Shown one piece after another: positions 1 to 64,000 of a DNA stretch of 64,000 bases. Each line of letters begins with the position of its first letter. Position 1 is the stretch's first letter. Source of the stretch: Methanoplanus endosymbiosus (GTDB lineage Archaea; Halobacteriota; Methanomicrobia; Methanomicrobiales; Methanomicrobiaceae); contig NZ_CP096115.1 of the NCBI RefSeq assembly GCF_024662215.1, positions 124,001 to 188,000 of the forward strand, in the 5' to 3' direction. The notes under the pieces were generated by a model. That model searched no databases. It was not told the origin of the DNA and saw nothing but the letters and a program-made list of their open reading frames with translations. The position numbers and the translations under genes are program-made.

Positions 1-1
1 T

Positions 2-823
2 GATTTAATCCAGGAAGACAATAATATTGCATCAGATGTACTCATTAAGCATTTCAGGGGTGAAGGTGGGGCATATCTCCGTTTTACAGCCGCTGCACTG
101 AAAGATCCTTATGGAAATATTACTGGTGCGGTTGAGTCTATCATTGATGTGACTGATAAGCTGATGACTGAATCGGCACTCTCAAACACCACTAAAAAAC
201 TGAACACCCTTACCGGAATAATAAGGACTGATCTCTCCAATAAACTTGCGGTTCTCTATGGTTATCTGAGAATGGGTGCTATTAAGTTCAGTGATCCTGA
301 AGTTATTTCATTTGTGACTGATATTAAGGATGCTGCAAGCGGGATTGAAAGACAGATTAATATATCCCGTGATTTCCGGGATCTTGGGACAAAGCCCCCG
401 TCATGGGTGATGGTGCAGAAGGCTGTCAATGAAGCTGCCGGAAAACTTGATTTTGGATCGGTGTATTTTCGTACGTGGACCGAAAGGCTTGAGATCTTTG
501 CAGATCCATATCTGCCCTCAGCATTTAGTCATCTCTTTGATAATGCGCTGAATCTTGCGGAGGATGTAACAAAGATTGTTGTCACATATCAGATACGTGA
601 AGACGGGTGTGCTGTCATTATAGAGGATAACGGGCCTGGAATTCCTGATAGTGTAAAGGTAAAACTCTTTAATCAGAGCAGTGAGGAGGGGTATGGAAGA
701 GGTCTTTTCCTTACACATGAAATTTTATCTATTACCGGCATTGATATTGTGGAAACCGGAATTCCGGGTAAAGGAGCAAGGTTTGAGATTATAATTCCTT
801 CTGAGGGCTACAGGATCAGGTGA
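2..823 (+). CDS. PAS/histidine-kinase-like protein, C-terminal part (5' end outside window)
   Basis: The frame is open from base 2, so the gene begins upstream of the window. The first ~48 residues are the end of a PAS domain. A dimerisation-helix region of the methanogen PAS-kinase type follows (KLNTLTGIIRTDLSNK), then a HATPase_c domain with an N-box (FDNAL), a G1 box (DNGPGIP) and a G2-like box (GYGRGLFL). The related kinase at 12412-15006 reads GITRHDILNQ at the same place, so the phospho-acceptor His is replaced by Thr here. The protein probably cannot autophosphorylate in the usual way; it may bind ATP, act as a dimer partner, or be decaying. No transmembrane segment is visible in this part. 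A ribosome-binding site for the next gene lies over the stop codon. Confidence 0.85.
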   Translation, partial: DLIQEDNNIASDVLIKHFRGEGGAYLRFTAAALKDPYGNITGAVESIIDVTDKLMTESALSNTTKKLNTLTGIIRTDLSNKLAVLYGYLRMGAIKFSDPEVISFVTDIKDAASGIERQINISRDFRDLGTKPPSWVMVQKAVNEAAGKLDFGSVYFRTWTERLEIFADPYLPSAFSHLFDNALNLAEDVTKIVVTYQIREDGCAVIIEDNGPGIPDSVKVKLFNQSSEEGYGRGLFLTHEILSITGIDIVETGIPGKGARFEIIIPSEGYRIR

Positions 824-829
824 TTGGTT

Positions 830-1315
830 ATGGAAAGAGATACCGGCAGAAGGGCAGGTTCGGGTTATAAGGGTATAGTGCCTGAGGTTCGTGAGCTTAA
901 GACATCTGAATTTCCAAAGGCCAATGAAGTATGGGTGGATTATCATAATACTACAGGTGTTCCAAAGACTGACAGGATATTCGGAGCATTTCTTGGTGTG
1001 GAACTTGTCTCCCTTGCACGATGCAGGCGGCATTTGGACGGTTATGAGGTTGACGGTGTCTATACTCCTGATGATTATCGTGGAAGGGGTTATGCCCGTC
1101 TGGTTGTGAATGCACTCATTGAGGCATGCCACAATGATGATCTGTATATGTATTCCGTAAGTCACCTCACTGAATTTTACGGACAGTATGGATTTTATGA
1201 GATTTCAGAGAAGGAACTGCCCGAAGGTGTGCGTGAGAGGTACACATGGGCAGTCGGCAATCTTGGCGGTGTTGGTGTTGTGCCGATGATCAGGACCCAT
1301 ACGGATTATATTTAA
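830..1315 (+). CDS. GNAT-family N-acetyltransferase
   Basis: A 161-residue protein with a GNAT acetyl-CoA-binding signature (YRGRGYARLVV, roughly residues 84-94) and a following segment, FYGQYGFYEI, of the kind that closes the GNAT fold. The substrate cannot be told. I chose ATG 830 because AGGTGAT lies just upstream over the stop of the preceding gene; a TTG at 824 is possible but less likely. It sits 6 bp after the preceding kinase-like gene and is probably cotranscribed with it. Confidence 0.8.
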   Translation: MERDTGRRAGSGYKGIVPEVRELKTSEFPKANEVWVDYHNTTGVPKTDRIFGAFLGVELVSLARCRRHLDGYEVDGVYTPDDYRGRGYARLVVNALIEACHNDDLYMYSVSHLTEFYGQYGFYEISEKELPEGVRERYTWAVGNLGGVGVVPMIRTHTDYI

Positions 1316-1392
1316 TAATGCTCTCTGAACCGGAGATATGCAATATCTCTCTATGTCCCTCTGAAGATATTTATTGATAATTTTGACTGATA

Positions 1393-2850
1393 ATGTTTAC
1401 CGGAATTGATATCGGCGGGACAAATACTGATATTGCAGTTGTCAGGAATAATAATATTGAGACTGTTAAGGTAGCCAATGATGCCGGTATATCCTCGGCA
1501 CTGTCTAAGGTCAGTAGTACCGGAGGCAGGCTTGCTATAAGCACGTCCCAGCCTTTAAACCGTCTGATTATGACATCCCCTGATGATCTGTGCACTGTCA
1601 CAATTCCGGGGCCGGGTCTTCTCCGTTCCGGTGCTGTAAAGGGTGCTGTAACCATCAGGGGTGATATTGCAGAAGAGATTGATCCGGATGAGATCAGAGG
1701 GATTTTTGAAGGGACAGATGCAGACTATCTTGCAGTTGCAGGGAAATTTTCGATTAGAAATCCTCTTCTGGAAGAGAGGGTGCATGAGATTGCACTCGGC
1801 TTTTTTGATGAGAAGAGGATTGCACTGAGTCATCATATTGGTGAGATCGGGTTTCCGTCAAGGATTGCCACTACAAAGATCAATGCACAGGTTAAGGAGG
1901 TGGCCCTTGGAGTTGGGGGTATTGTAAATACTCATTTTTCGGGCAGAGAATTTTATTTTATGAAGGGTGACGGCGGTCTTTCTTCTCCGGAGATGGTATA
2001 TAATAATCCTTCAGTGCTTTATAATTCCAGTCAGGCGGCGGTTGTACTGGGTACGGGGTACCTGACCGGAATTAAAGATGCACTGGTAATTGATATCGGT
2101 GGAACCACCACAGATTTTGTGCCCATGAAAGGCGGGATGCCTGAGGAGGAGGAACTGGATTTCGGGGGAGGGCATACGGGGATTCGCGGGATCAGGTCGC
2201 TTTCGCTGCCTTATGGTGGAGATTCCTTAATTGACGGCGGTCTTCTGCCTTTCAGGGAAGGTGCTTCACGGGCTTTTGGGGGCAGATCGTTTACACTGAC
2301 AGATGCCTTAAATGTCTGTGGGCATGAGATTGGGGACTATAAGTCATCGGGATATGTTAACCGGAGCCTTGCTGATATGGTTGTTTCAGACTATTTTGAG
2401 AAGATTGAGTATGCGATCTCGGTCTTCTCTCCTGATCTGATTATCGGGGCTGGTTATCTTGCACCTCTGCTTATGCCTGAGATTGCAGGAATTACGGGTA
2501 TTGAGGCACTCATTCCGGATCACGCCGGTTCAGCCAATGCGGTCGGGGTTGCAGTGTCGAGGGTGAGTATACTGCTTAATGTCCGTTATGACAGTGAGAA
2601 GGGCCGGATGATTGTTAATGGTGAGGTGAGGCATCCGGACAGGATATATTCTGATGATGAACTTATTGAGGAGTGTATCAGTGAACTCAGAAGGACTGCA
2701 ATGGAGATGGGTTCACCGGAGGAGGACTGTGAGGAGGTTGTCATCCGGAATTTCAGGGCCTATGATGTTGTCCGGAATAAGGAGAGGGCAGGAAGGATTA
2801 TTGACCTGTCTGTTGCTATTCTGCCGGGGATTTCATCGGAGGCGTTATGA
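1393..2850 (+). CDS. Hydantoinase/oxoprolinase-family protein (HyuA-like)
   Basis: A 485-residue member of the HyuA / N-methylhydantoinase A superfamily, which has an ASKHA actin-like ATPase fold. The N-terminal nucleotide motif is FTGIDIGGTNTDIAVV. A second phosphate motif, VIDIGGTTTDFVP, lies near residue 235, followed by the glycine-rich segment FGGGHTGIRG. Archaeal proteins of this size are shorter than bacterial HyuA subunits and are usually of unknown substrate, so hydantoin or oxoproline hydrolysis should not be assumed. Its stop overlaps the start of the histone-deacetylase gene (ATGA), so the two were translationally coupled before the insertion sequence entered the second gene. Confidence 0.8.
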   Translation: MFTGIDIGGTNTDIAVVRNNNIETVKVANDAGISSALSKVSSTGGRLAISTSQPLNRLIMTSPDDLCTVTIPGPGLLRSGAVKGAVTIRGDIAEEIDPDEIRGIFEGTDADYLAVAGKFSIRNPLLEERVHEIALGFFDEKRIALSHHIGEIGFPSRIATTKINAQVKEVALGVGGIVNTHFSGREFYFMKGDGGLSSPEMVYNNPSVLYNSSQAAVVLGTGYLTGIKDALVIDIGGTTTDFVPMKGGMPEEEELDFGGGHTGIRGIRSLSLPYGGDSLIDGGLLPFREGASRAFGGRSFTLTDALNVCGHEIGDYKSSGYVNRSLADMVVSDYFEKIEYAISVFSPDLIIGAGYLAPLLMPEIAGITGIEALIPDHAGSANAVGVAVSRVSILLNVRYDSEKGRMIVNGEVRHPDRIYSDDELIEECISELRRTAMEMGSPEEDCEEVVIRNFRAYDVVRNKERAGRIIDLSVAILPGISSEAL

Positions 2851-3519
2851 GGACCGGAATTGTGTATCATCCGGATTATCTTCTGCATGAGCAGAGTCCG
2901 ACACATGCGGAGAGGCGTGAGAGGATTGCATATACCATTGATATGCTGGATGAGGAGGAGATCTGGGATGATGCCGGGATTAAGAGGATAAATCCCCGGA
3001 TGGCGGCTGAGGATGAAATTCTGTCAGTGCATACCGGAGATTACCTCCGGAGACTGAAGGAGGCTGATATATCCGGTGCTGAATTTGATACCAATACCTA
3101 TGGCCCTCCCGGATTTCTGAAAAACGCTCTTCTCTCTGCCGGAGGTGCAGTTACTGCCGGTGAGGCTGTAATGTCTGGTGAAGTAAGAAATTCCTTTGCC
3201 CTGATTCGTCCTCCTGGTCATCATGCAGGCCGGAATTTTGCCGGAGGTTTTTGTTATATCAATAATGTGGCGGTTATGACGAGGGCTGTACAGAATTCCG
3301 GTGTTAAACGGGTGATGATCATTGACTGGGATGCCCATCACGGCAATGGTACCCAGGATATTTTCTATGATGATCCTGATGTGTTATATGTCTCGATTCA
3401 CCAGGAGCACTGTTTTCCGGGTACTGGCAAAATTAAGGATGTTGGTGATGGGGTGGCTAAGGGCCGGACGATTAATATGCCAATTGCACCCGGAAGTTCG
3501 GGCAGGGTTTACCGGTATC
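2847..3519 (+). pseudogene. Histone deacetylase family protein, 5' part (split by insertion sequence)
   Basis: The N-terminal ~224 residues of a class I/II-type histone deacetylase/AcuC family zinc amidohydrolase. Visible are the His-His catalytic motif RPPGHHAGRNFAGGFCYINN and the zinc-site motif DWDAHHGNGTQDIF. The reading frame runs into the insertion sequence and stops at 3530 after a few foreign residues. If the element and one copy of the target duplication are removed, this part joins in frame to the part at 5257-5666 as ...RVYRYLMKEIIVPAAEE..., as expected for the family. The C-terminal zinc-ligand region is thus lost from this fragment. Archaeal members may deacetylate proteins or small amides; the intact gene's substrate is unknown. 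Confidence 0.9.
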
Positions 3520-3532
3520 CAGTACTTTAAAC
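3519..3532 (+). repeat. Left terminal inverted repeat of the insertion sequence
   Basis: CCAGTACTTTAAAC, perfectly complementary to 5244-5257. The adjacent 3514-3519 GGTATC is repeated at 5257-5262 as the target duplication. Confidence 0.9.
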
Positions 3533-3853
3533 TTAGACGATCATTAATATGTTTAAACCTACAATATTAAATTCAAAATACTCTCTTAAATTACCTAAAT
3601 CGCAGTATTGGCCCTAAATTCTCCGTTTTTTTGCACCGAGGTCACAAGGCACGTTTTGTAAACCTATTTTGATTAACATCACTCATCCCCATTTAGGCCT
3701 CATTACATTCTTCCATTTCTCATCGAGATCAATCTGAAAAGAGTATCTTTGAATTGAAATTGTGTTGTTTCCAGTGAAAAAGTTACAAAATTATAGATAG
3801 CTACCGCTAAATCGGTCGCAGCTGCATATTCCGTTCATTGAGATGTCAGAATG

Positions 3854-5020
3854 TCAGCTTATAGCAATTTCATCAATCCTTAATATACGAAAATGAGTCA
3901 TACTTTCTTCAAATATGATGGCAAGATAATGATTTAAGGGGAATTTGTCCCTGTATATTACTTTTGGTCCTCTCTGAATCTTTGCAAATCGCTTCCATTT
4001 TGTTAAAACCCAAAAATTCTGAATTATGCATGCAATTAGATAATAAAAAAATCTCACCACATGATCCTTGGTGGATGTTCTTACTTTGAATTTATTATTA
4101 ATGACATATGTTGATTCAATGGCAAATCTATGCCTGTATCGCTCACTAATTGATTGTGGGGAAGTATTAATTTTGTACACAACAAAAGCACGATGAAGAG
4201 CACCTTTTTTACCCTTTTTACCTTTCATGTAAATGACACGATCAACAATTTTCACCTTACATTTTAGCTTATTCTTCGATTTGGCGTTTATAACATATTC
4301 AAATGATTTTGATTTCTTTCCCTTCAGCTGCCTTTTGAGTTCATCACTGTTCTTCTTAACAGGCACTATGTGAGGAATTTCAGATTCCTTAAGGTAACTG
4401 AAGATTTCAGCAGAGTAAAACTCACGGTCAAGCATCAGAGATTTGATCTTGAATCCATATCCATAAATTAAATCAACACAATTCTTTATTGCGGTGAGGT
4501 TAGTGGAATCTCTAAACAAAGGAATAACCTGAAGTATAAGGTGCTTATCCATATTTACAACCGAGAATGTCAGGTATCCAACAAAATAATTTGTCGATGC
4601 CTTTCTTTTTCCACCTACAATTGGAGATTTAGGATTTTTTTTATCCTTTTTCCCATAATATGGAATTAGCGTTATATCAATTGCAAAATCATACTTCTGA
4701 CCTTTCTTAAGGATTCCTTTTCCCGCTTTTAAAAGCATTTTTGGAGTATTTAGTGTCAATTCCTCCATATTAAGGCCATGAAGTTTTTTTAGACAAGTCG
4801 TATGGGACGGTAGTCCTTCCGTCATTTTTGCAAAACCGGATATTGAGTTATTAGAACATGCCGTAGCGATAGCTCCCCGAATCAACGTTAGACTATCATA
4901 GTTTCTGCCACCTGTTAAGGTTACATTCCCCTCAACAAGAGCGCATATCGGTTCAAGGTTTCCAAGCTTATTTTCTTTATTAAGCTCTGATTTGCCTATA
5001 TTTTGACAATTATTTGCCAT
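3854..5020 (-). CDS. Transposase, IS4-superfamily ISH3-like DDE
   Basis: A 388-residue basic protein with a DDE catalytic triad of the IS4 superfamily: Asp115 in FAIDITLIPYYG, Asp198 in LMLDREFYS and Glu302 in RYRHRFAIESTY (the Y-x2-R-x3-E-x-type signature). The spacing and the archaeal setting suit the ISH3 family. A TATA-like box, read on the minus strand as TTTATATACT (5038-5047), is close enough to the ATG for a leaderless transcript. The frame is intact, so the element could still be active. Confidence 0.88.
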   Translation of the reverse strand: MANNCQNIGKSELNKENKLGNLEPICALVEGNVTLTGGRNYDSLTLIRGAIATACSNNSISGFAKMTEGLPSHTTCLKKLHGLNMEELTLNTPKMLLKAGKGILKKGQKYDFAIDITLIPYYGKKDKKNPKSPIVGGKRKASTNYFVGYLTFSVVNMDKHLILQVIPLFRDSTNLTAIKNCVDLIYGYGFKIKSLMLDREFYSAEIFSYLKESEIPHIVPVKKNSDELKRQLKGKKSKSFEYVINAKSKNKLKCKVKIVDRVIYMKGKKGKKGALHRAFVVYKINTSPQSISERYRHRFAIESTYVINNKFKVRTSTKDHVVRFFYYLIACIIQNFWVLTKWKRFAKIQRGPKVIYRDKFPLNHYLAIIFEESMTHFRILRIDEIAIS

Positions 5021-5037
5021 ATGAGGGGTTTTTGAGA

Positions 5038-5047
5038 GTATATAAAC
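5038..5047 (-). promoter_or_regulatory. Probable TATA box of the transposase gene
   Basis: Minus-strand TTTATATACT centred about 22 bp before the transposase ATG. Archaeal transcription starts about 25 bp after the TATA box, which would give a leaderless or nearly leaderless mRNA. Confidence 0.5.
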
Positions 5048-5134
5048 CCCACCATAAATCAGGCGTACGTCAAAAAAATAAGGTAAATTCGGGCTAAATT
5101 CTAAAAGAATTTGGCGATATTGGGGTAAACGCGC

Positions 5135-5156
5135 AGTATTACGCGCAGTAGTCCAT
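5135..5156 (+). repeat. Short direct repeat inside the insertion sequence
   Basis: ACGCGCAGTA occurs twice, separated by two bases, in the subterminal non-coding part of the element. It could be a subterminal transposase site or chance. Confidence 0.3.
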
Positions 5157-5256
5157 GTGGTTTGTCATTAAAATAGAGAAGTACTTAACTTTCTCAAGTT
5201 GGGCAGAAATACTCTGAGCAAAAAATGGGGTTTTTCAGGAAATGTTTAAAGTACTG

Positions 5257-5666
5257 GGTATCTTATGAAGGAGATTATCGTTCCGGCGGCTGAGGAGTTT
5301 AAACCCGGATTTATTGCTGTCTCTGCCGGGCAGGACAATCATTTTACTGATCAGCAGACAAGGCTTGCCCTTGATACGAAGGGCTATGCTGATCTGATGT
5401 CTGAGGCTGTTTATCTGGCAGAGAAGCTCTGTAGTGGGAGAATTGCAGCAGTTTTAGAGGGTGGATACAGTGTTGAGGGTGCACTTCCGTATGTGAACCT
5501 TGCTATAATTGCTTCTCTTGCCGGCCTTGATCTCTCGATGATGAGGGAGCCGGCTTCGTATGATCCTTTGTATAAGGACTCTTTTAATGATATAGCCTTT
5601 AAGGTCTCGGAGAAGATGTCGAGGAAGCTTAAGAAGGTTCAGTCTAAGTGGTGGGACTGTTTCTGA
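5257..5666 (+). pseudogene. Histone deacetylase family protein, 3' part (split by insertion sequence)
   Basis: The C-terminal ~135 residues of the gene that begins at 2847, including the family segment AVSAGQDNHFTDQQ (the position of the third zinc-ligand Asp in SAGxDxH). An ATG at 5265 could start a 133-residue fragment, but it would lack the His-His catalytic motif and most of the fold. The first codons after the element continue the frame of the 5' part once one GGTATC copy is removed. The stop is 18 bp before darT, which may now depend on a promoter in or near the element. Confidence 0.88.
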
Positions 5667-5684
5667 AGGTTTTGGGAGATATTT

Positions 5685-6287
5685 ATGGTTGAGGATATTA
5701 AGGATGAACTGTATTTTATTGTGCTGATAGAGAATATATCCTCAATATTGAAACACGGTATTCTTTCAAACAATCTGGCTTCGGAAATCCTTCACGAAAA
5801 TGTATCAATGAAGATCATACAGGATCGAAGGGCTAAAGTTCAGATTCCGGGCGGTATGATGCTTCATCATTATGCAAATCTCTATTTTGATGCCAGAAAT
5901 CCTATGATGAGAGTTGTAACTGATCCTGTTAACAATGTAAAACCGGTTTGTGTTCTCCGGATAAGTAAAGAGATTCTGAAGCTTGATGGTGTTGTTGTCA
6001 GCAGTCAGAATGCTTCAAGCAGTTATGTATTATTTTATTCCTCTCCTGAAGGTCTGCTGAAACTGGATTTTGATCTGATATATGCCCGTAACTGGAATCA
6101 TCCGGATCAGGTTGAATACTGGAAGCACAAAAGTATAAAATGTGCAGAAGTACTAATCCCATATAGCATTGGAACAGAATATATTACAGGTGCATATGTG
6201 CCTGACAAGTATTCGGAAAGTGAATTGAAAAAAGCAGGATTTAATCTGGAAATAATAATTTACCCTGATATTTTCTTTGGAGATTAA
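5685..6287 (+). CDS. darT: DarT-type DNA ADP-ribosyltransferase toxin (DUF4433)
   Basis: A 200-residue protein matching the DarT family, which transfers ADP-ribose from NAD+ to bases in single-stranded DNA. Visible family segments are FIVLIENISSILKHGIL near the start, HHYANLYFDARNPMM around residues 61-75 (the H-x-Y..Y/F-F region), and the helix ending in Glu155 (KCAEVLIP), the expected catalytic Glu. The ribosome-binding site is GGGAG before ATG 5685. The stop is 2 bp before a macrodomain gene, which is the DarTG order (toxin then antitoxin) and the main support for the call. Exact base specificity and subfamily cannot be told from sequence by eye. Confidence 0.85.
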   Translation: MVEDIKDELYFIVLIENISSILKHGILSNNLASEILHENVSMKIIQDRRAKVQIPGGMMLHHYANLYFDARNPMMRVVTDPVNNVKPVCVLRISKEILKLDGVVVSSQNASSSYVLFYSSPEGLLKLDFDLIYARNWNHPDQVEYWKHKSIKCAEVLIPYSIGTEYITGAYVPDKYSESELKKAGFNLEIIIYPDIFFGD

Positions 6288-6289
6288 AG

Positions 6290-7414
6290 ATGACAGTTGA
6301 AGTGGTGCTTGGAGATATTCTTAATGATAAATCGCAGACTCTTGTAAATACTGTGAACTGTGTCGGTGTTATGGGCAAGGGAATTGCACTTGAATTTAAG
6401 AAGAAGTATCCGGCAATGTTTGAGGATTATAAAATACGTTGCAGGAAAGGAGAGGTTGAACATGGTGTTCCATACCATTATGAAGATATCTTTGGCAATT
6501 CAATAATTAATTTTCCAACAAAGGATCACTGGCGTTCTGCATCACGGATTGATGATATTGTCAGAGGTCTTGATCTTTTCATCAGTTGTTATAAATCATG
6601 GAATGTAACTTCAGTAGCATTTCCGCCGCTTGGATGTGGAAATGGTGGTCTTCTCTGGGAGGATGTTGGCCCTCTGATGTACAGAAAACTGTCTTCTATT
6701 GATATTCCTGTCTGTATTTATGCCCCTTATTCAACGCCTGAAGATCATATGACTTGTGAGTATCTTTCAGATTCAATGAATTATAATGATAATATTACCG
6801 GAACTATTCTGAGGAATAATATTACTCCTGAGAAAGTATTGCTTCTTGAGGTGTTATTCCGGCTTGAGAATATGAAATATGTTTCACCGGTTGGCAGGAC
6901 AATATTTCAGAAGATCTGTTATATGCTTACACAAACCGGTGTTGATCTCAACATCTCATTTAAACAGGGAACTTACGGGCCTTTTTCTGATGGTACTAAA
7001 GATCTAATCAAAGAATTTTCCAACTGTAATCTCATTACAGAGAAGAAGACCGGTTCTATGATTAATATCAGAACCGGGTCTGAATTTCCGGCTGTAAAAG
7101 AGCAGTTTAAAGAAGAAATCCAGGCCGGTGATGATAAGATTGAGACGGTGGTGGATTTATTTTCAAGGATTAAGAGTACTGAACAGGCCGGTGAGGTTAC
7201 AACTGTATTTTATGTATATAGTGAACTTAAATCGAGAAAACCTTTTGGTAAAATATCCGAAGAGATGATCTTTGATCGTGTGATTGAGTGGAAAAATTAC
7301 TGGGCGAATGAAGAGAAGCTTAAATCAATTGCAGATACAGTGCGTATTCTTACTGTCCTGAGATGGATTCAGGTTGAATTCAGTGATAATCTGCCGGTAA
7401 GTGAAATCGTCTGA
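6290..7414 (+). CDS. darG: DarG-type antitoxin: macrodomain ADP-ribosyl glycohydrolase with C-terminal domain
   Basis: A 374-residue protein. Residues ~1-150 are a macrodomain: VVLGDI at the start, NTVNCVGVMGKGIALEF (ligand loop) and PPLGCGNGGLLW (second loop). In DarG this domain removes ADP-ribose from DNA. The C-terminal part, from residue ~180, contains FQKICYMLTQTG...GTYGPFSDG, which recalls the SocA/Panacea-type antitoxin fold and probably binds the toxin directly. The gene is 2 bp after darT and presumably translationally coupled to it. The chromosomal location next to an insertion sequence fits a mobile stability or anti-phage module. Confidence 0.85.
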   Translation: MTVEVVLGDILNDKSQTLVNTVNCVGVMGKGIALEFKKKYPAMFEDYKIRCRKGEVEHGVPYHYEDIFGNSIINFPTKDHWRSASRIDDIVRGLDLFISCYKSWNVTSVAFPPLGCGNGGLLWEDVGPLMYRKLSSIDIPVCIYAPYSTPEDHMTCEYLSDSMNYNDNITGTILRNNITPEKVLLLEVLFRLENMKYVSPVGRTIFQKICYMLTQTGVDLNISFKQGTYGPFSDGTKDLIKEFSNCNLITEKKTGSMINIRTGSEFPAVKEQFKEEIQAGDDKIETVVDLFSRIKSTEQAGEVTTVFYVYSELKSRKPFGKISEEMIFDRVIEWKNYWANEEKLKSIADTVRILTVLRWIQVEFSDNLPVSEIV

Positions 7415-7501
7415 TTATGTTTCAGGTTGGTGTAAATATTATTGATCTACACATAAAGCGTGTAAAATTCAGGGAAAAAAGTATTGCAGCCTAAGGCAGT
7501 A

Positions 7502-8083
7502 TCAGAGAGGAACAAAATCCTTCTGATAAACCTCATTGAGTACCTGGCCAAGGCCTGCATATATGGCAGATAAGCCACATATTATCCCTTCATATCCGGC
7601 TATGGTTGTTATAGCTGCATTGCCTGTGAAATCTCCGGCTGCAAGCAGAAAGAAGAGCAGAGCAAGGGATCCAAAGACAAACTGTATAGCCCGGTTCATC
7701 TTAAGAGTGGCAACAAACATCACCGTAGTGAATATCCCCCACATAACGAGGTATGAACCCATTGCAACCTTTTCAGGTGCAGCTGCAAGACCCAGCCCCG
7801 GCAGGATAAGCAGAGCCACAAGGCTTATCCAGAAGAAGCCATAAGAACAGAATGCAGTCGTTCCAAAGGTATTATTCTTCTTCCACTCCATTATTCCGGC
7901 TATAACCTGTGCAAGGCCTCCGTAAAATATCCCCATACCCATAATCATACTTCCAAGTGCAAAATACCCTGCATTGTGAAGATTTAATAGTACAGTCGTC
8001 ATGCCAAAGGCCAAAAGCCCAAGCGGTGCCGGGTTGGCCGTTCCGTCTATCAGAAAGAAACTGTTTCTGTTCTCCTTTTCCAT
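7502..8083 (-). CDS. satP: GPR1/FUN34/YaaH (SatP) family acetate transporter
   Basis: A 193-residue integral membrane protein with six hydrophobic segments and the family signature [11 protein letters not shown] near the N-terminus. The family moves acetate or succinate with protons. The start is supported by GGTGATC three bases before ATG. It lies 155 bp downstream of acs in the same direction, which fits uptake and then activation of acetate as a carbon source, a usual need of hydrogenotrophic Methanomicrobiales. The direction of transport in vivo is inferred. Confidence 0.88.
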
Positions 8084-8238
8084 TTAGATCACCATTATTA
8101 ATTGTATTTGATTGCATTTCCGGCCGGAATTTTTGCAGGGTTTATCAGATAACTCAGATACTTCCCGTCATCTGCAAAGATCACCTGAACTCAGGGACAA
8201 AGTTCTTCATCCGCCTGCAAAAATCTGTTTTTGGGGTT

Positions 8239-10131
8239 TTAATCCTCAAGTGTTGAGATGTCTCCCGGATCAAGACCCATCTCCTTAGCTTTTAATACAC
8301 GCCTCATTATCTTCCCGCTTCTCGTCTTTGGCAGTGAATCGACAAATTCAATCTCCGAAGGCATTGCAATCGGGCCAAGGCTCATCCTGACATTGTATAT
8401 CAGATCATTCTTAAGTGCATCGCTTGGTTTATATCCAACGCAGAGGGTGACGAATGCCTTTACTGACTGGCCCTTAACAGGATCGGGCTTTCCGATGACT
8501 GCCGCTTCAGCAACAGCCTCCTGTGAGACAAGTGCACTCTCAACCTCGGCAGTTCCGAGATTATGGCCGGCAACGATTATCACATCATCCGATCGTCCTA
8601 TGACCATGATGTACCCGTCTTCATCCTTAACAGCCAGATCTCCGGCAGTATAGTAATTACCTACTGTATTCCAGTACTGCCTGTACCTCTCATCGTCATT
8701 GTGAATTGTCCTCATCATAGATGGCCAGGGGGCTTTTATCACCAGAAGGCCACCTATTCCCGGTGCACAGGGATTGCCGTCCTTATCCACAACATCGGCT
8801 ATAACGCCCGGAATCGGTTTGCCTGTAAATCCGGGTTTCATCTTATCCCCGACAAGGGTGGCCAGCATGTGCATGCCCGTCTCAGTCTGCCACCAGGTAT
8901 CTATTATCGGGCATTTTGCCTTGCCGATTTTTCGGTAATACCACTCAAACGCTTCCGGATTCAGCGGTTCACCAACAGATCCAAGTATCCTGAGTGAATC
9001 CAGATTATACTTCTCCGGCCATTCCTCACCATACTTCATAAACATCCTGATGGATGTTGGTGCTGTATAGAAGATCGTAACTCCGATGTCCTCAATCGTC
9101 TTCCACCATATGCCTGGATCAGGATAATCAGGAACGGTCTCTGAGATTAAAACCGTTGCTCCGGTGGAGAGAGGGCCGTACACGATATAGCTGTGCCCTG
9201 TGATCCAGCCGGGATCAGCAGTGCACCAGTGGACATCGGAATCCTTCATATCAAAGACATACTTTGTTGTATAATATGTTCCGACCATATAACCGCCACA
9301 GGTATGCACAATCCCTTTCGGCTTGCCTGTTGTTCCGCTTGTATAAAGGATGAATAGTGGATCTTCGGCATCCATCACTTCCGGCTCACATACGGGATCG
9401 GCACTGGCCATTATCTCGTAGAAATCAACCTCCTTCTCAGGCATAAGCTCGATATTGAGGTCTGTTCTCTTCAGGACTACCACCTTTTCAACACATGGTG
9501 CATGTGTGACGGCCTCATCAACGATTGACTTTAACATTATCGTCTTGCCACGCCGGTAGCTGACATCTGCCGTTATAACAACCTTTGCATTGGCATCACG
9601 TATCCGGCTGTTAAGGGCATCTGCACCAAACCCGCCGTAAACAATGCTGTGTACAGCTCCGATTCGTGCACAGGCCAGTATTGCAACGACATGCTCAGGA
9701 ACAAACGGCATATACAGGCAGACTGCATCTCCTTTCTTAACTCCGAGTCCCTTAAGTGCATTTGCAAACCGCATTACCTGTGCATGGAGCTGCCGGTAGG
9801 TTAAAACCCGCTCATGCAGTTCATCCTCTCCACGCCACATGAGGGCAACTTTGTTCCTCTTATCGCCGTTTACGTGCCTGTCCAGACAGTTGCAGGTGAT
9901 GTTGAGCTTTGCATTGGTGAACCACTTTGCATATGGGTGCTCCCACTCCATGACGTTATCCCATGGCTGCATCCATTCCAGTTCATGCGCAATCTCACTC
10001 CAGAAGCGTTCCGGATCGTCCAGAAATCTCTGGTAGGCTGGTTCATACTCACCAATCCAGGAATTGTCGCGATAGGAGTATTCCGGAAGGTATGACTTTT
10101 TCTCAAGTTTCACATCGAAATTATCACTCAT
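8239..10131 (-). CDS. acs: Acetyl-CoA synthetase, AMP-forming
   Basis: A 630-residue acyl-adenylate-forming enzyme: acetate + ATP + CoA gives acetyl-CoA + AMP + PPi in the cytoplasm. It has the phosphate loop YTSGTTGKPKGIVH, the WWQTETG adenylate motif (tryptophan pocket of acetate-specific enzymes), the hinge region GRSDDVI and the catalytic Lys in RSGKIMRRVLK at the C-terminus. I start at ATG 10131, preceded by AGGTGAGG; an ATG at 10146 lacks such a site and lies inside a palindrome. It is divergent from a winged-helix PAS regulator, a likely controller. Confidence 0.93.
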   Translation of the reverse strand: MSDNFDVKLEKKSYLPEYSYRDNSWIGEYEPAYQRFLDDPERFWSEIAHELEWMQPWDNVMEWEHPYAKWFTNAKLNITCNCLDRHVNGDKRNKVALMWRGEDELHERVLTYRQLHAQVMRFANALKGLGVKKGDAVCLYMPFVPEHVVAILACARIGAVHSIVYGGFGADALNSRIRDANAKVVITADVSYRRGKTIMLKSIVDEAVTHAPCVEKVVVLKRTDLNIELMPEKEVDFYEIMASADPVCEPEVMDAEDPLFILYTSGTTGKPKGIVHTCGGYMVGTYYTTKYVFDMKDSDVHWCTADPGWITGHSYIVYGPLSTGATVLISETVPDYPDPGIWWKTIEDIGVTIFYTAPTSIRMFMKYGEEWPEKYNLDSLRILGSVGEPLNPEAFEWYYRKIGKAKCPIIDTWWQTETGMHMLATLVGDKMKPGFTGKPIPGVIADVVDKDGNPCAPGIGGLLVIKAPWPSMMRTIHNDDERYRQYWNTVGNYYTAGDLAVKDEDGYIMVIGRSDDVIIVAGHNLGTAEVESALVSQEAVAEAAVIGKPDPVKGQSVKAFVTLCVGYKPSDALKNDLIYNVRMSLGPIAMPSEIEFVDSLPKTRSGKIMRRVLKAKEMGLDPGDISTLED

Positions 10132-10143
10132 TGTCCTCACCTG

Positions 10144-10157
10144 CATGATTAATCATG
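10144..10157. promoter_or_regulatory. Perfect 14-bp palindrome in the acs leader
   Basis: CATGATTAATCATG, fully self-complementary, immediately upstream of the acs ribosome-binding site. It is a candidate regulator-binding site between acs and the divergent winged-helix sensor gene. Confidence 0.4.
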
Positions 10158-10283
10158 TAGTATTGGTATTTTCACCACCCTTCGCATCTGTTCTTATAAT
10201 GCAGAAGAGGGGGGCACACCTGTGCAGTGCGCATCACTCATACAAGGCATTTATAATTAATAAATATGTCTTAAGCACAACCT

Positions 10284-10298
10284 TTATGCAGTGCATAA
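10284..10298. promoter_or_regulatory. Perfect 15-bp palindrome upstream of the winged-helix/PAS gene
   Basis: TTATGCA-G-TGCATAA, with a related half-site TGCAGTGC around 10223-10230. It is 32 bp before the ATG of the regulator gene, close to where the promoter must be, so it is a candidate operator for autoregulation or for control of acs. Confidence 0.45.
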
Positions 10299-10329
10299 TT
10301 AATATCTGTATAAATGAGGTTTTGGTTAA

Positions 10330-11715
10330 ATGGCAGGTGAATTTCAGGAAACAATTGATATAAAGGAGCTTCTCAGAAAATATCCCAAAGGGCTGAATAT
10401 ATCTGAGATATCCAGTGCACTGCATATGCACAGAAATACCAGTGCAAAATACCTTGATATGTTAAAGCTCAAAGGTGACATTGACAGAAAACAGAGCGGA
10501 CCTTCAAAGAACTATTACCTGATACAGAGGATGCCAATTTCAGCCCTTATCAGATATACTCCATTTCCGGCAATAATACTCAGTTCAAAAAAGGAGATAT
10601 TAATGGTGAACAGAGAAGCTCTTAATCTCCTGAAATGCCCGCTTGATGTCTTATATGGTGAAAAAATTCGGGATCTTCCATATTCACTCTTCAAAGAGAG
10701 CATAATTGAAGATCTATGTCACAATGCAGTACAGGGGCAGTCTGAGATTATTGAGAGGGAGACCCACATCCTTGGTAAAAAACTTCATCTACGCCTGCAT
10801 TTTATACCAGTAGTCTTTGATACCGGACGTGACGGCTGTGCGGTTGTGATATATGACAGTACAGAAAATATCGAAAACCTTGAAAAACTTAAGATATGCC
10901 GGAAACAGTACGAGGCAGTCACAAGTGACCAGACAGAATTTATCGTGCATATCAGCACTGAAATGATCATTATTTTTGTAAATGAGGCATACTGCCGGTA
11001 TATCGGCAGAAGTTTTGAGAGAATAACCGGTCTTCGTTTTATTCCGATGTTTCAGGCGGATGAGAGGGAGAGAGTGCAGAGTATCATCTCATCACTAAAC
11101 CCGGGGAATCATTCCGGAAACCTTGATCTTAAATCTGTCAGAAAGGATGGTGGCATAGGGTATGAAAACTGGACGTTCAGGGCTATATTTAAGGATAATG
11201 GTGATATTTCCGGTTACCACGCAATCGGCAGGAATATCACCGAACTTAAAATTAGTGAAAGCCGCCTTAGGCAGTATTATGACAACCTTGAAAAGTTGAT
11301 CCAGGAGAGAACAAATGAACTTCAGGGGGCAAACAGGAGGCTTCTTGGCGTAATCTCTGAAAAAGAAGATCTTGAACAGGAGCTTTTATTTACACAGTTT
11401 GCATTTGACCATGCTTCAGATTCAATAATTCTCTTTGATGAGGACGGAAAAGTGTATAAGGCCAACAGGACAGCCGGAGAACTTCTTGGATATTCGGATG
11501 TGGAGATGAAGTCCATATCCGTATTTGATATAAATCCTTCAATCTCGAAGGAAGAATGGCTGCATATGTGGGGGGAAGCACATCCCGGAAAGAAGGAGAG
11601 GATAATTTCAATACATGCAAAACAGAACGGAGAAATTTTTGATGTTGATGTCTCACGGAATTTTGTTCAGTACTCTGAGAGGATGTACTTCTGCTCGGTT
11701 GCAAGGGAGATCTAA
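10330..11715 (+). CDS. Winged-helix regulator with three PAS domains
   Basis: A 461-residue soluble protein. Residues ~10-65 form a winged helix-turn-helix (GLNISEISSALHMHRNTSAKYLDML). A PAS domain at ~70-190 and a second at ~195-310 (FIVHISTEMIIIFVNEAYCRYIG) follow, then a coiled coil (~310-350) and a third PAS (~355-461). There is no kinase domain, so it looks like a one-component sensor-regulator. It is divergent from acs-satP with palindromes between them, so control of acetate use is a reasonable inference, not shown. Confidence 0.85.
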   Translation: MAGEFQETIDIKELLRKYPKGLNISEISSALHMHRNTSAKYLDMLKLKGDIDRKQSGPSKNYYLIQRMPISALIRYTPFPAIILSSKKEILMVNREALNLLKCPLDVLYGEKIRDLPYSLFKESIIEDLCHNAVQGQSEIIERETHILGKKLHLRLHFIPVVFDTGRDGCAVVIYDSTENIENLEKLKICRKQYEAVTSDQTEFIVHISTEMIIIFVNEAYCRYIGRSFERITGLRFIPMFQADERERVQSIISSLNPGNHSGNLDLKSVRKDGGIGYENWTFRAIFKDNGDISGYHAIGRNITELKISESRLRQYYDNLEKLIQERTNELQGANRRLLGVISEKEDLEQELLFTQFAFDHASDSIILFDEDGKVYKANRTAGELLGYSDVEMKSISVFDINPSISKEEWLHMWGEAHPGKKERIISIHAKQNGEIFDVDVSRNFVQYSERMYFCSVAREI

Positions 11716-12180
11716 ACAATTCATTAATCTATGTTATTCCGGACTATATTATCCGGAAATCTATTTTACTCTTTTAAATTTGTTTAATACCAGTCACTCA
11801 TAAATACTGCCCTTTTCACTGAACTGAAGCATATAAACCATAAGCCTGACAGGTTTTCACCCGGAACTGAGATTAATAATATTGGCAGGCACTAACGGTT
11901 CTCCCTTAAAAACCTATATCTGTGATCGTGATGATAGAAACTATTATGAGAACCATTGAGTGGATCTGCCGAAGTGCACAGTTTTCTATGCTCATTACAG
12001 CACTGTAATACTCAAAGGTGAGATGGAGAATATCTCTTATCTGTTAGTTATCAAAGGTTTCTTCAGAATATGGAATTTTTACGGAATAAATGGTGTCGGG
12101 ATAACTGAAACAGATACGTATGATATGAGACCAGGATCTGAATTCAGAGTATCTCCCTGTGCCGCCTGCCGGATATTTGG
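11716..12180. other. Intergenic region without a convincing gene
   Basis: 465 bp. It contains the inverted repeat TTCCGGA...TCCGGAA (about 11736-11758), which may end transcription of the preceding gene, and a 16-bp inverted repeat ATTACAG-CA-CTGTAAT at 11994-12009. Short open frames here have no recognisable similarity or good start signals. Confidence 0.5.
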
Positions 12181-12381
12181 GTGGAGAATATCGTGAAAGA
12201 AAAATTAAATGATTCATTATCTGAAGACTCACCGGAGAGATATTATAATATGCTTTATATCGATAATGACCCTTTCCTTCTGAGTGCCGGAAAGACATTC
12301 CTGGAAAAAGGGAAAAAACGGATCATGATTTTTTTGGATTGGGGAGTTATATGCCTCATTCCGGATGGATCCCACCAGTGA
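12181..12381 (+). pseudogene. Remnant of a response-regulator receiver domain
   Basis: A 66-residue frame from GTG 12181. It contains YNMLYIDNDPFLLSAGKTFLEK, which resembles the first strand and helix of methanogen receiver domains (typically LYVDDEPxLLxxGKxFLEK), with one of the two acidic residues changed to Asn. The rest of the domain, including the phospho-acceptor Asp strand and the conserved Lys, is absent. It ends 30 bp before the five-PAS kinase, so it may be the decayed N-terminal receiver or cognate regulator of that kinase. The similarity rests on about 20 residues. Confidence 0.4.
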
Positions 12382-12411
12382 CTGAAATATTTAGGATTTG
12401 GAGAAGAAAAT

Positions 12412-15006
12412 ATGAATGATGATGATTATCCGGATAAGGATGGGTTCTTATTTTATAACTTGGATATCAGCAGTAATGCAGCTATTTTTGGTAAGGCAAT
12501 TGATCTAATACCAAACCCTGTCTTTATGAAGGACATTAAAGGGAGATATACCGGAGCAAACCGTGAATTTTATAGATATCTGGGCAAAGTTCCGGATGAG
12601 ATAATTGGTAAAACTGTCTTTGATATAGCACCAAAAGAACTTGCGGAAGTCTATCACAGAAAAGACAGGGAGTTATTTGACAGTACGGGCATTCAGCGGT
12701 ATGGGGGAGATGTCAGGTACAATGACGGAACTGTTCACAATGTAATATTCAACAAAGCTACTTTTAATGATGAAAACGGCGATGTGGCGGGGATTGTCGG
12801 TGTGATGATTGATATCACAGAACTTGAAGATACAAAAAAATCCCTTGAAAGAAGCGAAAGATATTACAGGAAAATTTTTAATTCTGCAAATGATGCTTTC
12901 TTTGTTCATTATTTCAATGAAGACGGGCTGCCTGGCAGATTTATAGATGTCAATGATTCTGCATGCAGTATGCTTGGTTATAGCAGAGAGGAGCTTCTTG
13001 AATTGTCTGTCCCTGATCTTATGCCGGAGGATCTTTACCCAATAATTCCGGGTGTCATCAGTGACCTGAAACGTGATTCAAGTGTAAAATTTGTGAGTGC
13101 TTTTATTAGCAGGGAGGGCACGAGAATTCCCGTTGAGGTAAGTTCAAGGATATTCCTGAAGAATAGCAGAAAAGTTATACTGTCAGTTGCACGTGATATA
13201 ACAGAGAGAAAGAGGGTTGAAGATGAGATCCGGCAGTCTGAGGAGAAGTACAGGACACTCTTTGAATCTGCAAGTGATGCAATATTCATCCTTGATAATG
13301 ATGGCAATTTCCTTGAGGCAAACCACGTTGCATGTGAGCGGCTGGGATATTCAAGGGAAGAATTACTCGGAATGAATAAAGCAGATATTGATGATCCTGC
13401 TCTTAAAGGTGAAGTGCCTGCAAGAATGTATGAACTTGACAACAAAGGAAGTGTTATCTTTGAAACCGGACATCTGACTAAATCCGGAGTTATTATTCCT
13501 GTTGAGGTTCATGGGACAGTAATTGATTATATGGGCAGTCCTGCTGTTCTTTCGATTGCAAGGGATATATCGGAGAGGCTGAAACTTGAAGAGAAGCTCA
13601 GATATTCTGAGGAGCTTTACCGGACCATGTTTGAAAATACCGGCACTGCAATGCTCCTTATTGATGAAGACATGACAATTCAGCTTGCAAATTCTGAGAT
13701 TGAGAAGATTTCCGGTTATAAAAAGGAGGATGCTGAAGGTAAGCTTAAATGGACTGAATTTATCTCCTCTGCTGATACTGAGAGAATGGTCAACTACCAT
13801 ACCCTGAGGAGGAGAGATCCTGGTTCAGCACCTAAAAATTATGAAGCTACATTTGTACGAAGGGATGGGGAGAAGGTCTATACAACCCTTAACATATCTC
13901 TGATTCCGGGCACAGAGAAGAGCATTGCATCAATACAGGACATTACTGATCAGAAACTGACCAATCTTGCATTAAAGGAGAATGAGGAGAGACTCAGGAT
14001 TACAATTGAAGCGGCTAATATAGGCACATGGGACTGGGATGTCGCATCCGGAAAGGTGATACTGAATGATCTCTGGTACAGGATGCTCGGTTATAAGGAA
14101 GGTGATTTAAGGCCGGAATATAGTGAAATACTGAGACACATCCACCCTGACGATACTGAAAGAGTTAATCTGGCTGTTAAAGAATGCATTGACGGGAAAA
14201 AACTGACGCTTAATTTTGAATCCAGAGTTTTATCGAAGGATAAACAGTGGATCTGGATTATGTCATCCGGAGAGGTTGTGGAGTATGACAGGCAGAATAA
14301 ACCTTTGAGGATAGCCGGAATTAATCAGGATATAACTGAGATTAAGCGTTTTCAGAATGCTATTACCGAGACTAACAGGAAGCTGAGTATCCTTTCCGGA
14401 ATTACAAGGCATGATATCCTGAATCAGATTCAGGCGATGATGTATTACTCATATAAGCTCATGCAGAGGGGAGAAAATTCTCCGGAGATAACAGAAATTG
14501 CCAGTAAAATAAATGGCATAACAGAAATTATAAAGAGGCAGATCGAGTTTACAAGGGATTATGAGGGACTCGGCATAAAAGAGCCGGCATGGCAGCAGGT
14601 TGGAATTGTGGCAGATTCAGCTGCTTCAAGGATTGATGCTGACAGGATCAATATATCTGTTTCTGTCGGAAGTCTGAATGTTTATGCTGATCTCATGCTT
14701 GGTAAGGTCTTTTACAATATCTTCAGCAATTCAGTGAATCATGGAAGAGATGTTACTTCGGTGAAAATATATTTTGAAGAGAGAGGCAATTGTGGTATGA
14801 TAATTATTGAGGATGACGGCACAGGAATTCCGGATGAAAAGAAAGAGAAGATATTTGAGAAAGGTTTTGGGACAAATACCGGACTGGGGCTCTTTCTGTC
14901 AAAGGAAATTCTGGCAATAACCGGAATGAGTATAGTGGAAAATGGTGAATTCGGGAAAGGGGCAAGGTTTCAGATAACCATACCCCATCAGAATTATCAA
15001 ATATAA
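12412..15006 (+). CDS. Multi-PAS sensor histidine kinase
   Basis: An 864-residue soluble histidine kinase without membrane segments. Five PAS domains are visible: ~20-140, ~145-275, ~280-395, ~400-520 and a PAS_3-type domain at ~525-650. A dimerisation region follows with the phospho-acceptor His in GITRHDILNQIQAMM. The HATPase_c domain has the N-box NSVNHG, the G1 box DDGTGIP and GTNTGLGLFL. Such proteins sense cytoplasmic redox state or small ligands in methanogens; the ligand is unknown. The start is the ATG after GGAGAAG. No intact response regulator is adjacent, only the receiver remnant upstream. Confidence 0.9.
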   Translation: MNDDDYPDKDGFLFYNLDISSNAAIFGKAIDLIPNPVFMKDIKGRYTGANREFYRYLGKVPDEIIGKTVFDIAPKELAEVYHRKDRELFDSTGIQRYGGDVRYNDGTVHNVIFNKATFNDENGDVAGIVGVMIDITELEDTKKSLERSERYYRKIFNSANDAFFVHYFNEDGLPGRFIDVNDSACSMLGYSREELLELSVPDLMPEDLYPIIPGVISDLKRDSSVKFVSAFISREGTRIPVEVSSRIFLKNSRKVILSVARDITERKRVEDEIRQSEEKYRTLFESASDAIFILDNDGNFLEANHVACERLGYSREELLGMNKADIDDPALKGEVPARMYELDNKGSVIFETGHLTKSGVIIPVEVHGTVIDYMGSPAVLSIARDISERLKLEEKLRYSEELYRTMFENTGTAMLLIDEDMTIQLANSEIEKISGYKKEDAEGKLKWTEFISSADTERMVNYHTLRRRDPGSAPKNYEATFVRRDGEKVYTTLNISLIPGTEKSIASIQDITDQKLTNLALKENEERLRITIEAANIGTWDWDVASGKVILNDLWYRMLGYKEGDLRPEYSEILRHIHPDDTERVNLAVKECIDGKKLTLNFESRVLSKDKQWIWIMSSGEVVEYDRQNKPLRIAGINQDITEIKRFQNAITETNRKLSILSGITRHDILNQIQAMMYYSYKLMQRGENSPEITEIASKINGITEIIKRQIEFTRDYEGLGIKEPAWQQVGIVADSAASRIDADRINISVSVGSLNVYADLMLGKVFYNIFSNSVNHGRDVTSVKIYFEERGNCGMIIIEDDGTGIPDEKKEKIFEKGFGTNTGLGLFLSKEILAITGMSIVENGEFGKGARFQITIPHQNYQI

Positions 15007-15048
15007 TAATTATTAAACGGAATTTACATTAATTTCCGGAAAAATAAG

Positions 15049-15119
15049 TGCGATAACCGGGGATCGAACCCGGGTTAGAGGCTTGGGAAGCCACTGTCCT
15101 GCCGCTGGACTATTATCGC
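15049..15119 (-). tRNA. tRNA-Gly (CCC anticodon)
   Basis: 71 nt on the minus strand. The acceptor stem is GCGATAA/TTATCGC with discriminator A, the D-arm is GTCC...GGAC, the anticodon loop is TTCCCAA (anticodon CCC) and the T-arm is CCGGG-TTCGATC-CCCGG. CCA is not encoded and there is no intron. The anticodon stem shows one U-U mismatch at 28-42. It is convergent with the preceding kinase gene. Confidence 0.93.
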
Positions 15120-15488
15120 ATGAATATATTGGTTATACCCAGTCTGAACGTAGGATTTAATAGGTTATAAATCTTTTTTTTTGCTGGCAGGAGGCAACCG
15201 TAACAATCTTCTTCTTCCTGTAAATGAATAATTCCGGGCGAAAATGACCGTGTTTTTTTTTGGTCAGTCAAATATTTATCGGTATAAGAATAATGGAGAT
15301 GCAGTTCAGGATGGAGAAGAAGCCATCTTCAGAAATATTGTATGATAGCAACATGGAATGCCTGAAACACGGTATGATTATCATTTTGCCAGATATGCCG
15401 GAGAAATGTCTGTTAAAGTCTGAAAGCTTATTGTTATAGAGATTTATTTTGCAAACAATCATATTATGTCCGGATAATATAACTGATT
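15120..15488. other. Intergenic region between tRNA-Gly and the aldehyde oxidoreductase gene
   Basis: 369 bp. It holds the tRNA promoter region (minus strand, AT-rich ATTTATAACC about 45 bp from the tRNA) and plus-strand T runs at 15174-15182 and 15253-15261. No convincing gene was seen. An AT-rich stretch with CATATTATG near 15466 probably includes the promoter of the next gene. Confidence 0.5.
15246..15267 (+). terminator. Possible T-rich terminator
   Basis: TGACC...GGTCA encloses a run of nine T on the plus strand. Archaeal termination uses T runs; this one and the run at 15174-15182 could end the transcript of the five-PAS kinase. Confidence 0.3.
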
Positions 15489-17426
15489 ATGGGAATGTAC
15501 GGCTGGGCCGGCAGAATACTGAGGGTTGATCTTACCCGGAGTGAGATATCAATAATTCCGACAGATGAGAGTGTTGTTAAACAGTTTCTTGGAGGAAGAG
15601 GGCTTAATTCATGGACCCTATTTAATGAGATAACGCCTGGCATTGATCCTTTAGGGCCGGAGAATGTCATCTGCTTCTCGCCCGGAATTTTTACCGGCAC
15701 AAAACTCCGGCTTACAGGCAGAATTTCGGTGAGCACACTCTCTCCTCTGTCAGGAATTCTTGGTGACGGGAGCGGCGGCGGTGCTTTTGCCTCAGAGGTA
15801 AAGGCAGCCGGTTATGACCAGATTGTTATAACCGGAAAGGCTGACAGACCTGTATATCTCCGTATCAGTGATAATGATGTGGAGATCCTTGATGCAGGGG
15901 ACCTGACTGGTCTTTCGACCTGGGAAAAGACGGATATTATACGGGAAAATGAGGGTAAAAGAGTCAGTGTTGTATGCATCGGGCTGGCAGGTGAGAACCT
16001 TGTTCGTTTTGCAACTGTAATTATTGACAGGTACAGTTCCACCACAAGGGGAAGCGGTGCTGTTATGGGGTCAAAGAACCTGATGGCAGTAGCAGTCTCA
16101 GGTACAGGCAAAATTCCGGTTGCAGACCCTCTTCTCTTCAAGAAACTCTCAGATGAGGATAAGGAATATTTCAGAAATAATTCCTTTTTCAATGAGCAGG
16201 TAAAGGTTTACGGCTCACATTTCGGGATTGTAAACTGGCATCCGGGAGTCAGGAACAGCAGTTATTATCTCACACCGGAAGAAGTGCCGGAGAGTATCCG
16301 GCCTGAAAAACTTAAAAGTTACGAGACCGGACGGACTGCATGTAAAACCTGTACAGTGGGCTGCAAGAATGTCTTTGAAATCCCGTCCGGAAAATATGCC
16401 GGTGAGAAAGGGGAGGGTCTTGAATTTGAGGCGGTGTACTGTCTTGGGACAAACTGCGGGATATTTGATCCGGTTGCGATTCTTGAGATGGAAAATCTCT
16501 GTGACAAATACGGCATGTGTGTGGTAGGTCTTGGTAATGCAATCGCCTTTGCAAAGGATCTCTTCAGCAGGGGGATTATATCTGAAGAGGACACAGGACT
16601 TTCTCTTTCATGGGAGGATTCCGGCTCACAGACTGAACTGATACACAGAACTGCTCTAAGGGAAGGATTTGGGAATACTGTTGCTGAAGGGATGTACAGC
16701 ATGGCAAAGATTCTCGGCCGGAATTCAATGGATTACTGTTATCATGTAAAAGGGCTTTGCAGAGGGGTATATCCGCCGGGTGTATTCAGCCTTGCCCACG
16801 CAACATCCACAAGGGGTGCAGATCATCTCAGAGGGAGAAGCTGGGCACTTGATGAGAACGAGCCGGAATTTTTTAGAGAACTTGTGAATAATGGTTTTAT
16901 GCCTAAAGATCCGGCGGGTGCCCTCACTGTAGCAGAGAAGGCAGCCACTTTTGCGGACTGCACAGGTAGGTGCAAAGGGTCAGTTAACAGCTGGAGCTTC
17001 GCAGTGCCGCTTGTGTTTAAATCCCCGCTCTTTAAAGGGTCAGCAGAACTGCTTTCTGCTGCAACCGGGCTTTATTTTTCCGAGAGAGAAGTAACAGATG
17101 CCCTTGAAAAAATTTATCTGACTGAGATGGCATTCAATGCCAGACAGGGAGTTAAGAGGGGAGATGACAGGCTTGTTCAGCATCCGTGGGTTAGGGATTC
17201 AAAAACCGGCAGAGAGGAGATAAGGATTCATGATGAGATGCTTGACAGGTATTATACAGAACATGGTTGTGACCTTAAAACCGGAATTCCGACAGGAAAA
17301 AGGCTTTTAGAGCTTGGGGCTGCATCTGTCGCAGATGAACTTGAAAGAGGTATGCCATATCCGGACTGGGACGGGCCTGTGCTGTGGGAGAGAAGCAGTT
17401 ATCCTTCCGGTGGCAAACGCATGTAA
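15489..17426 (+). CDS. Tungsten-type aldehyde:ferredoxin oxidoreductase family protein
   Basis: A 645-residue member of the AOR family (tungstopterin, one [4Fe-4S] cluster), oxidising aldehydes to acids with ferredoxin as acceptor. The N-terminal family segment is MYGWAGRILRVDLT, with FLGGRGLNSW for pterin binding and a GDGSGGGAFASEVKAAGYD segment. Cluster ligands are C-x2-C-x3-C in CKTCTVGCKN near residues 284-291, with a distal Cys in DCTGRCKG (~490). Length is normal for the family. ATG 15495 is an alternative start. It stands alone, without an adjacent small ferredoxin-like subunit, and its substrate is unknown. Confidence 0.9.
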   Translation: MGMYGWAGRILRVDLTRSEISIIPTDESVVKQFLGGRGLNSWTLFNEITPGIDPLGPENVICFSPGIFTGTKLRLTGRISVSTLSPLSGILGDGSGGGAFASEVKAAGYDQIVITGKADRPVYLRISDNDVEILDAGDLTGLSTWEKTDIIRENEGKRVSVVCIGLAGENLVRFATVIIDRYSSTTRGSGAVMGSKNLMAVAVSGTGKIPVADPLLFKKLSDEDKEYFRNNSFFNEQVKVYGSHFGIVNWHPGVRNSSYYLTPEEVPESIRPEKLKSYETGRTACKTCTVGCKNVFEIPSGKYAGEKGEGLEFEAVYCLGTNCGIFDPVAILEMENLCDKYGMCVVGLGNAIAFAKDLFSRGIISEEDTGLSLSWEDSGSQTELIHRTALREGFGNTVAEGMYSMAKILGRNSMDYCYHVKGLCRGVYPPGVFSLAHATSTRGADHLRGRSWALDENEPEFFRELVNNGFMPKDPAGALTVAEKAATFADCTGRCKGSVNSWSFAVPLVFKSPLFKGSAELLSAATGLYFSEREVTDALEKIYLTEMAFNARQGVKRGDDRLVQHPWVRDSKTGREEIRIHDEMLDRYYTEHGCDLKTGIPTGKRLLELGAASVADELERGMPYPDWDGPVLWERSSYPSGGKRM

Positions 17427-17484
17427 AAATCCGGTTTGTAATCCGGCAATAAAAAGAGAGATTTTGTCCGGAATTCAATGTTTA

Positions 17485-18729
17485 TCATACATTTGTGTAA
17501 TTTCCGGGGAGGTATTTTCTCTTGAGGCCGATTATTCTGTCATATGATTCATTAATTCTCTCCTCCGGAATTTCACTCTCTTCTACCAGTTCCTTTACAA
17601 TGCTGACAGATTTTTCCGCAATATTTTCATCATAGACTATGTTGTTTGCAAAGAGGAATATGTCACATCCGGCATTTATTGATAGTTTTAAGGCATCCCT
17701 TAAGCCGTAACTGTCAGTAATTGCACCCATGTCCATTGCATCTGTGATTATTACTCCTTCGTATCCAAGTTTATTCCTTAGAATGCCTGAAACTGTCTTC
17801 TCCGATAAGGTTGCAGGGTAGTCGGGATCTAAATTTCTGTTGTAGATATGGGCAGTCATTATCATATCCGGAAGGTCTTCTTCGATCAGGTTCTGATAGG
17901 GAATAAGCTCTTCTTCACTCCATGTGCCCGTTACATCAGTAAATCCAAGATGTGAATCTGCCATTGCACTGCCATGTCCGGGGAAATGTTTTATCGCCGT
18001 AATTATGCCTGATTTTCTGTGCTCTTCGATTATCCAGCCTGCATTATCTGTGACTACCTCTGGATCTGCTGAAAAACTCCTGTTCAGCCTTCCGATTGCA
18101 GGGGAATTGTGATTCACATTGAGATCCACGACAGGTGCAAAGTTCATGTTAAATCCGTTCTTCTTTAGCATTCCGGCGAGATTTTTTCCGGCATTTCTCG
18201 TCAGGGTTTCGTTATTTTCAGTACCGAGGTATTCTGCTGAGACGGTTGCCGGAAATCCGTATTTCTCTTTTAAACGGCAGATTTTGCCACCCTCCTGATC
18301 CACTGCGATGAAGAGGGGTATCTCTTCTGCATAGCCCTGAAACTGACTATTAAGTGTTCGTACCTGCTCAGGTGATCTGATATTTCTCTCATCTGTGCCA
18401 AGTGCGACATCCTGATCAAAGAGGATTACGCCACCGATTCTGCCTTTTCTTATGTCATCTGCTATTTGTGAATCATTGTCTGCTGTGTAGCCGCGAAATC
18501 CGATCATGAGCATCTGGCCGATCTTCTCTTCAATGGTTGCACCTGAAGATTTAGTTTTATGGATATTATTTTCTGTTTTATCATCAGTAACCGGCAGATT
18601 ATCTGAATAATTAATTATTGCCTCTTTGAATTCCTGCCGGGTCTCAGATGCTGTGCATCCGGCAGAGAGAACTGCAATGAGAACTGTAAGGGTTATTATC
18701 AGGATAATCTGACAATTGCAAATGTTCAT
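17485..18729 (-). CDS. Glycoside hydrolase family 3 lipoprotein (beta-N-acetylhexosaminidase-like)
   Basis: A 414-residue GH3 protein of the NagZ-like class. It has an N-terminal signal with lipobox LSAGC (Cys25), so it is expected to be anchored outside the membrane. The family signature KHFPGHG is at residues 247-253, and the probable nucleophile Asp330 is in IITDAMDMGAI. The A/VDQEGG segment (143-148) is also typical. Archaea lack murein, so the substrate may be another amino-sugar glycan; NagZ function in recycling should not be assumed. It converges with the upstream oxidoreductase gene. Confidence 0.88.
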   Translation of the reverse strand: MNICNCQIILIITLTVLIAVLSAGCTASETRQEFKEAIINYSDNLPVTDDKTENNIHKTKSSGATIEEKIGQMLMIGFRGYTADNDSQIADDIRKGRIGGVILFDQDVALGTDERNIRSPEQVRTLNSQFQGYAEEIPLFIAVDQEGGKICRLKEKYGFPATVSAEYLGTENNETLTRNAGKNLAGMLKKNGFNMNFAPVVDLNVNHNSPAIGRLNRSFSADPEVVTDNAGWIIEEHRKSGIITAIKHFPGHGSAMADSHLGFTDVTGTWSEEELIPYQNLIEEDLPDMIMTAHIYNRNLDPDYPATLSEKTVSGILRNKLGYEGVIITDAMDMGAITDSYGLRDALKLSINAGCDIFLFANNIVYDENIAEKSVSIVKELVEESEIPEERINESYDRIIGLKRKYLPGNYTNV

Positions 18730-18886
18730 GTATTTACATTTCCCCTGCCTGAAAATAATGATTCTGACCTGTCTGGGATTATGCCGGGTAGTATAATGCC
18801 GGTCATGCCAGGAAACGCTTATGTCTGGGAAAAAGACTAATATTAATAAATTAAAGTCATATTGTGCGATTTGAGCAGAGGGAATT

Positions 18887-19975
18887 ATGCAGCTCAGTGA
18901 AATAACAATTTCCGGATATAAATCAATTTTAAATCAGAATATCCGATTTGGAGAACTGAATATACTTATCGGTGCAAACGGTTCCGGTAAATCCAATTTC
19001 ATAGGAGTATTTGGTCTGATTGGTGAGATCCTGAACGGAAACCTTCAGATGACTGTGGCGAAAGGTGGCGGTGCTGACAAATTTCTTCATTATGGTAAAA
19101 AACATACAGATTCCATAGAGATATCCTTCACATTTGGGCAGAATGGATATTTTCTGAAACTGTCCCCCGCTGCCGGAGATACTCTCATATTTGAACATGA
19201 ATCATCCGTTTTTTATGGAAATGGGAAAGACAGTTTTCCGTATATTGATCTATCTGCTTCCGGGAATAAAGAGAGTGAACTCGCATCATATGCAAAGGAG
19301 CATAAAGTATCAGAAATAGTGCTTAATTCTCTGAAAAACTGGAAGATATATCATTTTCATGACACAGGTGATACCTCCCCGATAAAATCCACGAATAAGA
19401 TAAGTGACAACTTATACTTCAGGAAAGACGGTGCTAATCTTGCTGCATTTCTTTATTTTCTGATGAATATTTATCCGGAACATTATTACAGAATAAGAGA
19501 TACGGTCAGGCTTGTAACTCCGTTCTTTGATGATTTTGTTCTCCGCCCGGATAATTACAATACGGAGACAATTAAACTTGAATGGCATGAAAAAGGGAGC
19601 GATTTTCCTTTCGGTGCAAATGATTTCTCAGACGGAACTCTGAGGTTTATCTGCCTTACAACTCTTCTTCAGCAGCCAAATCTGCCTGAGATGATTATAA
19701 TTGACGAGCCTGAACTTGGTCTGCATCCGTATGCCATTAATGTACTCGCTTCAATGATAAAGAGTGCATCAAAGAGAACACAATTGCTTATCTCTACCCA
19801 GTCAGTGACTCTTGTCAATCAGTTTGAACCTGAAGTTCTGCTTGTAGTTGACAGGGCAGAAGGAGACACCCGGATAAGCAGGCCTGATGAAGATGAACTT
19901 ACAGACTGGCTTGATGATTATACATTAGGCGAATTGTGGGAGAAGAATATTCTTGGCGGGAGACCAACCGGATGA
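18887..19975 (+). CDS. AAA/ABC-type ATPase (OLD/RecF-like)
   Basis: A 362-residue P-loop ATPase of the RecF/SMC/OLD-like kind. The N-terminal segment is ITISGYKSI, Walker A is GANGSGKS (29-36), Walker B and signature-like region IIIDEPELGLHPYA is near 270, and LLISTQSVTLV follows as the switch segment. Its stop overlaps the start of a DUF4276-like gene (ATGA). Pairs of such an ATPase with a TOPRIM-like partner are common among anti-phage modules (split OLD-type, AbiL-like), so a defence role is inferred. No direct evidence for a nuclease is in this protein. Confidence 0.82.
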   Translation: MQLSEITISGYKSILNQNIRFGELNILIGANGSGKSNFIGVFGLIGEILNGNLQMTVAKGGGADKFLHYGKKHTDSIEISFTFGQNGYFLKLSPAAGDTLIFEHESSVFYGNGKDSFPYIDLSASGNKESELASYAKEHKVSEIVLNSLKNWKIYHFHDTGDTSPIKSTNKISDNLYFRKDGANLAAFLYFLMNIYPEHYYRIRDTVRLVTPFFDDFVLRPDNYNTETIKLEWHEKGSDFPFGANDFSDGTLRFICLTTLLQQPNLPEMIIIDEPELGLHPYAINVLASMIKSASKRTQLLISTQSVTLVNQFEPEVLLVVDRAEGDTRISRPDEDELTDWLDDYTLGELWEKNILGGRPTG

Positions 19976-20646
19976 CAGATTATATCCGGCTGAAAATTAT
20001 CTGTGAAGGTCAGGCTGAAGAGACTTTTGTATCAAAAGTCCTGTATGATAAGTTAGCCCTGAAAGGGATTTACTGCATACCATTCCGCCTGATAACTTCA
20101 GTAAAGTCAAAGACATACAGGGGTGGAATTGTCAGTTATGCAAAAGCAAAGAAGGATATTCTTCGCGCATTGAATGAGAAAGAGGCATATGTCACTACAA
20201 TGTTTGATTATTATAAACTTTCAAAGGATTTTCCCGGAAAAGATGAGGCATCAGGTATAAATGATCCATATGGGAAAGTGGAAGTTATTGAAAATTCAAT
20301 GGCAGAGGATATAGGTAACCGACGTTTTATCCCGTATATTCAGTTGCATGAGTTTGAATCACTATTATTCAGCGATATTGATTCAATAGACAGAGTTATG
20401 AAGCTCTCATACGGAACAAAAATAAATGAACTGAGATCAGTAATATCCGCATGTCCAAATCCTGAGGGAATAAATGATGGTGAAAATACAGCTCCCTCCA
20501 AAAGGCTTATCCGCCTGTACCCGTCCTATCAGAAGATCACAGACGGAGTGCTGATTGCAGATCTGGTTGCAGCCGGAAAAATGCGTGATAAGTGCCGGCA
20601 TTTTAACGGGTGGCTGGATAAAATTGAAAATCTGAGCAGAATTTGA
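19972..20646 (+). CDS. DUF4276-like (TOPRIM-related) protein
   Basis: A 224-residue partner of the preceding ATPase. The start is ATG 19972, overlapping the upstream stop, rather than the GTG at 19936. The pattern fits DUF4276: IICEGQAEETFV near the N-terminus (acidic residue of the TOPRIM first strand), VTTMFDYYKL (acidic second motif) and IQLHEFESLLFSD. Members are thought to be TOPRIM-fold nuclease-like effectors, but catalytic activity is unproven here. Translational coupling suggests the two proteins form a complex. Confidence 0.75.
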   Translation: MTDYIRLKIICEGQAEETFVSKVLYDKLALKGIYCIPFRLITSVKSKTYRGGIVSYAKAKKDILRALNEKEAYVTTMFDYYKLSKDFPGKDEASGINDPYGKVEVIENSMAEDIGNRRFIPYIQLHEFESLLFSDIDSIDRVMKLSYGTKINELRSVISACPNPEGINDGENTAPSKRLIRLYPSYQKITDGVLIADLVAAGKMRDKCRHFNGWLDKIENLSRI

Positions 20647-20797
20647 TGGATTACGGTCCCGATATTTTTCACCGGATATCTGCCCGGAACCATTCTCTGT
20701 CCCGGCCCATATGCTTTCTGCGGGATAAAGGCGTATATTTTATTACATTCAGGGACATTGGATAGTATATGGGAACTATGTGATTCCCGGAGATATT

Positions 20798-22582
20798 ATG
20801 TACCTTAAAACCGGAAGAGACGGGAAGGGTGATTTTGCCGGATTGAACAGTTACTTTAAATGTTTTATTCTCTCTCTGTTTTTACATAAGGGGTCTCCGG
20901 CTGAATCCGCCAAAAAGAGAAGCTGCGGTTATCTTTCCGGTTTAAAATGTTCTGTAAATTCCGTATCTGCCCGGTCTTCTCTAAACTCAGCAGCGTTTTT
21001 ATCTGCCCGTCTGTTATTTACGCTGTATATTCTCCTTTTTTTCCTTCTCTTTATACTGTCGCCGGCTTCTGCACTGGCTGACGGCAGCCGGGTAATCACT
21101 GCCGGTGGTGATGATAATTTTGCCCCTTATGAGTATCTCGATCATTCCGGGCAGCCTTCCGGGTTTAACGTCGAACTGTTAAGGGCGGTTTCTGATGAGA
21201 TGGGCCTGAATGTGAGCATAAAACTTACCCCCTGGTATGAGGCGAGAGGTGATCTCGAAGCCGGCAGAATTGATATGATGACCGGGATGTTTTATTCAAA
21301 AGATCGTGATGTGGTCCTGAATTTTTCCAGTCCGTATATTCTGGTGTCACAGGGAATTTTTGTCAGAGTTGGTTCTGAGATTAAAGGGCCTGAGGATCTC
21401 TATGGTAAAGAGATCATAGTTGAAAACTCTGATTATCTGCATGATTATGTCATAAGTATGGGTTTTTCTGATGATATTATTACACAAGACAGTCAGTCCG
21501 AAGCCCTTTTTCTTCTTGCATCCGGAAAATATGACTGTGCCCTTCTTACAAAGATCCACGGGGAAGATTTAATCAACAGATATGATCTCCGGAATGTTGT
21601 GGCCGTTGGGCCGCCGATTGAGCCAAGGGAATACTGCTTTGCGTTCTCGGCGGATAGTAGCGATCTTATTCCGGTTTTCAATGAGGGTCTTGCCATTGTC
21701 AAGAAGAACGGGAGATATGATGAGATATATGATAAATGGTTTGGAGTGTATGAGGAGAAGGAATTTTATTCAACGCTTCTCAATTTTGTCTTATTTTTCC
21801 TTCTGCCAGCGTTATTTCTTCTTGTAGTTGCACTGGTCTGGTCACTCTCGCTTAAGAGGGAGGTTGTACGGAAATCAGCCGAATTAAAGGAAGAGCTGAT
21901 CAAGCAGAGAGAGATTAAAACTGCCCTTAAAGAGAGTGAGAACAAATATTATGAGCTTTTCAACAATATAAACGAGGCTGTATTTCTGAGTGAGATTTTA
22001 TCGGGCGGAAAAGAGGGCACATTTGCAGAGGTGAATGAGACTGCATGCCGGAGGCTTGGTTACTCACGTGATGAACTGTTAAACCTTAAAGTTCAGGATA
22101 TAATCAGGCTTCCGGTGCAGAAATGCAATGCCATACAGGCGGATATTGCTGAAAAAGAGGGTTATGCCTCATATCAGACTGAGCATATAAGAAGAGACGG
22201 CTTAGTCTTCCCTGTACATGTGAAGGCACGTCTCCTTGAGCTTGGCGGCCGGAGATACATCCTTCAGCTTGTAAGGGACATCACGGAGGAGAGGGAATCC
22301 CGGAAGCGTGAGACTGATGCATTAAAGCAGATTGAGCATAATATCTCACAGCTTGCAATACTCAATGATGAGATAAGAAATCCTCTGACAGTTATTGCAG
22401 GCGTTCTTGATATGAATATGGAAAACGCTGATGAAATTATTCTGAGTCAGGTAAAGGAGATTGATATTATTATAAAACGGCTTGATCATGGCTGGCTTGA
22501 ATCAGCAAAAATTCAGGAATATCTGAAGAAGCATCTTGCTATTGATGATATAGAAAAGACCGTGGATAAAGAAGATAAGTGA
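20798..22582 (+). CDS. Membrane sensor with extracellular solute-binding domain and PAS domain, lacking a kinase domain
   Basis: 594 residues from ATG 20798, which follows GGAGAT; a GTG at 20780 is possible. A long N-terminal extension holds a weak hydrophobic patch, then a strong hydrophobic segment ending SPASALA (signal/TM). A family 3 solute-binding domain (~95-320: DDNFAPYEYLDHSGQPSGFNVEL) precedes a TM segment (~330-352), a coiled coil and one PAS domain (~385-500). The C-terminal helix pair reads LAILNDEIRNPLTVI, where HisKA domains have S-H-E-x-R-x-P-L; the His position is Asp. There is no HATPase domain, so output is probably by protein contact. Confidence 0.82.
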   Translation: MYLKTGRDGKGDFAGLNSYFKCFILSLFLHKGSPAESAKKRSCGYLSGLKCSVNSVSARSSLNSAAFLSARLLFTLYILLFFLLFILSPASALADGSRVITAGGDDNFAPYEYLDHSGQPSGFNVELLRAVSDEMGLNVSIKLTPWYEARGDLEAGRIDMMTGMFYSKDRDVVLNFSSPYILVSQGIFVRVGSEIKGPEDLYGKEIIVENSDYLHDYVISMGFSDDIITQDSQSEALFLLASGKYDCALLTKIHGEDLINRYDLRNVVAVGPPIEPREYCFAFSADSSDLIPVFNEGLAIVKKNGRYDEIYDKWFGVYEEKEFYSTLLNFVLFFLLPALFLLVVALVWSLSLKREVVRKSAELKEELIKQREIKTALKESENKYYELFNNINEAVFLSEILSGGKEGTFAEVNETACRRLGYSRDELLNLKVQDIIRLPVQKCNAIQADIAEKEGYASYQTEHIRRDGLVFPVHVKARLLELGGRRYILQLVRDITEERESRKRETDALKQIEHNISQLAILNDEIRNPLTVIAGVLDMNMENADEIILSQVKEIDIIIKRLDHGWLESAKIQEYLKKHLAIDDIEKTVDKEDK

Positions 22583-22679
22583 ATAACTTCCTGCTTACGA
22601 AGGGTGATTTTCCGCCTGAAAAGATTGGATGTTCACTCAGTTCCGGAATAATTATCTGCCTGCAAATTAATTTCTGATT

Positions 22680-23023
22680 ATGGGAAAAAACTGTTTTCAT
22701 ACCACTCCCCGGTTCTCTTTGTTAAGGATTTAGAGGCTTCAGAGAAGTTTTACATGAGCCTGTGGGTTCACAGATGGCAGATGAAAAATCTAAGTTTTTC
22801 ATGGGAGTTTTACACTGGAATTGTGGGCGAGGAGATCGAGCTTGATCTTGGAAAAAGTATTGGTTTTAAAGGCGGGCTTGCGATATGGGGCGGGTATTAT
22901 GCAAAGGGATTTGTATTTGGCATTAATAATTCCGGAGTGGGGGCGGCTGGAAGTGCCGAGGATGCAGCGTTGAGTAATGAAGGAAATGATGGAGATGCAG
23001 GAAAAGAAGTACCTGCTGACTAA
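22680..23023 (+). pseudogene. Decayed glyoxalase/bleomycin-resistance (VOC) family gene
   Basis: A VOC-family start, SPVLFVKDLEASEKFY, then GIVGEEIELDLGKSIGFKGGLAIW, can be read in the frame of 22682-23023. The only good ATG (22680) is in another frame, so an indel near the A run at 22685-22690 is likely. About 20 extra residues between EKFY and SWEFYTG come from an imperfect internal duplication (AAGTTTTACATG..., AAGTTTTTCATG...). The end of the frame is Gly/Ala/Asp-rich and unlike VOC proteins, and the second half of the fold is missing. A 89-residue product from ATG 22754 is unlikely to work. Confidence 0.6.
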
Positions 23024-23191
23024 ATTTCCGGGGAAACGACAATGCCGGTTGAAATTGTTAAGTTTATGTCTGGAGAAATAGATTAGTGTCAAGTCAATTA
23101 AATTTTGTGATGATATGGTCTATAGAATAATTATCAGACATCATAATTCAATAAAGTAAGATTTAAGCCTGAAAAATGCTAATTTCAATAT

Positions 23192-26100
23192 ATGATGAAG
23201 GGGATTTCATATTTTAATAAGGGGTGTCCATGGTTAAACCCATATATGTCTGCTGCATTTTCATCTCAGGCAGTTGTAAATTTAGTGAATAAGAATTCTT
23301 CTTTTTCTTCAGAAAATATTAAAAATTTGTATCACTATGCCTCAGGATTTACATTTAGTTTACATATTCCTGGTGATTCAGAAAATATTAATGACGATTT
23401 AAGAAGACTCGGTTCAGTACTGATGAAGTTTGCTCATAGAGGAACGCCTGCTCCATGCAGTATAAAACTGGAAGAATTCCTTTTAGAAGAAGCAAGAAAA
23501 GAAGATATACTGGATTATTTTGTAGATAAATATTCAGGTGAAATTAGTTTTACCTGTGAATCCATTATTTCAGCCAAAGAACTAAATAATTCCCTGAAAA
23601 TATCCCAGATTCCTGAATTATTAATATCTGACGAAGAAGCTGAAAAATTATTTCAGGAATATCTTGATCTATGTACCGAACCTGAAAGATATTTTTTTAA
23701 TATTCTATCTAAATCCCTGCTTAGCAAAAATATCCCACTTATTTTTCTTCCCCAAAGACATTTTGATAAAATGGGGGTAGAAGGACATGAAGAAGAGAGG
23801 GTTGATTTTGCATGTGAGATTCCATATCTTGACTCAGATAAATGGTTAAAAATCGTTGTTGAAATAGATGATGCAACACATTCCGGTGCCATAATTAAAA
23901 AGGACAGGGCAAGAGACAGAGATCTTGAAAGAGAAGGATGGAAAGTATTCAGATTTCCGACATCAAGAAGGGGAAGCTGGAAATTGAATTGTCGTGAAAT
24001 CACAACTCTCATTAATCATGCAATCCCTGAACCTTATTTTGAAGCTGCGGAAAAAATCCGGAGTATGGATATTTCAAAAAGGAGAGCACTTGACAATTTA
24101 ACTGCTCTTCCAATGGCCGAATCTAAAATTCTTATGGCTGTTGGGCATATGATTTATGATGGAAAATCCGGTGAAATATCAGTAATGGATGTACAGAATA
24201 TTGGTTTAGAACCTGTAATATCTTCAGTTCAGGAAATAATTGATAATTTTAGAGTTATTCATTCAATTGATAAAGACATCAAAATTACCCTTTGCAAAAA
24301 TAATGCTATAATTCCGGATATTAAATACTACAGATATCCATCAGTAGATATCTGGTCTGAAATAAATAAAAAAGATTCAGTTGTCATCTCTCCGGCAACA
24401 ATTTCTTCAGATTACATTCAGCCAAATCTAAGAGCCAGTATTGTTCCCTTAAAAAGTAGATGTGCTGATAATGAAGATTTTGATAAATCTTTACTATTTT
24501 TCCTGAATAATATCTTCAGGAAAAAAGATTTCAGACCTAAACAAATTGAAATTATAAAAAGAGCTTTAAAATTAAAACCTGTTGTTGCTCTTTTGCCAAC
24601 CGCTGCCGGGAAATCTCTATGCTATCAGATGACCGGAATTCTTCAGCCCGGAGTAGTAGTGATTATTGATCCTCTGCGTTCTCTGATGATTGATCAGGTT
24701 AACAGCCTTGAATTTATGGGTTTACACCGTTGTATGCCTTTCATGAGTGGGGCTGGGAATATTGATACAAGTGACAGAGAAATTCGTGAAAAGGGTTATG
24801 AAAATTTTGAAAAGGGCTTTTATGACTTCATATTTTCTGCTCCGGAAAGATTGCAAATGCCGGATTTTATTCATCTTATCAACAGGAATATGAGCAATAT
24901 TTCCTATTGTGTGGTGGACGAAGCCCATTGTGTTAGTGAATGGGGACATGATTTCAGACCGGCCTATATGAATGTCTGGAGAAGAATGGGTGAAGGCAGT
25001 GACTTTAAACCTGTTTTTATGGCTTTAACCGGAACTGCTTCACAAAATGTTCTCTTTGATATAAAACACATCCTTAAAATAAGTGATATTGACTCTGTAA
25101 TCCGGCCTGAGTCATTTGAAAGAAAAGAGCTGGAATATTATATTCATGAGACATCTCCTGATAAAAGAATTGACACAATAAAAGATATATTCAAAGAATG
25201 TATTTCTGAATGTGGTGTTCATAATTCCCATCCATGCGGACTTGTATTTACCAGTTTTACAAATGGTGAGCTTGGAGTAAGAGCACTATCTGAACCATTA
25301 AAGGAGCTAACTCAGGAAAAAATCAATGTATTTAGCGGTGGATGCCCAAAATGGTCTGATAAAAACACTTGGGATAAATGTAAATTTGAACTGCAGAAGA
25401 AGTTTAAGGAAAAAAAGGAAAATATTATTGTCTGTACCCATAGTTTTGGAATGGGAATAGATAGACCGGATATTAGATTTACTATTCATTCATTACTTCC
25501 AAGATCTATAGAAGATTTTTATCAGCAGGCAGGACGTGCGGGTAGAGATGGCAATAAATCCAAATGCCACATTATTTTCGTTGATAATATTCCGGGTTTG
25601 GCTGATAAATTAATGGATATTGAACATTATTCTTATGATGACATAAAAAAGGCTTACAGAAATATTAATTCATCTGATTCATCAAACTCAGATATAATCC
25701 GAAACTTATGGTTTTGGTCCAACAATTTTCCAGGAAAAACATTTGAAATGCATTTTGCAGAAGAGTTTCTTCTTAAAGAAATAGTTAAAATAATTGATGT
25801 CAATAGCAATTTTTCAAAAGTCATTAAAATTCCATACCTTAATAGACAGGATTACGAAGAATATTTTAAAATCTATGGCATAACGCTCGATGTTGAATCC
25901 CAAATTGAGAAAGTTCTATATAGGTATTTTATTTCCGGAATCATTGAAGATTATGAAAAAGATTATACTGCAAAAAATTTTAAAGTCACCCTTGGTTATG
26001 CGAAACCCGAAGAGATGTATGATAAGCTCAAGCAACATTTTCTGGACCACATTTCTGAAAAAGAGATGGATTTCTACTTTCCAAAGGCAAAAAAAACTGA

Positions 26101-29100
26101 CTGGTACAATGCTGCTCTTGATTGTGTAAATGCTCATGTTGAATATTATTACGACATAATTGAGAAGAGAAGAAGGCGATCTATTGGGAATATGCTAAAG
26201 GTTGTCAGGACTGGGCTTGAAGAGGGAACTGATAAGTTTAGTTCTGAAATTCTGAACTATCTTGAAAAGTCCAAATACACAGAACCTGTTGAAAAGATTG
26301 CCAGATATTTCGATACCGCTACAGCAATTGATATTTTAATATCGATCAGGGATGTACAAATCCAGAATGATGATCTTTATCTATTATTATGGGCCTGCAG
26401 GAAGGAACTTGAAGAATTTCCAAATAATTCTTATCTGCTGATTATTGCCGGAATCTGCCAGACAATAACCGGAGATGCTAAAGGCGGGAAAATAGAGATT
26501 TCAAATGGGTTAGCAACCTTAGATAATTTTGAGAAAGACAAAATGATTTCTGATCGCATTTTGGAAATATTAAATGAGATACCGGCAATAGCGTTATGTT
26601 TGAATTCTACAGAAGAGAAAGAACAGAGTAATTTGATCAAATTAGAATCAGGGACCGAGAGTCCCGAAAATAGGGAAATAATCTCTGGAATAAATAATTA
26701 TAAATATTCAAATGATATGATGAATTCTCAAAAATTATTGCAAACATATCCGGATGGGGAAAATGTAATCACTGACAACATTATCAATGCAAGTAATGAG
26801 AATCTCTTTGAAAACTGTGATGATTTGAAATCAATTGAGAAACTGTTACTTGAGGAAATAAAAGAGGTTAAATTAATTGGTCAGATTCCCTTTACTGATA
26901 ATGATTATGATAAATTATGTGATTTAATCTCCAATAATTTATCTAATAAAGACCATAATACATTTAAAGAGAATATTCTGAAATATCGAGCATCTGTATG
27001 TTTTTATCTTGTCTGGAATGGGATTTATAATTATGATGATGGAAAATATTGGGAGCCTGTTTTTTCAGATATCTATGGCTTTAGTATTCAAAAAGAAACA
27101 GATTTAGGGGAATTATTTTTAAGATTTATAAATGATAATGATTTATTAACTGTTAATTTAAATTATTCTAAAAAATATTTAACTCAGATACTTTTTCATG
27201 GTTTAATTCCAGAAAAAATGATTGGTGAATATTATGATAAAATAATATCTGATCTTTACTATAATGAATTAATTAATCCTCTGGATAAAAATGAAATTGC
27301 TCACTGGCTTGAGGAAAACAGGATTATTCAAAAATCACTTGATGATCTGGATGAATTTAAAGGTCTGAAAAAAGAGACTAAATCATGTTTGAAGGGTTTA
27401 ATTCCTGAGGATAAAATTGAAGATATTAATTTTAGACTTAAAGAAATTGAAAATCAGATTGAAATAAAATCAGATGTTATCAAATCATTACGGGATGTAG
27501 AAGAATATAATAATATTACATCCGGGTTTTTCAGGGAAAAGGAATTTAATGAATATGCCTGGAAATATCAAATTCGTAAAAAGATAGAGGAATTAAACTC
27601 CTCCAAACAGTCTATTGAAAGTGAATTAAATGTTTATGCAGATACAGAACATGATAAAATAAGGAGTGATTACTATAATTCCGTTCTTCAGGAAATTAAC
27701 AATTATATCTCATCAAATCCGGAAAAATATAACAAATATTTCAAGAATCTATGTTTAAAATTAGAAGAAGATGATTTTAGAGAGAAATATGATATACCTT
27801 CTGATTTTATAGAATCACTAAATAAAATTTATGATAAATTTTATTCCGGTTCAGAACCTTTACCAACAAACAAAATTAATTATTCCAAAGAAGAATTTAC
27901 TGATGTTTCAGATCCAATAGAAAAAGAAGAAATAAATTCTGAAATTATTGATCTTCCGGTATATGAATTTGAGGAAGGTTTTGAATTACCTGATAATGAA
28001 TTTCTGGATTTCACCTTAAATCATATTTATGCATTTGATAATATCATGGGCATAAATAACAATGATTTAATATCCTGTGACGATAAAGACGAATTTGAAA
28101 AGTATAGTTTTATCAAATCAAATATCTCAGATAATTATTCAACTGAAGATCTGGATGATGTAAAATTAATTCAGGAAGATAATCAGATTATTGAGGTAAA
28201 TGGGGATTCAAAACTGCAATCAGAAGAGATCAGAGAAGAAATAGATGCGGGTGGCAAAAACACAGTTCAGGCAAAATTTTCTGTAATTGATGAATTAAGC
28301 CCTAACAATTCTATTATTGAAGATAATGAACTTTTAAACAATTATATAGATGTTTCCCTTGAGAACAGTGGAATATATAACTCCGATACTGCAAATCCTT
28401 TGGCAACTGAAGATATTGTTTCAGAAATTAATGATTCAGTTATTCTGGGCAACGAAGAAGAGATGTCTTATGGGATGTCCTCAGCAGAGAGTGAGAATAA
28501 AATTAACCCCGAAAAACAGGCAAATGATATTTTTGCTGATATAATACCGGATTTACCTATAAATGTTACTCCAACAACTGATAATTCAAAGCAAATAGTT
28601 AATTTTGACAAGGCAATTTCAGAGACTAGAAATCTAAGTTCTGTTAATATCCATGCAAATAAGAAAACTGAAGCTAATACAATTTCAGAAGAAAGTGTAA
28701 ATGATATTTTAGCTGATAAATCATCTGAATCATTAGATATTGTTCCAACAACTGGTAATTCAAAGCAAATAGATAATTTTGATAAGGCAATTTCAGAGAT
28801 TAAAAATCTAAGTTCAGTCAATACTAACATAAATGATCATAATTTAAGATCTGATAAGACAAGTATTGAAAATAATAAACTTTCAGTCTTTCCTAAGGAT
28901 GAACTGGCTCTTAATACCAATGATGATTATAAATGTAAATCTCCGGATTTAAATTCTGAAAATGTAAATATTGATAAAACAAATACAAAATCTAATGAAC
29001 TTTTAAGTAAATATTCCAAAGATTATAAATTAAAGGATAAGATCCAGAATAATCATCCTGAAAAACCCATAATATCTAAAATAATTCCTGATGTCCCGGA

Positions 29101-29332
29101 AAAATCAGAAATTACTGGGAAAAATCCGGAAATTGAGATTAAGGAGTCTTTTGAGGTTAAATCAAAGCGGAGAATAATCTTAGGAAATAATATTAATGAA
29201 GAAAGGATTGAGAATAATTCAGTTAATTATTCCGGAATAAAAGATAAAAATTCTGTAAATCCACAAAATAATAAGAAAACCGAAAAAATTTCAATTTTTG
29301 CAAAGATAAAAAGAATCTTATTCAGGAAATAA
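23192..29332 (+). CDS. Giant RecQ-family helicase with N-terminal DUF559-like nuclease domain
   Basis: 2046 residues. Around 200-265 is a PD-(D/E)xK-type region resembling DUF559/Vsr nucleases: VDFACEIPY, IVVEIDDATHSG, then DRDLEREGWKVFRFP. Residues ~440-800 form a RecQ helicase: LLPTAAGKSLCYQ (Walker A), VVDEAHCVSEWGHDFRP (DEAH and aromatic loop), MALTGTA, and FYQQAGRAGRDG. The rest, over 1200 residues, is unrecognised, Asn/Ile/Glu-rich and ends in low-complexity sequence with a 58-residue duplicated unit (DNA period 174 bp, about 28520-28870). The gene is AT-rich, has no clear ribosome-binding site, and overlaps the convergent helicase gene by 11 bp. Likely role: foreign-DNA recognition or processing. 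Confidence 0.85.
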   Translation: MMKGISYFNKGCPWLNPYMSAAFSSQAVVNLVNKNSSFSSENIKNLYHYASGFTFSLHIPGDSENINDDLRRLGSVLMKFAHRGTPAPCSIKLEEFLLEEARKEDILDYFVDKYSGEISFTCESIISAKELNNSLKISQIPELLISDEEAEKLFQEYLDLCTEPERYFFNILSKSLLSKNIPLIFLPQRHFDKMGVEGHEEERVDFACEIPYLDSDKWLKIVVEIDDATHSGAIIKKDRARDRDLEREGWKVFRFPTSRRGSWKLNCREITTLINHAIPEPYFEAAEKIRSMDISKRRALDNLTALPMAESKILMAVGHMIYDGKSGEISVMDVQNIGLEPVISSVQEIIDNFRVIHSIDKDIKITLCKNNAIIPDIKYYRYPSVDIWSEINKKDSVVISPATISSDYIQPNLRASIVPLKSRCADNEDFDKSLLFFLNNIFRKKDFRPKQIEIIKRALKLKPVVALLPTAAGKSLCYQMTGILQPGVVVIIDPLRSLMIDQVNSLEFMGLHRCMPFMSGAGNIDTSDREIREKGYENFEKGFYDFIFSAPERLQMPDFIHLINRNMSNISYCVVDEAHCVSEWGHDFRPAYMNVWRRMGEGSDFKPVFMALTGTASQNVLFDIKHILKISDIDSVIRPESFERKELEYYIHETSPDKRIDTIKDIFKECISECGVHNSHPCGLVFTSFTNGELGVRALSEPLKELTQEKINVFSGGCPKWSDKNTWDKCKFELQKKFKEKKENIIVCTHSFGMGIDRPDIRFTIHSLLPRSIEDFYQQAGRAGRDGNKSKCHIIFVDNIPGLADKLMDIEHYSYDDIKKAYRNINSSDSSNSDIIRNLWFWSNNFPGKTFEMHFAEEFLLKEIVKIIDVNSNFSKVIKIPYLNRQDYEEYFKIYGITLDVESQIEKVLYRYFISGIIEDYEKDYTAKNFKVTLGYAKPEEMYDKLKQHFLDHISEKEMDFYFPKAKKTDWYNAALDCVNAHVEYYYDIIEKRRRRSIGNMLKVVRTGLEEGTDKFSSEILNYLEKSKYTEPVEKIARYFDTATAIDILISIRDVQIQNDDLYLLLWACRKELEEFPNNSYLLIIAGICQTITGDAKGGKIEISNGLATLDNFEKDKMISDRILEILNEIPAIALCLNSTEEKEQSNLIKLESGTESPENREIISGINNYKYSNDMMNSQKLLQTYPDGENVITDNIINASNENLFENCDDLKSIEKLLLEEIKEVKLIGQIPFTDNDYDKLCDLISNNLSNKDHNTFKENILKYRASVCFYLVWNGIYNYDDGKYWEPVFSDIYGFSIQKETDLGELFLRFINDNDLLTVNLNYSKKYLTQILFHGLIPEKMIGEYYDKIISDLYYNELINPLDKNEIAHWLEENRIIQKSLDDLDEFKGLKKETKSCLKGLIPEDKIEDINFRLKEIENQIEIKSDVIKSLRDVEEYNNITSGFFREKEFNEYAWKYQIRKKIEELNSSKQSIESELNVYADTEHDKIRSDYYNSVLQEINNYISSNPEKYNKYFKNLCLKLEEDDFREKYDIPSDFIESLNKIYDKFYSGSEPLPTNKINYSKEEFTDVSDPIEKEEINSEIIDLPVYEFEEGFELPDNEFLDFTLNHIYAFDNIMGINNNDLISCDDKDEFEKYSFIKSNISDNYSTEDLDDVKLIQEDNQIIEVNGDSKLQSEEIREEIDAGGKNTVQAKFSVIDELSPNNSIIEDNELLNNYIDVSLENSGIYNSDTANPLATEDIVSEINDSVILGNEEEMSYGMSSAESENKINPEKQANDIFADIIPDLPINVTPTTDNSKQIVNFDKAISETRNLSSVNIHANKKTEANTISEESVNDILADKSSESLDIVPTTGNSKQIDNFDKAISEIKNLSSVNTNINDHNLRSDKTSIENNKLSVFPKDELALNTNDDYKCKSPDLNSENVNIDKTNTKSNELLSKYSKDYKLKDKIQNNHPEKPIISKIIPDVPEKSEITGKNPEIEIKESFEVKSKRRIILGNNINEERIENNSVNYSGIKDKNSVNPQNNKKTEKISIFAKIKRILFRK

Positions 29333-32300
29333 ATTCAGGAAATATTTCTTCAAAGAAATCGACAACTTTTTTCCGGTCTAACTGTTCATGGCAGAATTGA
29401 TTTGAATATGTTCTCAGACATCCATAACAACTTGCCTCACCTTTAATTCCACCACAGGAACAGTTTTTAACATTATTATAAGATGCTCTGATTATTGCTT
29501 TTAATGTTTCTTTATCACTTATGGCCCGTCTTACATGTCCGGCTCCTCCGGGGACGTTATCAAAGATTACTATTGCAGGTTCATCATTTTTACCTCTGAT
29601 TGGGTATAGTGTTCCATCAATATCATCACGTGAAATATCAAGTTCACTGCATAATCCTTCAATCAGCCCGTACAATAAGGATTTCCACATCTCATTATCA
29701 TATGATGAATATCCCCGAAAGTCCAGAATCAGAATGTCAGTCAGGAATTCATGTCCAAGAGACAGCTCACGTCTTGGTTTACCTTTACAGATATTACCAT
29801 ATGAATTTTTGTGGGTTTTAGGCCATTTTCCATTTTCATCTATTATAGTATAACCACACCATGGACATACTAAAAATCCCTTTGAGCCTGCATTGTTGAT
29901 TACTGCAAGTTGTCCCTGAGTGGCACTCTCAGCAAATAAATTTATTCCGGATTTCCCGGTCAATTTAATATTTCTTTCCGGTTTGCTCTCACCGGAATAA
30001 TAAATTCTTGATGAATAAGTCTTTTTAGGTCTTTTGTAAATATTTCTGTTTGGGGCCTTGTTTTCTGAAACAAATCCATATTGTGGTTTTAAAAATTGTT
30101 TACACTTTTTTGCACTCCTAAGGTCCTGTTTACATGACTCACAGAAATCTAAACATTTTCCAGTACCATGAAGGACCCTGTGATATCGATGGCAATTGTC
30201 ACAGATCGCATAGTCATAGATTAACCATTCTTTCTTGGGATTTTTCTTGATATAACGGCTTTCCCATATATAACCTCCGGCTACAATCTGACTTCCCGGA
30301 GCATATTCAGATATTGCAATTCTTAAATCTCTCTGGAGTTCAAATTTTTTTGCGGTCTCATATTCCAATGGTAATTTTAATTCAACAACATCAACAGGAA
30401 AACCATATTTTGGGAGAATATTATTTGTCGATAAATAACTGATAATTTGCTGTTTTAACAAAGTATTTTTTAGTCTTAACAGATAATCTGCAGATTTTTG
30501 ATTATTTGTTCTTTCACTGTGTAAATTATCAATATCCTTAATATCTGATTCAATAATATTTTTCGCACGGGTGATTAAACCTTCAAATTCACAATTCTCT
30601 CCATTTGAGTACAGATCATCAATGAAATTCCATTTTTCTATTCCGGTTATCTCATGCAGACCTTCGGGAACTATCCTTCTAAGGCTTTGCTCAAGCATTT
30701 CAGGCCTGTTTACTAAAAACTTCCTAAATTTTTCAGGGATGTCATTATCAATAAAAAATGTTTTTACATCACTAAAATAATTGGGATTATATTTCCAGAA
30801 TTCAGCAAGTGCAGTTGAATAAATATGCCTTTTTACGATTTTTTCATTATGAATTTCACACAATGGCGGACTTATTATTCCTTTTACAAAAGGCATTGGA
30901 TCACGGAAATAAGTTAGATCGTGTGATCTTCTCTGGCAGAAAGTTGTTACAAAAGCATTTGAATTTAATCTTCTTCCGGCACGCCCTGCTCTTTGAATAT
31001 AATTTGCAGACGAAGGAGGCATATTTCTCATAAAGACTGATTCCAGTTCTCCGACATCAACCCCAAGTTCAAAAGTTGTTGAACAGCTAAGAATATTTAT
31101 GTCCCCTTGGATGAATTTCTGCTGAATATTACTTGCTTCATCATTGTTTAACTGAGCTGTATGCTCTGAAGCTTTCATTGGAATTGTATCCCATTCTTCA
31201 TAGAGAAGCCTGTAATGGTTATCAGAGAATAATTGAGAGGGATTAACAGGAATTAATTTACCATTACATCGATATTGAGGACATACTGATCTCAGATTAG
31301 TAAGTGTTAATGTATGGCATTCATCACAATAGTACCATTTAAGATCATCTTCAGAATAATTCGTCCTGATGATCCATTTATCAGGTTTCATCAGGTATGC
31401 AGGGATATTTTGGCCTGCATCAGCAAGGATGAAATAATCACTAAAAACATGATTTGTGACTATATTTTTCCAGATATTATTTAATAATTCAACGCAGTCA
31501 TTTTTTGATATTTTAGGGTTGATTTTCTTAACTAATCTGATCAGGAAATCCAGTCTTCTGTTGGAATACTTTTCTTTTGGTATCCATGAATTTATATGCT
31601 GATAACGATCTGATTCAAATTGTCTGAAATAAAACTGGTAATTTTTTGGCCTGAAAAATTCGTCCTCAGGATCAATTCCATCGGGATATTTGATTGCTCC
31701 AATTGATCTGAAATTTTCAAATAAAATACTGACTAATGACCACACCTCATCTTCAGATAAATTCCATGGCTCTCTTAACAAAGGGGGAGGTGCAACCCAG
31801 TTTTCAGGTTTTATAAGTGTGAAAGAACAAATACCAAGATCTTCAAGATTACCCATGTTTCCTGAAAAACTGAACTCATAAAACAGCCATTTTTTAATTA
31901 AATTTATCTTCTCCTGTCTTGCAAGATTAGAATTTCCCGTTTCGTCAAATTTAAAATTTAATTGATTTATTTTCGCAAGCAAAGGATCTATTAAATCAGT
32001 AATCCTCCACTGATTTTTATAAATTAGTTTAAAATTTTCTTTTAAAACTGAAACAATTAAAGATCTTCTAAGTATTTTATTATAGGTCTGATTAAGATAT
32101 GGAGCAAAGAAAGCTGCATCCTGTCTGCTGTCTGAGAATATCAGCAGATTTCTCTTGTATTTTGAAACGGTTTCTTTTTTGCTGAATGACCAGTCACCAT
32201 CTTCGGTATCATATGTGTCGTTGTTTACCGGGATTTCAGGCAGTTTCTGATATATAGCAGATGCAATAACACCCGGAACAGCGTCTCTTCCGGTTAAAAA

Positions 32301-34172
32301 TCTTCCAACCACAGAATCTGCGGGATTCAGCTTTAAGCATACGGGACATTTGTGCAGCTTACCCTCTTTGCCATTTATTTTATAAAGTGAAATTAGATAT
32401 TCATTGCCGCAATTACAGATATTCACTTTTATCGAGGCCTTATTTATTGCACCGCATTTGCCACATAGCTTATATTTCTCTCTCTTCTGCTGAAGATTTT
32501 TATTTAGTAATATCTCATCTTCTTCATCATTATCTTCATTGGTAATCTCCTTATTGATAAGGAAATATTCAACTTTGTTATCATCTTCAGAAAATGGATT
32601 TATTGACTGTTCCAGAACATACCTAAAATCATTTTCTTTTTTAATTTTACCAATAAGATAAGGAGAACCGCAGTATCTGCAAACTCCAAGTTCAAAAACA
32701 GGATAGTTACAATTATTTTTCTCTATAAAATCAGTTTTTTTAGGTTCAAGTGATATCTTTAATTCTGGCTGAAACTGTATGAATGCACCTTCAACACTTC
32801 TGACAAAAAGATGATATCTTGATGGCAGCAGGGGATCACTTCCTTCCCTTTTTGCTCTGGAAGAAATCTCTACCAGTGCCACGAGATATTCTTTATTTTC
32901 GGCAGAATCTGGGAAATATTTTTCTGCACAGGTTTCAATATCAGCAGGGTTTTCTGATAATTCTTTTTTTATCTTTAAAATCCTTTCATCTCCGGAAAGA
33001 ACAGTATAAAGGAAAGAGTCTGTGTTATTGGATTTGCTTTTACTTCTTTTGATTATATTTTCCGGAATTCCATGTTTGATTCCTGAATCTGATAATTGTT
33101 CAATGATGTTTTCGTCTTCAGAATCAAGAATATTTTTCCATATCACGTATAAATCTTCATTTGGAAAACCCCAGGTATTATCAAAAAAGGTCTCTCTCCT
33201 TTCTGCACTGATGATATCTTCTTCAGTGAATTCTTCACCAAACAAATTTGATGCAAATTCGGCTACTTTCCCATAATCCTCTTTTCCGCCGCCTAATGTT
33301 GCACTTGTTGCAATGCATTGAATTTTGCCTTTTTCACTTTGAACTACCCGTTCTTTAACTCTTCTAAGAAGCATTGCAATTTCAATACCCTTTGCTCCGT
33401 TATATGTATGGGCTTCGTCAAGGACAATAAATTTCCAGTTTTCAGAGTTGTCACCATCAAAAAAGACATTATCTTTTGGCCTTAAAAGAAGGTATTCCAG
33501 CATTGCATAATTTGTCAGAAGAATATGAGGAGGATTTTCCCTCATCTCTTCTCTTGAAATCAATTCATTCTCAATTGGATTGTGACCATAAAGGTCATGG
33601 TAATTTTGTAATGCGTCCGATCTTCTTTCTTTTGTTTCACCAGTATATCTGCCAAATGTAATCTCCGGATTATTTTTGAGAAGTTTTCTCATCCTTTTTA
33701 ACTGGTCATTAACCAGAGCATTCATTGGATACAGGATTAGTGCACGAACACCCGGAGATAATTTATTCTGCTCTTTCTCTCTAAAAAGTTTATTTAATAT
33801 TGTGAGCATAAAAATTTCGGTCTTACCACTTCCGGTTCCGGTTGCAACAACAATATTTCTTTTATCATTAATTGATCTCAGAAGTGCTTTTTCCTGATGG
33901 AGATATAAATTTCTGGCAGCCGGAATTTCATCCTGATTTAAATTCATGAGAGATTTTGGGAAATTATCTTCTTTAACTAACTCCTGAATACTTCTTCCAT
34001 TTTTAAAGGGCGGCGTTATTTCAAGTATAGGGCCTTTAATTAAATCTTTATTCCCCAGTTCTTCCCAAAATTTATTTCTGATGTCAGAATCACTTATCTG
34101 GAAAGTAGTTTTTAGATAGTTGATATATCTTTTTGAAATTTCTGAGTTAATTATTAAAGGATTTTGAGACAT
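29322..34172 (-). CDS. DUF1998-type DEAD/DEAH helicase (DruE/MrfA-like)
   Basis: A 1616-residue superfamily 2 helicase: Walker A GTGSGKT (112-118), DEAH (252-255) in VLDEAHTYNG, SATLGG, and the motif VI segment QRAGRAGRR. Many zinc-ribbon pairs follow (CRYCG, CGKCG, CPVC, CDECH, CDNCH, CPWCG). The C-terminus has the DUF1998 pattern FDNVPGGAGHVRRA then CSCGG...SCYGCLRTYSNQ..H..LDR. Size and domains match DruE of Druantia and related MrfA helicases. It is downstream of a 1225-residue gene by 15 bp, a two-gene layout like Druantia type III (druH-druE). The assignment is by architecture only. Confidence 0.8.
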   Translation of the reverse strand: MSQNPLIINSEISKRYINYLKTTFQISDSDIRNKFWEELGNKDLIKGPILEITPPFKNGRSIQELVKEDNFPKSLMNLNQDEIPAARNLYLHQEKALLRSINDKRNIVVATGTGSGKTEIFMLTILNKLFREKEQNKLSPGVRALILYPMNALVNDQLKRMRKLLKNNPEITFGRYTGETKERRSDALQNYHDLYGHNPIENELISREEMRENPPHILLTNYAMLEYLLLRPKDNVFFDGDNSENWKFIVLDEAHTYNGAKGIEIAMLLRRVKERVVQSEKGKIQCIATSATLGGGKEDYGKVAEFASNLFGEEFTEEDIISAERRETFFDNTWGFPNEDLYVIWKNILDSEDENIIEQLSDSGIKHGIPENIIKRSKSKSNNTDSFLYTVLSGDERILKIKKELSENPADIETCAEKYFPDSAENKEYLVALVEISSRAKREGSDPLLPSRYHLFVRSVEGAFIQFQPELKISLEPKKTDFIEKNNCNYPVFELGVCRYCGSPYLIGKIKKENDFRYVLEQSINPFSEDDNKVEYFLINKEITNEDNDEEDEILLNKNLQQKREKYKLCGKCGAINKASIKVNICNCGNEYLISLYKINGKEGKLHKCPVCLKLNPADSVVGRFLTGRDAVPGVIASAIYQKLPEIPVNNDTYDTEDGDWSFSKKETVSKYKRNLLIFSDSRQDAAFFAPYLNQTYNKILRRSLIVSVLKENFKLIYKNQWRITDLIDPLLAKINQLNFKFDETGNSNLARQEKINLIKKWLFYEFSFSGNMGNLEDLGICSFTLIKPENWVAPPPLLREPWNLSEDEVWSLVSILFENFRSIGAIKYPDGIDPEDEFFRPKNYQFYFRQFESDRYQHINSWIPKEKYSNRRLDFLIRLVKKINPKISKNDCVELLNNIWKNIVTNHVFSDYFILADAGQNIPAYLMKPDKWIIRTNYSEDDLKWYYCDECHTLTLTNLRSVCPQYRCNGKLIPVNPSQLFSDNHYRLLYEEWDTIPMKASEHTAQLNNDEASNIQQKFIQGDINILSCSTTFELGVDVGELESVFMRNMPPSSANYIQRAGRAGRRLNSNAFVTTFCQRRSHDLTYFRDPMPFVKGIISPPLCEIHNEKIVKRHIYSTALAEFWKYNPNYFSDVKTFFIDNDIPEKFRKFLVNRPEMLEQSLRRIVPEGLHEITGIEKWNFIDDLYSNGENCEFEGLITRAKNIIESDIKDIDNLHSERTNNQKSADYLLRLKNTLLKQQIISYLSTNNILPKYGFPVDVVELKLPLEYETAKKFELQRDLRIAISEYAPGSQIVAGGYIWESRYIKKNPKKEWLIYDYAICDNCHRYHRVLHGTGKCLDFCESCKQDLRSAKKCKQFLKPQYGFVSENKAPNRNIYKRPKKTYSSRIYYSGESKPERNIKLTGKSGINLFAESATQGQLAVINNAGSKGFLVCPWCGYTIIDENGKWPKTHKNSYGNICKGKPRRELSLGHEFLTDILILDFRGYSSYDNEMWKSLLYGLIEGLCSELDISRDDIDGTLYPIRGKNDEPAIVIFDNVPGGAGHVRRAISDKETLKAIIRASYNNVKNCSCGGIKGEASCYGCLRTYSNQFCHEQLDRKKVVDFFEEIFPEFIS

Positions 34173-34187
34173 ATGTTATTCTCCGGA

Positions 34188-37100
34188 TTATAGTCTGCTG
34201 TAAAGTTCTTTAAAAGACGTATGAAGTTTTTTTCTCTCTTCTTCATCAAGATTATTACAGTTTTCAATAGATCTGGCCACAGTTTCTTTTTTACTGGAAA
34301 TAATTTTTCTCTGGGTATTATCATTATTGCTTAACATGAGGATCGTTATATTAAAAATTTTAATGTATTCTGCACCTGACAAATACTCATTTAATGGTAG
34401 GATATTGACAAACATCAATTGTGTAGCATATGTTTTATCCATATTTCCAAACGTGCTGTTATTAAATATCAGTGCCAATATATCCAGTGCATCACTAAAT
34501 TTATGTGTATAAATTAATCTGTTCTGGATTTTTTGTTTCCATAGGCCCCTAATTTCCGGATTTAACTTTTCAATTCCACGATACTCTTCTATTGCTTCCA
34601 AATATTTTCCATTTTCTAAGAGAATATCTGCTTCTTCTAATATCTCCTTTCCCTCAAGTTTAAATGTTCTCTGGAAGACATTTATTTGTTGTTCACCTGG
34701 AAATATTTGTTGTTCACCTGGAAATTTTGGGATTTGTGGCTGCCATTCATCAAAGACTGCAATAAATTGTATATAATATATTCCCTGGGTAAACCGGGAT
34801 TTATTTATCCTGAATTCTGTCTCTTTTTCATCTTTAGAAATAATCTTATGTTCAATAACTTGTGGTTTCGTTTCATTAATTCCGGCTTTCCAGATAATTA
34901 TATTTTTTTCAGGAACATCATATTTCTCCTCCCATTTCAATGAGATTATTCTTTCACTGGAGTTTTCAGAAACATCCCAGTCTAAATTTTTAACTTCCCA
35001 CCTGTTTAAATTAAATAAATTTATTTCATTAGTGATATGGCCTTTATTTTTCAGATAGCTAAATTTAATTAAACTTTCTGTAACTAAATTTATTTTATAT
35101 AAATATTTAAAAATATTAAATGGTATTTTTCCTTCATTTGGGTTAGAAGGAATAACTTCATTTATTGGGTCAATTACCAGATATCCTGGATTTTCATCTA
35201 AATGTGATGGAAATAATGATAATATCTTATGATCTCCAATACTATAGAATTCCTCTTCAGAAATCTCTTTAAATGAAGTATATTTAGGTCCAATGTATGA
35301 ATTATCCGGGTTTTCAAATCTCCATGAGAGAATAGGTATCTCTATGGATAAATCTCCTGCATAATCATTAAATTTAATTTTACCAGATATAAAATCCCTC
35401 ACTGGGAAAATTATGTTTAAATGTTCCTTGTTAATGTAATTTACAGAAACAGAATCATCAAATTCTAATTTTAGGTCCGGCATTGAGACTATATCAATTT
35501 TTACAACATCATCAGGATTCTTAGAAAAGTATTCCAATTGATCATATTTCATATCGAAAGATGGAACAAAGGTAAATTCAAATCTTTGGTCTGTTCTGCA
35601 TTTTTTATTTCTTATTCTGATAATATATGCTGAAACTGAATTTTTGCAGATAAACACTTCGTTGGAGAGATCTATGTTTATTTCTCCGTTTAGAGGTAAA
35701 TTATATTGATTATCTGTAAAATACTGCTTTAAATTAATAATTTTTGCATTTTCGATTTTGGTATTTCCTGATGGATGGATTGAAATTACTGTTTCGTAAA
35801 GTAAGTTTAAATCTTTATATTTTATACTGACTTTTGGAAGTGTTTTTATTATAACCGGTTTACCATTTATTAAAATACTGGATAATTGTTCATAACCATG
35901 AAGATCAACAACTAAATCTTTTTCTGATGTTTCCCCTGTTAATTCAGAACCTATTTCAACTTTAAAATCATCAAAATCAACCAGATGATAAGTATAACCG
36001 GTCCACTCTCCATAATATTTACCCTGTTCGATTATTGCCTCTTCAGGTTTAATTTCAATTTTATTTTTTGAAAGAATATAATTCAATCCACTTTTAACTT
36101 TGGATTTAACAAGTTTTAAATTGTCATAACTAAAGGCTGCATATCCATTTTTAAGAAATATTATTCTGAATTGTTTTATACATTGTTTTCCAGCCAGCAT
36201 TTCAATTGAATAGTTCTCAGATGGTCTGTTTAGGATAATCTGGACTTCATCTGTTTTAGATACGTCATCATATTCATATATGGGTGATTTTTTTTCACAT
36301 AAAAATCCACGATTATCATATACTAAAAACTGAATATAATCAGAGTCTGATTCTGTATTAAATATTTGTTGGGGAATTAATAATCTGATATCCCCATGTA
36401 TCTTATTGTAAATAACTGTAGGGTTATTGTTCCTGGTTATTTTTCCATCTTCCCTGTTACTTTTTCCTTCTTTTTGGTCAATCCATTTTTCATACCCTTT
36501 TATGAACTGGGTAGGCAATATTCCATAATTATTAGATAATCCTACACTATTGTTTTTATTCGCCAAAAGAGAGAGGGAACTATATAATATTTCTTCTGCA
36601 AGTTCACCTGAATAAGTTAAAAATCTTTTAACCGGTTCATTGGTATAGGCAAAAGGTTTTGATTTAAAGTTTAACAATGATTCAATTTGTTTAATATCTT
36701 CATTTATTTCTTTAATTAATTCTAAATTATCTTTATTTATCTCTTCAGAGTTCTGATTATTTCTTAATTTATTATTCAGAGTTTTATTTTCTTTTGAAAG
36801 CTTATCAATTTCAGATTTAAAATTTAAAATCTGATCAATATTTTTTATCTTCTCTTCAGTTTCAGTTCCGGAAATGTTATATTTTTCTGGAATATCAGCA
36901 AGATTATTATAATCCTCATCCAGAAATCTATTATATAGCTCTATTTCTGCATTTAAACAGTTTAATTCTTTATTCTTCTCTGAAAGATATGCATATTTTA
37001 TTGCAATATTTTCATTTATATTTGCAAAAAGATTATCTGGTGGATTGAATAGATATTCGGGATCTAAGCTTTTGAATTTCGGATTTTCAATTGGAATACT

Positions 37101-37865
37101 TATTATATCCTCTGTTCTGGATGAAAACAATTCATCTTTTTCTGATTTTGATGATTCAGTTGTTTTTCTCAGGAGAGATTCAAAATTTTCTCTGTTAAGG
37201 TTCTGTTTTAAATCTGAAGTATAGTATGTCCATAACTTGTAAACTATATCTTTAATTTCAGATGATAATTTATTGTTAATAAATATATTATTCAGTTCAT
37301 CAGGAATTGAAAAATATTTTAATTGATAGGAGCATGAAGTATATTCATAATTTTCGGATAAAATATTTATCTCCGGTTTTAAAAAGGGGTAATTGTAATC
37401 ATATTTTGAACTGCCAAAATCTTTCATCAATTCTGACACAATAAGTTTTCCTGTTTTTTCAACCATTAATTTCCATTCTGCCTGAATCGCTGTGGGAACA
37501 AAATTCGTTCTTAAATTTTTATAAAAATCTTCCTTTTTGTTATTGTCCTGATAATAATAAATAACCGGATTCATATATTCTCTCAAAGCAAGCTTCTGTT
37601 TACTATTACTGTATTTTGTTTCGCCTGGTTTTTGAGGTATAAATTCTTCTTCTGACAGTATTGAATAATAATTTTGAATAAAATAAGCAATCAGGCATGA
37701 AAATGGATATGCTCTCCTATTTGTCTCTAAAATATTAGATCCTTCTCCGGAAAAATCCTGTACGGTATTAATTGCAGATATAATTAATGAAAAGTTATAG
37801 GTTGAAGTAATATTTTCGTACTGAATTGTTTCAATAAAATCGTTATAAACCCCCAATTCTTCCAT
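34188..37865 (-). CDS. Large uncharacterised protein, possible DruH-like partner of the DUF1998 helicase
   Basis: 1225 residues with no domain I recognise. Residues ~290-420 are strongly helical and charged (coiled coil). Much of ~450-1060 has the alternating pattern of beta-sandwich domains. The last ~170 residues (EADILLENGKYLEAIEEYRGIEKLNPE and following) look TPR-like. A 7-residue unit FPGEQQI is repeated in tandem near 34682-34723, from a 21-bp DNA duplication. It is the first gene of a two-gene operon with the helicase. Its size and position are like DruH of Druantia type III, but sequence similarity could not be tested. It is AT-rich like its neighbour. Confidence 0.55.
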   Translation of the reverse strand: MEELGVYNDFIETIQYENITSTYNFSLIISAINTVQDFSGEGSNILETNRRAYPFSCLIAYFIQNYYSILSEEEFIPQKPGETKYSNSKQKLALREYMNPVIYYYQDNNKKEDFYKNLRTNFVPTAIQAEWKLMVEKTGKLIVSELMKDFGSSKYDYNYPFLKPEINILSENYEYTSCSYQLKYFSIPDELNNIFINNKLSSEIKDIVYKLWTYYTSDLKQNLNRENFESLLRKTTESSKSEKDELFSSRTEDIISIPIENPKFKSLDPEYLFNPPDNLFANINENIAIKYAYLSEKNKELNCLNAEIELYNRFLDEDYNNLADIPEKYNISGTETEEKIKNIDQILNFKSEIDKLSKENKTLNNKLRNNQNSEEINKDNLELIKEINEDIKQIESLLNFKSKPFAYTNEPVKRFLTYSGELAEEILYSSLSLLANKNNSVGLSNNYGILPTQFIKGYEKWIDQKEGKSNREDGKITRNNNPTVIYNKIHGDIRLLIPQQIFNTESDSDYIQFLVYDNRGFLCEKKSPIYEYDDVSKTDEVQIILNRPSENYSIEMLAGKQCIKQFRIIFLKNGYAAFSYDNLKLVKSKVKSGLNYILSKNKIEIKPEEAIIEQGKYYGEWTGYTYHLVDFDDFKVEIGSELTGETSEKDLVVDLHGYEQLSSILINGKPVIIKTLPKVSIKYKDLNLLYETVISIHPSGNTKIENAKIINLKQYFTDNQYNLPLNGEINIDLSNEVFICKNSVSAYIIRIRNKKCRTDQRFEFTFVPSFDMKYDQLEYFSKNPDDVVKIDIVSMPDLKLEFDDSVSVNYINKEHLNIIFPVRDFISGKIKFNDYAGDLSIEIPILSWRFENPDNSYIGPKYTSFKEISEEEFYSIGDHKILSLFPSHLDENPGYLVIDPINEVIPSNPNEGKIPFNIFKYLYKINLVTESLIKFSYLKNKGHITNEINLFNLNRWEVKNLDWDVSENSSERIISLKWEEKYDVPEKNIIIWKAGINETKPQVIEHKIISKDEKETEFRINKSRFTQGIYYIQFIAVFDEWQPQIPKFPGEQQIFPGEQQINVFQRTFKLEGKEILEEADILLENGKYLEAIEEYRGIEKLNPEIRGLWKQKIQNRLIYTHKFSDALDILALIFNNSTFGNMDKTYATQLMFVNILPLNEYLSGAEYIKIFNITILMLSNNDNTQRKIISSKKETVARSIENCNNLDEEERKKLHTSFKELYSRL

Positions 37866-38203
37866 AAATTTAATTTACAAGTTATTTTTCCTTAAAGTTT
37901 TTGATTTGTGATCATAACTATTAATTGACGCTAATTAAGGACAATTGATAATTCTGAGAGTATTGAAACTATCTTCTTTTCTTCCAAATGTGACTGGCAT
38001 CAAAATAAATACTGGAGATATTTGGGGTACAATTTCAGAATAAATTCCGTATTTTGAGCTCCAAATGATTTGATTGTGCTGTAAATTGAGCAAAAAATAG
38101 TTCGTAAAATAACCAATTGATAATGGAACTATAAATCCCTGACTAAAAATAGTTCAAAAGAACAATTCCAAAAGATATATGCCGGATAATCACATTTATT
38201 TCA
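37866..38203. promoter_or_regulatory. Divergent promoter region between the two defence operons
   Basis: 338 bp, very AT-rich, between the minus-strand helicase operon and the plus-strand ATPase/helicase operon. It contains a repeated 11-mer AAAAATAGTTC (about 38093 and 38144) and AATTGATAAT twice. GATATATG at about 38175-38182 is about 25-30 bp before the ATG at 38204 and could be a TATA box. No gene was seen. Confidence 0.45.
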
Positions 38204-39049
38204 ATGACGTATATGGAAGAATTAATCAAAAAACTATCCGCAGAAAACAGGGCCAGAACTGATATTGTTAATTCTTTAAAGAAACTGAATAAACCGGAAG
38301 AAAACCTGATAAAAAAATTGATCCTGATGAAAGCTGAAACTGCAAACATCAGGAGAAAATATGAAAAAGCAAACCTGAGTGAGGATTTTTCCGGAGAGAT
38401 AAATAAAATCCTTGAGGGATATGATCAGGAGATCATCCTGACAGAAAACAGCTGCAAAGCAACTTTCGGAAAAGAACTCCATGACAGACTTTCGGAACTA
38501 AATATCTCCCACGAAGGGCAGTATCCAAAATACAAACTCTCAAACGGGCTGTTATACCTTACAGCAGATCTGTCATCCGGAAAAACAAAGCTTTTCTACG
38601 GCAATGAGATTGAAAAGATAGGCGAATGTAAGACAGATCCGGAACTTATTGCAAAACTTATTCATAATGCCCAAAGCACAATATTTGAGCGTGAATTTGA
38701 CGATGAATCCTTCATCTCCGAACTGAAAGCCACATATGACATATGGATATTCAAAAACAATGCCGAAAAGAACTCTGAAATAAAAATTGTTGATCTCCTC
38801 GCTGAGATAGCATTCATAAAACAGGATACCAGATTCAGAAATAACCCCTCAAAACTACGTTATAAAGACTATACAAAAGTAATGCTCAGCTATGACCTCT
38901 CAAAATTAAATGCCAGAACCACAGAAAATTCCGAATTAAAACTCACAGCCGCAAAGAGAAGCAATACCAGAAGCCAGAAAGGAGTAATCTGGATTCCGTC
39001 AAAGACAAGAGCCATAGGTGAAACATTCTCCGGCATTAAATTTGAATGA
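38204..39049 (+). CDS. Uncharacterised protein, first gene of the ATPase/helicase operon
   Basis: A 281-residue protein. The N-terminal ~85 residues are a charged coiled coil. The C-terminal part has the pattern IKIVDLLAEIAFIKQDTRF...LRYKDYTKVMLSYDLSKLN, which looks like a winged-helix-type segment, and ends in a basic tail with TRSQKGVIWIP. I recognise no named family and no TerB domain. It precedes two BrxC/BrxD-type ATPases and an Lhr-like helicase by 78 bp and is probably the operon's DNA-binding or recognition component. An in-frame ATG three codons later is an alternative start. Confidence 0.6.
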   Translation: MTYMEELIKKLSAENRARTDIVNSLKKLNKPEENLIKKLILMKAETANIRRKYEKANLSEDFSGEINKILEGYDQEIILTENSCKATFGKELHDRLSELNISHEGQYPKYKLSNGLLYLTADLSSGKTKLFYGNEIEKIGECKTDPELIAKLIHNAQSTIFEREFDDESFISELKATYDIWIFKNNAEKNSEIKIVDLLAEIAFIKQDTRFRNNPSKLRYKDYTKVMLSYDLSKLNARTTENSELKLTAAKRSNTRSQKGVIWIPSKTRAIGETFSGIKFE

Positions 39050-39127
39050 CAATTTGTATGATATAATTATCTAATTGTAGATATGATAATAAACAATGCA
39101 CAAAAAAGGTTAGTTTAACTGATTACT

Positions 39128-40363
39128 ATGACCATTATCTCTGATTATGAAGAAAAAAAGGAACCTGATAAGATTCTGGCAAAAAGAATCATTCATGACG
39201 TGGGAAGTACAGGCCAGCCTCCTGTCTATGGCTACCAGTATTTCACAGCCGGAATTGACAGGTACATAAATACTATTGATGAAGAATATCTCTGTGATTA
39301 TATTAGCTGTGGGGGGAGTTCCTTTAAACTCGTAATCGGAACATATGGTGGAGGAAAGACCCATTTCCTCTATTCAGTGCAGGGCCGGGGGTGGCTGAAT
39401 AATTATGTTACTTCATATGTTGAACTGAGTGCAGATTCAACACCATTTCACAAACTTGAGACAGTGTACAGGTCAATAGCTGAAAATCTTATATATCCAC
39501 AGAAATATGAGGATTTACACTCCGGATATGAGAGAGGAATAGAATCCTTAATTAAATACTGGTATTCCCGGAAGAGAAATAAACTTGAGGAGAGCGGACT
39601 TGACGAAGATGAAATCCGTGACTCACTCATATACTATATCTCAAAGATTGGCCCTTATGCAAGTACAAGTTTTCAGAATGCATTAAAGCATTCATTTCTT
39701 GCTCTGGCAGATGATGACTATGAGAAATTCAGCCTCATCATCCAGTACCTTAAAGGTGAAAACCTCTCAAAGACTGTACTGAAGGAGTACCAGATCTTTG
39801 AGAAGATTGACCGGCCAAATGCCTTTAAAATGATACGATCCCTCATATCATGGATAAAAGAAATTGAATTCAAAGGCTTAATCGTGCTGATGGATGAAGC
39901 TGAGCAGACACCCAGCATGACTACCAAACAGAGAGAGACCCTTCTGAACAATCTGAGAGAACTAATAGATGCATGCAGCAAGGGTACAATCGGCGGTTCC
40001 ATGATATTTTATGCAGTTCCGGATGAAAACTTCCTTGAAGGCAGAACTGCCGTATATGAGGCATTAAATCAGAGGCTACAGACAGTATTTGATGGTGAAA
40101 TCAACCCTTCCGGGGTTAAAATCGACCTTGAGAGATCAGAGCTTGAACCGGAAGAACTGCTGACTGAGATAGGAATCAAACTATCAAAGATATATGAGAC
40201 TGCCTATGGTGTCACTTTTGATGACAAAACCATAAAACAGATAATGGCGGACACTGCAAAAGCAGCATATGAAGAGAGATTTGGTGAGATTGGTTATAAG
40301 CGTGAATTTGTCCAGAGAGCAATAAAGGAACTGAATGCACTTAAAGTGCAGGTTCAGAGATAA
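39128..40363 (+). CDS. BREX-type ATP-binding protein (BrxC/BrxD, former DUF2791)
   Basis: A 411-residue P-loop ATPase. Walker A is GTYGGGKT (71-78) and the Walker B segment is LIVLMDEAEQTP (near 255), followed by MIFYAVPDENF and arginine-rich segments, as in BrxD-like proteins. Such ATPases accompany Lhr-like helicases in BREX variants and in the Shango system. It ends with TAA at 40361-40363, and the next gene's frame continues in the same phase directly after that stop. Cytoplasmic; probably forms rings or hetero-oligomers with the second ATPase. Confidence 0.8.
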   Translation: MTIISDYEEKKEPDKILAKRIIHDVGSTGQPPVYGYQYFTAGIDRYINTIDEEYLCDYISCGGSSFKLVIGTYGGGKTHFLYSVQGRGWLNNYVTSYVELSADSTPFHKLETVYRSIAENLIYPQKYEDLHSGYERGIESLIKYWYSRKRNKLEESGLDEDEIRDSLIYYISKIGPYASTSFQNALKHSFLALADDDYEKFSLIIQYLKGENLSKTVLKEYQIFEKIDRPNAFKMIRSLISWIKEIEFKGLIVLMDEAEQTPSMTTKQRETLLNNLRELIDACSKGTIGGSMIFYAVPDENFLEGRTAVYEALNQRLQTVFDGEINPSGVKIDLERSELEPEELLTEIGIKLSKIYETAYGVTFDDKTIKQIMADTAKAAYEERFGEIGYKREFVQRAIKELNALKVQVQR

Positions 40364-40369
40364 TCCGGT

Positions 40370-40376
40370 GGTGATC
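40370..40376 (+). promoter_or_regulatory. Strong ribosome-binding site before a non-standard start codon
   Basis: GGTGATC, the same site that precedes satP (before ATG). Two bases later comes ACG at 40379, with no ATG, GTG or TTG in frame until 40655. Confidence 0.55.
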
Positions 40377-40378
40377 TC

Positions 40379-41959
40379 ACGGAAGAATGGGTTGAGCACT
40401 TCAGGTACGGTAAAGGCAGAATTATCGGTGAGAAGTATGGCGGATTTCAGAAGCTCGTACAGTTTATTGATGGCAATGAAGCCTGGCTTTATGACTCACA
40501 GCTGAAGGTTCAGAAGGATATTCCGGACGGCAGGGAAAAAACAGATGATAAACCAGCTTCTAAATCCTTAGATATTATTCCGGACAGTAAAGAGACAGAC
40601 AAAAAAACAGATACAGATAAGGATAAGCCTGCCGGAAAGATCTCTGTAAGTTTTTTGGACAGTAATGATAAAGAGAAGGAAAACCCTTCCGGAAAAATAT
40701 CTGTCAATATTCCGGAAGAAAAGGAGGAAGAAAAACCTGCGGCCAGAGTCTCAGGAAAAATTCCGGGTGAGAACTCACCCCTTTCTGACTGTCAGAAAAT
40801 CGTTGAAAAACAGTTTTACAGGGAAGTAATTGAAGCTTTAAGGCTTGGCGGAGTGCCCCAGGAGAAGATATTTGATTTCACCTGTGGAAGGGAGGATGAG
40901 CTTAATAAAATCGCAGACTGGCTTTCAGACAGCAGAGGTAGTATTGCAATTGTGGGTGAATATGGTTCCGGAAAGAGCCATCTCATAAATATCATAGCCG
41001 AAAAAGCACTCTTAAACAACCGGGCAGTGGCTAAAGTAGAGATCGATCCACGTGAAAATGCGTTTAACCGGCCCAGAAATATTTATGCCAGTATTACTGA
41101 GTCATTCACATATCACTGCAATGATGACGTAAAGCACTTTGATGATCTCCTTGAAAATATCCTTTCCAACAGGGAAGATCCGGATTACAGCATCCTGTAT
41201 GAGAACGAATTTTTTAAGGGATTTCTTCGGTACTGTGATATTTATGAATACAACGAGTCTATAAATGAGTGGATGAGGGGAAAACAGGAAACCCTCCCCG
41301 GAGCAGGATATATTCTTCCGAAGATGATGGATACACAGGTATCAGCCAATATTTATTCATATCTCATCAGCACCCTTGGATGGATCTGCAAAAACCTTCT
41401 GAAACTTGATGGCCTGCTCATCCTCTTTGACGAAGCGGAAGGCATAGATCCCGGATATTACTCCGGCTACCAGTACCAGCAGTCAGAGAATATGATCGGA
41501 GGGCTTATCAAAATGTCCAATTCTGAGCCGGTTTTAAAAACTGAGGAATTAAATAATTATATCGGAACTGAAACGGGCCTGAAATACTGCGGACAGAACA
41601 GGCAGCAGTACCCCTTTCTCTGGATGGATAAATCCCATGTCAAGCTTTTATTCTCTTTTGTTCCAGGAATGATCGATTCTCTTAGTGATGAATCGCCACT
41701 GACAGCAGAAGTAAAAAAACTTGAACCCATTCTGATTATTGATCTTGACATATATGAGAGGGCAGAACTTCTCAAAAAAATTGTGGATGCCTATACAAAA
41801 GCATATGGCTTTAAGACAGCATATAACCCCAATGAGGGCCTACCCACTGAAAAGACGAGGATTTTTGTAAAATCCATAGTTGAAGCTCTTGACCTGCTGA
41901 GGTTTCACCCAAAAAAAGATCCGGAGGAATTTCTGAAGAGATATGACTTCTTCGGTTAG
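40379..41959 (+). CDS. Second BREX-type ATP-binding protein with N-terminal Tudor/CarD-like domain; apparent ACG start
   Basis: 526 residues if started at ACG 40379. The first ~50 residues (EEWVEHFRYGKGRIIGEKYGG, ...LVQFIDGNEAWLYDSQL) look like the small beta-barrel H-x-x-[FY]-G-x-G-x-V domain often found at the start of these ATPases. This shows the coding region extends well upstream of the first standard start, TTG 40655. A disordered Lys/Asp/Pro-rich linker follows, then Walker A GEYGSGKS (193-200) and Walker B LLILFDEAEGID. Start options are ACG initiation after GGTGATC, read-through of the TAA at 40361, or loss of the N-terminal domain. The gene overlaps the helicase start by 17 bp. Confidence 0.75.
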   Translation, partial: TEEWVEHFRYGKGRIIGEKYGGFQKLVQFIDGNEAWLYDSQLKVQKDIPDGREKTDDKPASKSLDIIPDSKETDKKTDTDKDKPAGKISVSFLDSNDKEKENPSGKISVNIPEEKEEEKPAARVSGKIPGENSPLSDCQKIVEKQFYREVIEALRLGGVPQEKIFDFTCGREDELNKIADWLSDSRGSIAIVGEYGSGKSHLINIIAEKALLNNRAVAKVEIDPRENAFNRPRNIYASITESFTYHCNDDVKHFDDLLENILSNREDPDYSILYENEFFKGFLRYCDIYEYNESINEWMRGKQETLPGAGYILPKMMDTQVSANIYSYLISTLGWICKNLLKLDGLLILFDEAEGIDPGYYSGYQYQQSENMIGGLIKMSNSEPVLKTEELNNYIGTETGLKYCGQNRQQYPFLWMDKSHVKLLFSFVPGMIDSLSDESPLTAEVKKLEPILIIDLDIYERAELLKKIVDAYTKAYGFKTAYNPNEGLPTEKTRIFVKSIVEALDLLRFHPKKDPEEFLKRYDFFG

Positions 41960-43529
41960 GAATTATCAGGAAGAGAAGAGGCTTCTTAAAAGGACCTGGA
42001 ATGCCTTCTTTCTCCGGTATAACAGAATGACTGAAATCCAGTCTATGGCAGTTCCGGTTGTGCTGAAAGGCAGAAATGCCATTGTTATATCGTCAACTGC
42101 GAGCGGCAAGACTGAAGCTATAATTGCCCCGATATGTGAGAGAATATTAAGGAAAAGGCTGACGGGCCTGTCTGTATTATACATAACCCCGACAAGGGCA
42201 CTGGCAAACGATCTAAAGGAGAGGCTCAGTGACATACTGGCACAGCTTGAGATTACCATTGATCTAAAGACAGGTGACAGCCCCTATATCAGCTGGACCA
42301 GACTTCCGGATATAATAATCACAACCCCGGAATCACTTGATTCTATGATCTGCCGTCATCCTGATGCTCTGACTTCCCTTGAAGCTCTTGTAATTGATGA
42401 GATCCATGCCATTGACGGCACGTACAGAGGCGATCAGTTAAGAATACTCATAGCAAGGCTGAAAGAGATATCCGAAGATTTCAGCATCTATGCGGTTTCA
42501 GCAACTGTTGACGATCCTCTGGCAGTTGCAGAGAGGTATATGAAAAATCCGGAGGTTATTACAGCTCATAAAAAACAGGAGTTAATGTCTGATTACTGTT
42601 ATTCCGTCCCGGAATTATGCCTCAGATTAAATGAGGAGAGGCTGAAGAAGGTTCTGGTCTTCTGCAACAGCCGCAGAAAAACTGAATACATTGCAGGTGA
42701 GTTTAAAAAATTCCGGAATGACAAAGAGGTTTTCGTTCACCATGGCTCACTTAAAAAATCCGTTCGTCATGAGACCGAAGACTGCCTCAGGACTATAACA
42801 GAGGCGGTATGTGTATCCACAGGTACACTTGAGATTGGCCTTGATCTCGGAGACATTGATGCAGTTATTCTTGCAGAACCTCCGGGAGATTCCTTCACAT
42901 TTATACAGAGAATCGGGCGCTGTGGGAGAAGAACCGGAAAAATCCGTGTATTTATGCTGGCAGATCAGATGAACAGGCCAAAGTTTGAGGAGATCGTCAG
43001 TGGGTTCTACAATGGAGCCTTCGGAATTCCGGATTACAGAAGAGACGATTCCGTAATGGTTCAGCAGATATTCTCAGTTCTCTTCTCAAGACCACAGGGG
43101 CTTAACAGAGAATATTTTTATGACCTTTTTGCAGATTTCTGTGAGGATAAAAATCAGACTGAACTTATCATTAACCACCTCATTGATAGCGACTGCCTTC
43201 ATTTAAACGGCTCTAAACTTTCTCTGTCCGAAGAGATTATGAACCTTGGTGAAAGTGGAAAAATTCACTCAAATATTCCTGAATCGGTTGGAATGACTGT
43301 AATTGATGTTAAGTCTGAAAAGGAGATCGGTGAGATATACATCTCCACTGAAAATCTGTCAAAATCCATAAATTTCATCCTTGCCGGAAAGATCTGGGAG
43401 ATTGTACGGATTGAAAAATTCAGAATTTTTGCAAAGGCGGTAAAAAAAGGATATGGAAAAGCCTCTTTTCCTCTTATCATAAATCACGGTTCATTCTGTA
43501 ATTTTCTGCCGGAATTTCTGCGGGAATAA
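41943..43529 (+). CDS. Lhr-like DEAD/DEAH helicase (Shango SngC-like)
   Basis: A 528-residue superfamily 2 helicase: STASGKT (51-57), TPTRALANDL, DEIH (151-154) in LVIDEIHAIDG, SATVDDP, VFCNSRRKTEYIA, STGTLEIGLDLGDID and FIQRIGRCGRR. It is shorter than Lhr itself, with only a short C-terminal domain. It is the last gene of the operon and its ATG lies inside the end of the second ATPase gene. A BREX-type ATPase with such a helicase is the core of the Shango defence system; the usual TerB-domain component is not visible here. Confidence 0.82.
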   Translation: MTSSVRNYQEEKRLLKRTWNAFFLRYNRMTEIQSMAVPVVLKGRNAIVISSTASGKTEAIIAPICERILRKRLTGLSVLYITPTRALANDLKERLSDILAQLEITIDLKTGDSPYISWTRLPDIIITTPESLDSMICRHPDALTSLEALVIDEIHAIDGTYRGDQLRILIARLKEISEDFSIYAVSATVDDPLAVAERYMKNPEVITAHKKQELMSDYCYSVPELCLRLNEERLKKVLVFCNSRRKTEYIAGEFKKFRNDKEVFVHHGSLKKSVRHETEDCLRTITEAVCVSTGTLEIGLDLGDIDAVILAEPPGDSFTFIQRIGRCGRRTGKIRVFMLADQMNRPKFEEIVSGFYNGAFGIPDYRRDDSVMVQQIFSVLFSRPQGLNREYFYDLFADFCEDKNQTELIINHLIDSDCLHLNGSKLSLSEEIMNLGESGKIHSNIPESVGMTVIDVKSEKEIGEIYISTENLSKSINFILAGKIWEIVRIEKFRIFAKAVKKGYGKASFPLIINHGSFCNFLPEFLRE

Positions 43530-43616
43530 TTATTCTGATTGTCTATTCAACAACCACAAATTATATGTTTCACATTAATATCTGTGCCCTCATTGTTCAT
43601 AAGAACGTAGCAGGAA

Positions 43617-43641
43617 ACCCCTGTGTCTTTAGCTCAGGGGT
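43617..43641 (+). repeat. IS200/IS605-type right-end hairpin (solo, without tnpB)
   Basis: ACCCCTG and CAGGGGT form a perfect 7-bp stem around TGTCTTTAGCT. The context AGCAGGAAA before it and AGTTGAC after it resembles the conserved right end, and the 3' stem of the omega RNA, of archaeal IS200/IS605-IS1341 elements. No tnpA or tnpB is nearby; the sequence upstream is the helicase gene. Probably a solo end, MITE or remnant. It also resembles a tRNA D-arm by chance. Confidence 0.5.
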
Positions 43642-43698
43642 AGTTGACATGGTTGTTGCTGTCATTACTACTATAATTGTTATGTATGTGGTGGAGTT

Positions 43699-46140
43699 TT
43701 ATTTCCTGCTCTCCTTCCTTATCTTTGTGAGTGCCTCAAATGCTGCTTCAAATATTTCATAGCTCTTATCATTGAGGAATTTTTCAATGTCCGGTTCAAC
43801 TGAAGCGTCTCCTTTCTCACCAAGCATAATCAGACTTTTTTTCAGAATTTCCCTGTCTTCAGAACTAAGTTTTAATAATAATTCTTCAGTCTCAGGACTT
43901 CCGCCTGACAATGTTATCTGCAGATCCTCTGCCTCCTGATTATCACTGGCAAAGTCCTCAACGGTAATGTTTTCTTCCGGAACTACAGTTTTGTCATTAT
44001 TATGTGGGTTATATCTGTTTACAATGTCAGAATAGGTATTCTGATTTTCGTAACCGGATATTTCCGGCTCAGATAGTATTTCCGGCTCTTTAACCGGGCT
44101 GAATCTGCTCATTATGCCGGAGTAGGATTCCGAACCGGATAAATGGCTCTTCTCCGGAATTTTAACCTCTTCTTTCTCTGCCGGTACTGCCTCCGGTCTG
44201 CTTATAGCGTAATTATTGTTATCTGTTTTGAGGATCTCTTCATCAGTTCCGGTGATGTTATTGTCTGAGTTTTCTTTCACTGAGATGCTCATCTCTGAAA
44301 TCTCAGAGACTGGTTTATCATCTTTATCTGTGATATATCGGGTTTCTTCAGTATTGCTCCTGATAAAAACCCCGCCTGCACATTCCGTTGCATTAACCGC
44401 GTCTTTGACATTATTTATCTGGTTGTATCTGTTTATAATGTCAGAATTGCCCTTAAATTTTCCATAAAGAAACTTTTCCTGCTCTGAAACAGACTTTGAA
44501 ACAGGTTCTGCCTCTTTAACCGGACTGAATTTATTTATTATATCCTGATATGTTTCTGAACGGGAAAAATGGCTCTTATCCGGAATTTTAACTGTTTTTT
44601 CCTCTGCCGGCACTGCCTCCGGTCTGCTTATTGGGTAATTATCTTTATCTCCTATGAAAAACTTCGATTTTTCATCTACTATCTGCGAACCCACAGGCTC
44701 ATGTATGACTATTTTGAGGATCTCTTCATCAGTTTCGGTGATCTCTTCATCAGTTTCGGTGTTCTCTTCATATGTTCCGGCGATGTTATCGTCTGAGTTC
44801 TCTTTCACTGAGATGCTTATCTCTTCTTTTCTATATTTTGCTCTCTCCTCAAAATAACGTTCAATGTCTGTTTTTTCCCTTATATGATCATCTTTTGGGA
44901 CATCTTCAGTTTCGTAATTATTATCCGGAATTTTTTGTATATCTTCAGTATTATCCCTGACAGAAGCCTCAATGGCAGTGTTTTCTTCCGGAACGACAGT
45001 TTTGTTATTATTCTCCGGATTAAATCTGTCTATAATTTCAGAATCAGTATTCTGATTTTCGCAAACTGGCATCTCCGGCTCAGAAACAGGCTTTGACCCT
45101 TTAAACGGCCTGAATATTTTTATTATATTATTATATGCTTTTGAACGGGAAAAATGGCCCTTTTTCGGAGTTTTAACCTTTTTTCCCTCTGCCGGTACTG
45201 CCTCCGGCCTGCTTATCGTGTGATTATTTTCATCAGTTTCAGTGATCTTTTTATCTGTTTTGAGGAGATCTATATCAGTTCCGTCAGTCTCTTCATCAGT
45301 TTCAGTGATCTTTTTATCTGTTTTGAGGAGATCTATATCAGTTCCGTCAGTCTCTTCATCAGTTTCAGTGATTTTTTTATCTGTTTTGAGGAGATCTATA
45401 TCAGTTCCGTCAGTCTCTTCATCAGTTTCAGTGATCTTTTTATCTGTTTTGAGGAGATCTATATCAGTTCCGTCAGTCTCTTCATCAGTTTCAGTGATTT
45501 TTTTATCTGTTTTGAGGAGATCTATATCAGTTCCGTCAGTCTCTTCATCAGTTTCAGTGATTTTTTTATCTGTTTTGAGGAGATCTATATCAGTTCCGTC
45601 AGTCTCTTCATCAGTTTCAGTGATGTTATCATCTGAGTTCTCTTTCACTGAGTTGCGTATCTCTTTTCTCTCAGAGCCTGCTCTCTCCTCAAATAAATTT
45701 TCAATATTGGACTTACTCTCTATATAATTGTCTTCCGGTACATCTTCAGTTTCTATATTATTATCCGGAATGTTTCGTGTATCTTCAGTTTCATCAGAGA
45801 ATGCCTCAGAAAATAATGAATCTTCTGATTTTTCCACACCTGTCAGTAATATATTACTGTATTTTTCAATAATCTCTGATTTTGTGTTATTTTTAGTGTA
45901 ATCATTTCCTTTCTGAGTTATACAGAAGCTTTCCTTTTTTACTTTATACAGTATTCCGTTGCTGATTAGTTCCCGGACTCCGCTTTCAAGTATTTTTTCG
46001 GATATTAATTCCAGGTTCTCCGGCCTTTCCCTGAAAACATTCTTAATATGAATATTAAGCCCTTTATAATTATGGACAATCCCTTTTTTAGAATAATTGA
46101 TTATCTCATACATTATCTCCCCGGTTAAAGACCCTTTCAT
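43699..46140 (-). CDS. Repeat-built protein: N-terminal winged helix, disordered repeats, C-terminal HEAT-like tail
   Basis: 813 residues. The first ~80 look like a winged helix (IMYEIINYSKKGIVHNYKGL, ...ISNGILYKVKKESFCITQKG). The middle is acidic and disordered and built of repeats at two scales. One is a unit of 21 residues, ITETDEETDGTDIDLLKTDKK, in six tandem copies. The other is a unit of over 100 residues beginning ISRPEAVPAE in three diverged copies. The last ~70 residues (ILKKSLIMLGEKGDASVEPDIEKFL, ...FEAAFEALTKIRK) resemble a HEAT repeat. An alternative start is ATG 46113. It ends convergent with the helicase operon, with the IS605-like hairpin between them. Function unknown; the two ends suggest DNA and protein binding. 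Confidence 0.7.
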   Translation of the reverse strand: MKGSLTGEIMYEIINYSKKGIVHNYKGLNIHIKNVFRERPENLELISEKILESGVRELISNGILYKVKKESFCITQKGNDYTKNNTKSEIIEKYSNILLTGVEKSEDSLFSEAFSDETEDTRNIPDNNIETEDVPEDNYIESKSNIENLFEERAGSERKEIRNSVKENSDDNITETDEETDGTDIDLLKTDKKITETDEETDGTDIDLLKTDKKITETDEETDGTDIDLLKTDKKITETDEETDGTDIDLLKTDKKITETDEETDGTDIDLLKTDKKITETDEETDGTDIDLLKTDKKITETDENNHTISRPEAVPAEGKKVKTPKKGHFSRSKAYNNIIKIFRPFKGSKPVSEPEMPVCENQNTDSEIIDRFNPENNNKTVVPEENTAIEASVRDNTEDIQKIPDNNYETEDVPKDDHIREKTDIERYFEERAKYRKEEISISVKENSDDNIAGTYEENTETDEEITETDEEILKIVIHEPVGSQIVDEKSKFFIGDKDNYPISRPEAVPAEEKTVKIPDKSHFSRSETYQDIINKFSPVKEAEPVSKSVSEQEKFLYGKFKGNSDIINRYNQINNVKDAVNATECAGGVFIRSNTEETRYITDKDDKPVSEISEMSISVKENSDNNITGTDEEILKTDNNNYAISRPEAVPAEKEEVKIPEKSHLSGSESYSGIMSRFSPVKEPEILSEPEISGYENQNTYSDIVNRYNPHNNDKTVVPEENITVEDFASDNQEAEDLQITLSGGSPETEELLLKLSSEDREILKKSLIMLGEKGDASVEPDIEKFLNDKSYEIFEAAFEALTKIRKESRK
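45231..45608. repeat. Six tandem 63-bp repeats inside a coding sequence
   Basis: Near-identical 63-bp units begin at 45231, 45294, 45357, 45420, 45483 and 45546. They differ at a base or two, for example GATCTTTTT against GATTTTTTT. They keep the reading frame and encode the 21-residue acidic unit. The near-identity implies recent expansion. Confidence 0.93.
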
Positions 46141-46793
46141 GATTATTATCTTATAATTCTCATTATTGAATTTATCTATTTGATTGGAGGGTTTTTTTAT
46201 TCTTTCAAAAATTACTCATTACCATTTTTGTAATTCATCTTCCTGAAATATTGGATTGATCTCTGCCGGTTTTTTCTTTTTGCCTGCCACTGAACCTGCA
46301 AGCTGGTACATTCCTTCATCAGCCAGGGCTCTAATAAAGAATATCCTGGGCATATTCACAAAAAAGGCAGGAAATGTCAGCCCGGCAGAGGCTTATGAAC
46401 CGGGGTGTAAATCTAAGTATTTATCCTAATCTCCTGAGTTTTTAGGTACATGGATCCAATACAACCAGCATATTGAATTTTCAGCTACAATAGGTCATTT
46501 TTTCAAAAATTGTGTGCCTACAATTTAAGCGCAGGGCATGGGCAATTTTGTTCTGATTTACCGGCCAACAATCCCTTAGATATTAAAATAATGCTTCAAC
46601 AAACAGCTATTTTTTGAAATAATGTGCCCAATGATGTAGGAAAGTCAGTATGTAAAGATCAGTCAAAAATCCAATTGAAAAATAGTTATATTTTCTGATT
46701 CAGGGATAACTTTACTCTGCCAAAAGTGATATTGTAGAGTTAATAAGCTCACAGGTGAAAAATCAGGGTTTATTTATTTGCCTGTGTGGCACC
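46141..46793. other. Long intergenic region with a small possible gene remnant
   Basis: 653 bp between two minus-strand genes. It contains a minus-strand short frame (separate entry), a hairpin AAATTGT-GTGCCT-ACAATTT at 46507-46526, and AT-rich sequence. No RNA gene or recognisable protein was seen. Confidence 0.5.
46219..46353 (-). CDS. Small unrecognised open frame, possible gene remnant
   Basis: 44 residues from ATG 46353; the frame stays open upstream to about residue -18, with a GTG at 46359. The product ends ...KKKKPAEINPIFQEDELQKW. The basic linker and helical ends look protein-like, but there is no known family and no clear ribosome-binding site. Confidence 0.25.
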   Translation of the reverse strand: MPRIFFIRALADEGMYQLAGSVAGKKKKPAEINPIFQEDELQKW

Positions 46794-49079
46794 TCAGGCA
46801 TATGATATAACCAGATTGTCAAGTTCATATTTCTCTTTCCTCTCCCATCTGCCATTTCCGGCCTTCATGAGAATATAAACCGGAACAACATCCCCTGAGT
46901 CATCAAACTCCTTCTCTCCTGTCAACCCGTACAACCGACAGTCATCAAGTCCGTTTCTGATACCATCGATCGAATATCCACCACGGTTTATGGAATCAGC
47001 AACCACCATCATGGTATCATATCCTGACTGAACGTAATAATTTGGTTCTCTTTTATTGTAGTCTAATTTATATTGATTGATAAACGCATCAGTAAATTTT
47101 GTCGGAGTGTCCATATCCGGAATAGTCATATATATTTCACCTGCGTAATTTTCTGTTCTGATGAAGAAATCATTAACATTCATTCCTTCAGTGACATATA
47201 CAGGAATATCTGCCTCTGTTTTGGTAAATGTATCAAGAAAATCAAGTCCCTCAGATGCAAACGAAATAAGCACAAGAGCATCAGCACCGGATGACTGCAC
47301 TTTATCTGAAAGTACTGAAAAATCAGTCTGACCCGGAGCTATCTTTTCAGCCATCAGAACTTCTCCTCCTGACTTTTCATAATCAGTAATAAATACATTC
47401 TTAAAACCATTTCCATAGGTATTGTCAATATATAATACTGCGGGAGAATTTACCCCTGTTTTGTGTGAGATTATTGCTGAAAGGGTTGTTGCATGTGCTG
47501 AATCAGAACCTATAGTTCTGAAGACATAATCCTTATATTCTGACAGTATAGGGGTTGAGGCAGAGGGTGAGACCATCACAAATTTATTACCCCCCGCAAT
47601 CTCTGCAAGGGCAATGGCTGCGTTACTTGCAGAAGGGCCAATTACTACAGGTATGCCTGATTTTATGAATTCATCTGCAATCTCCTCTGTTTTTTCAGGA
47701 CTGCCTGCATTGTCCCTGTAAACTGCCTCAACCGAAATTCCGGCAATGAAACTCCCACTGTTTATCTCCTTTACTGCCATATCAATGCCCTCCTTTGTCG
47801 AAAGTCCGTATTCGCTCAAATCACCGCTCAGAGGCAGGGCCACTCCGATAAGGTATGGATCTTTTAAATCTTCAATACCTTCATCGGGATCATCAGAAAG
47901 AATAATTCCGGATTTACCGGATTTTTCGTGAACATAGTAAAGCTGCTTTAAGCGTGTCCAGGAATTATCTCTGATCTCCCATACACTAAACAGAGGCAAC
48001 TGGAGATCGCCTGAATCCGTAAAAATTTTCAGCCCGGAAACATCAAAATATCTGCTGGAATTCAGACCTTTTAAGACTGAATCCGACGTTGTTCCCTGCC
48101 GGCGCATTGCATCCGCAGCAACCATTAATGAGTCATATGCATATGCTGCGAGGTAGTTTGGCTCTTCTCCGGGATAATTTTCCTGGTACCTTCTGTGAAA
48201 CTCTTCCCCTTCAGGTTTCCAGAATGGTGCAACCGAATACAGGCCCTTATAACTGCCGGCAGTTTTCTCTATCATCTCGTCCAGCTGAACTGTTTCAGAG
48301 CATATTATTGGCATATCCATGCCTGAGGCACGTATCTGATTTACAATATCAGATGCATCGGAGACATGGGCAATCAGGACAACTGCATCAGGATTTTTCA
48401 TAAGTATTTCATCATATGCAACTGAATTGTTACCAAATCCCTCTTTAAATCCAGCTGAATAAATGACATATATTCCAAGGTTATTTAGTGTCTCAAGAGT
48501 TGCATCCCTTAAATCAGCTCCATATGAATCATTAAGATAAATCAGAGCAGCATTCTGCGGGTCCTGCACAAGACCGTTTAAAAATAATGCCATTGCAGTT
48601 CCGGTTGCATAGTTTGAACCGGTTGTCCTGTAAAAGGATGGATAATCAGAGAGCTTTCCGGATGTTGCTGTTGGTGAAATCAGGACAATTCCTTTTTTTT
48701 CAGCTACATCTGCCATTGAGAGCGTGGTTTCACTTGTCAGTCCGCCAATAACGGTTGTTATGCCCTCTTCTGCAAGTCCGTTTATCATCTCAGCTGACAC
48801 CTGTGGATCACCTCTGCTGTCCTTATAGACGATCTCCACTTTCTTTCCGTCAATGCCGCCTTTTTCATTCAGTTCCCCAGCTGCAATATCAATGCCACGC
48901 TGCAGATAACTGCCAGGACTGCTGAATTCTCCGGTCAGGGGCAGAATAGATCCGATTTTAATACTATCATATTTATAATTATAATTGTTCTCTGTTGTTT
49001 CAGTACCTGTGCACCCTGATAAAAAAGCAGCAATCAGAAGAAGTAACAGAAGATATGATGATAATTTTATTTTATTCAT
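46794..49079 (-). CDS. Lipoprotein with two fused branched-chain-type solute-binding domains
   Basis: 761 residues. A signal peptide with lipobox ending at Cys23 (AAFLSGC) anchors it outside the membrane. Two periplasmic-binding-protein domains of the LivK/Peripla_BP_6 type follow in tandem: the first begins KIGSILPLTGEFSSPG (~40-375), the second YLIGVALPLSGDLSEYG (~400-750). Both have the same order of segments (IVYKD/AVYRD, TTVIGG/PVVIGP, LISPTATS/MVSPSAST), so the gene arose by internal duplication. No permease or ATPase gene is adjacent, so it may serve a distant ABC transporter or act as a sensor subunit. The ligand is unknown. Confidence 0.88.
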   Translation of the reverse strand: MNKIKLSSYLLLLLLIAAFLSGCTGTETTENNYNYKYDSIKIGSILPLTGEFSSPGSYLQRGIDIAAGELNEKGGIDGKKVEIVYKDSRGDPQVSAEMINGLAEEGITTVIGGLTSETTLSMADVAEKKGIVLISPTATSGKLSDYPSFYRTTGSNYATGTAMALFLNGLVQDPQNAALIYLNDSYGADLRDATLETLNNLGIYVIYSAGFKEGFGNNSVAYDEILMKNPDAVVLIAHVSDASDIVNQIRASGMDMPIICSETVQLDEMIEKTAGSYKGLYSVAPFWKPEGEEFHRRYQENYPGEEPNYLAAYAYDSLMVAADAMRRQGTTSDSVLKGLNSSRYFDVSGLKIFTDSGDLQLPLFSVWEIRDNSWTRLKQLYYVHEKSGKSGIILSDDPDEGIEDLKDPYLIGVALPLSGDLSEYGLSTKEGIDMAVKEINSGSFIAGISVEAVYRDNAGSPEKTEEIADEFIKSGIPVVIGPSASNAAIALAEIAGGNKFVMVSPSASTPILSEYKDYVFRTIGSDSAHATTLSAIISHKTGVNSPAVLYIDNTYGNGFKNVFITDYEKSGGEVLMAEKIAPGQTDFSVLSDKVQSSGADALVLISFASEGLDFLDTFTKTEADIPVYVTEGMNVNDFFIRTENYAGEIYMTIPDMDTPTKFTDAFINQYKLDYNKREPNYYVQSGYDTMMVVADSINRGGYSIDGIRNGLDDCRLYGLTGEKEFDDSGDVVPVYILMKAGNGRWERKEKYELDNLVISYA

Positions 49080-49270
49080 AATGGATCATTTAAGGGCAGC
49101 AGATGATATAAATATCCATTTGAGTGAATTATCCGTCATCCCGGCAGGAATGTTACTTTGATTAATCCCGGAAAAAACCTCACATAGATAATCATAAGTA
49201 TTATGCCTTCTGAGTGCTCTCTTTTTATTTAACGCACCACAAAAACCAAAACCGTTAAAGGAAGCAAAAG

Positions 49271-51949
49271 ATGGTGCAGATTTATTCAGATAAGAGTATG
49301 ATTAAGATGCAGACAATATACCATTTCAATGATAATATTATTCCGGAACTGAGGGAAGTCGGTGGAAAAGCCCTGTCTCTGATAAAAATGACTGACGGCG
49401 GGCTTCCGGTACCACCGGGATTTGTCCTCACCTCCTCTTTCTTTCAGCCCTGGGTTGATGAGATTCAGGCAACAGAGGACTGGAAGAATTTACTTGCATC
49501 AGATAGTGATAAACAGGAAGAGTTATCCGGCAGACTGAAAGCACGCTGTAAAGAACTTAAATTTACTGATGAACAGAACCGGCAGATTACTGATGCCCTT
49601 AATGCTATAAGCCATAAGGGTTTAATGATATTTGCGGTCCGGTCTTCCTCACCGGAAGAAGACCTGGAATATGCCTCTTTTGCCGGAGTCTATGACAGTG
49701 TTCTCGGTGTAATCCCGGAAAAGCTTGAAGATGCTGTTAAAACCGTATTTTCATCCGCACTGGACATCCGTGCGATAAAATATAAGGAACAGCACGGTTT
49801 TGGCATAGACAGAATTATCATTGCAGTAATTATACAGGAACAGATTGCAAGTGAAGTCGCCGGAGTAGGATTCTCGATAAACCCGCTCTCAAACTGCTAT
49901 GACGAAGCGGTGATAAACGCCAACTGGGGTCTTGGAGAAAGCATAGTTTCCGGTGCTGCAACACCCGACCAATATGTCATTGACAAATTTTCCGGAGATT
50001 TTAAAACCAAAAAAACGGGTGGGAAAGAGGTGTCATACTTCCTGCGTGATGATGCCTCCATTGAAACAGTAAATGTCCTGAAAAACAATGAGATGAGCCT
50101 TTCAGACGAAGAGGCACTTAAACTGAAAGATCTCCTCGTAAAGGTTGAGGAATACTACAAAATGCCTATGGACATAGAGTGGGCTTTTGCACATAATAAT
50201 CTCTATCTTGTTCAGGCCAGACCGATTACGACATATGTCCCGCTTCCGCCTGAAATAATGACCAAGCCGGCGGAAAAACGCCGTCTTTATCTCGATCTGA
50301 CACTCGTTGAACAGGGCATATCCTCACCACTCTCACCAATGGGTGCACGATGGTTCAGCGACACCTTTGATTTTATGATGGTCAGACGAATCGGGCATGA
50401 TGTCGGTCATGACATTATAAATGGCCTTGGTGGATCGGCAGGCGGGCGTACATACATTAATCTATCAAATATGCTCTGGATACATGATCCTGAGGGGATA
50501 GCAAAGAAGATAGAGGGCCTTGACAGTTATTCGGCAGAGATTATCCGCAGCATAAATCCGGACGATTATAAATCCTCACAGAGGCCGCCGGAACTTAGGG
50601 CAGTAAAAATAAAAGGACTGTACCATACTGCCGGAGTGCTGGGCAGGTCACTCGAAGGTATGATTACTCCGGAAAAACTCAAAGAAAAGTACATCGCCGG
50701 AGTTGATGCATATCTCAACAGGCTAAAAGAAGAGGATGCACAGGAACTTTCAATTGAGGAATATTATCGTGCTGTCACAAAAGATGCAGTTGATCTGATC
50801 CAGGATGTTACAATTCCAACTCTTATTGATGCTGAAATAGCAAAACAGCAGCTCAGAAAACTTTTTTGTGATGAAGATCCGGATATAAAATATCTTGCAG
50901 ACCGGCTTGATCGTGCCCTGCCGGATAATGTTACCACCGAAATGGGTCTTGAGATCTATGATCTCTCTGTTGCTGCGAAAAATGCGGGGAATTTAGCTCC
51001 GGAAAAACTTGAAGAAAGCATCAGTGCCAGAAAACTTCCGGAAGACTTCCTTAGTTTATGGGACAGTTTTATGGAGAAATACGGTTTTAGAGGCCCTCTG
51101 GAAATTGATCTGAAATCTCCACGCTATGCAGAAGAGCCTCTTACTCTGATAAACCAGATGCAGAACTTCGCTATGGTATCTGTGGATGCGGAATCTCCAA
51201 AGGCACGCTTTTTAAGACAGCAAAAGGAGAGAGAAGAAGGGTATGATAAACTCTGCACCCACTTTTCTGACAAAACAGACAAACTCCATAAGTTTAAGAA
51301 ACTGTATAAGATTGTCGTGATGTTCGGCGGATTCAGAGAGGTTCATAAGTATTACCTCATGATGGCCAACTACCGGATACGGCAGAGGGCACTTGATGCA
51401 GGACGAAGACTTGCGGCAGAAGGCCGCCTTGACAGTTTCGAAGATGTCTTTAAGCTGACTGTTTATGACCTTCAGAAAGGCCTGGACAATCCGGACTCAG
51501 ATCTCAGAGAGATTACAGAGGAAAATATGGCATTTATCAGCCGGCTGAATCAGGTGAAGGCTTTCCCGCCGGTAATTGACTCAAGGGGTGAGATCTTACG
51601 TCCTCCAAAGAGAGAATCAAAAGACGGGGAACTGTATGGTGATCCGGTATCCTCAGGTGTTATCAGAGGGCCGGTCAATATTATGCGTTATCCTGGTGAA
51701 AAACCTGTCATGCCGGGCGATATACTCGTAATTCACGCGGCTGATCCCGGATGGACTCCTCTTTTTATCACAGCCGGAGGTATTATTCTTGAAGTTGGTG
51801 GGATGCTTCAGCATGGCTCAATCATAGCCCGTGAATACGGCAAACCCTGCATTGCCGGTGTGGAAGATGTATTATCCCTCTTCGAGGACGGGCAGATGGT
51901 TGAACTGAACGGTGCTGAGGGATCTGTCAGGTTTATCAAAGATCAGTAG
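49271..51949 (+). CDS. PEP-synthase-like dikinase with rifampicin-phosphotransferase architecture
   Basis: 892 residues. The N-terminal ATP-grasp (PPDK_N) domain, ~15-330, has GGKALSLIKM, VPPGFVLT, FAVRSSSPEED, SFAGVYDS and the end QARPITT. A ~430-residue helical middle follows. The C-terminal swivelling domain carries the phospho-His: GGMLQHGSIIAREYGKPC, His848. The PEP/pyruvate-binding barrel that ends true PEP synthase is absent. This order and length are those of rifampicin phosphotransferases (ATP domain, substrate domain, His domain). The substrate is unknown; it could be a small metabolite. The start has GGAAG upstream. Confidence 0.8.
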   Translation: MVQIYSDKSMIKMQTIYHFNDNIIPELREVGGKALSLIKMTDGGLPVPPGFVLTSSFFQPWVDEIQATEDWKNLLASDSDKQEELSGRLKARCKELKFTDEQNRQITDALNAISHKGLMIFAVRSSSPEEDLEYASFAGVYDSVLGVIPEKLEDAVKTVFSSALDIRAIKYKEQHGFGIDRIIIAVIIQEQIASEVAGVGFSINPLSNCYDEAVINANWGLGESIVSGAATPDQYVIDKFSGDFKTKKTGGKEVSYFLRDDASIETVNVLKNNEMSLSDEEALKLKDLLVKVEEYYKMPMDIEWAFAHNNLYLVQARPITTYVPLPPEIMTKPAEKRRLYLDLTLVEQGISSPLSPMGARWFSDTFDFMMVRRIGHDVGHDIINGLGGSAGGRTYINLSNMLWIHDPEGIAKKIEGLDSYSAEIIRSINPDDYKSSQRPPELRAVKIKGLYHTAGVLGRSLEGMITPEKLKEKYIAGVDAYLNRLKEEDAQELSIEEYYRAVTKDAVDLIQDVTIPTLIDAEIAKQQLRKLFCDEDPDIKYLADRLDRALPDNVTTEMGLEIYDLSVAAKNAGNLAPEKLEESISARKLPEDFLSLWDSFMEKYGFRGPLEIDLKSPRYAEEPLTLINQMQNFAMVSVDAESPKARFLRQQKEREEGYDKLCTHFSDKTDKLHKFKKLYKIVVMFGGFREVHKYYLMMANYRIRQRALDAGRRLAAEGRLDSFEDVFKLTVYDLQKGLDNPDSDLREITEENMAFISRLNQVKAFPPVIDSRGEILRPPKRESKDGELYGDPVSSGVIRGPVNIMRYPGEKPVMPGDILVIHAADPGWTPLFITAGGIILEVGGMLQHGSIIAREYGKPCIAGVEDVLSLFEDGQMVELNGAEGSVRFIKDQ

Positions 51950-51973
51950 AGAAAACCGGCACAACCTGCAATA

Positions 51974-51981
51974 TTTTTTTT
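51974..51981 (+). terminator. T-run terminator after the dikinase gene
   Basis: Eight T about 25 bp after the stop codon, as in archaeal intrinsic termination. Confidence 0.4.
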
Positions 51982-52020
51982 CTTCTGAAATTCTCTCATA
52001 GAATTGTCAGAAATCTGATG

Positions 52021-52047
52021 GTGCAATGTGATTTGCACTGGCGCAAA
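52021..52047. promoter_or_regulatory. Overlapping inverted repeats just upstream of a TATA box
   Basis: GTGCAA-TGTGAT-TTGCAC and TTTGC-ACTGGC-GCAAA overlap directly before CTTATAATATATT (52050-52062), which is placed for a leaderless start at ATG 52079. Candidate operator for the hydrolase gene. Confidence 0.45.
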
Positions 52048-52078
52048 TCTTATAATATATTAATTACCAGTTTTTAAT

Positions 52079-52978
52079 ATGCCCAATATTGAATTCAATG
52101 TTCCGGAGAGCAAAGTTATTGACACAAAATATGGTCCGGTTGAGTACACTGTTGTCGGAGAGGGAAAGCCAATCCTGGCATTTCACGGAGGTGGCGGTGG
52201 CTATGATATGGCCGTTCTGATTTACTCCATGTTTTCAGATGCAGGATTTTCTCTCATCTGCCCGTCACGCCCCGGATATCTGAGGACTCCGCTGTCATCC
52301 GGAAAAAGCATTGTGGAGCAGGTTGATCTCTGTGCTGCACTGCTGGATGAACTTGGCATTGGTGAAGTAGGTGTAGTCGGTGCATCTGCCGGAGGGCCGC
52401 TCACATATGAGTTTGCCAAACGTCATCCGGATAAGACAGAGGCTATTGTTGTTATTGATGGCATCAGCATGAAATATGAGTACCAGCCGATTGACAAGGT
52501 CTCAGAGAAGATATTTTTAACTGACAGGGGGCAGAGATTCCAGTTCTGGCTTGCCGATCTGCTACCAAAGACTGTTATTAAGCAGATTGTAGCCATAGAA
52601 GGTGATCTGACTCATGATGAGCTTAAAGAGCGGGTAAAAAACATTTACGATGATCCGGTAAAGCGTGACTTCATCAACAAATTCTTTAAGACATTATATC
52701 CATACAGCAAAAGAAAGGAGGGAATGTGGAATGATGTGGAGACTGAAGCTGAAATTGATAAGATAAAAGATCTCGACACCATCGCCTGCCCTGCACTTAT
52801 TATGCATTCTAACCGTGACAATGATGTGATAATGGCACATGCAGAATATGCGGTCTCTGAAATTCCCGGTGCTGAATTTTATATGATAAAGGAAGGGACA
52901 CACTTTGGGTTCTGGTTCTCAGATTATGCTGAAGATGCACAGCAAAAGGCCATTGATTTCTTTAAAGAAAAACTCTGA
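52079..52978 (+). CDS. Alpha/beta hydrolase, first of a tandem pair
   Basis: A 299-residue alpha/beta-fold hydrolase. The oxyanion segment is AFHGGGGGYD, the nucleophile Ser103 lies in GASAGGP, the acid is probably the Asp in HSNRDNDV, and the His is in EGTHFGFW. No signal peptide is present, so it is cytoplasmic. It is closest to its neighbour at 53117-54013. The substrate (ester, peptide or haloalkane type) cannot be told. Translation is probably leaderless, since no ribosome-binding site is seen and the TATA box is 17-29 bp upstream. Confidence 0.85.
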   Translation: MPNIEFNVPESKVIDTKYGPVEYTVVGEGKPILAFHGGGGGYDMAVLIYSMFSDAGFSLICPSRPGYLRTPLSSGKSIVEQVDLCAALLDELGIGEVGVVGASAGGPLTYEFAKRHPDKTEAIVVIDGISMKYEYQPIDKVSEKIFLTDRGQRFQFWLADLLPKTVIKQIVAIEGDLTHDELKERVKNIYDDPVKRDFINKFFKTLYPYSKRKEGMWNDVETEAEIDKIKDLDTIACPALIMHSNRDNDVIMAHAEYAVSEIPGAEFYMIKEGTHFGFWFSDYAEDAQQKAIDFFKEKL

Positions 52979-53116
52979 ATCTAAAATTAAAATATAATTT
53001 ATTTTCTTCATCTTCCGGATGTCTGGTTATAACCAGAGCAGGCAGGAGATAATATTTTTGAAATTTCCATTATTATTTACAAAATTATATCTGATCTTAG
53101 CTGTAAGTTTAAATTT

Positions 53117-54013
53117 ATGGGGAAAAATTTCTGGATTCCTGAAAGTTTAGTTATAACAACAGAGAAAGGGCCGGTTGAATACGCTGTTATCGGAGAGGGA
53201 AAGCCGATTCTGGCATTTCATGGAGGTGCAGGAGGCTATGATATGTCAGTTCTTATATACAGCATCTTATCTGATGCCGGATTTTCTCTCATCTGCCCGT
53301 CCCGTCCGGGGTATCTTAAAACGCCACTATCTTCCGGAAAAACCTTTGCTGAGCAGGCAGATCTCTCTGCTAAACTGCTTGATGAACTTGGCATTGATAA
53401 AGTTGGGGTTATCGGGGGGTCTGCCGGAGGGCCACCCACCTATGAGTTTGCCAAACGCTATCCTGAGCAGACAAAGGCCATTGTTGTCATTGACGGTGTC
53501 AGCCGGACATATGATCAGGGCGAGGTCAGTAAATTAAATGAGATGCTCTTCTTATCAGATCCGGGTCAGAAGTTACAGTTGTGGTCATTGAAAGTCTTCC
53601 CTCAGGCGGTAATAAAAAAGATACTTGAGGAAGAGAGCAATTTAACTCCGTCAGAGCTTAAGGAACGGGTTGAACATATCATTGACGATCCGGTGAAACT
53701 TGATTTTATTATGAAATTTTACCAGACGATGTATCCGTACAGCGACAGGAAGGCAGGACTCTGGAATGATGTCGAAAAACTGGCGGCTATTGATAAGATA
53801 AAAGACCTTGGAAAGATAACCTGTCCGGCACTGATTATGCACGGCAACCGGGATGATGATGTGGATATAGCCCATGCAGAATATGCAGTATCAGAAATTT
53901 CCGGCTCAGAGCTGTATGTCATAAAGGAAGGCACTCATTTTGGCTTCTGGGTCTCGGATTATGCTGAAGAGGCACAAAAGAAAGCTGTTGATTTCTTTAA
54001 AATGCATATATAG
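53117..54013 (+). CDS. Alpha/beta hydrolase, second of a tandem pair
   Basis: 298 residues with the same motifs as the preceding gene: AFHGGAGGYD, Ser102 in GGSAGGP, HGNRDDDV and EGTHFGFW. Long stretches such as FSLICPSRPGYL are identical in both, so this is a fairly recent tandem duplication. It has its own AT-rich promoter region (AAATTATATC near 53084) in the 138-bp gap, without the inverted repeats seen before the first copy, so regulation may have diverged. Confidence 0.85.
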   Translation: MGKNFWIPESLVITTEKGPVEYAVIGEGKPILAFHGGAGGYDMSVLIYSILSDAGFSLICPSRPGYLKTPLSSGKTFAEQADLSAKLLDELGIDKVGVIGGSAGGPPTYEFAKRYPEQTKAIVVIDGVSRTYDQGEVSKLNEMLFLSDPGQKLQLWSLKVFPQAVIKKILEEESNLTPSELKERVEHIIDDPVKLDFIMKFYQTMYPYSDRKAGLWNDVEKLAAIDKIKDLGKITCPALIMHGNRDDDVDIAHAEYAVSEISGSELYVIKEGTHFGFWVSDYAEEAQKKAVDFFKMHI

Positions 54014-54199
54014 TGGTATATGCCATCTGAAAAATATTTTGGGCTTTTTACATGGTTCCGGAATAAGTTAACTTATAGGCATAACCACATACATAATCAT
54101 ATTGTAGTATTATACATTGTAGAAAAATTACATTTTATCAATAAAAAACAAATTTTTGCGCCACAACATATAATTTTTAGATTAAATGATTGATTTATT

Positions 54200-54214
54200 G
54201 TTTGAATTTCAAAC
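54200..54214. promoter_or_regulatory. 15-bp inverted repeat before a lipoprotein gene
   Basis: GTTTGAA-T-TTCAAAC, with a further TTTCAAA at 54218-54224 just before CTTATATTAA (a TATA candidate at 54231-54240). Candidate operator. Confidence 0.4.
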
Positions 54215-54277
54215 ATGTTTCAAATAATAACTTATATTAATAATTAATGCATATATTCAATGAAAAAGGATTAGATT

Positions 54278-55309
54278 ATGGATTTTAAAAGGAATTTGTT
54301 TTTTTTGTGTATATTATTTATTCTTCTTTTTTCATTTACAGCAGGATGTACATCTGAAAATAATGAGAAAATGGAACGTGCCGTTAAACTTTTAGAATCG
54401 GCAGATGAGAGAATAAATGATCTGGATTTTGAAGATGATGGAGCTATTGAAATAAAAAGCCAGATGAAAGCTGCAAATGTAGATTATAATGAAGCATTAG
54501 ATATTCTTGATTCCATCAAAACTTCAAATGATGATGAGATTAAAATGATTTCCGCATTAGAGCAAATGATAGAGGCAGACATAATACTTTGTGAGATTAT
54601 CGAAACAGATTTCCTTGATTTCATGACACATCTTGAAAATGCTCAGGCACAACAGGAAAAAAGAAACTGGTTAATGATGAGGGCAGAACTTCAGGCAGGA
54701 ATTGATTCACTGGAAAGTGCCAAATCCAGAACAGCATCTGCAAAAAGTAAAATTAACAGTATTAACAGAAATGACCTGCCATCCGAATCAAAAGGGGATC
54801 TGGAATATATGAAAACTGAAATAAATGAAGTTCAGAATATTTTAGATGATGGAATCAGTGAACTCAATTCTAGAATCACCGAAAGTCAGTCCAGTAATTA
54901 CAACCCATCATCTTACTCATCTTTTTCAACATACTCCGTAACTCCTGAACCACCAGCAAAGAGCTGGCATAAAGCAGTTGAAGATACCGTTCAGGTTCCA
55001 AAAGATAAATATTATTACTGGGAGTTTGAACTGTCAAAAGGTGATAAAATATCTGTTGACGTTTCAACAGATGGTTCTGCCCTTGATTTGGAGATAATGG
55101 ACCAATATAATTATAATAAATACAGCAAAGGAACTACCGGAGAATATAAGTGCTGGGGTAGAGACAGCATAATTAAGACAAAATATGAATTTTCTCCGGC
55201 AGCAAACGGGGATTATTATTTTGTACTTGATAATTCAATTGTTCCGGATGATGGTGCATATGCAGATGCCAATGTCAATGTCAATGTTATAATTAGCAAA
55301 TATTATTAG
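54278..55309 (+). CDS. Lipoprotein with coiled-coil and C-terminal beta domain
   Basis: 343 residues. The signal peptide has lipobox FTAGC (Cys24). Residues ~30-215 are helical and charged, with regular hydrophobic spacing (coiled coil). A Ser/Tyr-rich linker follows, then a C-terminal ~100-residue domain (VPKDKYYYWEFELSKGDKISVDVSTDGSALDLEIMD...) resembling pre-peptidase C-terminal (PPC/emp24-like) beta-sandwich domains. Outside the cell it may bind envelope or surface components; function unknown. It stands alone, with an AT-rich promoter. Confidence 0.75.
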   Translation: MDFKRNLFFLCILFILLFSFTAGCTSENNEKMERAVKLLESADERINDLDFEDDGAIEIKSQMKAANVDYNEALDILDSIKTSNDDEIKMISALEQMIEADIILCEIIETDFLDFMTHLENAQAQQEKRNWLMMRAELQAGIDSLESAKSRTASAKSKINSINRNDLPSESKGDLEYMKTEINEVQNILDDGISELNSRITESQSSNYNPSSYSSFSTYSVTPEPPAKSWHKAVEDTVQVPKDKYYYWEFELSKGDKISVDVSTDGSALDLEIMDQYNYNKYSKGTTGEYKCWGRDSIIKTKYEFSPAANGDYYFVLDNSIVPDDGAYADANVNVNVIISKYY

Positions 55310-55708
55310 ATATTGCAGAATCTCAAATGCAAACGAATTCAGGGATAAGTCCTGGATTTCCTTTTTTCCCGAAACAGGTTATGAAACATGAAAACAATAT
55401 ACTTAAAGAAAATGTGCCAGAACCAAAATTTGTTAGGTTGGAGCACATGCTCAATATTGCCGATTGTGAAAATAGTGATAACTTTGTAATGTTAAATATG
55501 CTGCATATTATGTAGTGCGTTTGATATTTAATATTATATGCTTTGAATGGATTTTACTAAAAAAGGCCTATTTCTATTGGAAAATTTTCCAAATTTTTTC
55601 ACTGTAACTGAAAAATCCGACTGTGCCTTTAGGAGATACTTTTTACTGGGATACTCTTTTAAACCCTATCGTTATATTATCATATAATTGCGATGGGGGA
55701 ACTGTCAT
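55310..55708. other. Intergenic region upstream of the ATP synthase operon
   Basis: 399 bp. It contains a 16-bp perfect palindrome (separate entry) and, near 55671-55688, TTATATTATCATATAATT, which is placed to act as the ATP synthase promoter. A 62-codon frame at 55327-55515 has no good start signal or similarity. Confidence 0.55.
55577..55592. promoter_or_regulatory. Perfect 16-bp palindrome upstream of the ATP synthase operon
   Basis: TTGGAAAATTTTCCAA, about 95 bp before the promoter-like TATA region of the ATP synthase operon. Possible regulator site. Confidence 0.4.
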
Positions 55709-56071
55709 ATGCCGTTTCATGAGATCGAACTTATAAAAAAATGTGAAGAAGAAGCCCTGAATCTAATCAGTGAGGCAAAAAAGGAAGCTGAAGCATCCCT
55801 TAGTGAGGCAGAAGCCAGGGGGAGAGAGATTATCAGAGCTGAAACTGAGCGTGCCGGTGAAGAATGCCGGCAGCTTTCAGCATCGTCTCTTGAGATAACT
55901 GCCCAAAAGAGGGAAAAAATTCTTAATGAGGCAGAAATCCGGGCAGAAACACTCAAAAAAAACTGTGCAGAGAGGCACGAACAAGCAGTAGCATATATTG
56001 TGAATACTGTCACAGGAGAAATTCATGCTGACTCCGGCACCGATGTGCAGGCTTACAATTCTGGTCCATAA
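55709..56071 (+). CDS. atpH: A-type ATP synthase subunit H (peripheral stalk)
   Basis: A 120-residue, highly charged, almost wholly alpha-helical protein (KKCEEEALNLISEAKKEAEASL and following). It pairs with subunit E in the peripheral stalk. ATG 55709 follows GGGGGA; a TTG at 55688 would add seven residues. It is the first gene of the operon and overlaps atpI by 47 bp, so translation is coupled. Confidence 0.82.
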   Translation: MPFHEIELIKKCEEEALNLISEAKKEAEASLSEAEARGREIIRAETERAGEECRQLSASSLEITAQKREKILNEAEIRAETLKKNCAERHEQAVAYIVNTVTGEIHADSGTDVQAYNSGP

Positions 56072-58001
56072 AAACGGCGAAGAGAAACTCATTTCCAGGC
56101 TGCATGAGTCAGGATTAATTGAGGTGACAGATATTGCAGATGCTCCGGAAGATCTGAAAAAACTTCTTGGAGGTAAGCAAAAACGCCTCGATAAACGAAT
56201 AGCTGAGCATAAGTCCTTTCTTGAACGCGGCATAGATGCCTTAAAGGAAGAGCCTCCGGGAGGATTTGGGGAAATTATGGCATATTTCTCCCCAAAAATC
56301 CAGAAAAAAACAGTTGTCACGGAGAGGAGCCTGTCGGAAATCGAGGCTGATCTCCTGATAATTAAGCCTGAGATCCAGCAGGCAGTCTCACTCAGAACAA
56401 CAGCTGAGGAGGCACGGGAGGAGCTTGGGCGGCTGAAGGATGAACGGGCACTGCTGACTCTCCTAATCCCGTTTGATTTTGATCTCAGCTACCTTGGCAG
56501 ATCGGAATTTCTTTCAGTCCGGGCAGGTTTTTTTGAGAAGGAAGAGGCCGGACTACTGAATAAAGAACTTACCGGACGTGGAATTGACGGATATATTCTC
56601 AGGCAGGCAGAGGTTGAGGGTGGAGAGGTTATTGTCATAGCCTCACTCTTCCGCTGCTCGGCTGAGGTGGAGCGGGCACTCAAAAAATTCTCATTTCGGG
56701 AGTTTAATCCCGGAATTTTATCCGGTAAACCTGATGAGGTTATAGCGGGAATTGACAGGGAGACAGAAGAACTTGAAGAGAAGATACATACAATACGTGG
56801 AGAGCAGGAAAAGCTGAGAAAGAGGGATCTTTTGGCATTTCAGGCCCTTCATGAGGAGTTTGCAGTACTTCGCAGCCGTGAAGAGGGACTTTTGCATTCT
56901 GACTCAGAGAAGGATCTTACTGTAATCAGGGGCTTTGTTCCTGAAAAGGAGAAAGAAGAGCTTAAAGAACTCTGTGATAATGCCTCATCCGGACTTTCAC
57001 TCTGTATATTTGAGCGTGTTGATCCGGAATCTGAGGAAATTCCTGTTCTCTGTCATCACCATCCGGCCATCCGTCCGTTTGTCATGCTTACAAAGCTCTT
57101 TGCAACACCGCAATACGGGGAGACAGACCCGACACTCTTTTTAGCCCCTGTGCTTGTGATAACATTCGGAATCATGCTTGGTGATGTCGGCTATGGTCTT
57201 TTGCTTGTCATACTCAGCGCCCTTATACTGAACGGAGCCGGGAGGGAGGAGGGTGATCTCCGTGATCTCACCCTTGTTCTTCTTGCATGCGGATTTTCAG
57301 GGATATTTTTCGGGTTTCTTGAAGGTGGGTTCTTCGGTGACCTCCTGCCACAATTTGCCGGGGACAACTACATTCCCGGAATCATAAATCCGCTTGAGGA
57401 CCCTATCCGGATGCTCACCATAGCCCTGATATTCGGCATTCTGCATCTCAATGCCGGCCTTATACTCGGAGCCAGAAAAAACCTGATGGCCGGCAATAAG
57501 GCAGGGATGCTCAGAGAACAGGGAGTGTGGTTCATGCTTGAGCCTTGTGCCGCCGTTTTGATCTTTATATTCTTTGGCTGGGCGGATTTCGGCTGGAGCG
57601 TAAAATATGCGGCGGTTGCAGGAACTATAATCTCGGTAGCTGTCATAATGCTCTCTGAAGGGCCTCTTGGATTCTTCAGCCTGACTGGCTTTCTTGGGGA
57701 CTGGCTCTCCTACTCCCGCATACTGGCACTGGCTCTCGCAACCGGAGGTATAGCAATGACAATTAATATTATAACCGGCATGATGGCCGGCATAGGTGAA
57801 ATATTCGTAATTGCCGCAGCCGTATTCTGCATTGCAGGCCATATGATAAACTTCATCCTCCAGGTGCTTGGCGGCTTTATTCATTCACTGAGGTTGCAGT
57901 ACGTTGAGTTTTTCGGAAAGTTCTATGAAGGGGGCGGTGAGAGCTTCAGCCCCTTCTCATATAAGAGAGTTTATACTATACAGGAGGGTGATACGAAATG
58001 A
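56025..58001 (+). CDS. atpI: A-type ATP synthase subunit I (membrane stator, a-type)
   Basis: 658 residues. The N-terminal half (~1-340) is a soluble helical, coiled-coil domain that contacts the peripheral stalks. The C-terminal half holds seven or more membrane segments, beginning near TLFLAPVLVITFGIMLGDVGYG, and the family end segment LQYVEFFGKFYEGGG. The conserved Arg needed for ion translocation is expected in the penultimate helix region (YSRILALALA). Together with the K ring it forms the ion path. The ATG at 56025 follows GGAGA. Confidence 0.9.
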   Translation: MLTPAPMCRLTILVHKNGEEKLISRLHESGLIEVTDIADAPEDLKKLLGGKQKRLDKRIAEHKSFLERGIDALKEEPPGGFGEIMAYFSPKIQKKTVVTERSLSEIEADLLIIKPEIQQAVSLRTTAEEAREELGRLKDERALLTLLIPFDFDLSYLGRSEFLSVRAGFFEKEEAGLLNKELTGRGIDGYILRQAEVEGGEVIVIASLFRCSAEVERALKKFSFREFNPGILSGKPDEVIAGIDRETEELEEKIHTIRGEQEKLRKRDLLAFQALHEEFAVLRSREEGLLHSDSEKDLTVIRGFVPEKEKEELKELCDNASSGLSLCIFERVDPESEEIPVLCHHHPAIRPFVMLTKLFATPQYGETDPTLFLAPVLVITFGIMLGDVGYGLLLVILSALILNGAGREEGDLRDLTLVLLACGFSGIFFGFLEGGFFGDLLPQFAGDNYIPGIINPLEDPIRMLTIALIFGILHLNAGLILGARKNLMAGNKAGMLREQGVWFMLEPCAAVLIFIFFGWADFGWSVKYAAVAGTIISVAVIMLSEGPLGFFSLTGFLGDWLSYSRILALALATGGIAMTINIITGMMAGIGEIFVIAAAVFCIAGHMINFILQVLGGFIHSLRLQYVEFFGKFYEGGGESFSPFSYKRVYTIQEGDTK

Positions 58002-59449
58002 CAGTTATAACTCCCGGCCTTGCACTCGCAGTTATCGGAGCCGGAACTGCTGTAGGAATGGCAGCTGTCGGTTCAGGGATAGGGGTTGGAATTGCGGGTG
58101 CGACCGGTGCAGGTGTAACCTCAGTCAGGCCGGATAAGTTTGGAAAAGCACTTGTTTTTCAGGCAGTTCCACAGACACAGGGCATATACGGGCTGCTTGT
58201 TGCAATCCTGATACTTCTCTCCACCGGAATTATCGGCGGAACAGGTGAGGAGATCTCCATTGCATCCGGGCTTGCGGCACTCGGAGCCGGTATAGCCGCA
58301 GGGGTCTCCGGCCTCTCGGCAATCGGACAGGGGATAGCTGCATCGTCAGGGATTGCAGCAACAGCAGAGCGTGATGAGGCGCTTGGAAGGTCACTTGTTT
58401 TCTCAGTTATCCCTGAGACGCAGGCTATATACGGGCTGCTTGTAGCTATTTTAATTCTTGCCTTCTCAGGGCTTTTATCCGGAAGTCCGGTTGCTACCAC
58501 TGCCACCGGGCTTGCAGCTGTCGGCTGTGGTCTTGCTGTTGGTCTTGCCGGACTTTCCGCAATCGGGCAGGGGATAGCAGCTTCCGGGGGAATTGCCGCA
58601 ACGTCCGAGAGACCGGAGATCTTTGGCAAGGCGCTTGTCTTCTCAGTAATTCCTGAAACCCAGGCTATATACGGGCTGCTTGTTGCAATACTTCTCATGA
58701 CATTCACCGGAATTGTTACAGACAGTCCGGTGTCAGATGTTTCGCTCGGCATTGCAGCAATCGGCTGTGGTCTTGCTGTTGGTCTTGCTGCCATATCTGC
58801 CATAGGCCAGGGCATTGCCTCTGCTGCCGGAATTGCGGCAACGGCAGAGAAGGACTCTATGTTTGGACGGGGTCTTGTCTTTTCGGTCATACCGGAGACA
58901 CAGGCTATATACGGGCTGCTTGTTGCAATACTTATTATGGCCTTTACCGGCATAGTCACCGGAGATATTACTACGAGCATTGCTGCCGGAATGGCTGCCA
59001 TTGCTTCGGGCATTGCCGTTGGTCTTGCCGGATTTTCAGGCATAGGGCAGGGAATTGCCGCATCGTCTGGTATATCGGCAACTTCAGAGAAGGATTCCAT
59101 GTTTGGAAAATCCCTTGTTTTCACTGTCATCCCTGAAACCCAGGCTATATACGGGCTGCTTGTTGCAATCCTCCTTATGGCTTTTACGGGAATAATCACA
59201 GGCGATGTTACAATAACAGCGGCAGTCGGCTTTGCATCACTCGGCTCCGGAATAGCAGTCGGTCTTGCCGGACTGTCGGCAATAGGGCAGGGAATGACTG
59301 CCGCATCCGGAATTGCGTCAACCACTGCACGGGCAGAAGCGATGGGCAGAAGCCTTATTTTTACTGTAATGGCAGAGACCTTTGCTATATTCGGCCTCCT
59401 TATTGCAATTCTGATCATGTTTGGCATCGGCCTCTTTAACGGAGGATAA
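57998..59449 (+). CDS. atpK: A-type ATP synthase subunit K: six-hairpin proteolipid
   Basis: 483 residues made of six fused two-helix hairpins with an 80-residue period. Ordinary proteolipids have one or two. Hairpins 2-6 each have SAIGQG (Gln111, 191, 271, 351, 431; SGIGQG in the fifth) in the first helix and a carboxylate in the second (PETQ Glu140, 220, 300, 380; AETF Glu460). These are ligands typical of sodium-binding rings. In hairpin 1 the Gln is Val30 and the Glu is Gln59, so it has no ion site. DNA around AGGCTATATACGGGCTGCTT is the same in four hairpins, showing recent duplication or gene conversion. Starts overlapping atpI (ATGA). Confidence 0.95.
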   Translation: MTVITPGLALAVIGAGTAVGMAAVGSGIGVGIAGATGAGVTSVRPDKFGKALVFQAVPQTQGIYGLLVAILILLSTGIIGGTGEEISIASGLAALGAGIAAGVSGLSAIGQGIAASSGIAATAERDEALGRSLVFSVIPETQAIYGLLVAILILAFSGLLSGSPVATTATGLAAVGCGLAVGLAGLSAIGQGIAASGGIAATSERPEIFGKALVFSVIPETQAIYGLLVAILLMTFTGIVTDSPVSDVSLGIAAIGCGLAVGLAAISAIGQGIASAAGIAATAEKDSMFGRGLVFSVIPETQAIYGLLVAILIMAFTGIVTGDITTSIAAGMAAIASGIAVGLAGFSGIGQGIAASSGISATSEKDSMFGKSLVFTVIPETQAIYGLLVAILLMAFTGIITGDVTITAAVGFASLGSGIAVGLAGLSAIGQGMTAASGIASTTARAEAMGRSLIFTVMAETFAIFGLLIAILIMFGIGLFNGG

Positions 59450-59452
59450 GAG

Positions 59453-60037
59453 ATGAGTGCTGAAGCAATTATGCAGGAGATCAGGCGTGAAGCGGAAGAG
59501 AGAGTTGCAGCAGTAAAAAAAGAGGCTGAAGAGAAGAATAGAGAGATCATTAATGAGGCACGAAGGGAGGCAGAAGCAGAGTATGCTGCTGTCATGAAAG
59601 AGGGCTTAAGAGAGATCCGGGAGGAGGAGAGGAGGCTCATATCACTGGCAAACCTTGAGGCAAATGAACTTGTAAGGCAGATAAAGGAGAAAGGAATTTC
59701 AAACTGTTTCTCAGAAGCAGAGAGAATCCTCTCTGAGATCTCTTCATCCGGAAACTATCCTGCCATCCTTGCCCGTCTCATTGAGGAGGGAAAGGCAGCT
59801 ATAGGTGAAGATGAACTTTTTGTGCTGACACGAAGAGAGGACAGAGAGCTGGTGAAAGGTCTTATTCCGGCATTTAACGGGCTTAATATGGATGATGTGG
59901 AGATCCGGGACGCAGGTGTGGTTTTACGTTCAGCCAGGCTTAATATCCGGATTGATCAGACCTTCCCTGAACGACTGAAGCGGCTGAAGAAGAGACTGAC
60001 ACATGATACAGCAGTGATGCTCTATGACAGAGTTTGA
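59453..60037 (+). CDS. atpE: A-type ATP synthase subunit E (peripheral stalk)
   Basis: 194 residues. The N-terminal half is a charged helix (IRREAEERVAAVKKEAEEKN) and the C-terminal half a globular domain with the segment DDVEIRDAGVVLRSARLNIRIDQTF, typical of subunit E, which caps the A3B3 head. GGAGG precedes the ATG. It overlaps atpC by 14 bp. Confidence 0.88.
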   Translation: MSAEAIMQEIRREAEERVAAVKKEAEEKNREIINEARREAEAEYAAVMKEGLREIREEERRLISLANLEANELVRQIKEKGISNCFSEAERILSEISSSGNYPAILARLIEEGKAAIGEDELFVLTRREDRELVKGLIPAFNGLNMDDVEIRDAGVVLRSARLNIRIDQTFPERLKRLKKRLTHDTAVMLYDRV

Positions 60038-61181
60038 ACCCGGAGAAGTACTCTCTGATCTCATTTCCGGCTCATTTTCCGGAGAGAGTGGCGAATATGC
60101 AGTAATTCTCTTTGTATTCGTGATATTCATAGCCATTATCATCGGTGCTGCAATATCATCGGGTTATATAAGGCTGATACTGAATATTGCAGGTTTTGCC
60201 CATCCTGTGGCAAGGGTAAGGTCTATCGGAAATCCGCTTGTTGAGAAAGAGAAGCTTAGGATACTTGCCGAATCCCATTTCCCCGATGAGATGATGGAGC
60301 ACCTGCGGCAGTTTGGATATGAGATTCCCCTGCACAGGATGTACACAGAAGATGAGAGCGAGCGTTTTCTGCGGGAGGAATATTACCGGTCAATGGAAAA
60401 GCTCCTTGATTCTGTTCCCGGCTCTGTCAGGCCCTTTTTTATTGCATATCTGAAATTTTCCGAGGCAGAAGAGGTGAAGTACATACTCAGGGCAGCCAGA
60501 GGAGGAACTGATCTTCAGGCAGTTTCTGTCGGCCGCCTGAATACAGTTCTTATCCGAAAACTGGCTCATGCTGAGAGCAGCGGAGAGATAAAGGCAATAT
60601 TAAAGGAGCTTGACCTAATTTCTCCGGATCAGGAGATTGGGGAAATTTCAGCAGTTTCACTGGAAGAACTGATCGATCGCCACCTGTACCATTCCTTTAT
60701 TAACGCATCCGGTCAGGTTGATGTCAGCCTTGCTGAACCAATAGGACTATTTGCAGGGCATGCAGTTGATATCAGAAACTTAAAAAACATCTCCCGTGCG
60801 GTCTCTCTCGGACTTGACAGGGAGGATAAACTAAAACAGCTGATAGACGGCGGGATTGAATTTCACGGCGAACGGTTGAGGGATCTTGCATCATGCACAA
60901 CAGCAGAAGCGGTGACTGATGCCTGCCGGGGGACATTATACCAGACTGCCCTTGAGAAGGCATCAGGAAGCGGGGATCCTGAAAAGGAGATGGATAATCT
61001 GCTTCTTGAGACCGGAGCAAGCCTTGCAGTAAAATATCATCTCGGAAGCGGCCCTCTGATACGTTTTGCCTTTGCACGAAGAATAGAGCATAACAATCTG
61101 ATTATTGCATACAACGGAGTCAGTGCAGGAATGCCGGCAGAGGAGATTATGAATATGATGGCCTGGGAGGGAGCTTTATGA
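60024..61181 (+). CDS. atpC: A-type ATP synthase subunit C with N-terminal membrane segment
   Basis: 385 residues. From ~60 onward it is a V/A-type subunit C (d) protein, the funnel that seats the central stalk on the K ring (FAHPVARVRSIGNPLV, ...EIPLHRMY). Residues ~24-55 (YAVILFVFVIFIAIIIGAA) form a long hydrophobic segment, unexpected because this subunit is normally soluble. Its coding sequence overlaps atpE. No ATG close after the segment would easily remove it, although the ATG at 60291 exists far inside. Overlaps atpF (ATGA). Confidence 0.85.
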   Translation: MTEFEPGEVLSDLISGSFSGESGEYAVILFVFVIFIAIIIGAAISSGYIRLILNIAGFAHPVARVRSIGNPLVEKEKLRILAESHFPDEMMEHLRQFGYEIPLHRMYTEDESERFLREEYYRSMEKLLDSVPGSVRPFFIAYLKFSEAEEVKYILRAARGGTDLQAVSVGRLNTVLIRKLAHAESSGEIKAILKELDLISPDQEIGEISAVSLEELIDRHLYHSFINASGQVDVSLAEPIGLFAGHAVDIRNLKNISRAVSLGLDREDKLKQLIDGGIEFHGERLRDLASCTTAEAVTDACRGTLYQTALEKASGSGDPEKEMDNLLLETGASLAVKYHLGSGPLIRFAFARRIEHNNLIIAYNGVSAGMPAEEIMNMMAWEGAL

Positions 61182-61450
61182 AGCTTGCTGTAATTGGCGG
61201 CCGTAAAATCACAGCCGGATTCGCCCTTGCCGGAGTGTCCGTTCTGAGATCATGCAGAGATGAAAGAGAGGCTGAAAAAGCCCTGAAAGAGTTCGCGTAC
61301 CGGGAAGATACAGGGATTATTCTGATCGAGAGATATTATGCAGATAAGATTGTGGAGGAGGTAAACCGCTTTATGCAGATTAGAAATCCATATCCCCTTA
61401 TTGTTATAATTCCTTCATATGGTGGGGAAGGGAGAAGTGAAGATGAATAA
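61178..61450 (+). CDS. atpF: A-type ATP synthase subunit F (central stalk)
   Basis: 90 residues of the small Rossmann-like V/A-type F subunit: LAVIGGRKITAGFALAGV at the start and IILIERYYADKI, then YPLIVIIPS. It binds the D subunit in the central stalk and can regulate ATP hydrolysis. Overlaps both neighbours, atpC and atpA. Confidence 0.88.
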   Translation: MKLAVIGGRKITAGFALAGVSVLRSCRDEREAEKALKEFAYREDTGIILIERYYADKIVEEVNRFMQIRNPYPLIVIIPSYGGEGRSEDE

Positions 61451-63209
61451 GAGAGGAATAATAATACGAATTGCAGGCCCTGTTATCGAGGCGGAAAATA
61501 TGCGGGGTGCACAGATGTACGAACTCGTCCATGTCGGGGATAAGGGGCTTGTCGGAGAAGTAATTGCACTTGAGAGGGATGTTGCCACAGTACAGGTATA
61601 TGAAGATACAAAAGGTCTCTTTCCCGGCCAGCCTGTGGAAGGGACTGGTATGCCGCTCTCGGCAGAGCTTGGCCCCGGACTGTTGGGTATGATATATGAC
61701 GGCATACAGAGACCGCTTGAGAGTATGCGTAATTCTGTTGGCGATTTCATAATAAAGGGCACTTATATTTCCCCCCTTGATCACAAATGCCTCTGGGATT
61801 ATTCTCCGGAAATCACTGCCGGAAGCAGGGTATCAGAGGGAGATATTCTTGGAACTGTCCCCGAAGGAAATATCCTGCACAGGATCTTAGTCCCCGCAGG
61901 AACAGAGGGCGAAGTTATCCGGGCAGCACCCCCCGGACGATATACAATAGAAGAGCCTGTAGCTGTAATCAGGACAAAAGACGGTGAGAAGGTTGTAACT
62001 ATGGTCAGGCACTGGCCGGTCAGAAAGGCAAGGCCAATCGGGAAGAAGCTTGACCCGGTTGAGCCGCTCATTACAGGCCAGAGGGTTATAGATACACTCT
62101 TTCCGATTGCAAAAGGCGGCACATCAGCTGTTCCCGGCCCATTTGGAGCCGGTAAAACTGTAGTGCAGCACCAGCTTGCCAAATGGTCGGATGCTGATGT
62201 CATCGTCTATGTCGGCTGCGGGGAGCGTGGCAATGAAATGGCCGATGTGCTGCGTGAATTTCCGAGGCTTGAAGATCCAAAGACTCATGAACCGCTTATG
62301 AGGAGAACTGTCCTGATTGCAAACACCAGCAATATGCCTGTCGCTGCAAGGGAGGCGAGTGTCTATACCGGAATCACTATTGCGGAATATTACCGTGACA
62401 TGGGTTATAATGTCGCATTAATGGCAGATTCAACCTCACGCTGGGCAGAGGCAATGAGAGAGATCTCAGGAAGACTTGAGGAGATGCCTGGAGAACAGGG
62501 CTATCCGGCATATCTTGCTTCACGTCTTGCGGATTTCTATGAACGTGCCGGAAGGGCAAGGGTTCTTGGAAGCAGTGAGAGTACAGGCTCAATTTCGGTC
62601 ATAGGGGCGGTCTCGCCTCCGGGGGGAGATTTTTCAGAGCCTGTAACCCAGAATACTCTTAGGATTGTCAGGGTTTTCTGGGCTTTGGATGCAGAGCTTG
62701 CCCATGAACGGCATTTTCCGGCTGTAAACTGGCTTCTCTCGTACTCTCTTTATACTGATCTGGTATCTTCCTGGTGGGAGGAGAAGGCAGGAGGGGGCTG
62801 GGCTGAAATGAGGCAGGAGATGATGAGCCTGCTGCAAAAGGAGAGCGAACTTGAGGAGATTGTTCAGCTTGTAGGACCTGATGTGCTCCCGGAGGGTGAT
62901 CGACTTATACTGCTGACGGCAGGGATAATCAGGGACTCTTTCCTTGTGCAGTATGCAACAGATAAAGATGATCGCTACTGCGCACCATTTAAGCAGAATG
63001 CCATGATGAAGACTATTACAGGCTTTTACAGACTTGCCGGAGATGCTGTAAAGAGAGGTGTTCTGACATCTGAGATCGCAGCACTTCCGGCTTTGCAGAG
63101 TTTCACCCGTCTTGGAAGCAGGCCTGATGATGAGATACTTTCTGTCTGCAATGAAATTATACATTCTCTGAAGACAGGGATTGAAGATCTCAACGGGGAT
63201 GGTGTATAA
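61443..63209 (+). CDS. atpA: A-type ATP synthase catalytic subunit A
   Basis: 588 residues. Walker A GPFGAGKT (232-239), the non-homologous insert region characteristic of V/A-type A subunits (~115-190), the GERGNEM motif, and [20 protein letters not shown]. Catalyses ATP synthesis at the A/B interfaces. ATG 61443 was chosen because GGGAG lies just upstream and it overlaps the atpF stop; an ATG at 61419 would add eight residues. Confidence 0.95.
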
Positions 63210-64000
63210 TGGTGAAGCATGGAAGGGAGTTCTCTTCGGTAGTAAGGGTTGAAGGGCCACTGATTGCAGTGGAGGGTATTGATGATGCAGATTATGGTGA
63301 GCTTGTTGAGGTCAGGTTTCCGGATGGCACAATACAGAAAGGGGAGGTCCTTGAGACAAGGAGGGGCCTTGCAATTGTGCAGGTCTTTGGAGGCACAAGT
63401 GATCTTGATACAGATATAACTTCAGTCAGGTTTACAGGTTCGCCTATGAAGATCGGTGTCTCGCGTGAGATGCTCGGACGGGTGCTGAGCGGCCAGGGTG
63501 AGCCGATAGACGGGGGTGGAGATGTAATTCCCGATATGGTCATGGATATCTCCGGCTATTCTATTAATCCCTTTGCCCGGGAGTACCCCGAAGATTTTAT
63601 CGAAACCGGAATATCTGCAATGGATGGTATGGATACACTTGTGAGGGGGCAGAAGCTTCCGATTTTTTCAGGTTCAGGAATGCCTCATTCGCAGCTTGCT
63701 GCACAGATCGCAAGGCAGGCCCGTGTGCTTGGTGAAGAGGAGGATTTCGCACTGGTCTTTGGTGCCATGGGCATTACCTATGAGGAGGCACATTACTTTG
63801 AGCAGGAGTTCAGACGGACAGGTGCTCTTGAACATTCCGTTCTTTTCGTCAACCATGCAGATGATCCGGCAATTGAGAGAATAATTACGCCAAGGCTTGC
63901 ACTGACTGCGGCTGAGTATCTTGCCTTCCATGAGGGGATGCATGTTCTGGTGATTCTTCAGGATATCACAAGCTATTGTGAGGCACTTCGTGAGGTCTCG
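63209..64000 (+). CDS. atpB: A-type ATP synthase subunit B, N-terminal part (3' end outside window)
   Basis: 264 codons are in the window and the frame is open to the end. The start overlaps the atpA stop (TAATG). Segments are [74 protein letters not shown] as family landmarks, and the degenerate P-loop SGSGMPHSQ in place of a functional Walker A, as expected of the non-catalytic subunit. Subunit D is expected downstream. Confidence 0.93.

Follow-up and report, generated by a model that had tools for sequence, protein, structure and literature searches.

The 64,000-nucleotide stretch of Methanoplanus endosymbiosus DNA analysed here (hereafter, the window) encodes an ATP synthase rotor subunit (K) with six hairpins fused in one chain, the first of which lacks an ion-binding carboxylate. 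What ring would such chains build, how many ions would pass for each ATP, and what does the missing site represent?

The rotor subunit gene and its operon

Subunit K is encoded within a full operon of a rotary A/V-type ATP synthase, with the gene order H-I-K-E-C-F-A-B-D (Table 1). Six matches to Pfam ATP-synt_C (E 5e-95) and a reading of the frame confirmed the six hairpins that a preliminary description had placed in this single open reading frame. K shows the repeated hairpin fold with mid-membrane carboxylate of ATP-synt_C rotor subunits, with Glu in five of the six Pfam stretches, and AlphaFold2 models the chain with confidence as a repeat of helices (pLDDT 90.9, pTM 0.90). All ligands listed in the preliminary description were found by direct residue check: hairpins 2–6 contain Gln111/191/271/351/431 and Glu140/220/300/380/460, whereas hairpin 1 has Val and Gln at the equivalent places. 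Based on the criteria of Mulkidjanian (PMC2359735), the Na+-type ligand set (Gln, Glu, Thr, polar Gln) is complete at five of six positions, in agreement with the sodium-type sites proposed before. The two V-type stator arginines of subunit I are invariant. These features support the assignment of K as an A/V-type rotor subunit that has five sites per chain, with putative ligands of the sodium type.

Table 1 Features of the rotor subunit, its operon, and related twelve-hairpin chains (window positions unless a locus is given).
Feature	Position	Strand	Basis or remark
Probable subunit H/G (peripheral stalk)	55688..56071	+	Pfam V-ATPase_G_2 under its cut-off, plus operon position
Subunit I (stator a)	56025..58001	+	Profile match; both conserved Arg, R565 and R623
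Subunit K (c), rotor	57998..59449	+	ATG start; 483 aa; six hairpins; ORF read, residue check, Pfam, AlphaFold2
Val30, hairpin 1 (Gln ligand at the equivalent place elsewhere)	58085..58087	+	Residue check; invariant in 25 aligned six-hairpin K
Gln59, hairpin 1 (ion-binding Glu at the equivalent place elsewhere)	58172..58174	+	Residue check; invariant in 25 aligned six-hairpin K
Gln111 to Glu140, predicted Gln/Glu half of site 1	58328..58417	+	Partner half Thr60/Gln61 of hairpin 1; alignment with NtpK
Glu460-Thr461-Phe462-Ala-Ile-Phe465, hairpin 6	59375..59392	+	Own Glu present; Phe where Gln and Tyr would serve next chain
Subunit E	59453..60037	+	Pfam
Subunit C	60024..61181	+	Pfam
Subunit F	61178..61450	+	Pfam
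Subunit A (catalytic)	61419..63209	+	Pfam
Subunit B	63209..64000	+	Extends beyond window end
Subunit D	L008 10103-10762		After B, just outside window
Twelve-hairpin K, Thermoplasmata MAG	L158 1567-4545		6+6 tandem, ten sites
Twelve-hairpin K, Thermoplasmata MAG	L168 5595-8576		6+6 tandem, ten sites
Twelve-hairpin K, Thermoplasmata MAG	L156 7159-10212		One gap only, eleven sites

The genome (3.16 Mb, one contig) contains two complete ATP synthase operons, of which the K operon is the second. The c subunit of the other operon is a single hairpin with Gln38, Glu67, Thr68, and Val69; an aliphatic residue at the Val69 position marks H+ types (PMC2359735), and by these published criteria this subunit is predicted to be H+-type. 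Downstream of the K operon and outside the window (L008 11801-15052), a 1083-residue protein carries a tubulin/FtsZ-like GGGTGSG motif.

A collapsed or expanded repeat assembly, which the preliminary description had named as a possible source of error, was rejected because the repeat units of K are only 49–75% identical in DNA and complete six-hairpin homologues exist in other genomes (35 genes, see below). With internal hairpins at no more than 75% DNA identity, collapse of an exact repeat cannot explain the array. Compared to its congener, K shows strong purifying selection (dN 0.027, dS 0.96, dN/dS ~0.03), and a pseudogene reading was rejected on this basis.

Predicted ion sites within the chain and the gap at its junction

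In the V-type Na+ site, one hairpin provides Gln and Glu, and its neighbour provides Thr, Gln, and a backbone carbonyl; in E. hirae NtpK the ligands are Glu139, Gln110, Leu61, Thr64, and Gln65 (PMC2359735). NtpK is the best PDB relative of K (2bl2; sequence E 2.5e-21; fold 1.2 A rmsd over 150 columns), and its E139, Q110, L61, T64, and Q65 align with E140, Q111, V57, T60, and Q61 of K. The blank first hairpins of the two proteins also align. According to this alignment, hairpin 1 of K would take part in ion binding, with Thr60 and Gln61 predicted to complete site 1. Five complete sites would be internal to the chain, and the only absent site would be the one formed by hairpin 6 and hairpin 1 of the next chain.

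Hairpin 6 is also changed, with F462 and F465 at positions occupied by Gln and Tyr in the other K hairpins, and the would-be junction site appears to be broken on both sides (Phe462/Phe465 against Val30/Gln59). The Val30 and Gln59 substitutions of the preliminary description are real, but the site that it assigned as missing to hairpin 1 is more accurately an absent inter-chain site. An alignment of the units with Methanomicrobiales relatives, as had been proposed, showed no variation at V30, Q59, or F462 among 25 six-hairpin homologues, in which adjacent residues vary. The two-sided replacement by non-ligand residues probably creates a packed, ion-free interface, in which the Phe residues may serve packing.

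The junction gap across the family

The survey covered 232 genomes of the class Methanomicrobia. Fused K genes comprised 35 complete six-hairpin genes, spread across Methanomicrobiales, 13 three-hairpin genes, and one four-hairpin gene; a four-hairpin K also occurs elsewhere in the phylum, in the single-contig genome G236. Adding wider loci from named archaea and bacteria and from the phylum, 106 chains were parsed. All but two have a first hairpin without Glu, in a sample that describes this fused-K family rather than all multi-hairpin rotors, given that the search patterns favour the Glu-less type of first hairpin. The exceptions are a frameshifted fragment and a gap-free, 13-hairpin Methanopyri chain. 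Hairpin motifs follow position: [VALTI](Q/G)TQY in the first, QETQY in 258 of 269 internal hairpins, and QET(F/Y/P)F in nearly all last ones. Judged from sequence, the junction gap is a widespread rule of an archaeal and bacterial family and not a peculiarity of the K described here.

Intact chains have 2, 3, 4, 6, 12, or 13 hairpins, and none of the parsed intact chains has 5 or 7–11. Two five-hairpin candidates were rejected: L062 is a frameshifted piece of a six-hairpin gene, and in L135 a frameshift close to the end of a contig truncates the chain. One MAG (L135/L143) may encode a K of at least eight hairpins, at a locus interrupted by a frameshift and by the end of a contig. A MAG labelled Nanoarchaeota encodes thirteen hairpins with one gap and 12 sites (L122, K frame from 8766). 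In the K frames of L124 and L131, hairpins 3 and 4 meet with QETP followed by LETQ, apparently a remnant of a 3+3 fusion.

Twelve-hairpin chains and ring size

Three Thermoplasmata MAGs encode twelve-hairpin chains (Table 1). In L158 and L168, the gap is retained at the internal 6/6 junction. The two halves within each of these chains are 76–79% alike in protein and 71–73% in DNA, whereas equivalent halves are 91–92% alike between the two chains, showing that the 6+6 fusion arose long ago and has been maintained, and that it is no copy made in assembly. Together with L156, they form a natural experiment in which gap number varies and length is fixed. For a twelve-hairpin chain, only the best of five AlphaFold models reached pLDDT 83 and pTM 0.86, which does not imply ring closure. 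In L168, the subunit A frame (at 10622) has 802 residues, only the last part of which matches the catalytic subunit, possibly because of an intein.

In a tree of the A and B subunits (75–77 rows), the enzymes of Methanomicrobiales fall into a single group adjoining those of Thermoplasmata. Hairpin number changed at least nine times, excluding the L143 and L174 rows, near which forks are unreliable; sister pairs include 4/6, 3/6, and 6/12 hairpins. If sisters keep their ring size, these lengths share only multiples of 12, which would leave a ring of 12 or 24 hairpins and exclude 18. Twelve is favoured because V/A rings of this size are known from Thermus (132 chains in 11 PDB entries, twelve in each); we know of no 24-hairpin ring. 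The natural 6+6 fusions and the sister lineages with 3, 4, 6, and 12 hairpins support a two-chain, twelve-hairpin ring with ten sites, as the preliminary description had supposed, although 24 hairpins also match the lengths. K is probably the rotor subunit of a sodium-type A/V synthase in which two chains form a 12-hairpin ring that passes ten ions per turn and has ion-free junctions.

A larger ring is an unlikely alternative: three chains would give 18 hairpins, 15 sites, and 5 ions per ATP, and four chains would give 24 hairpins, 20 sites, and 6.7 ions per ATP. It draws on the nearest solved relative, NtpK, in which ten two-hairpin chains (50 chains in 5 PDB entries) make up a wide ring of 20 hairpins, showing that ring size varies across the wider family. 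However, chains of 12 or 4 hairpins, as present in close relatives, do not add up to 18, and 24 hairpins would require two 12-hairpin chains and a very large ring; those of Thermus have 12 hairpins. The gapped 13-hairpin chain and the possible chain of eight or more hairpins also count against twelve. Nine independent outcomes between 2 and 12 would all divide 12 with a chance of ~0.001, a figure that deserves little weight because doubling makes the outcomes non-independent; doubling alone, without any ring constraint, could have produced lengths of 3, 6, and 12.

Ion ratio and the role of the gaps

We propose that K carries the ions in the rotor of this second A/V ATP synthase, whose sodium type and direction of catalysis are predictions. 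Each chain would span six hairpins as an arc and contain five complete Na+ sites, and two chains would close the twelve-hairpin ring, with ten ions per turn, or ~3.3 per ATP. The preliminary description regarded this ratio as unusual, but ten ions per three ATP is ordinary, and E. hirae NtpK, like every rotor with ten sites, has the same value. The uncommon feature would be the uneven spacing of ten sites on twelve hairpins: with two gaps 180 degrees apart, the stator would have to pass both without a carboxylate, and the ring would take eight steps of 30 degrees and two of 60 degrees. Such crossing is not guaranteed, given that the fused F-type c10 ring of thermophilic Bacillus PS3 no longer supported ATP synthesis once Glu was changed to Gln in the first hairpin alone (Mitome 2004, cited in PMC8809890). 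By analogy, the gap may be tolerated in K, with its stator arginines, because NtpK-type motors already pass a blank hairpin at each step.

More tentatively, the ring may be fixed at twelve hairpins so that each junction costs one ion; chains of 2, 3, 4, 6, and 12 hairpins would then give 6, 8, 9, 10, and 11 ions per turn, with unevenly spaced carriers, an arrangement at which a fused F-type ring failed in the test just described. A rather doubtful account treats the gap as a neutral relic of a two-hairpin, NtpK-like ancestor that gained internal hairpins while its ends stayed unchanged, leaving the gap no role beyond fewer ions. The resemblance of the end hairpins to NtpK ends, their conservation by position, and the interchangeable hairpins 2–5 fit this account, but the invariance of V30, Q59, and F462 amid variable neighbours does not, nor does the persistence of the gap in the covalent fusions of L158 and L168, although L156 shows that a chain can do without the internal gap. 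Being a history and not a rival mechanism, it can be true together with the ion-free junctions of the two-chain ring. It is also unlikely that the enzyme is mainly an ATP-driven Na+ pump in which gaps reduce the ion-to-ATP ratio: the H+-type c subunit of the other operon and the pump-like trend in NtpK towards fewer sites per hairpin point that way, whereas a rotor with ten sites per turn retains a synthase-like ratio, site number tends to rise in longer fusions, and NtpK-type enzymes are able to synthesise ATP (PMC12018189).

The usual picture of a rotary motor is a ring with even steps; fused-K rotors have gaps at fixed places, and the number of gaps per chain-set differs between sister lineages. 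Fusion length may set the ions spent per ATP. If the proposed ring size holds, it becomes testable whether the motor can move past a position that lacks its carboxylate, and whether the number of ions per ATP is tuned in cells via chain fusion instead of ring size.

Comparison with known systems

Multi-hairpin rotors have precedents. In earlier biochemical work, the M. jannaschii proteolipid reportedly had three hairpins and two carboxylates. The K triplication of Methanocaldococcus, the 13-hairpin chain of Methanopyrus, and site loss after duplication have been described (PMC2359735), and the first two were rightly cited as precedents in the preliminary description. The ProAD catalogue records Methanomicrobiales with multiple A-ATPases per genome, one predicted to be Na+-specific, and notes multi-hairpin K; its main text is without hairpin numbers, junction rule, or ring size (PMC11738941). 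In the open papers searched, we found no description of six- or twelve-hairpin chains, the two-sided junction rule, or 6+6 fusions, a faint indication that these may be new.

E. hirae NtpK shares with K the fold, a blank first hairpin, ligands spread over two hairpins, and an aromatic residue after ET in the last hairpin. However, NtpK is a two-hairpin rotor subunit with one site per chain and ten chains per ring, whereas K has six hairpins and five sites. The three-hairpin K of Methanocaldococcus (L125/L128/L130/L171), of the same family, likewise has Gln for Glu in the first hairpin and a QETF end, with sites in the other two hairpins and Ala at the inner position instead of Val. The thirteen-hairpin K of Methanopyrus (PMC2359735; Methanopyri MAG L166) also joins many hairpins in one chain but, unlike the K described here, has a site in every hairpin and no junction gap.
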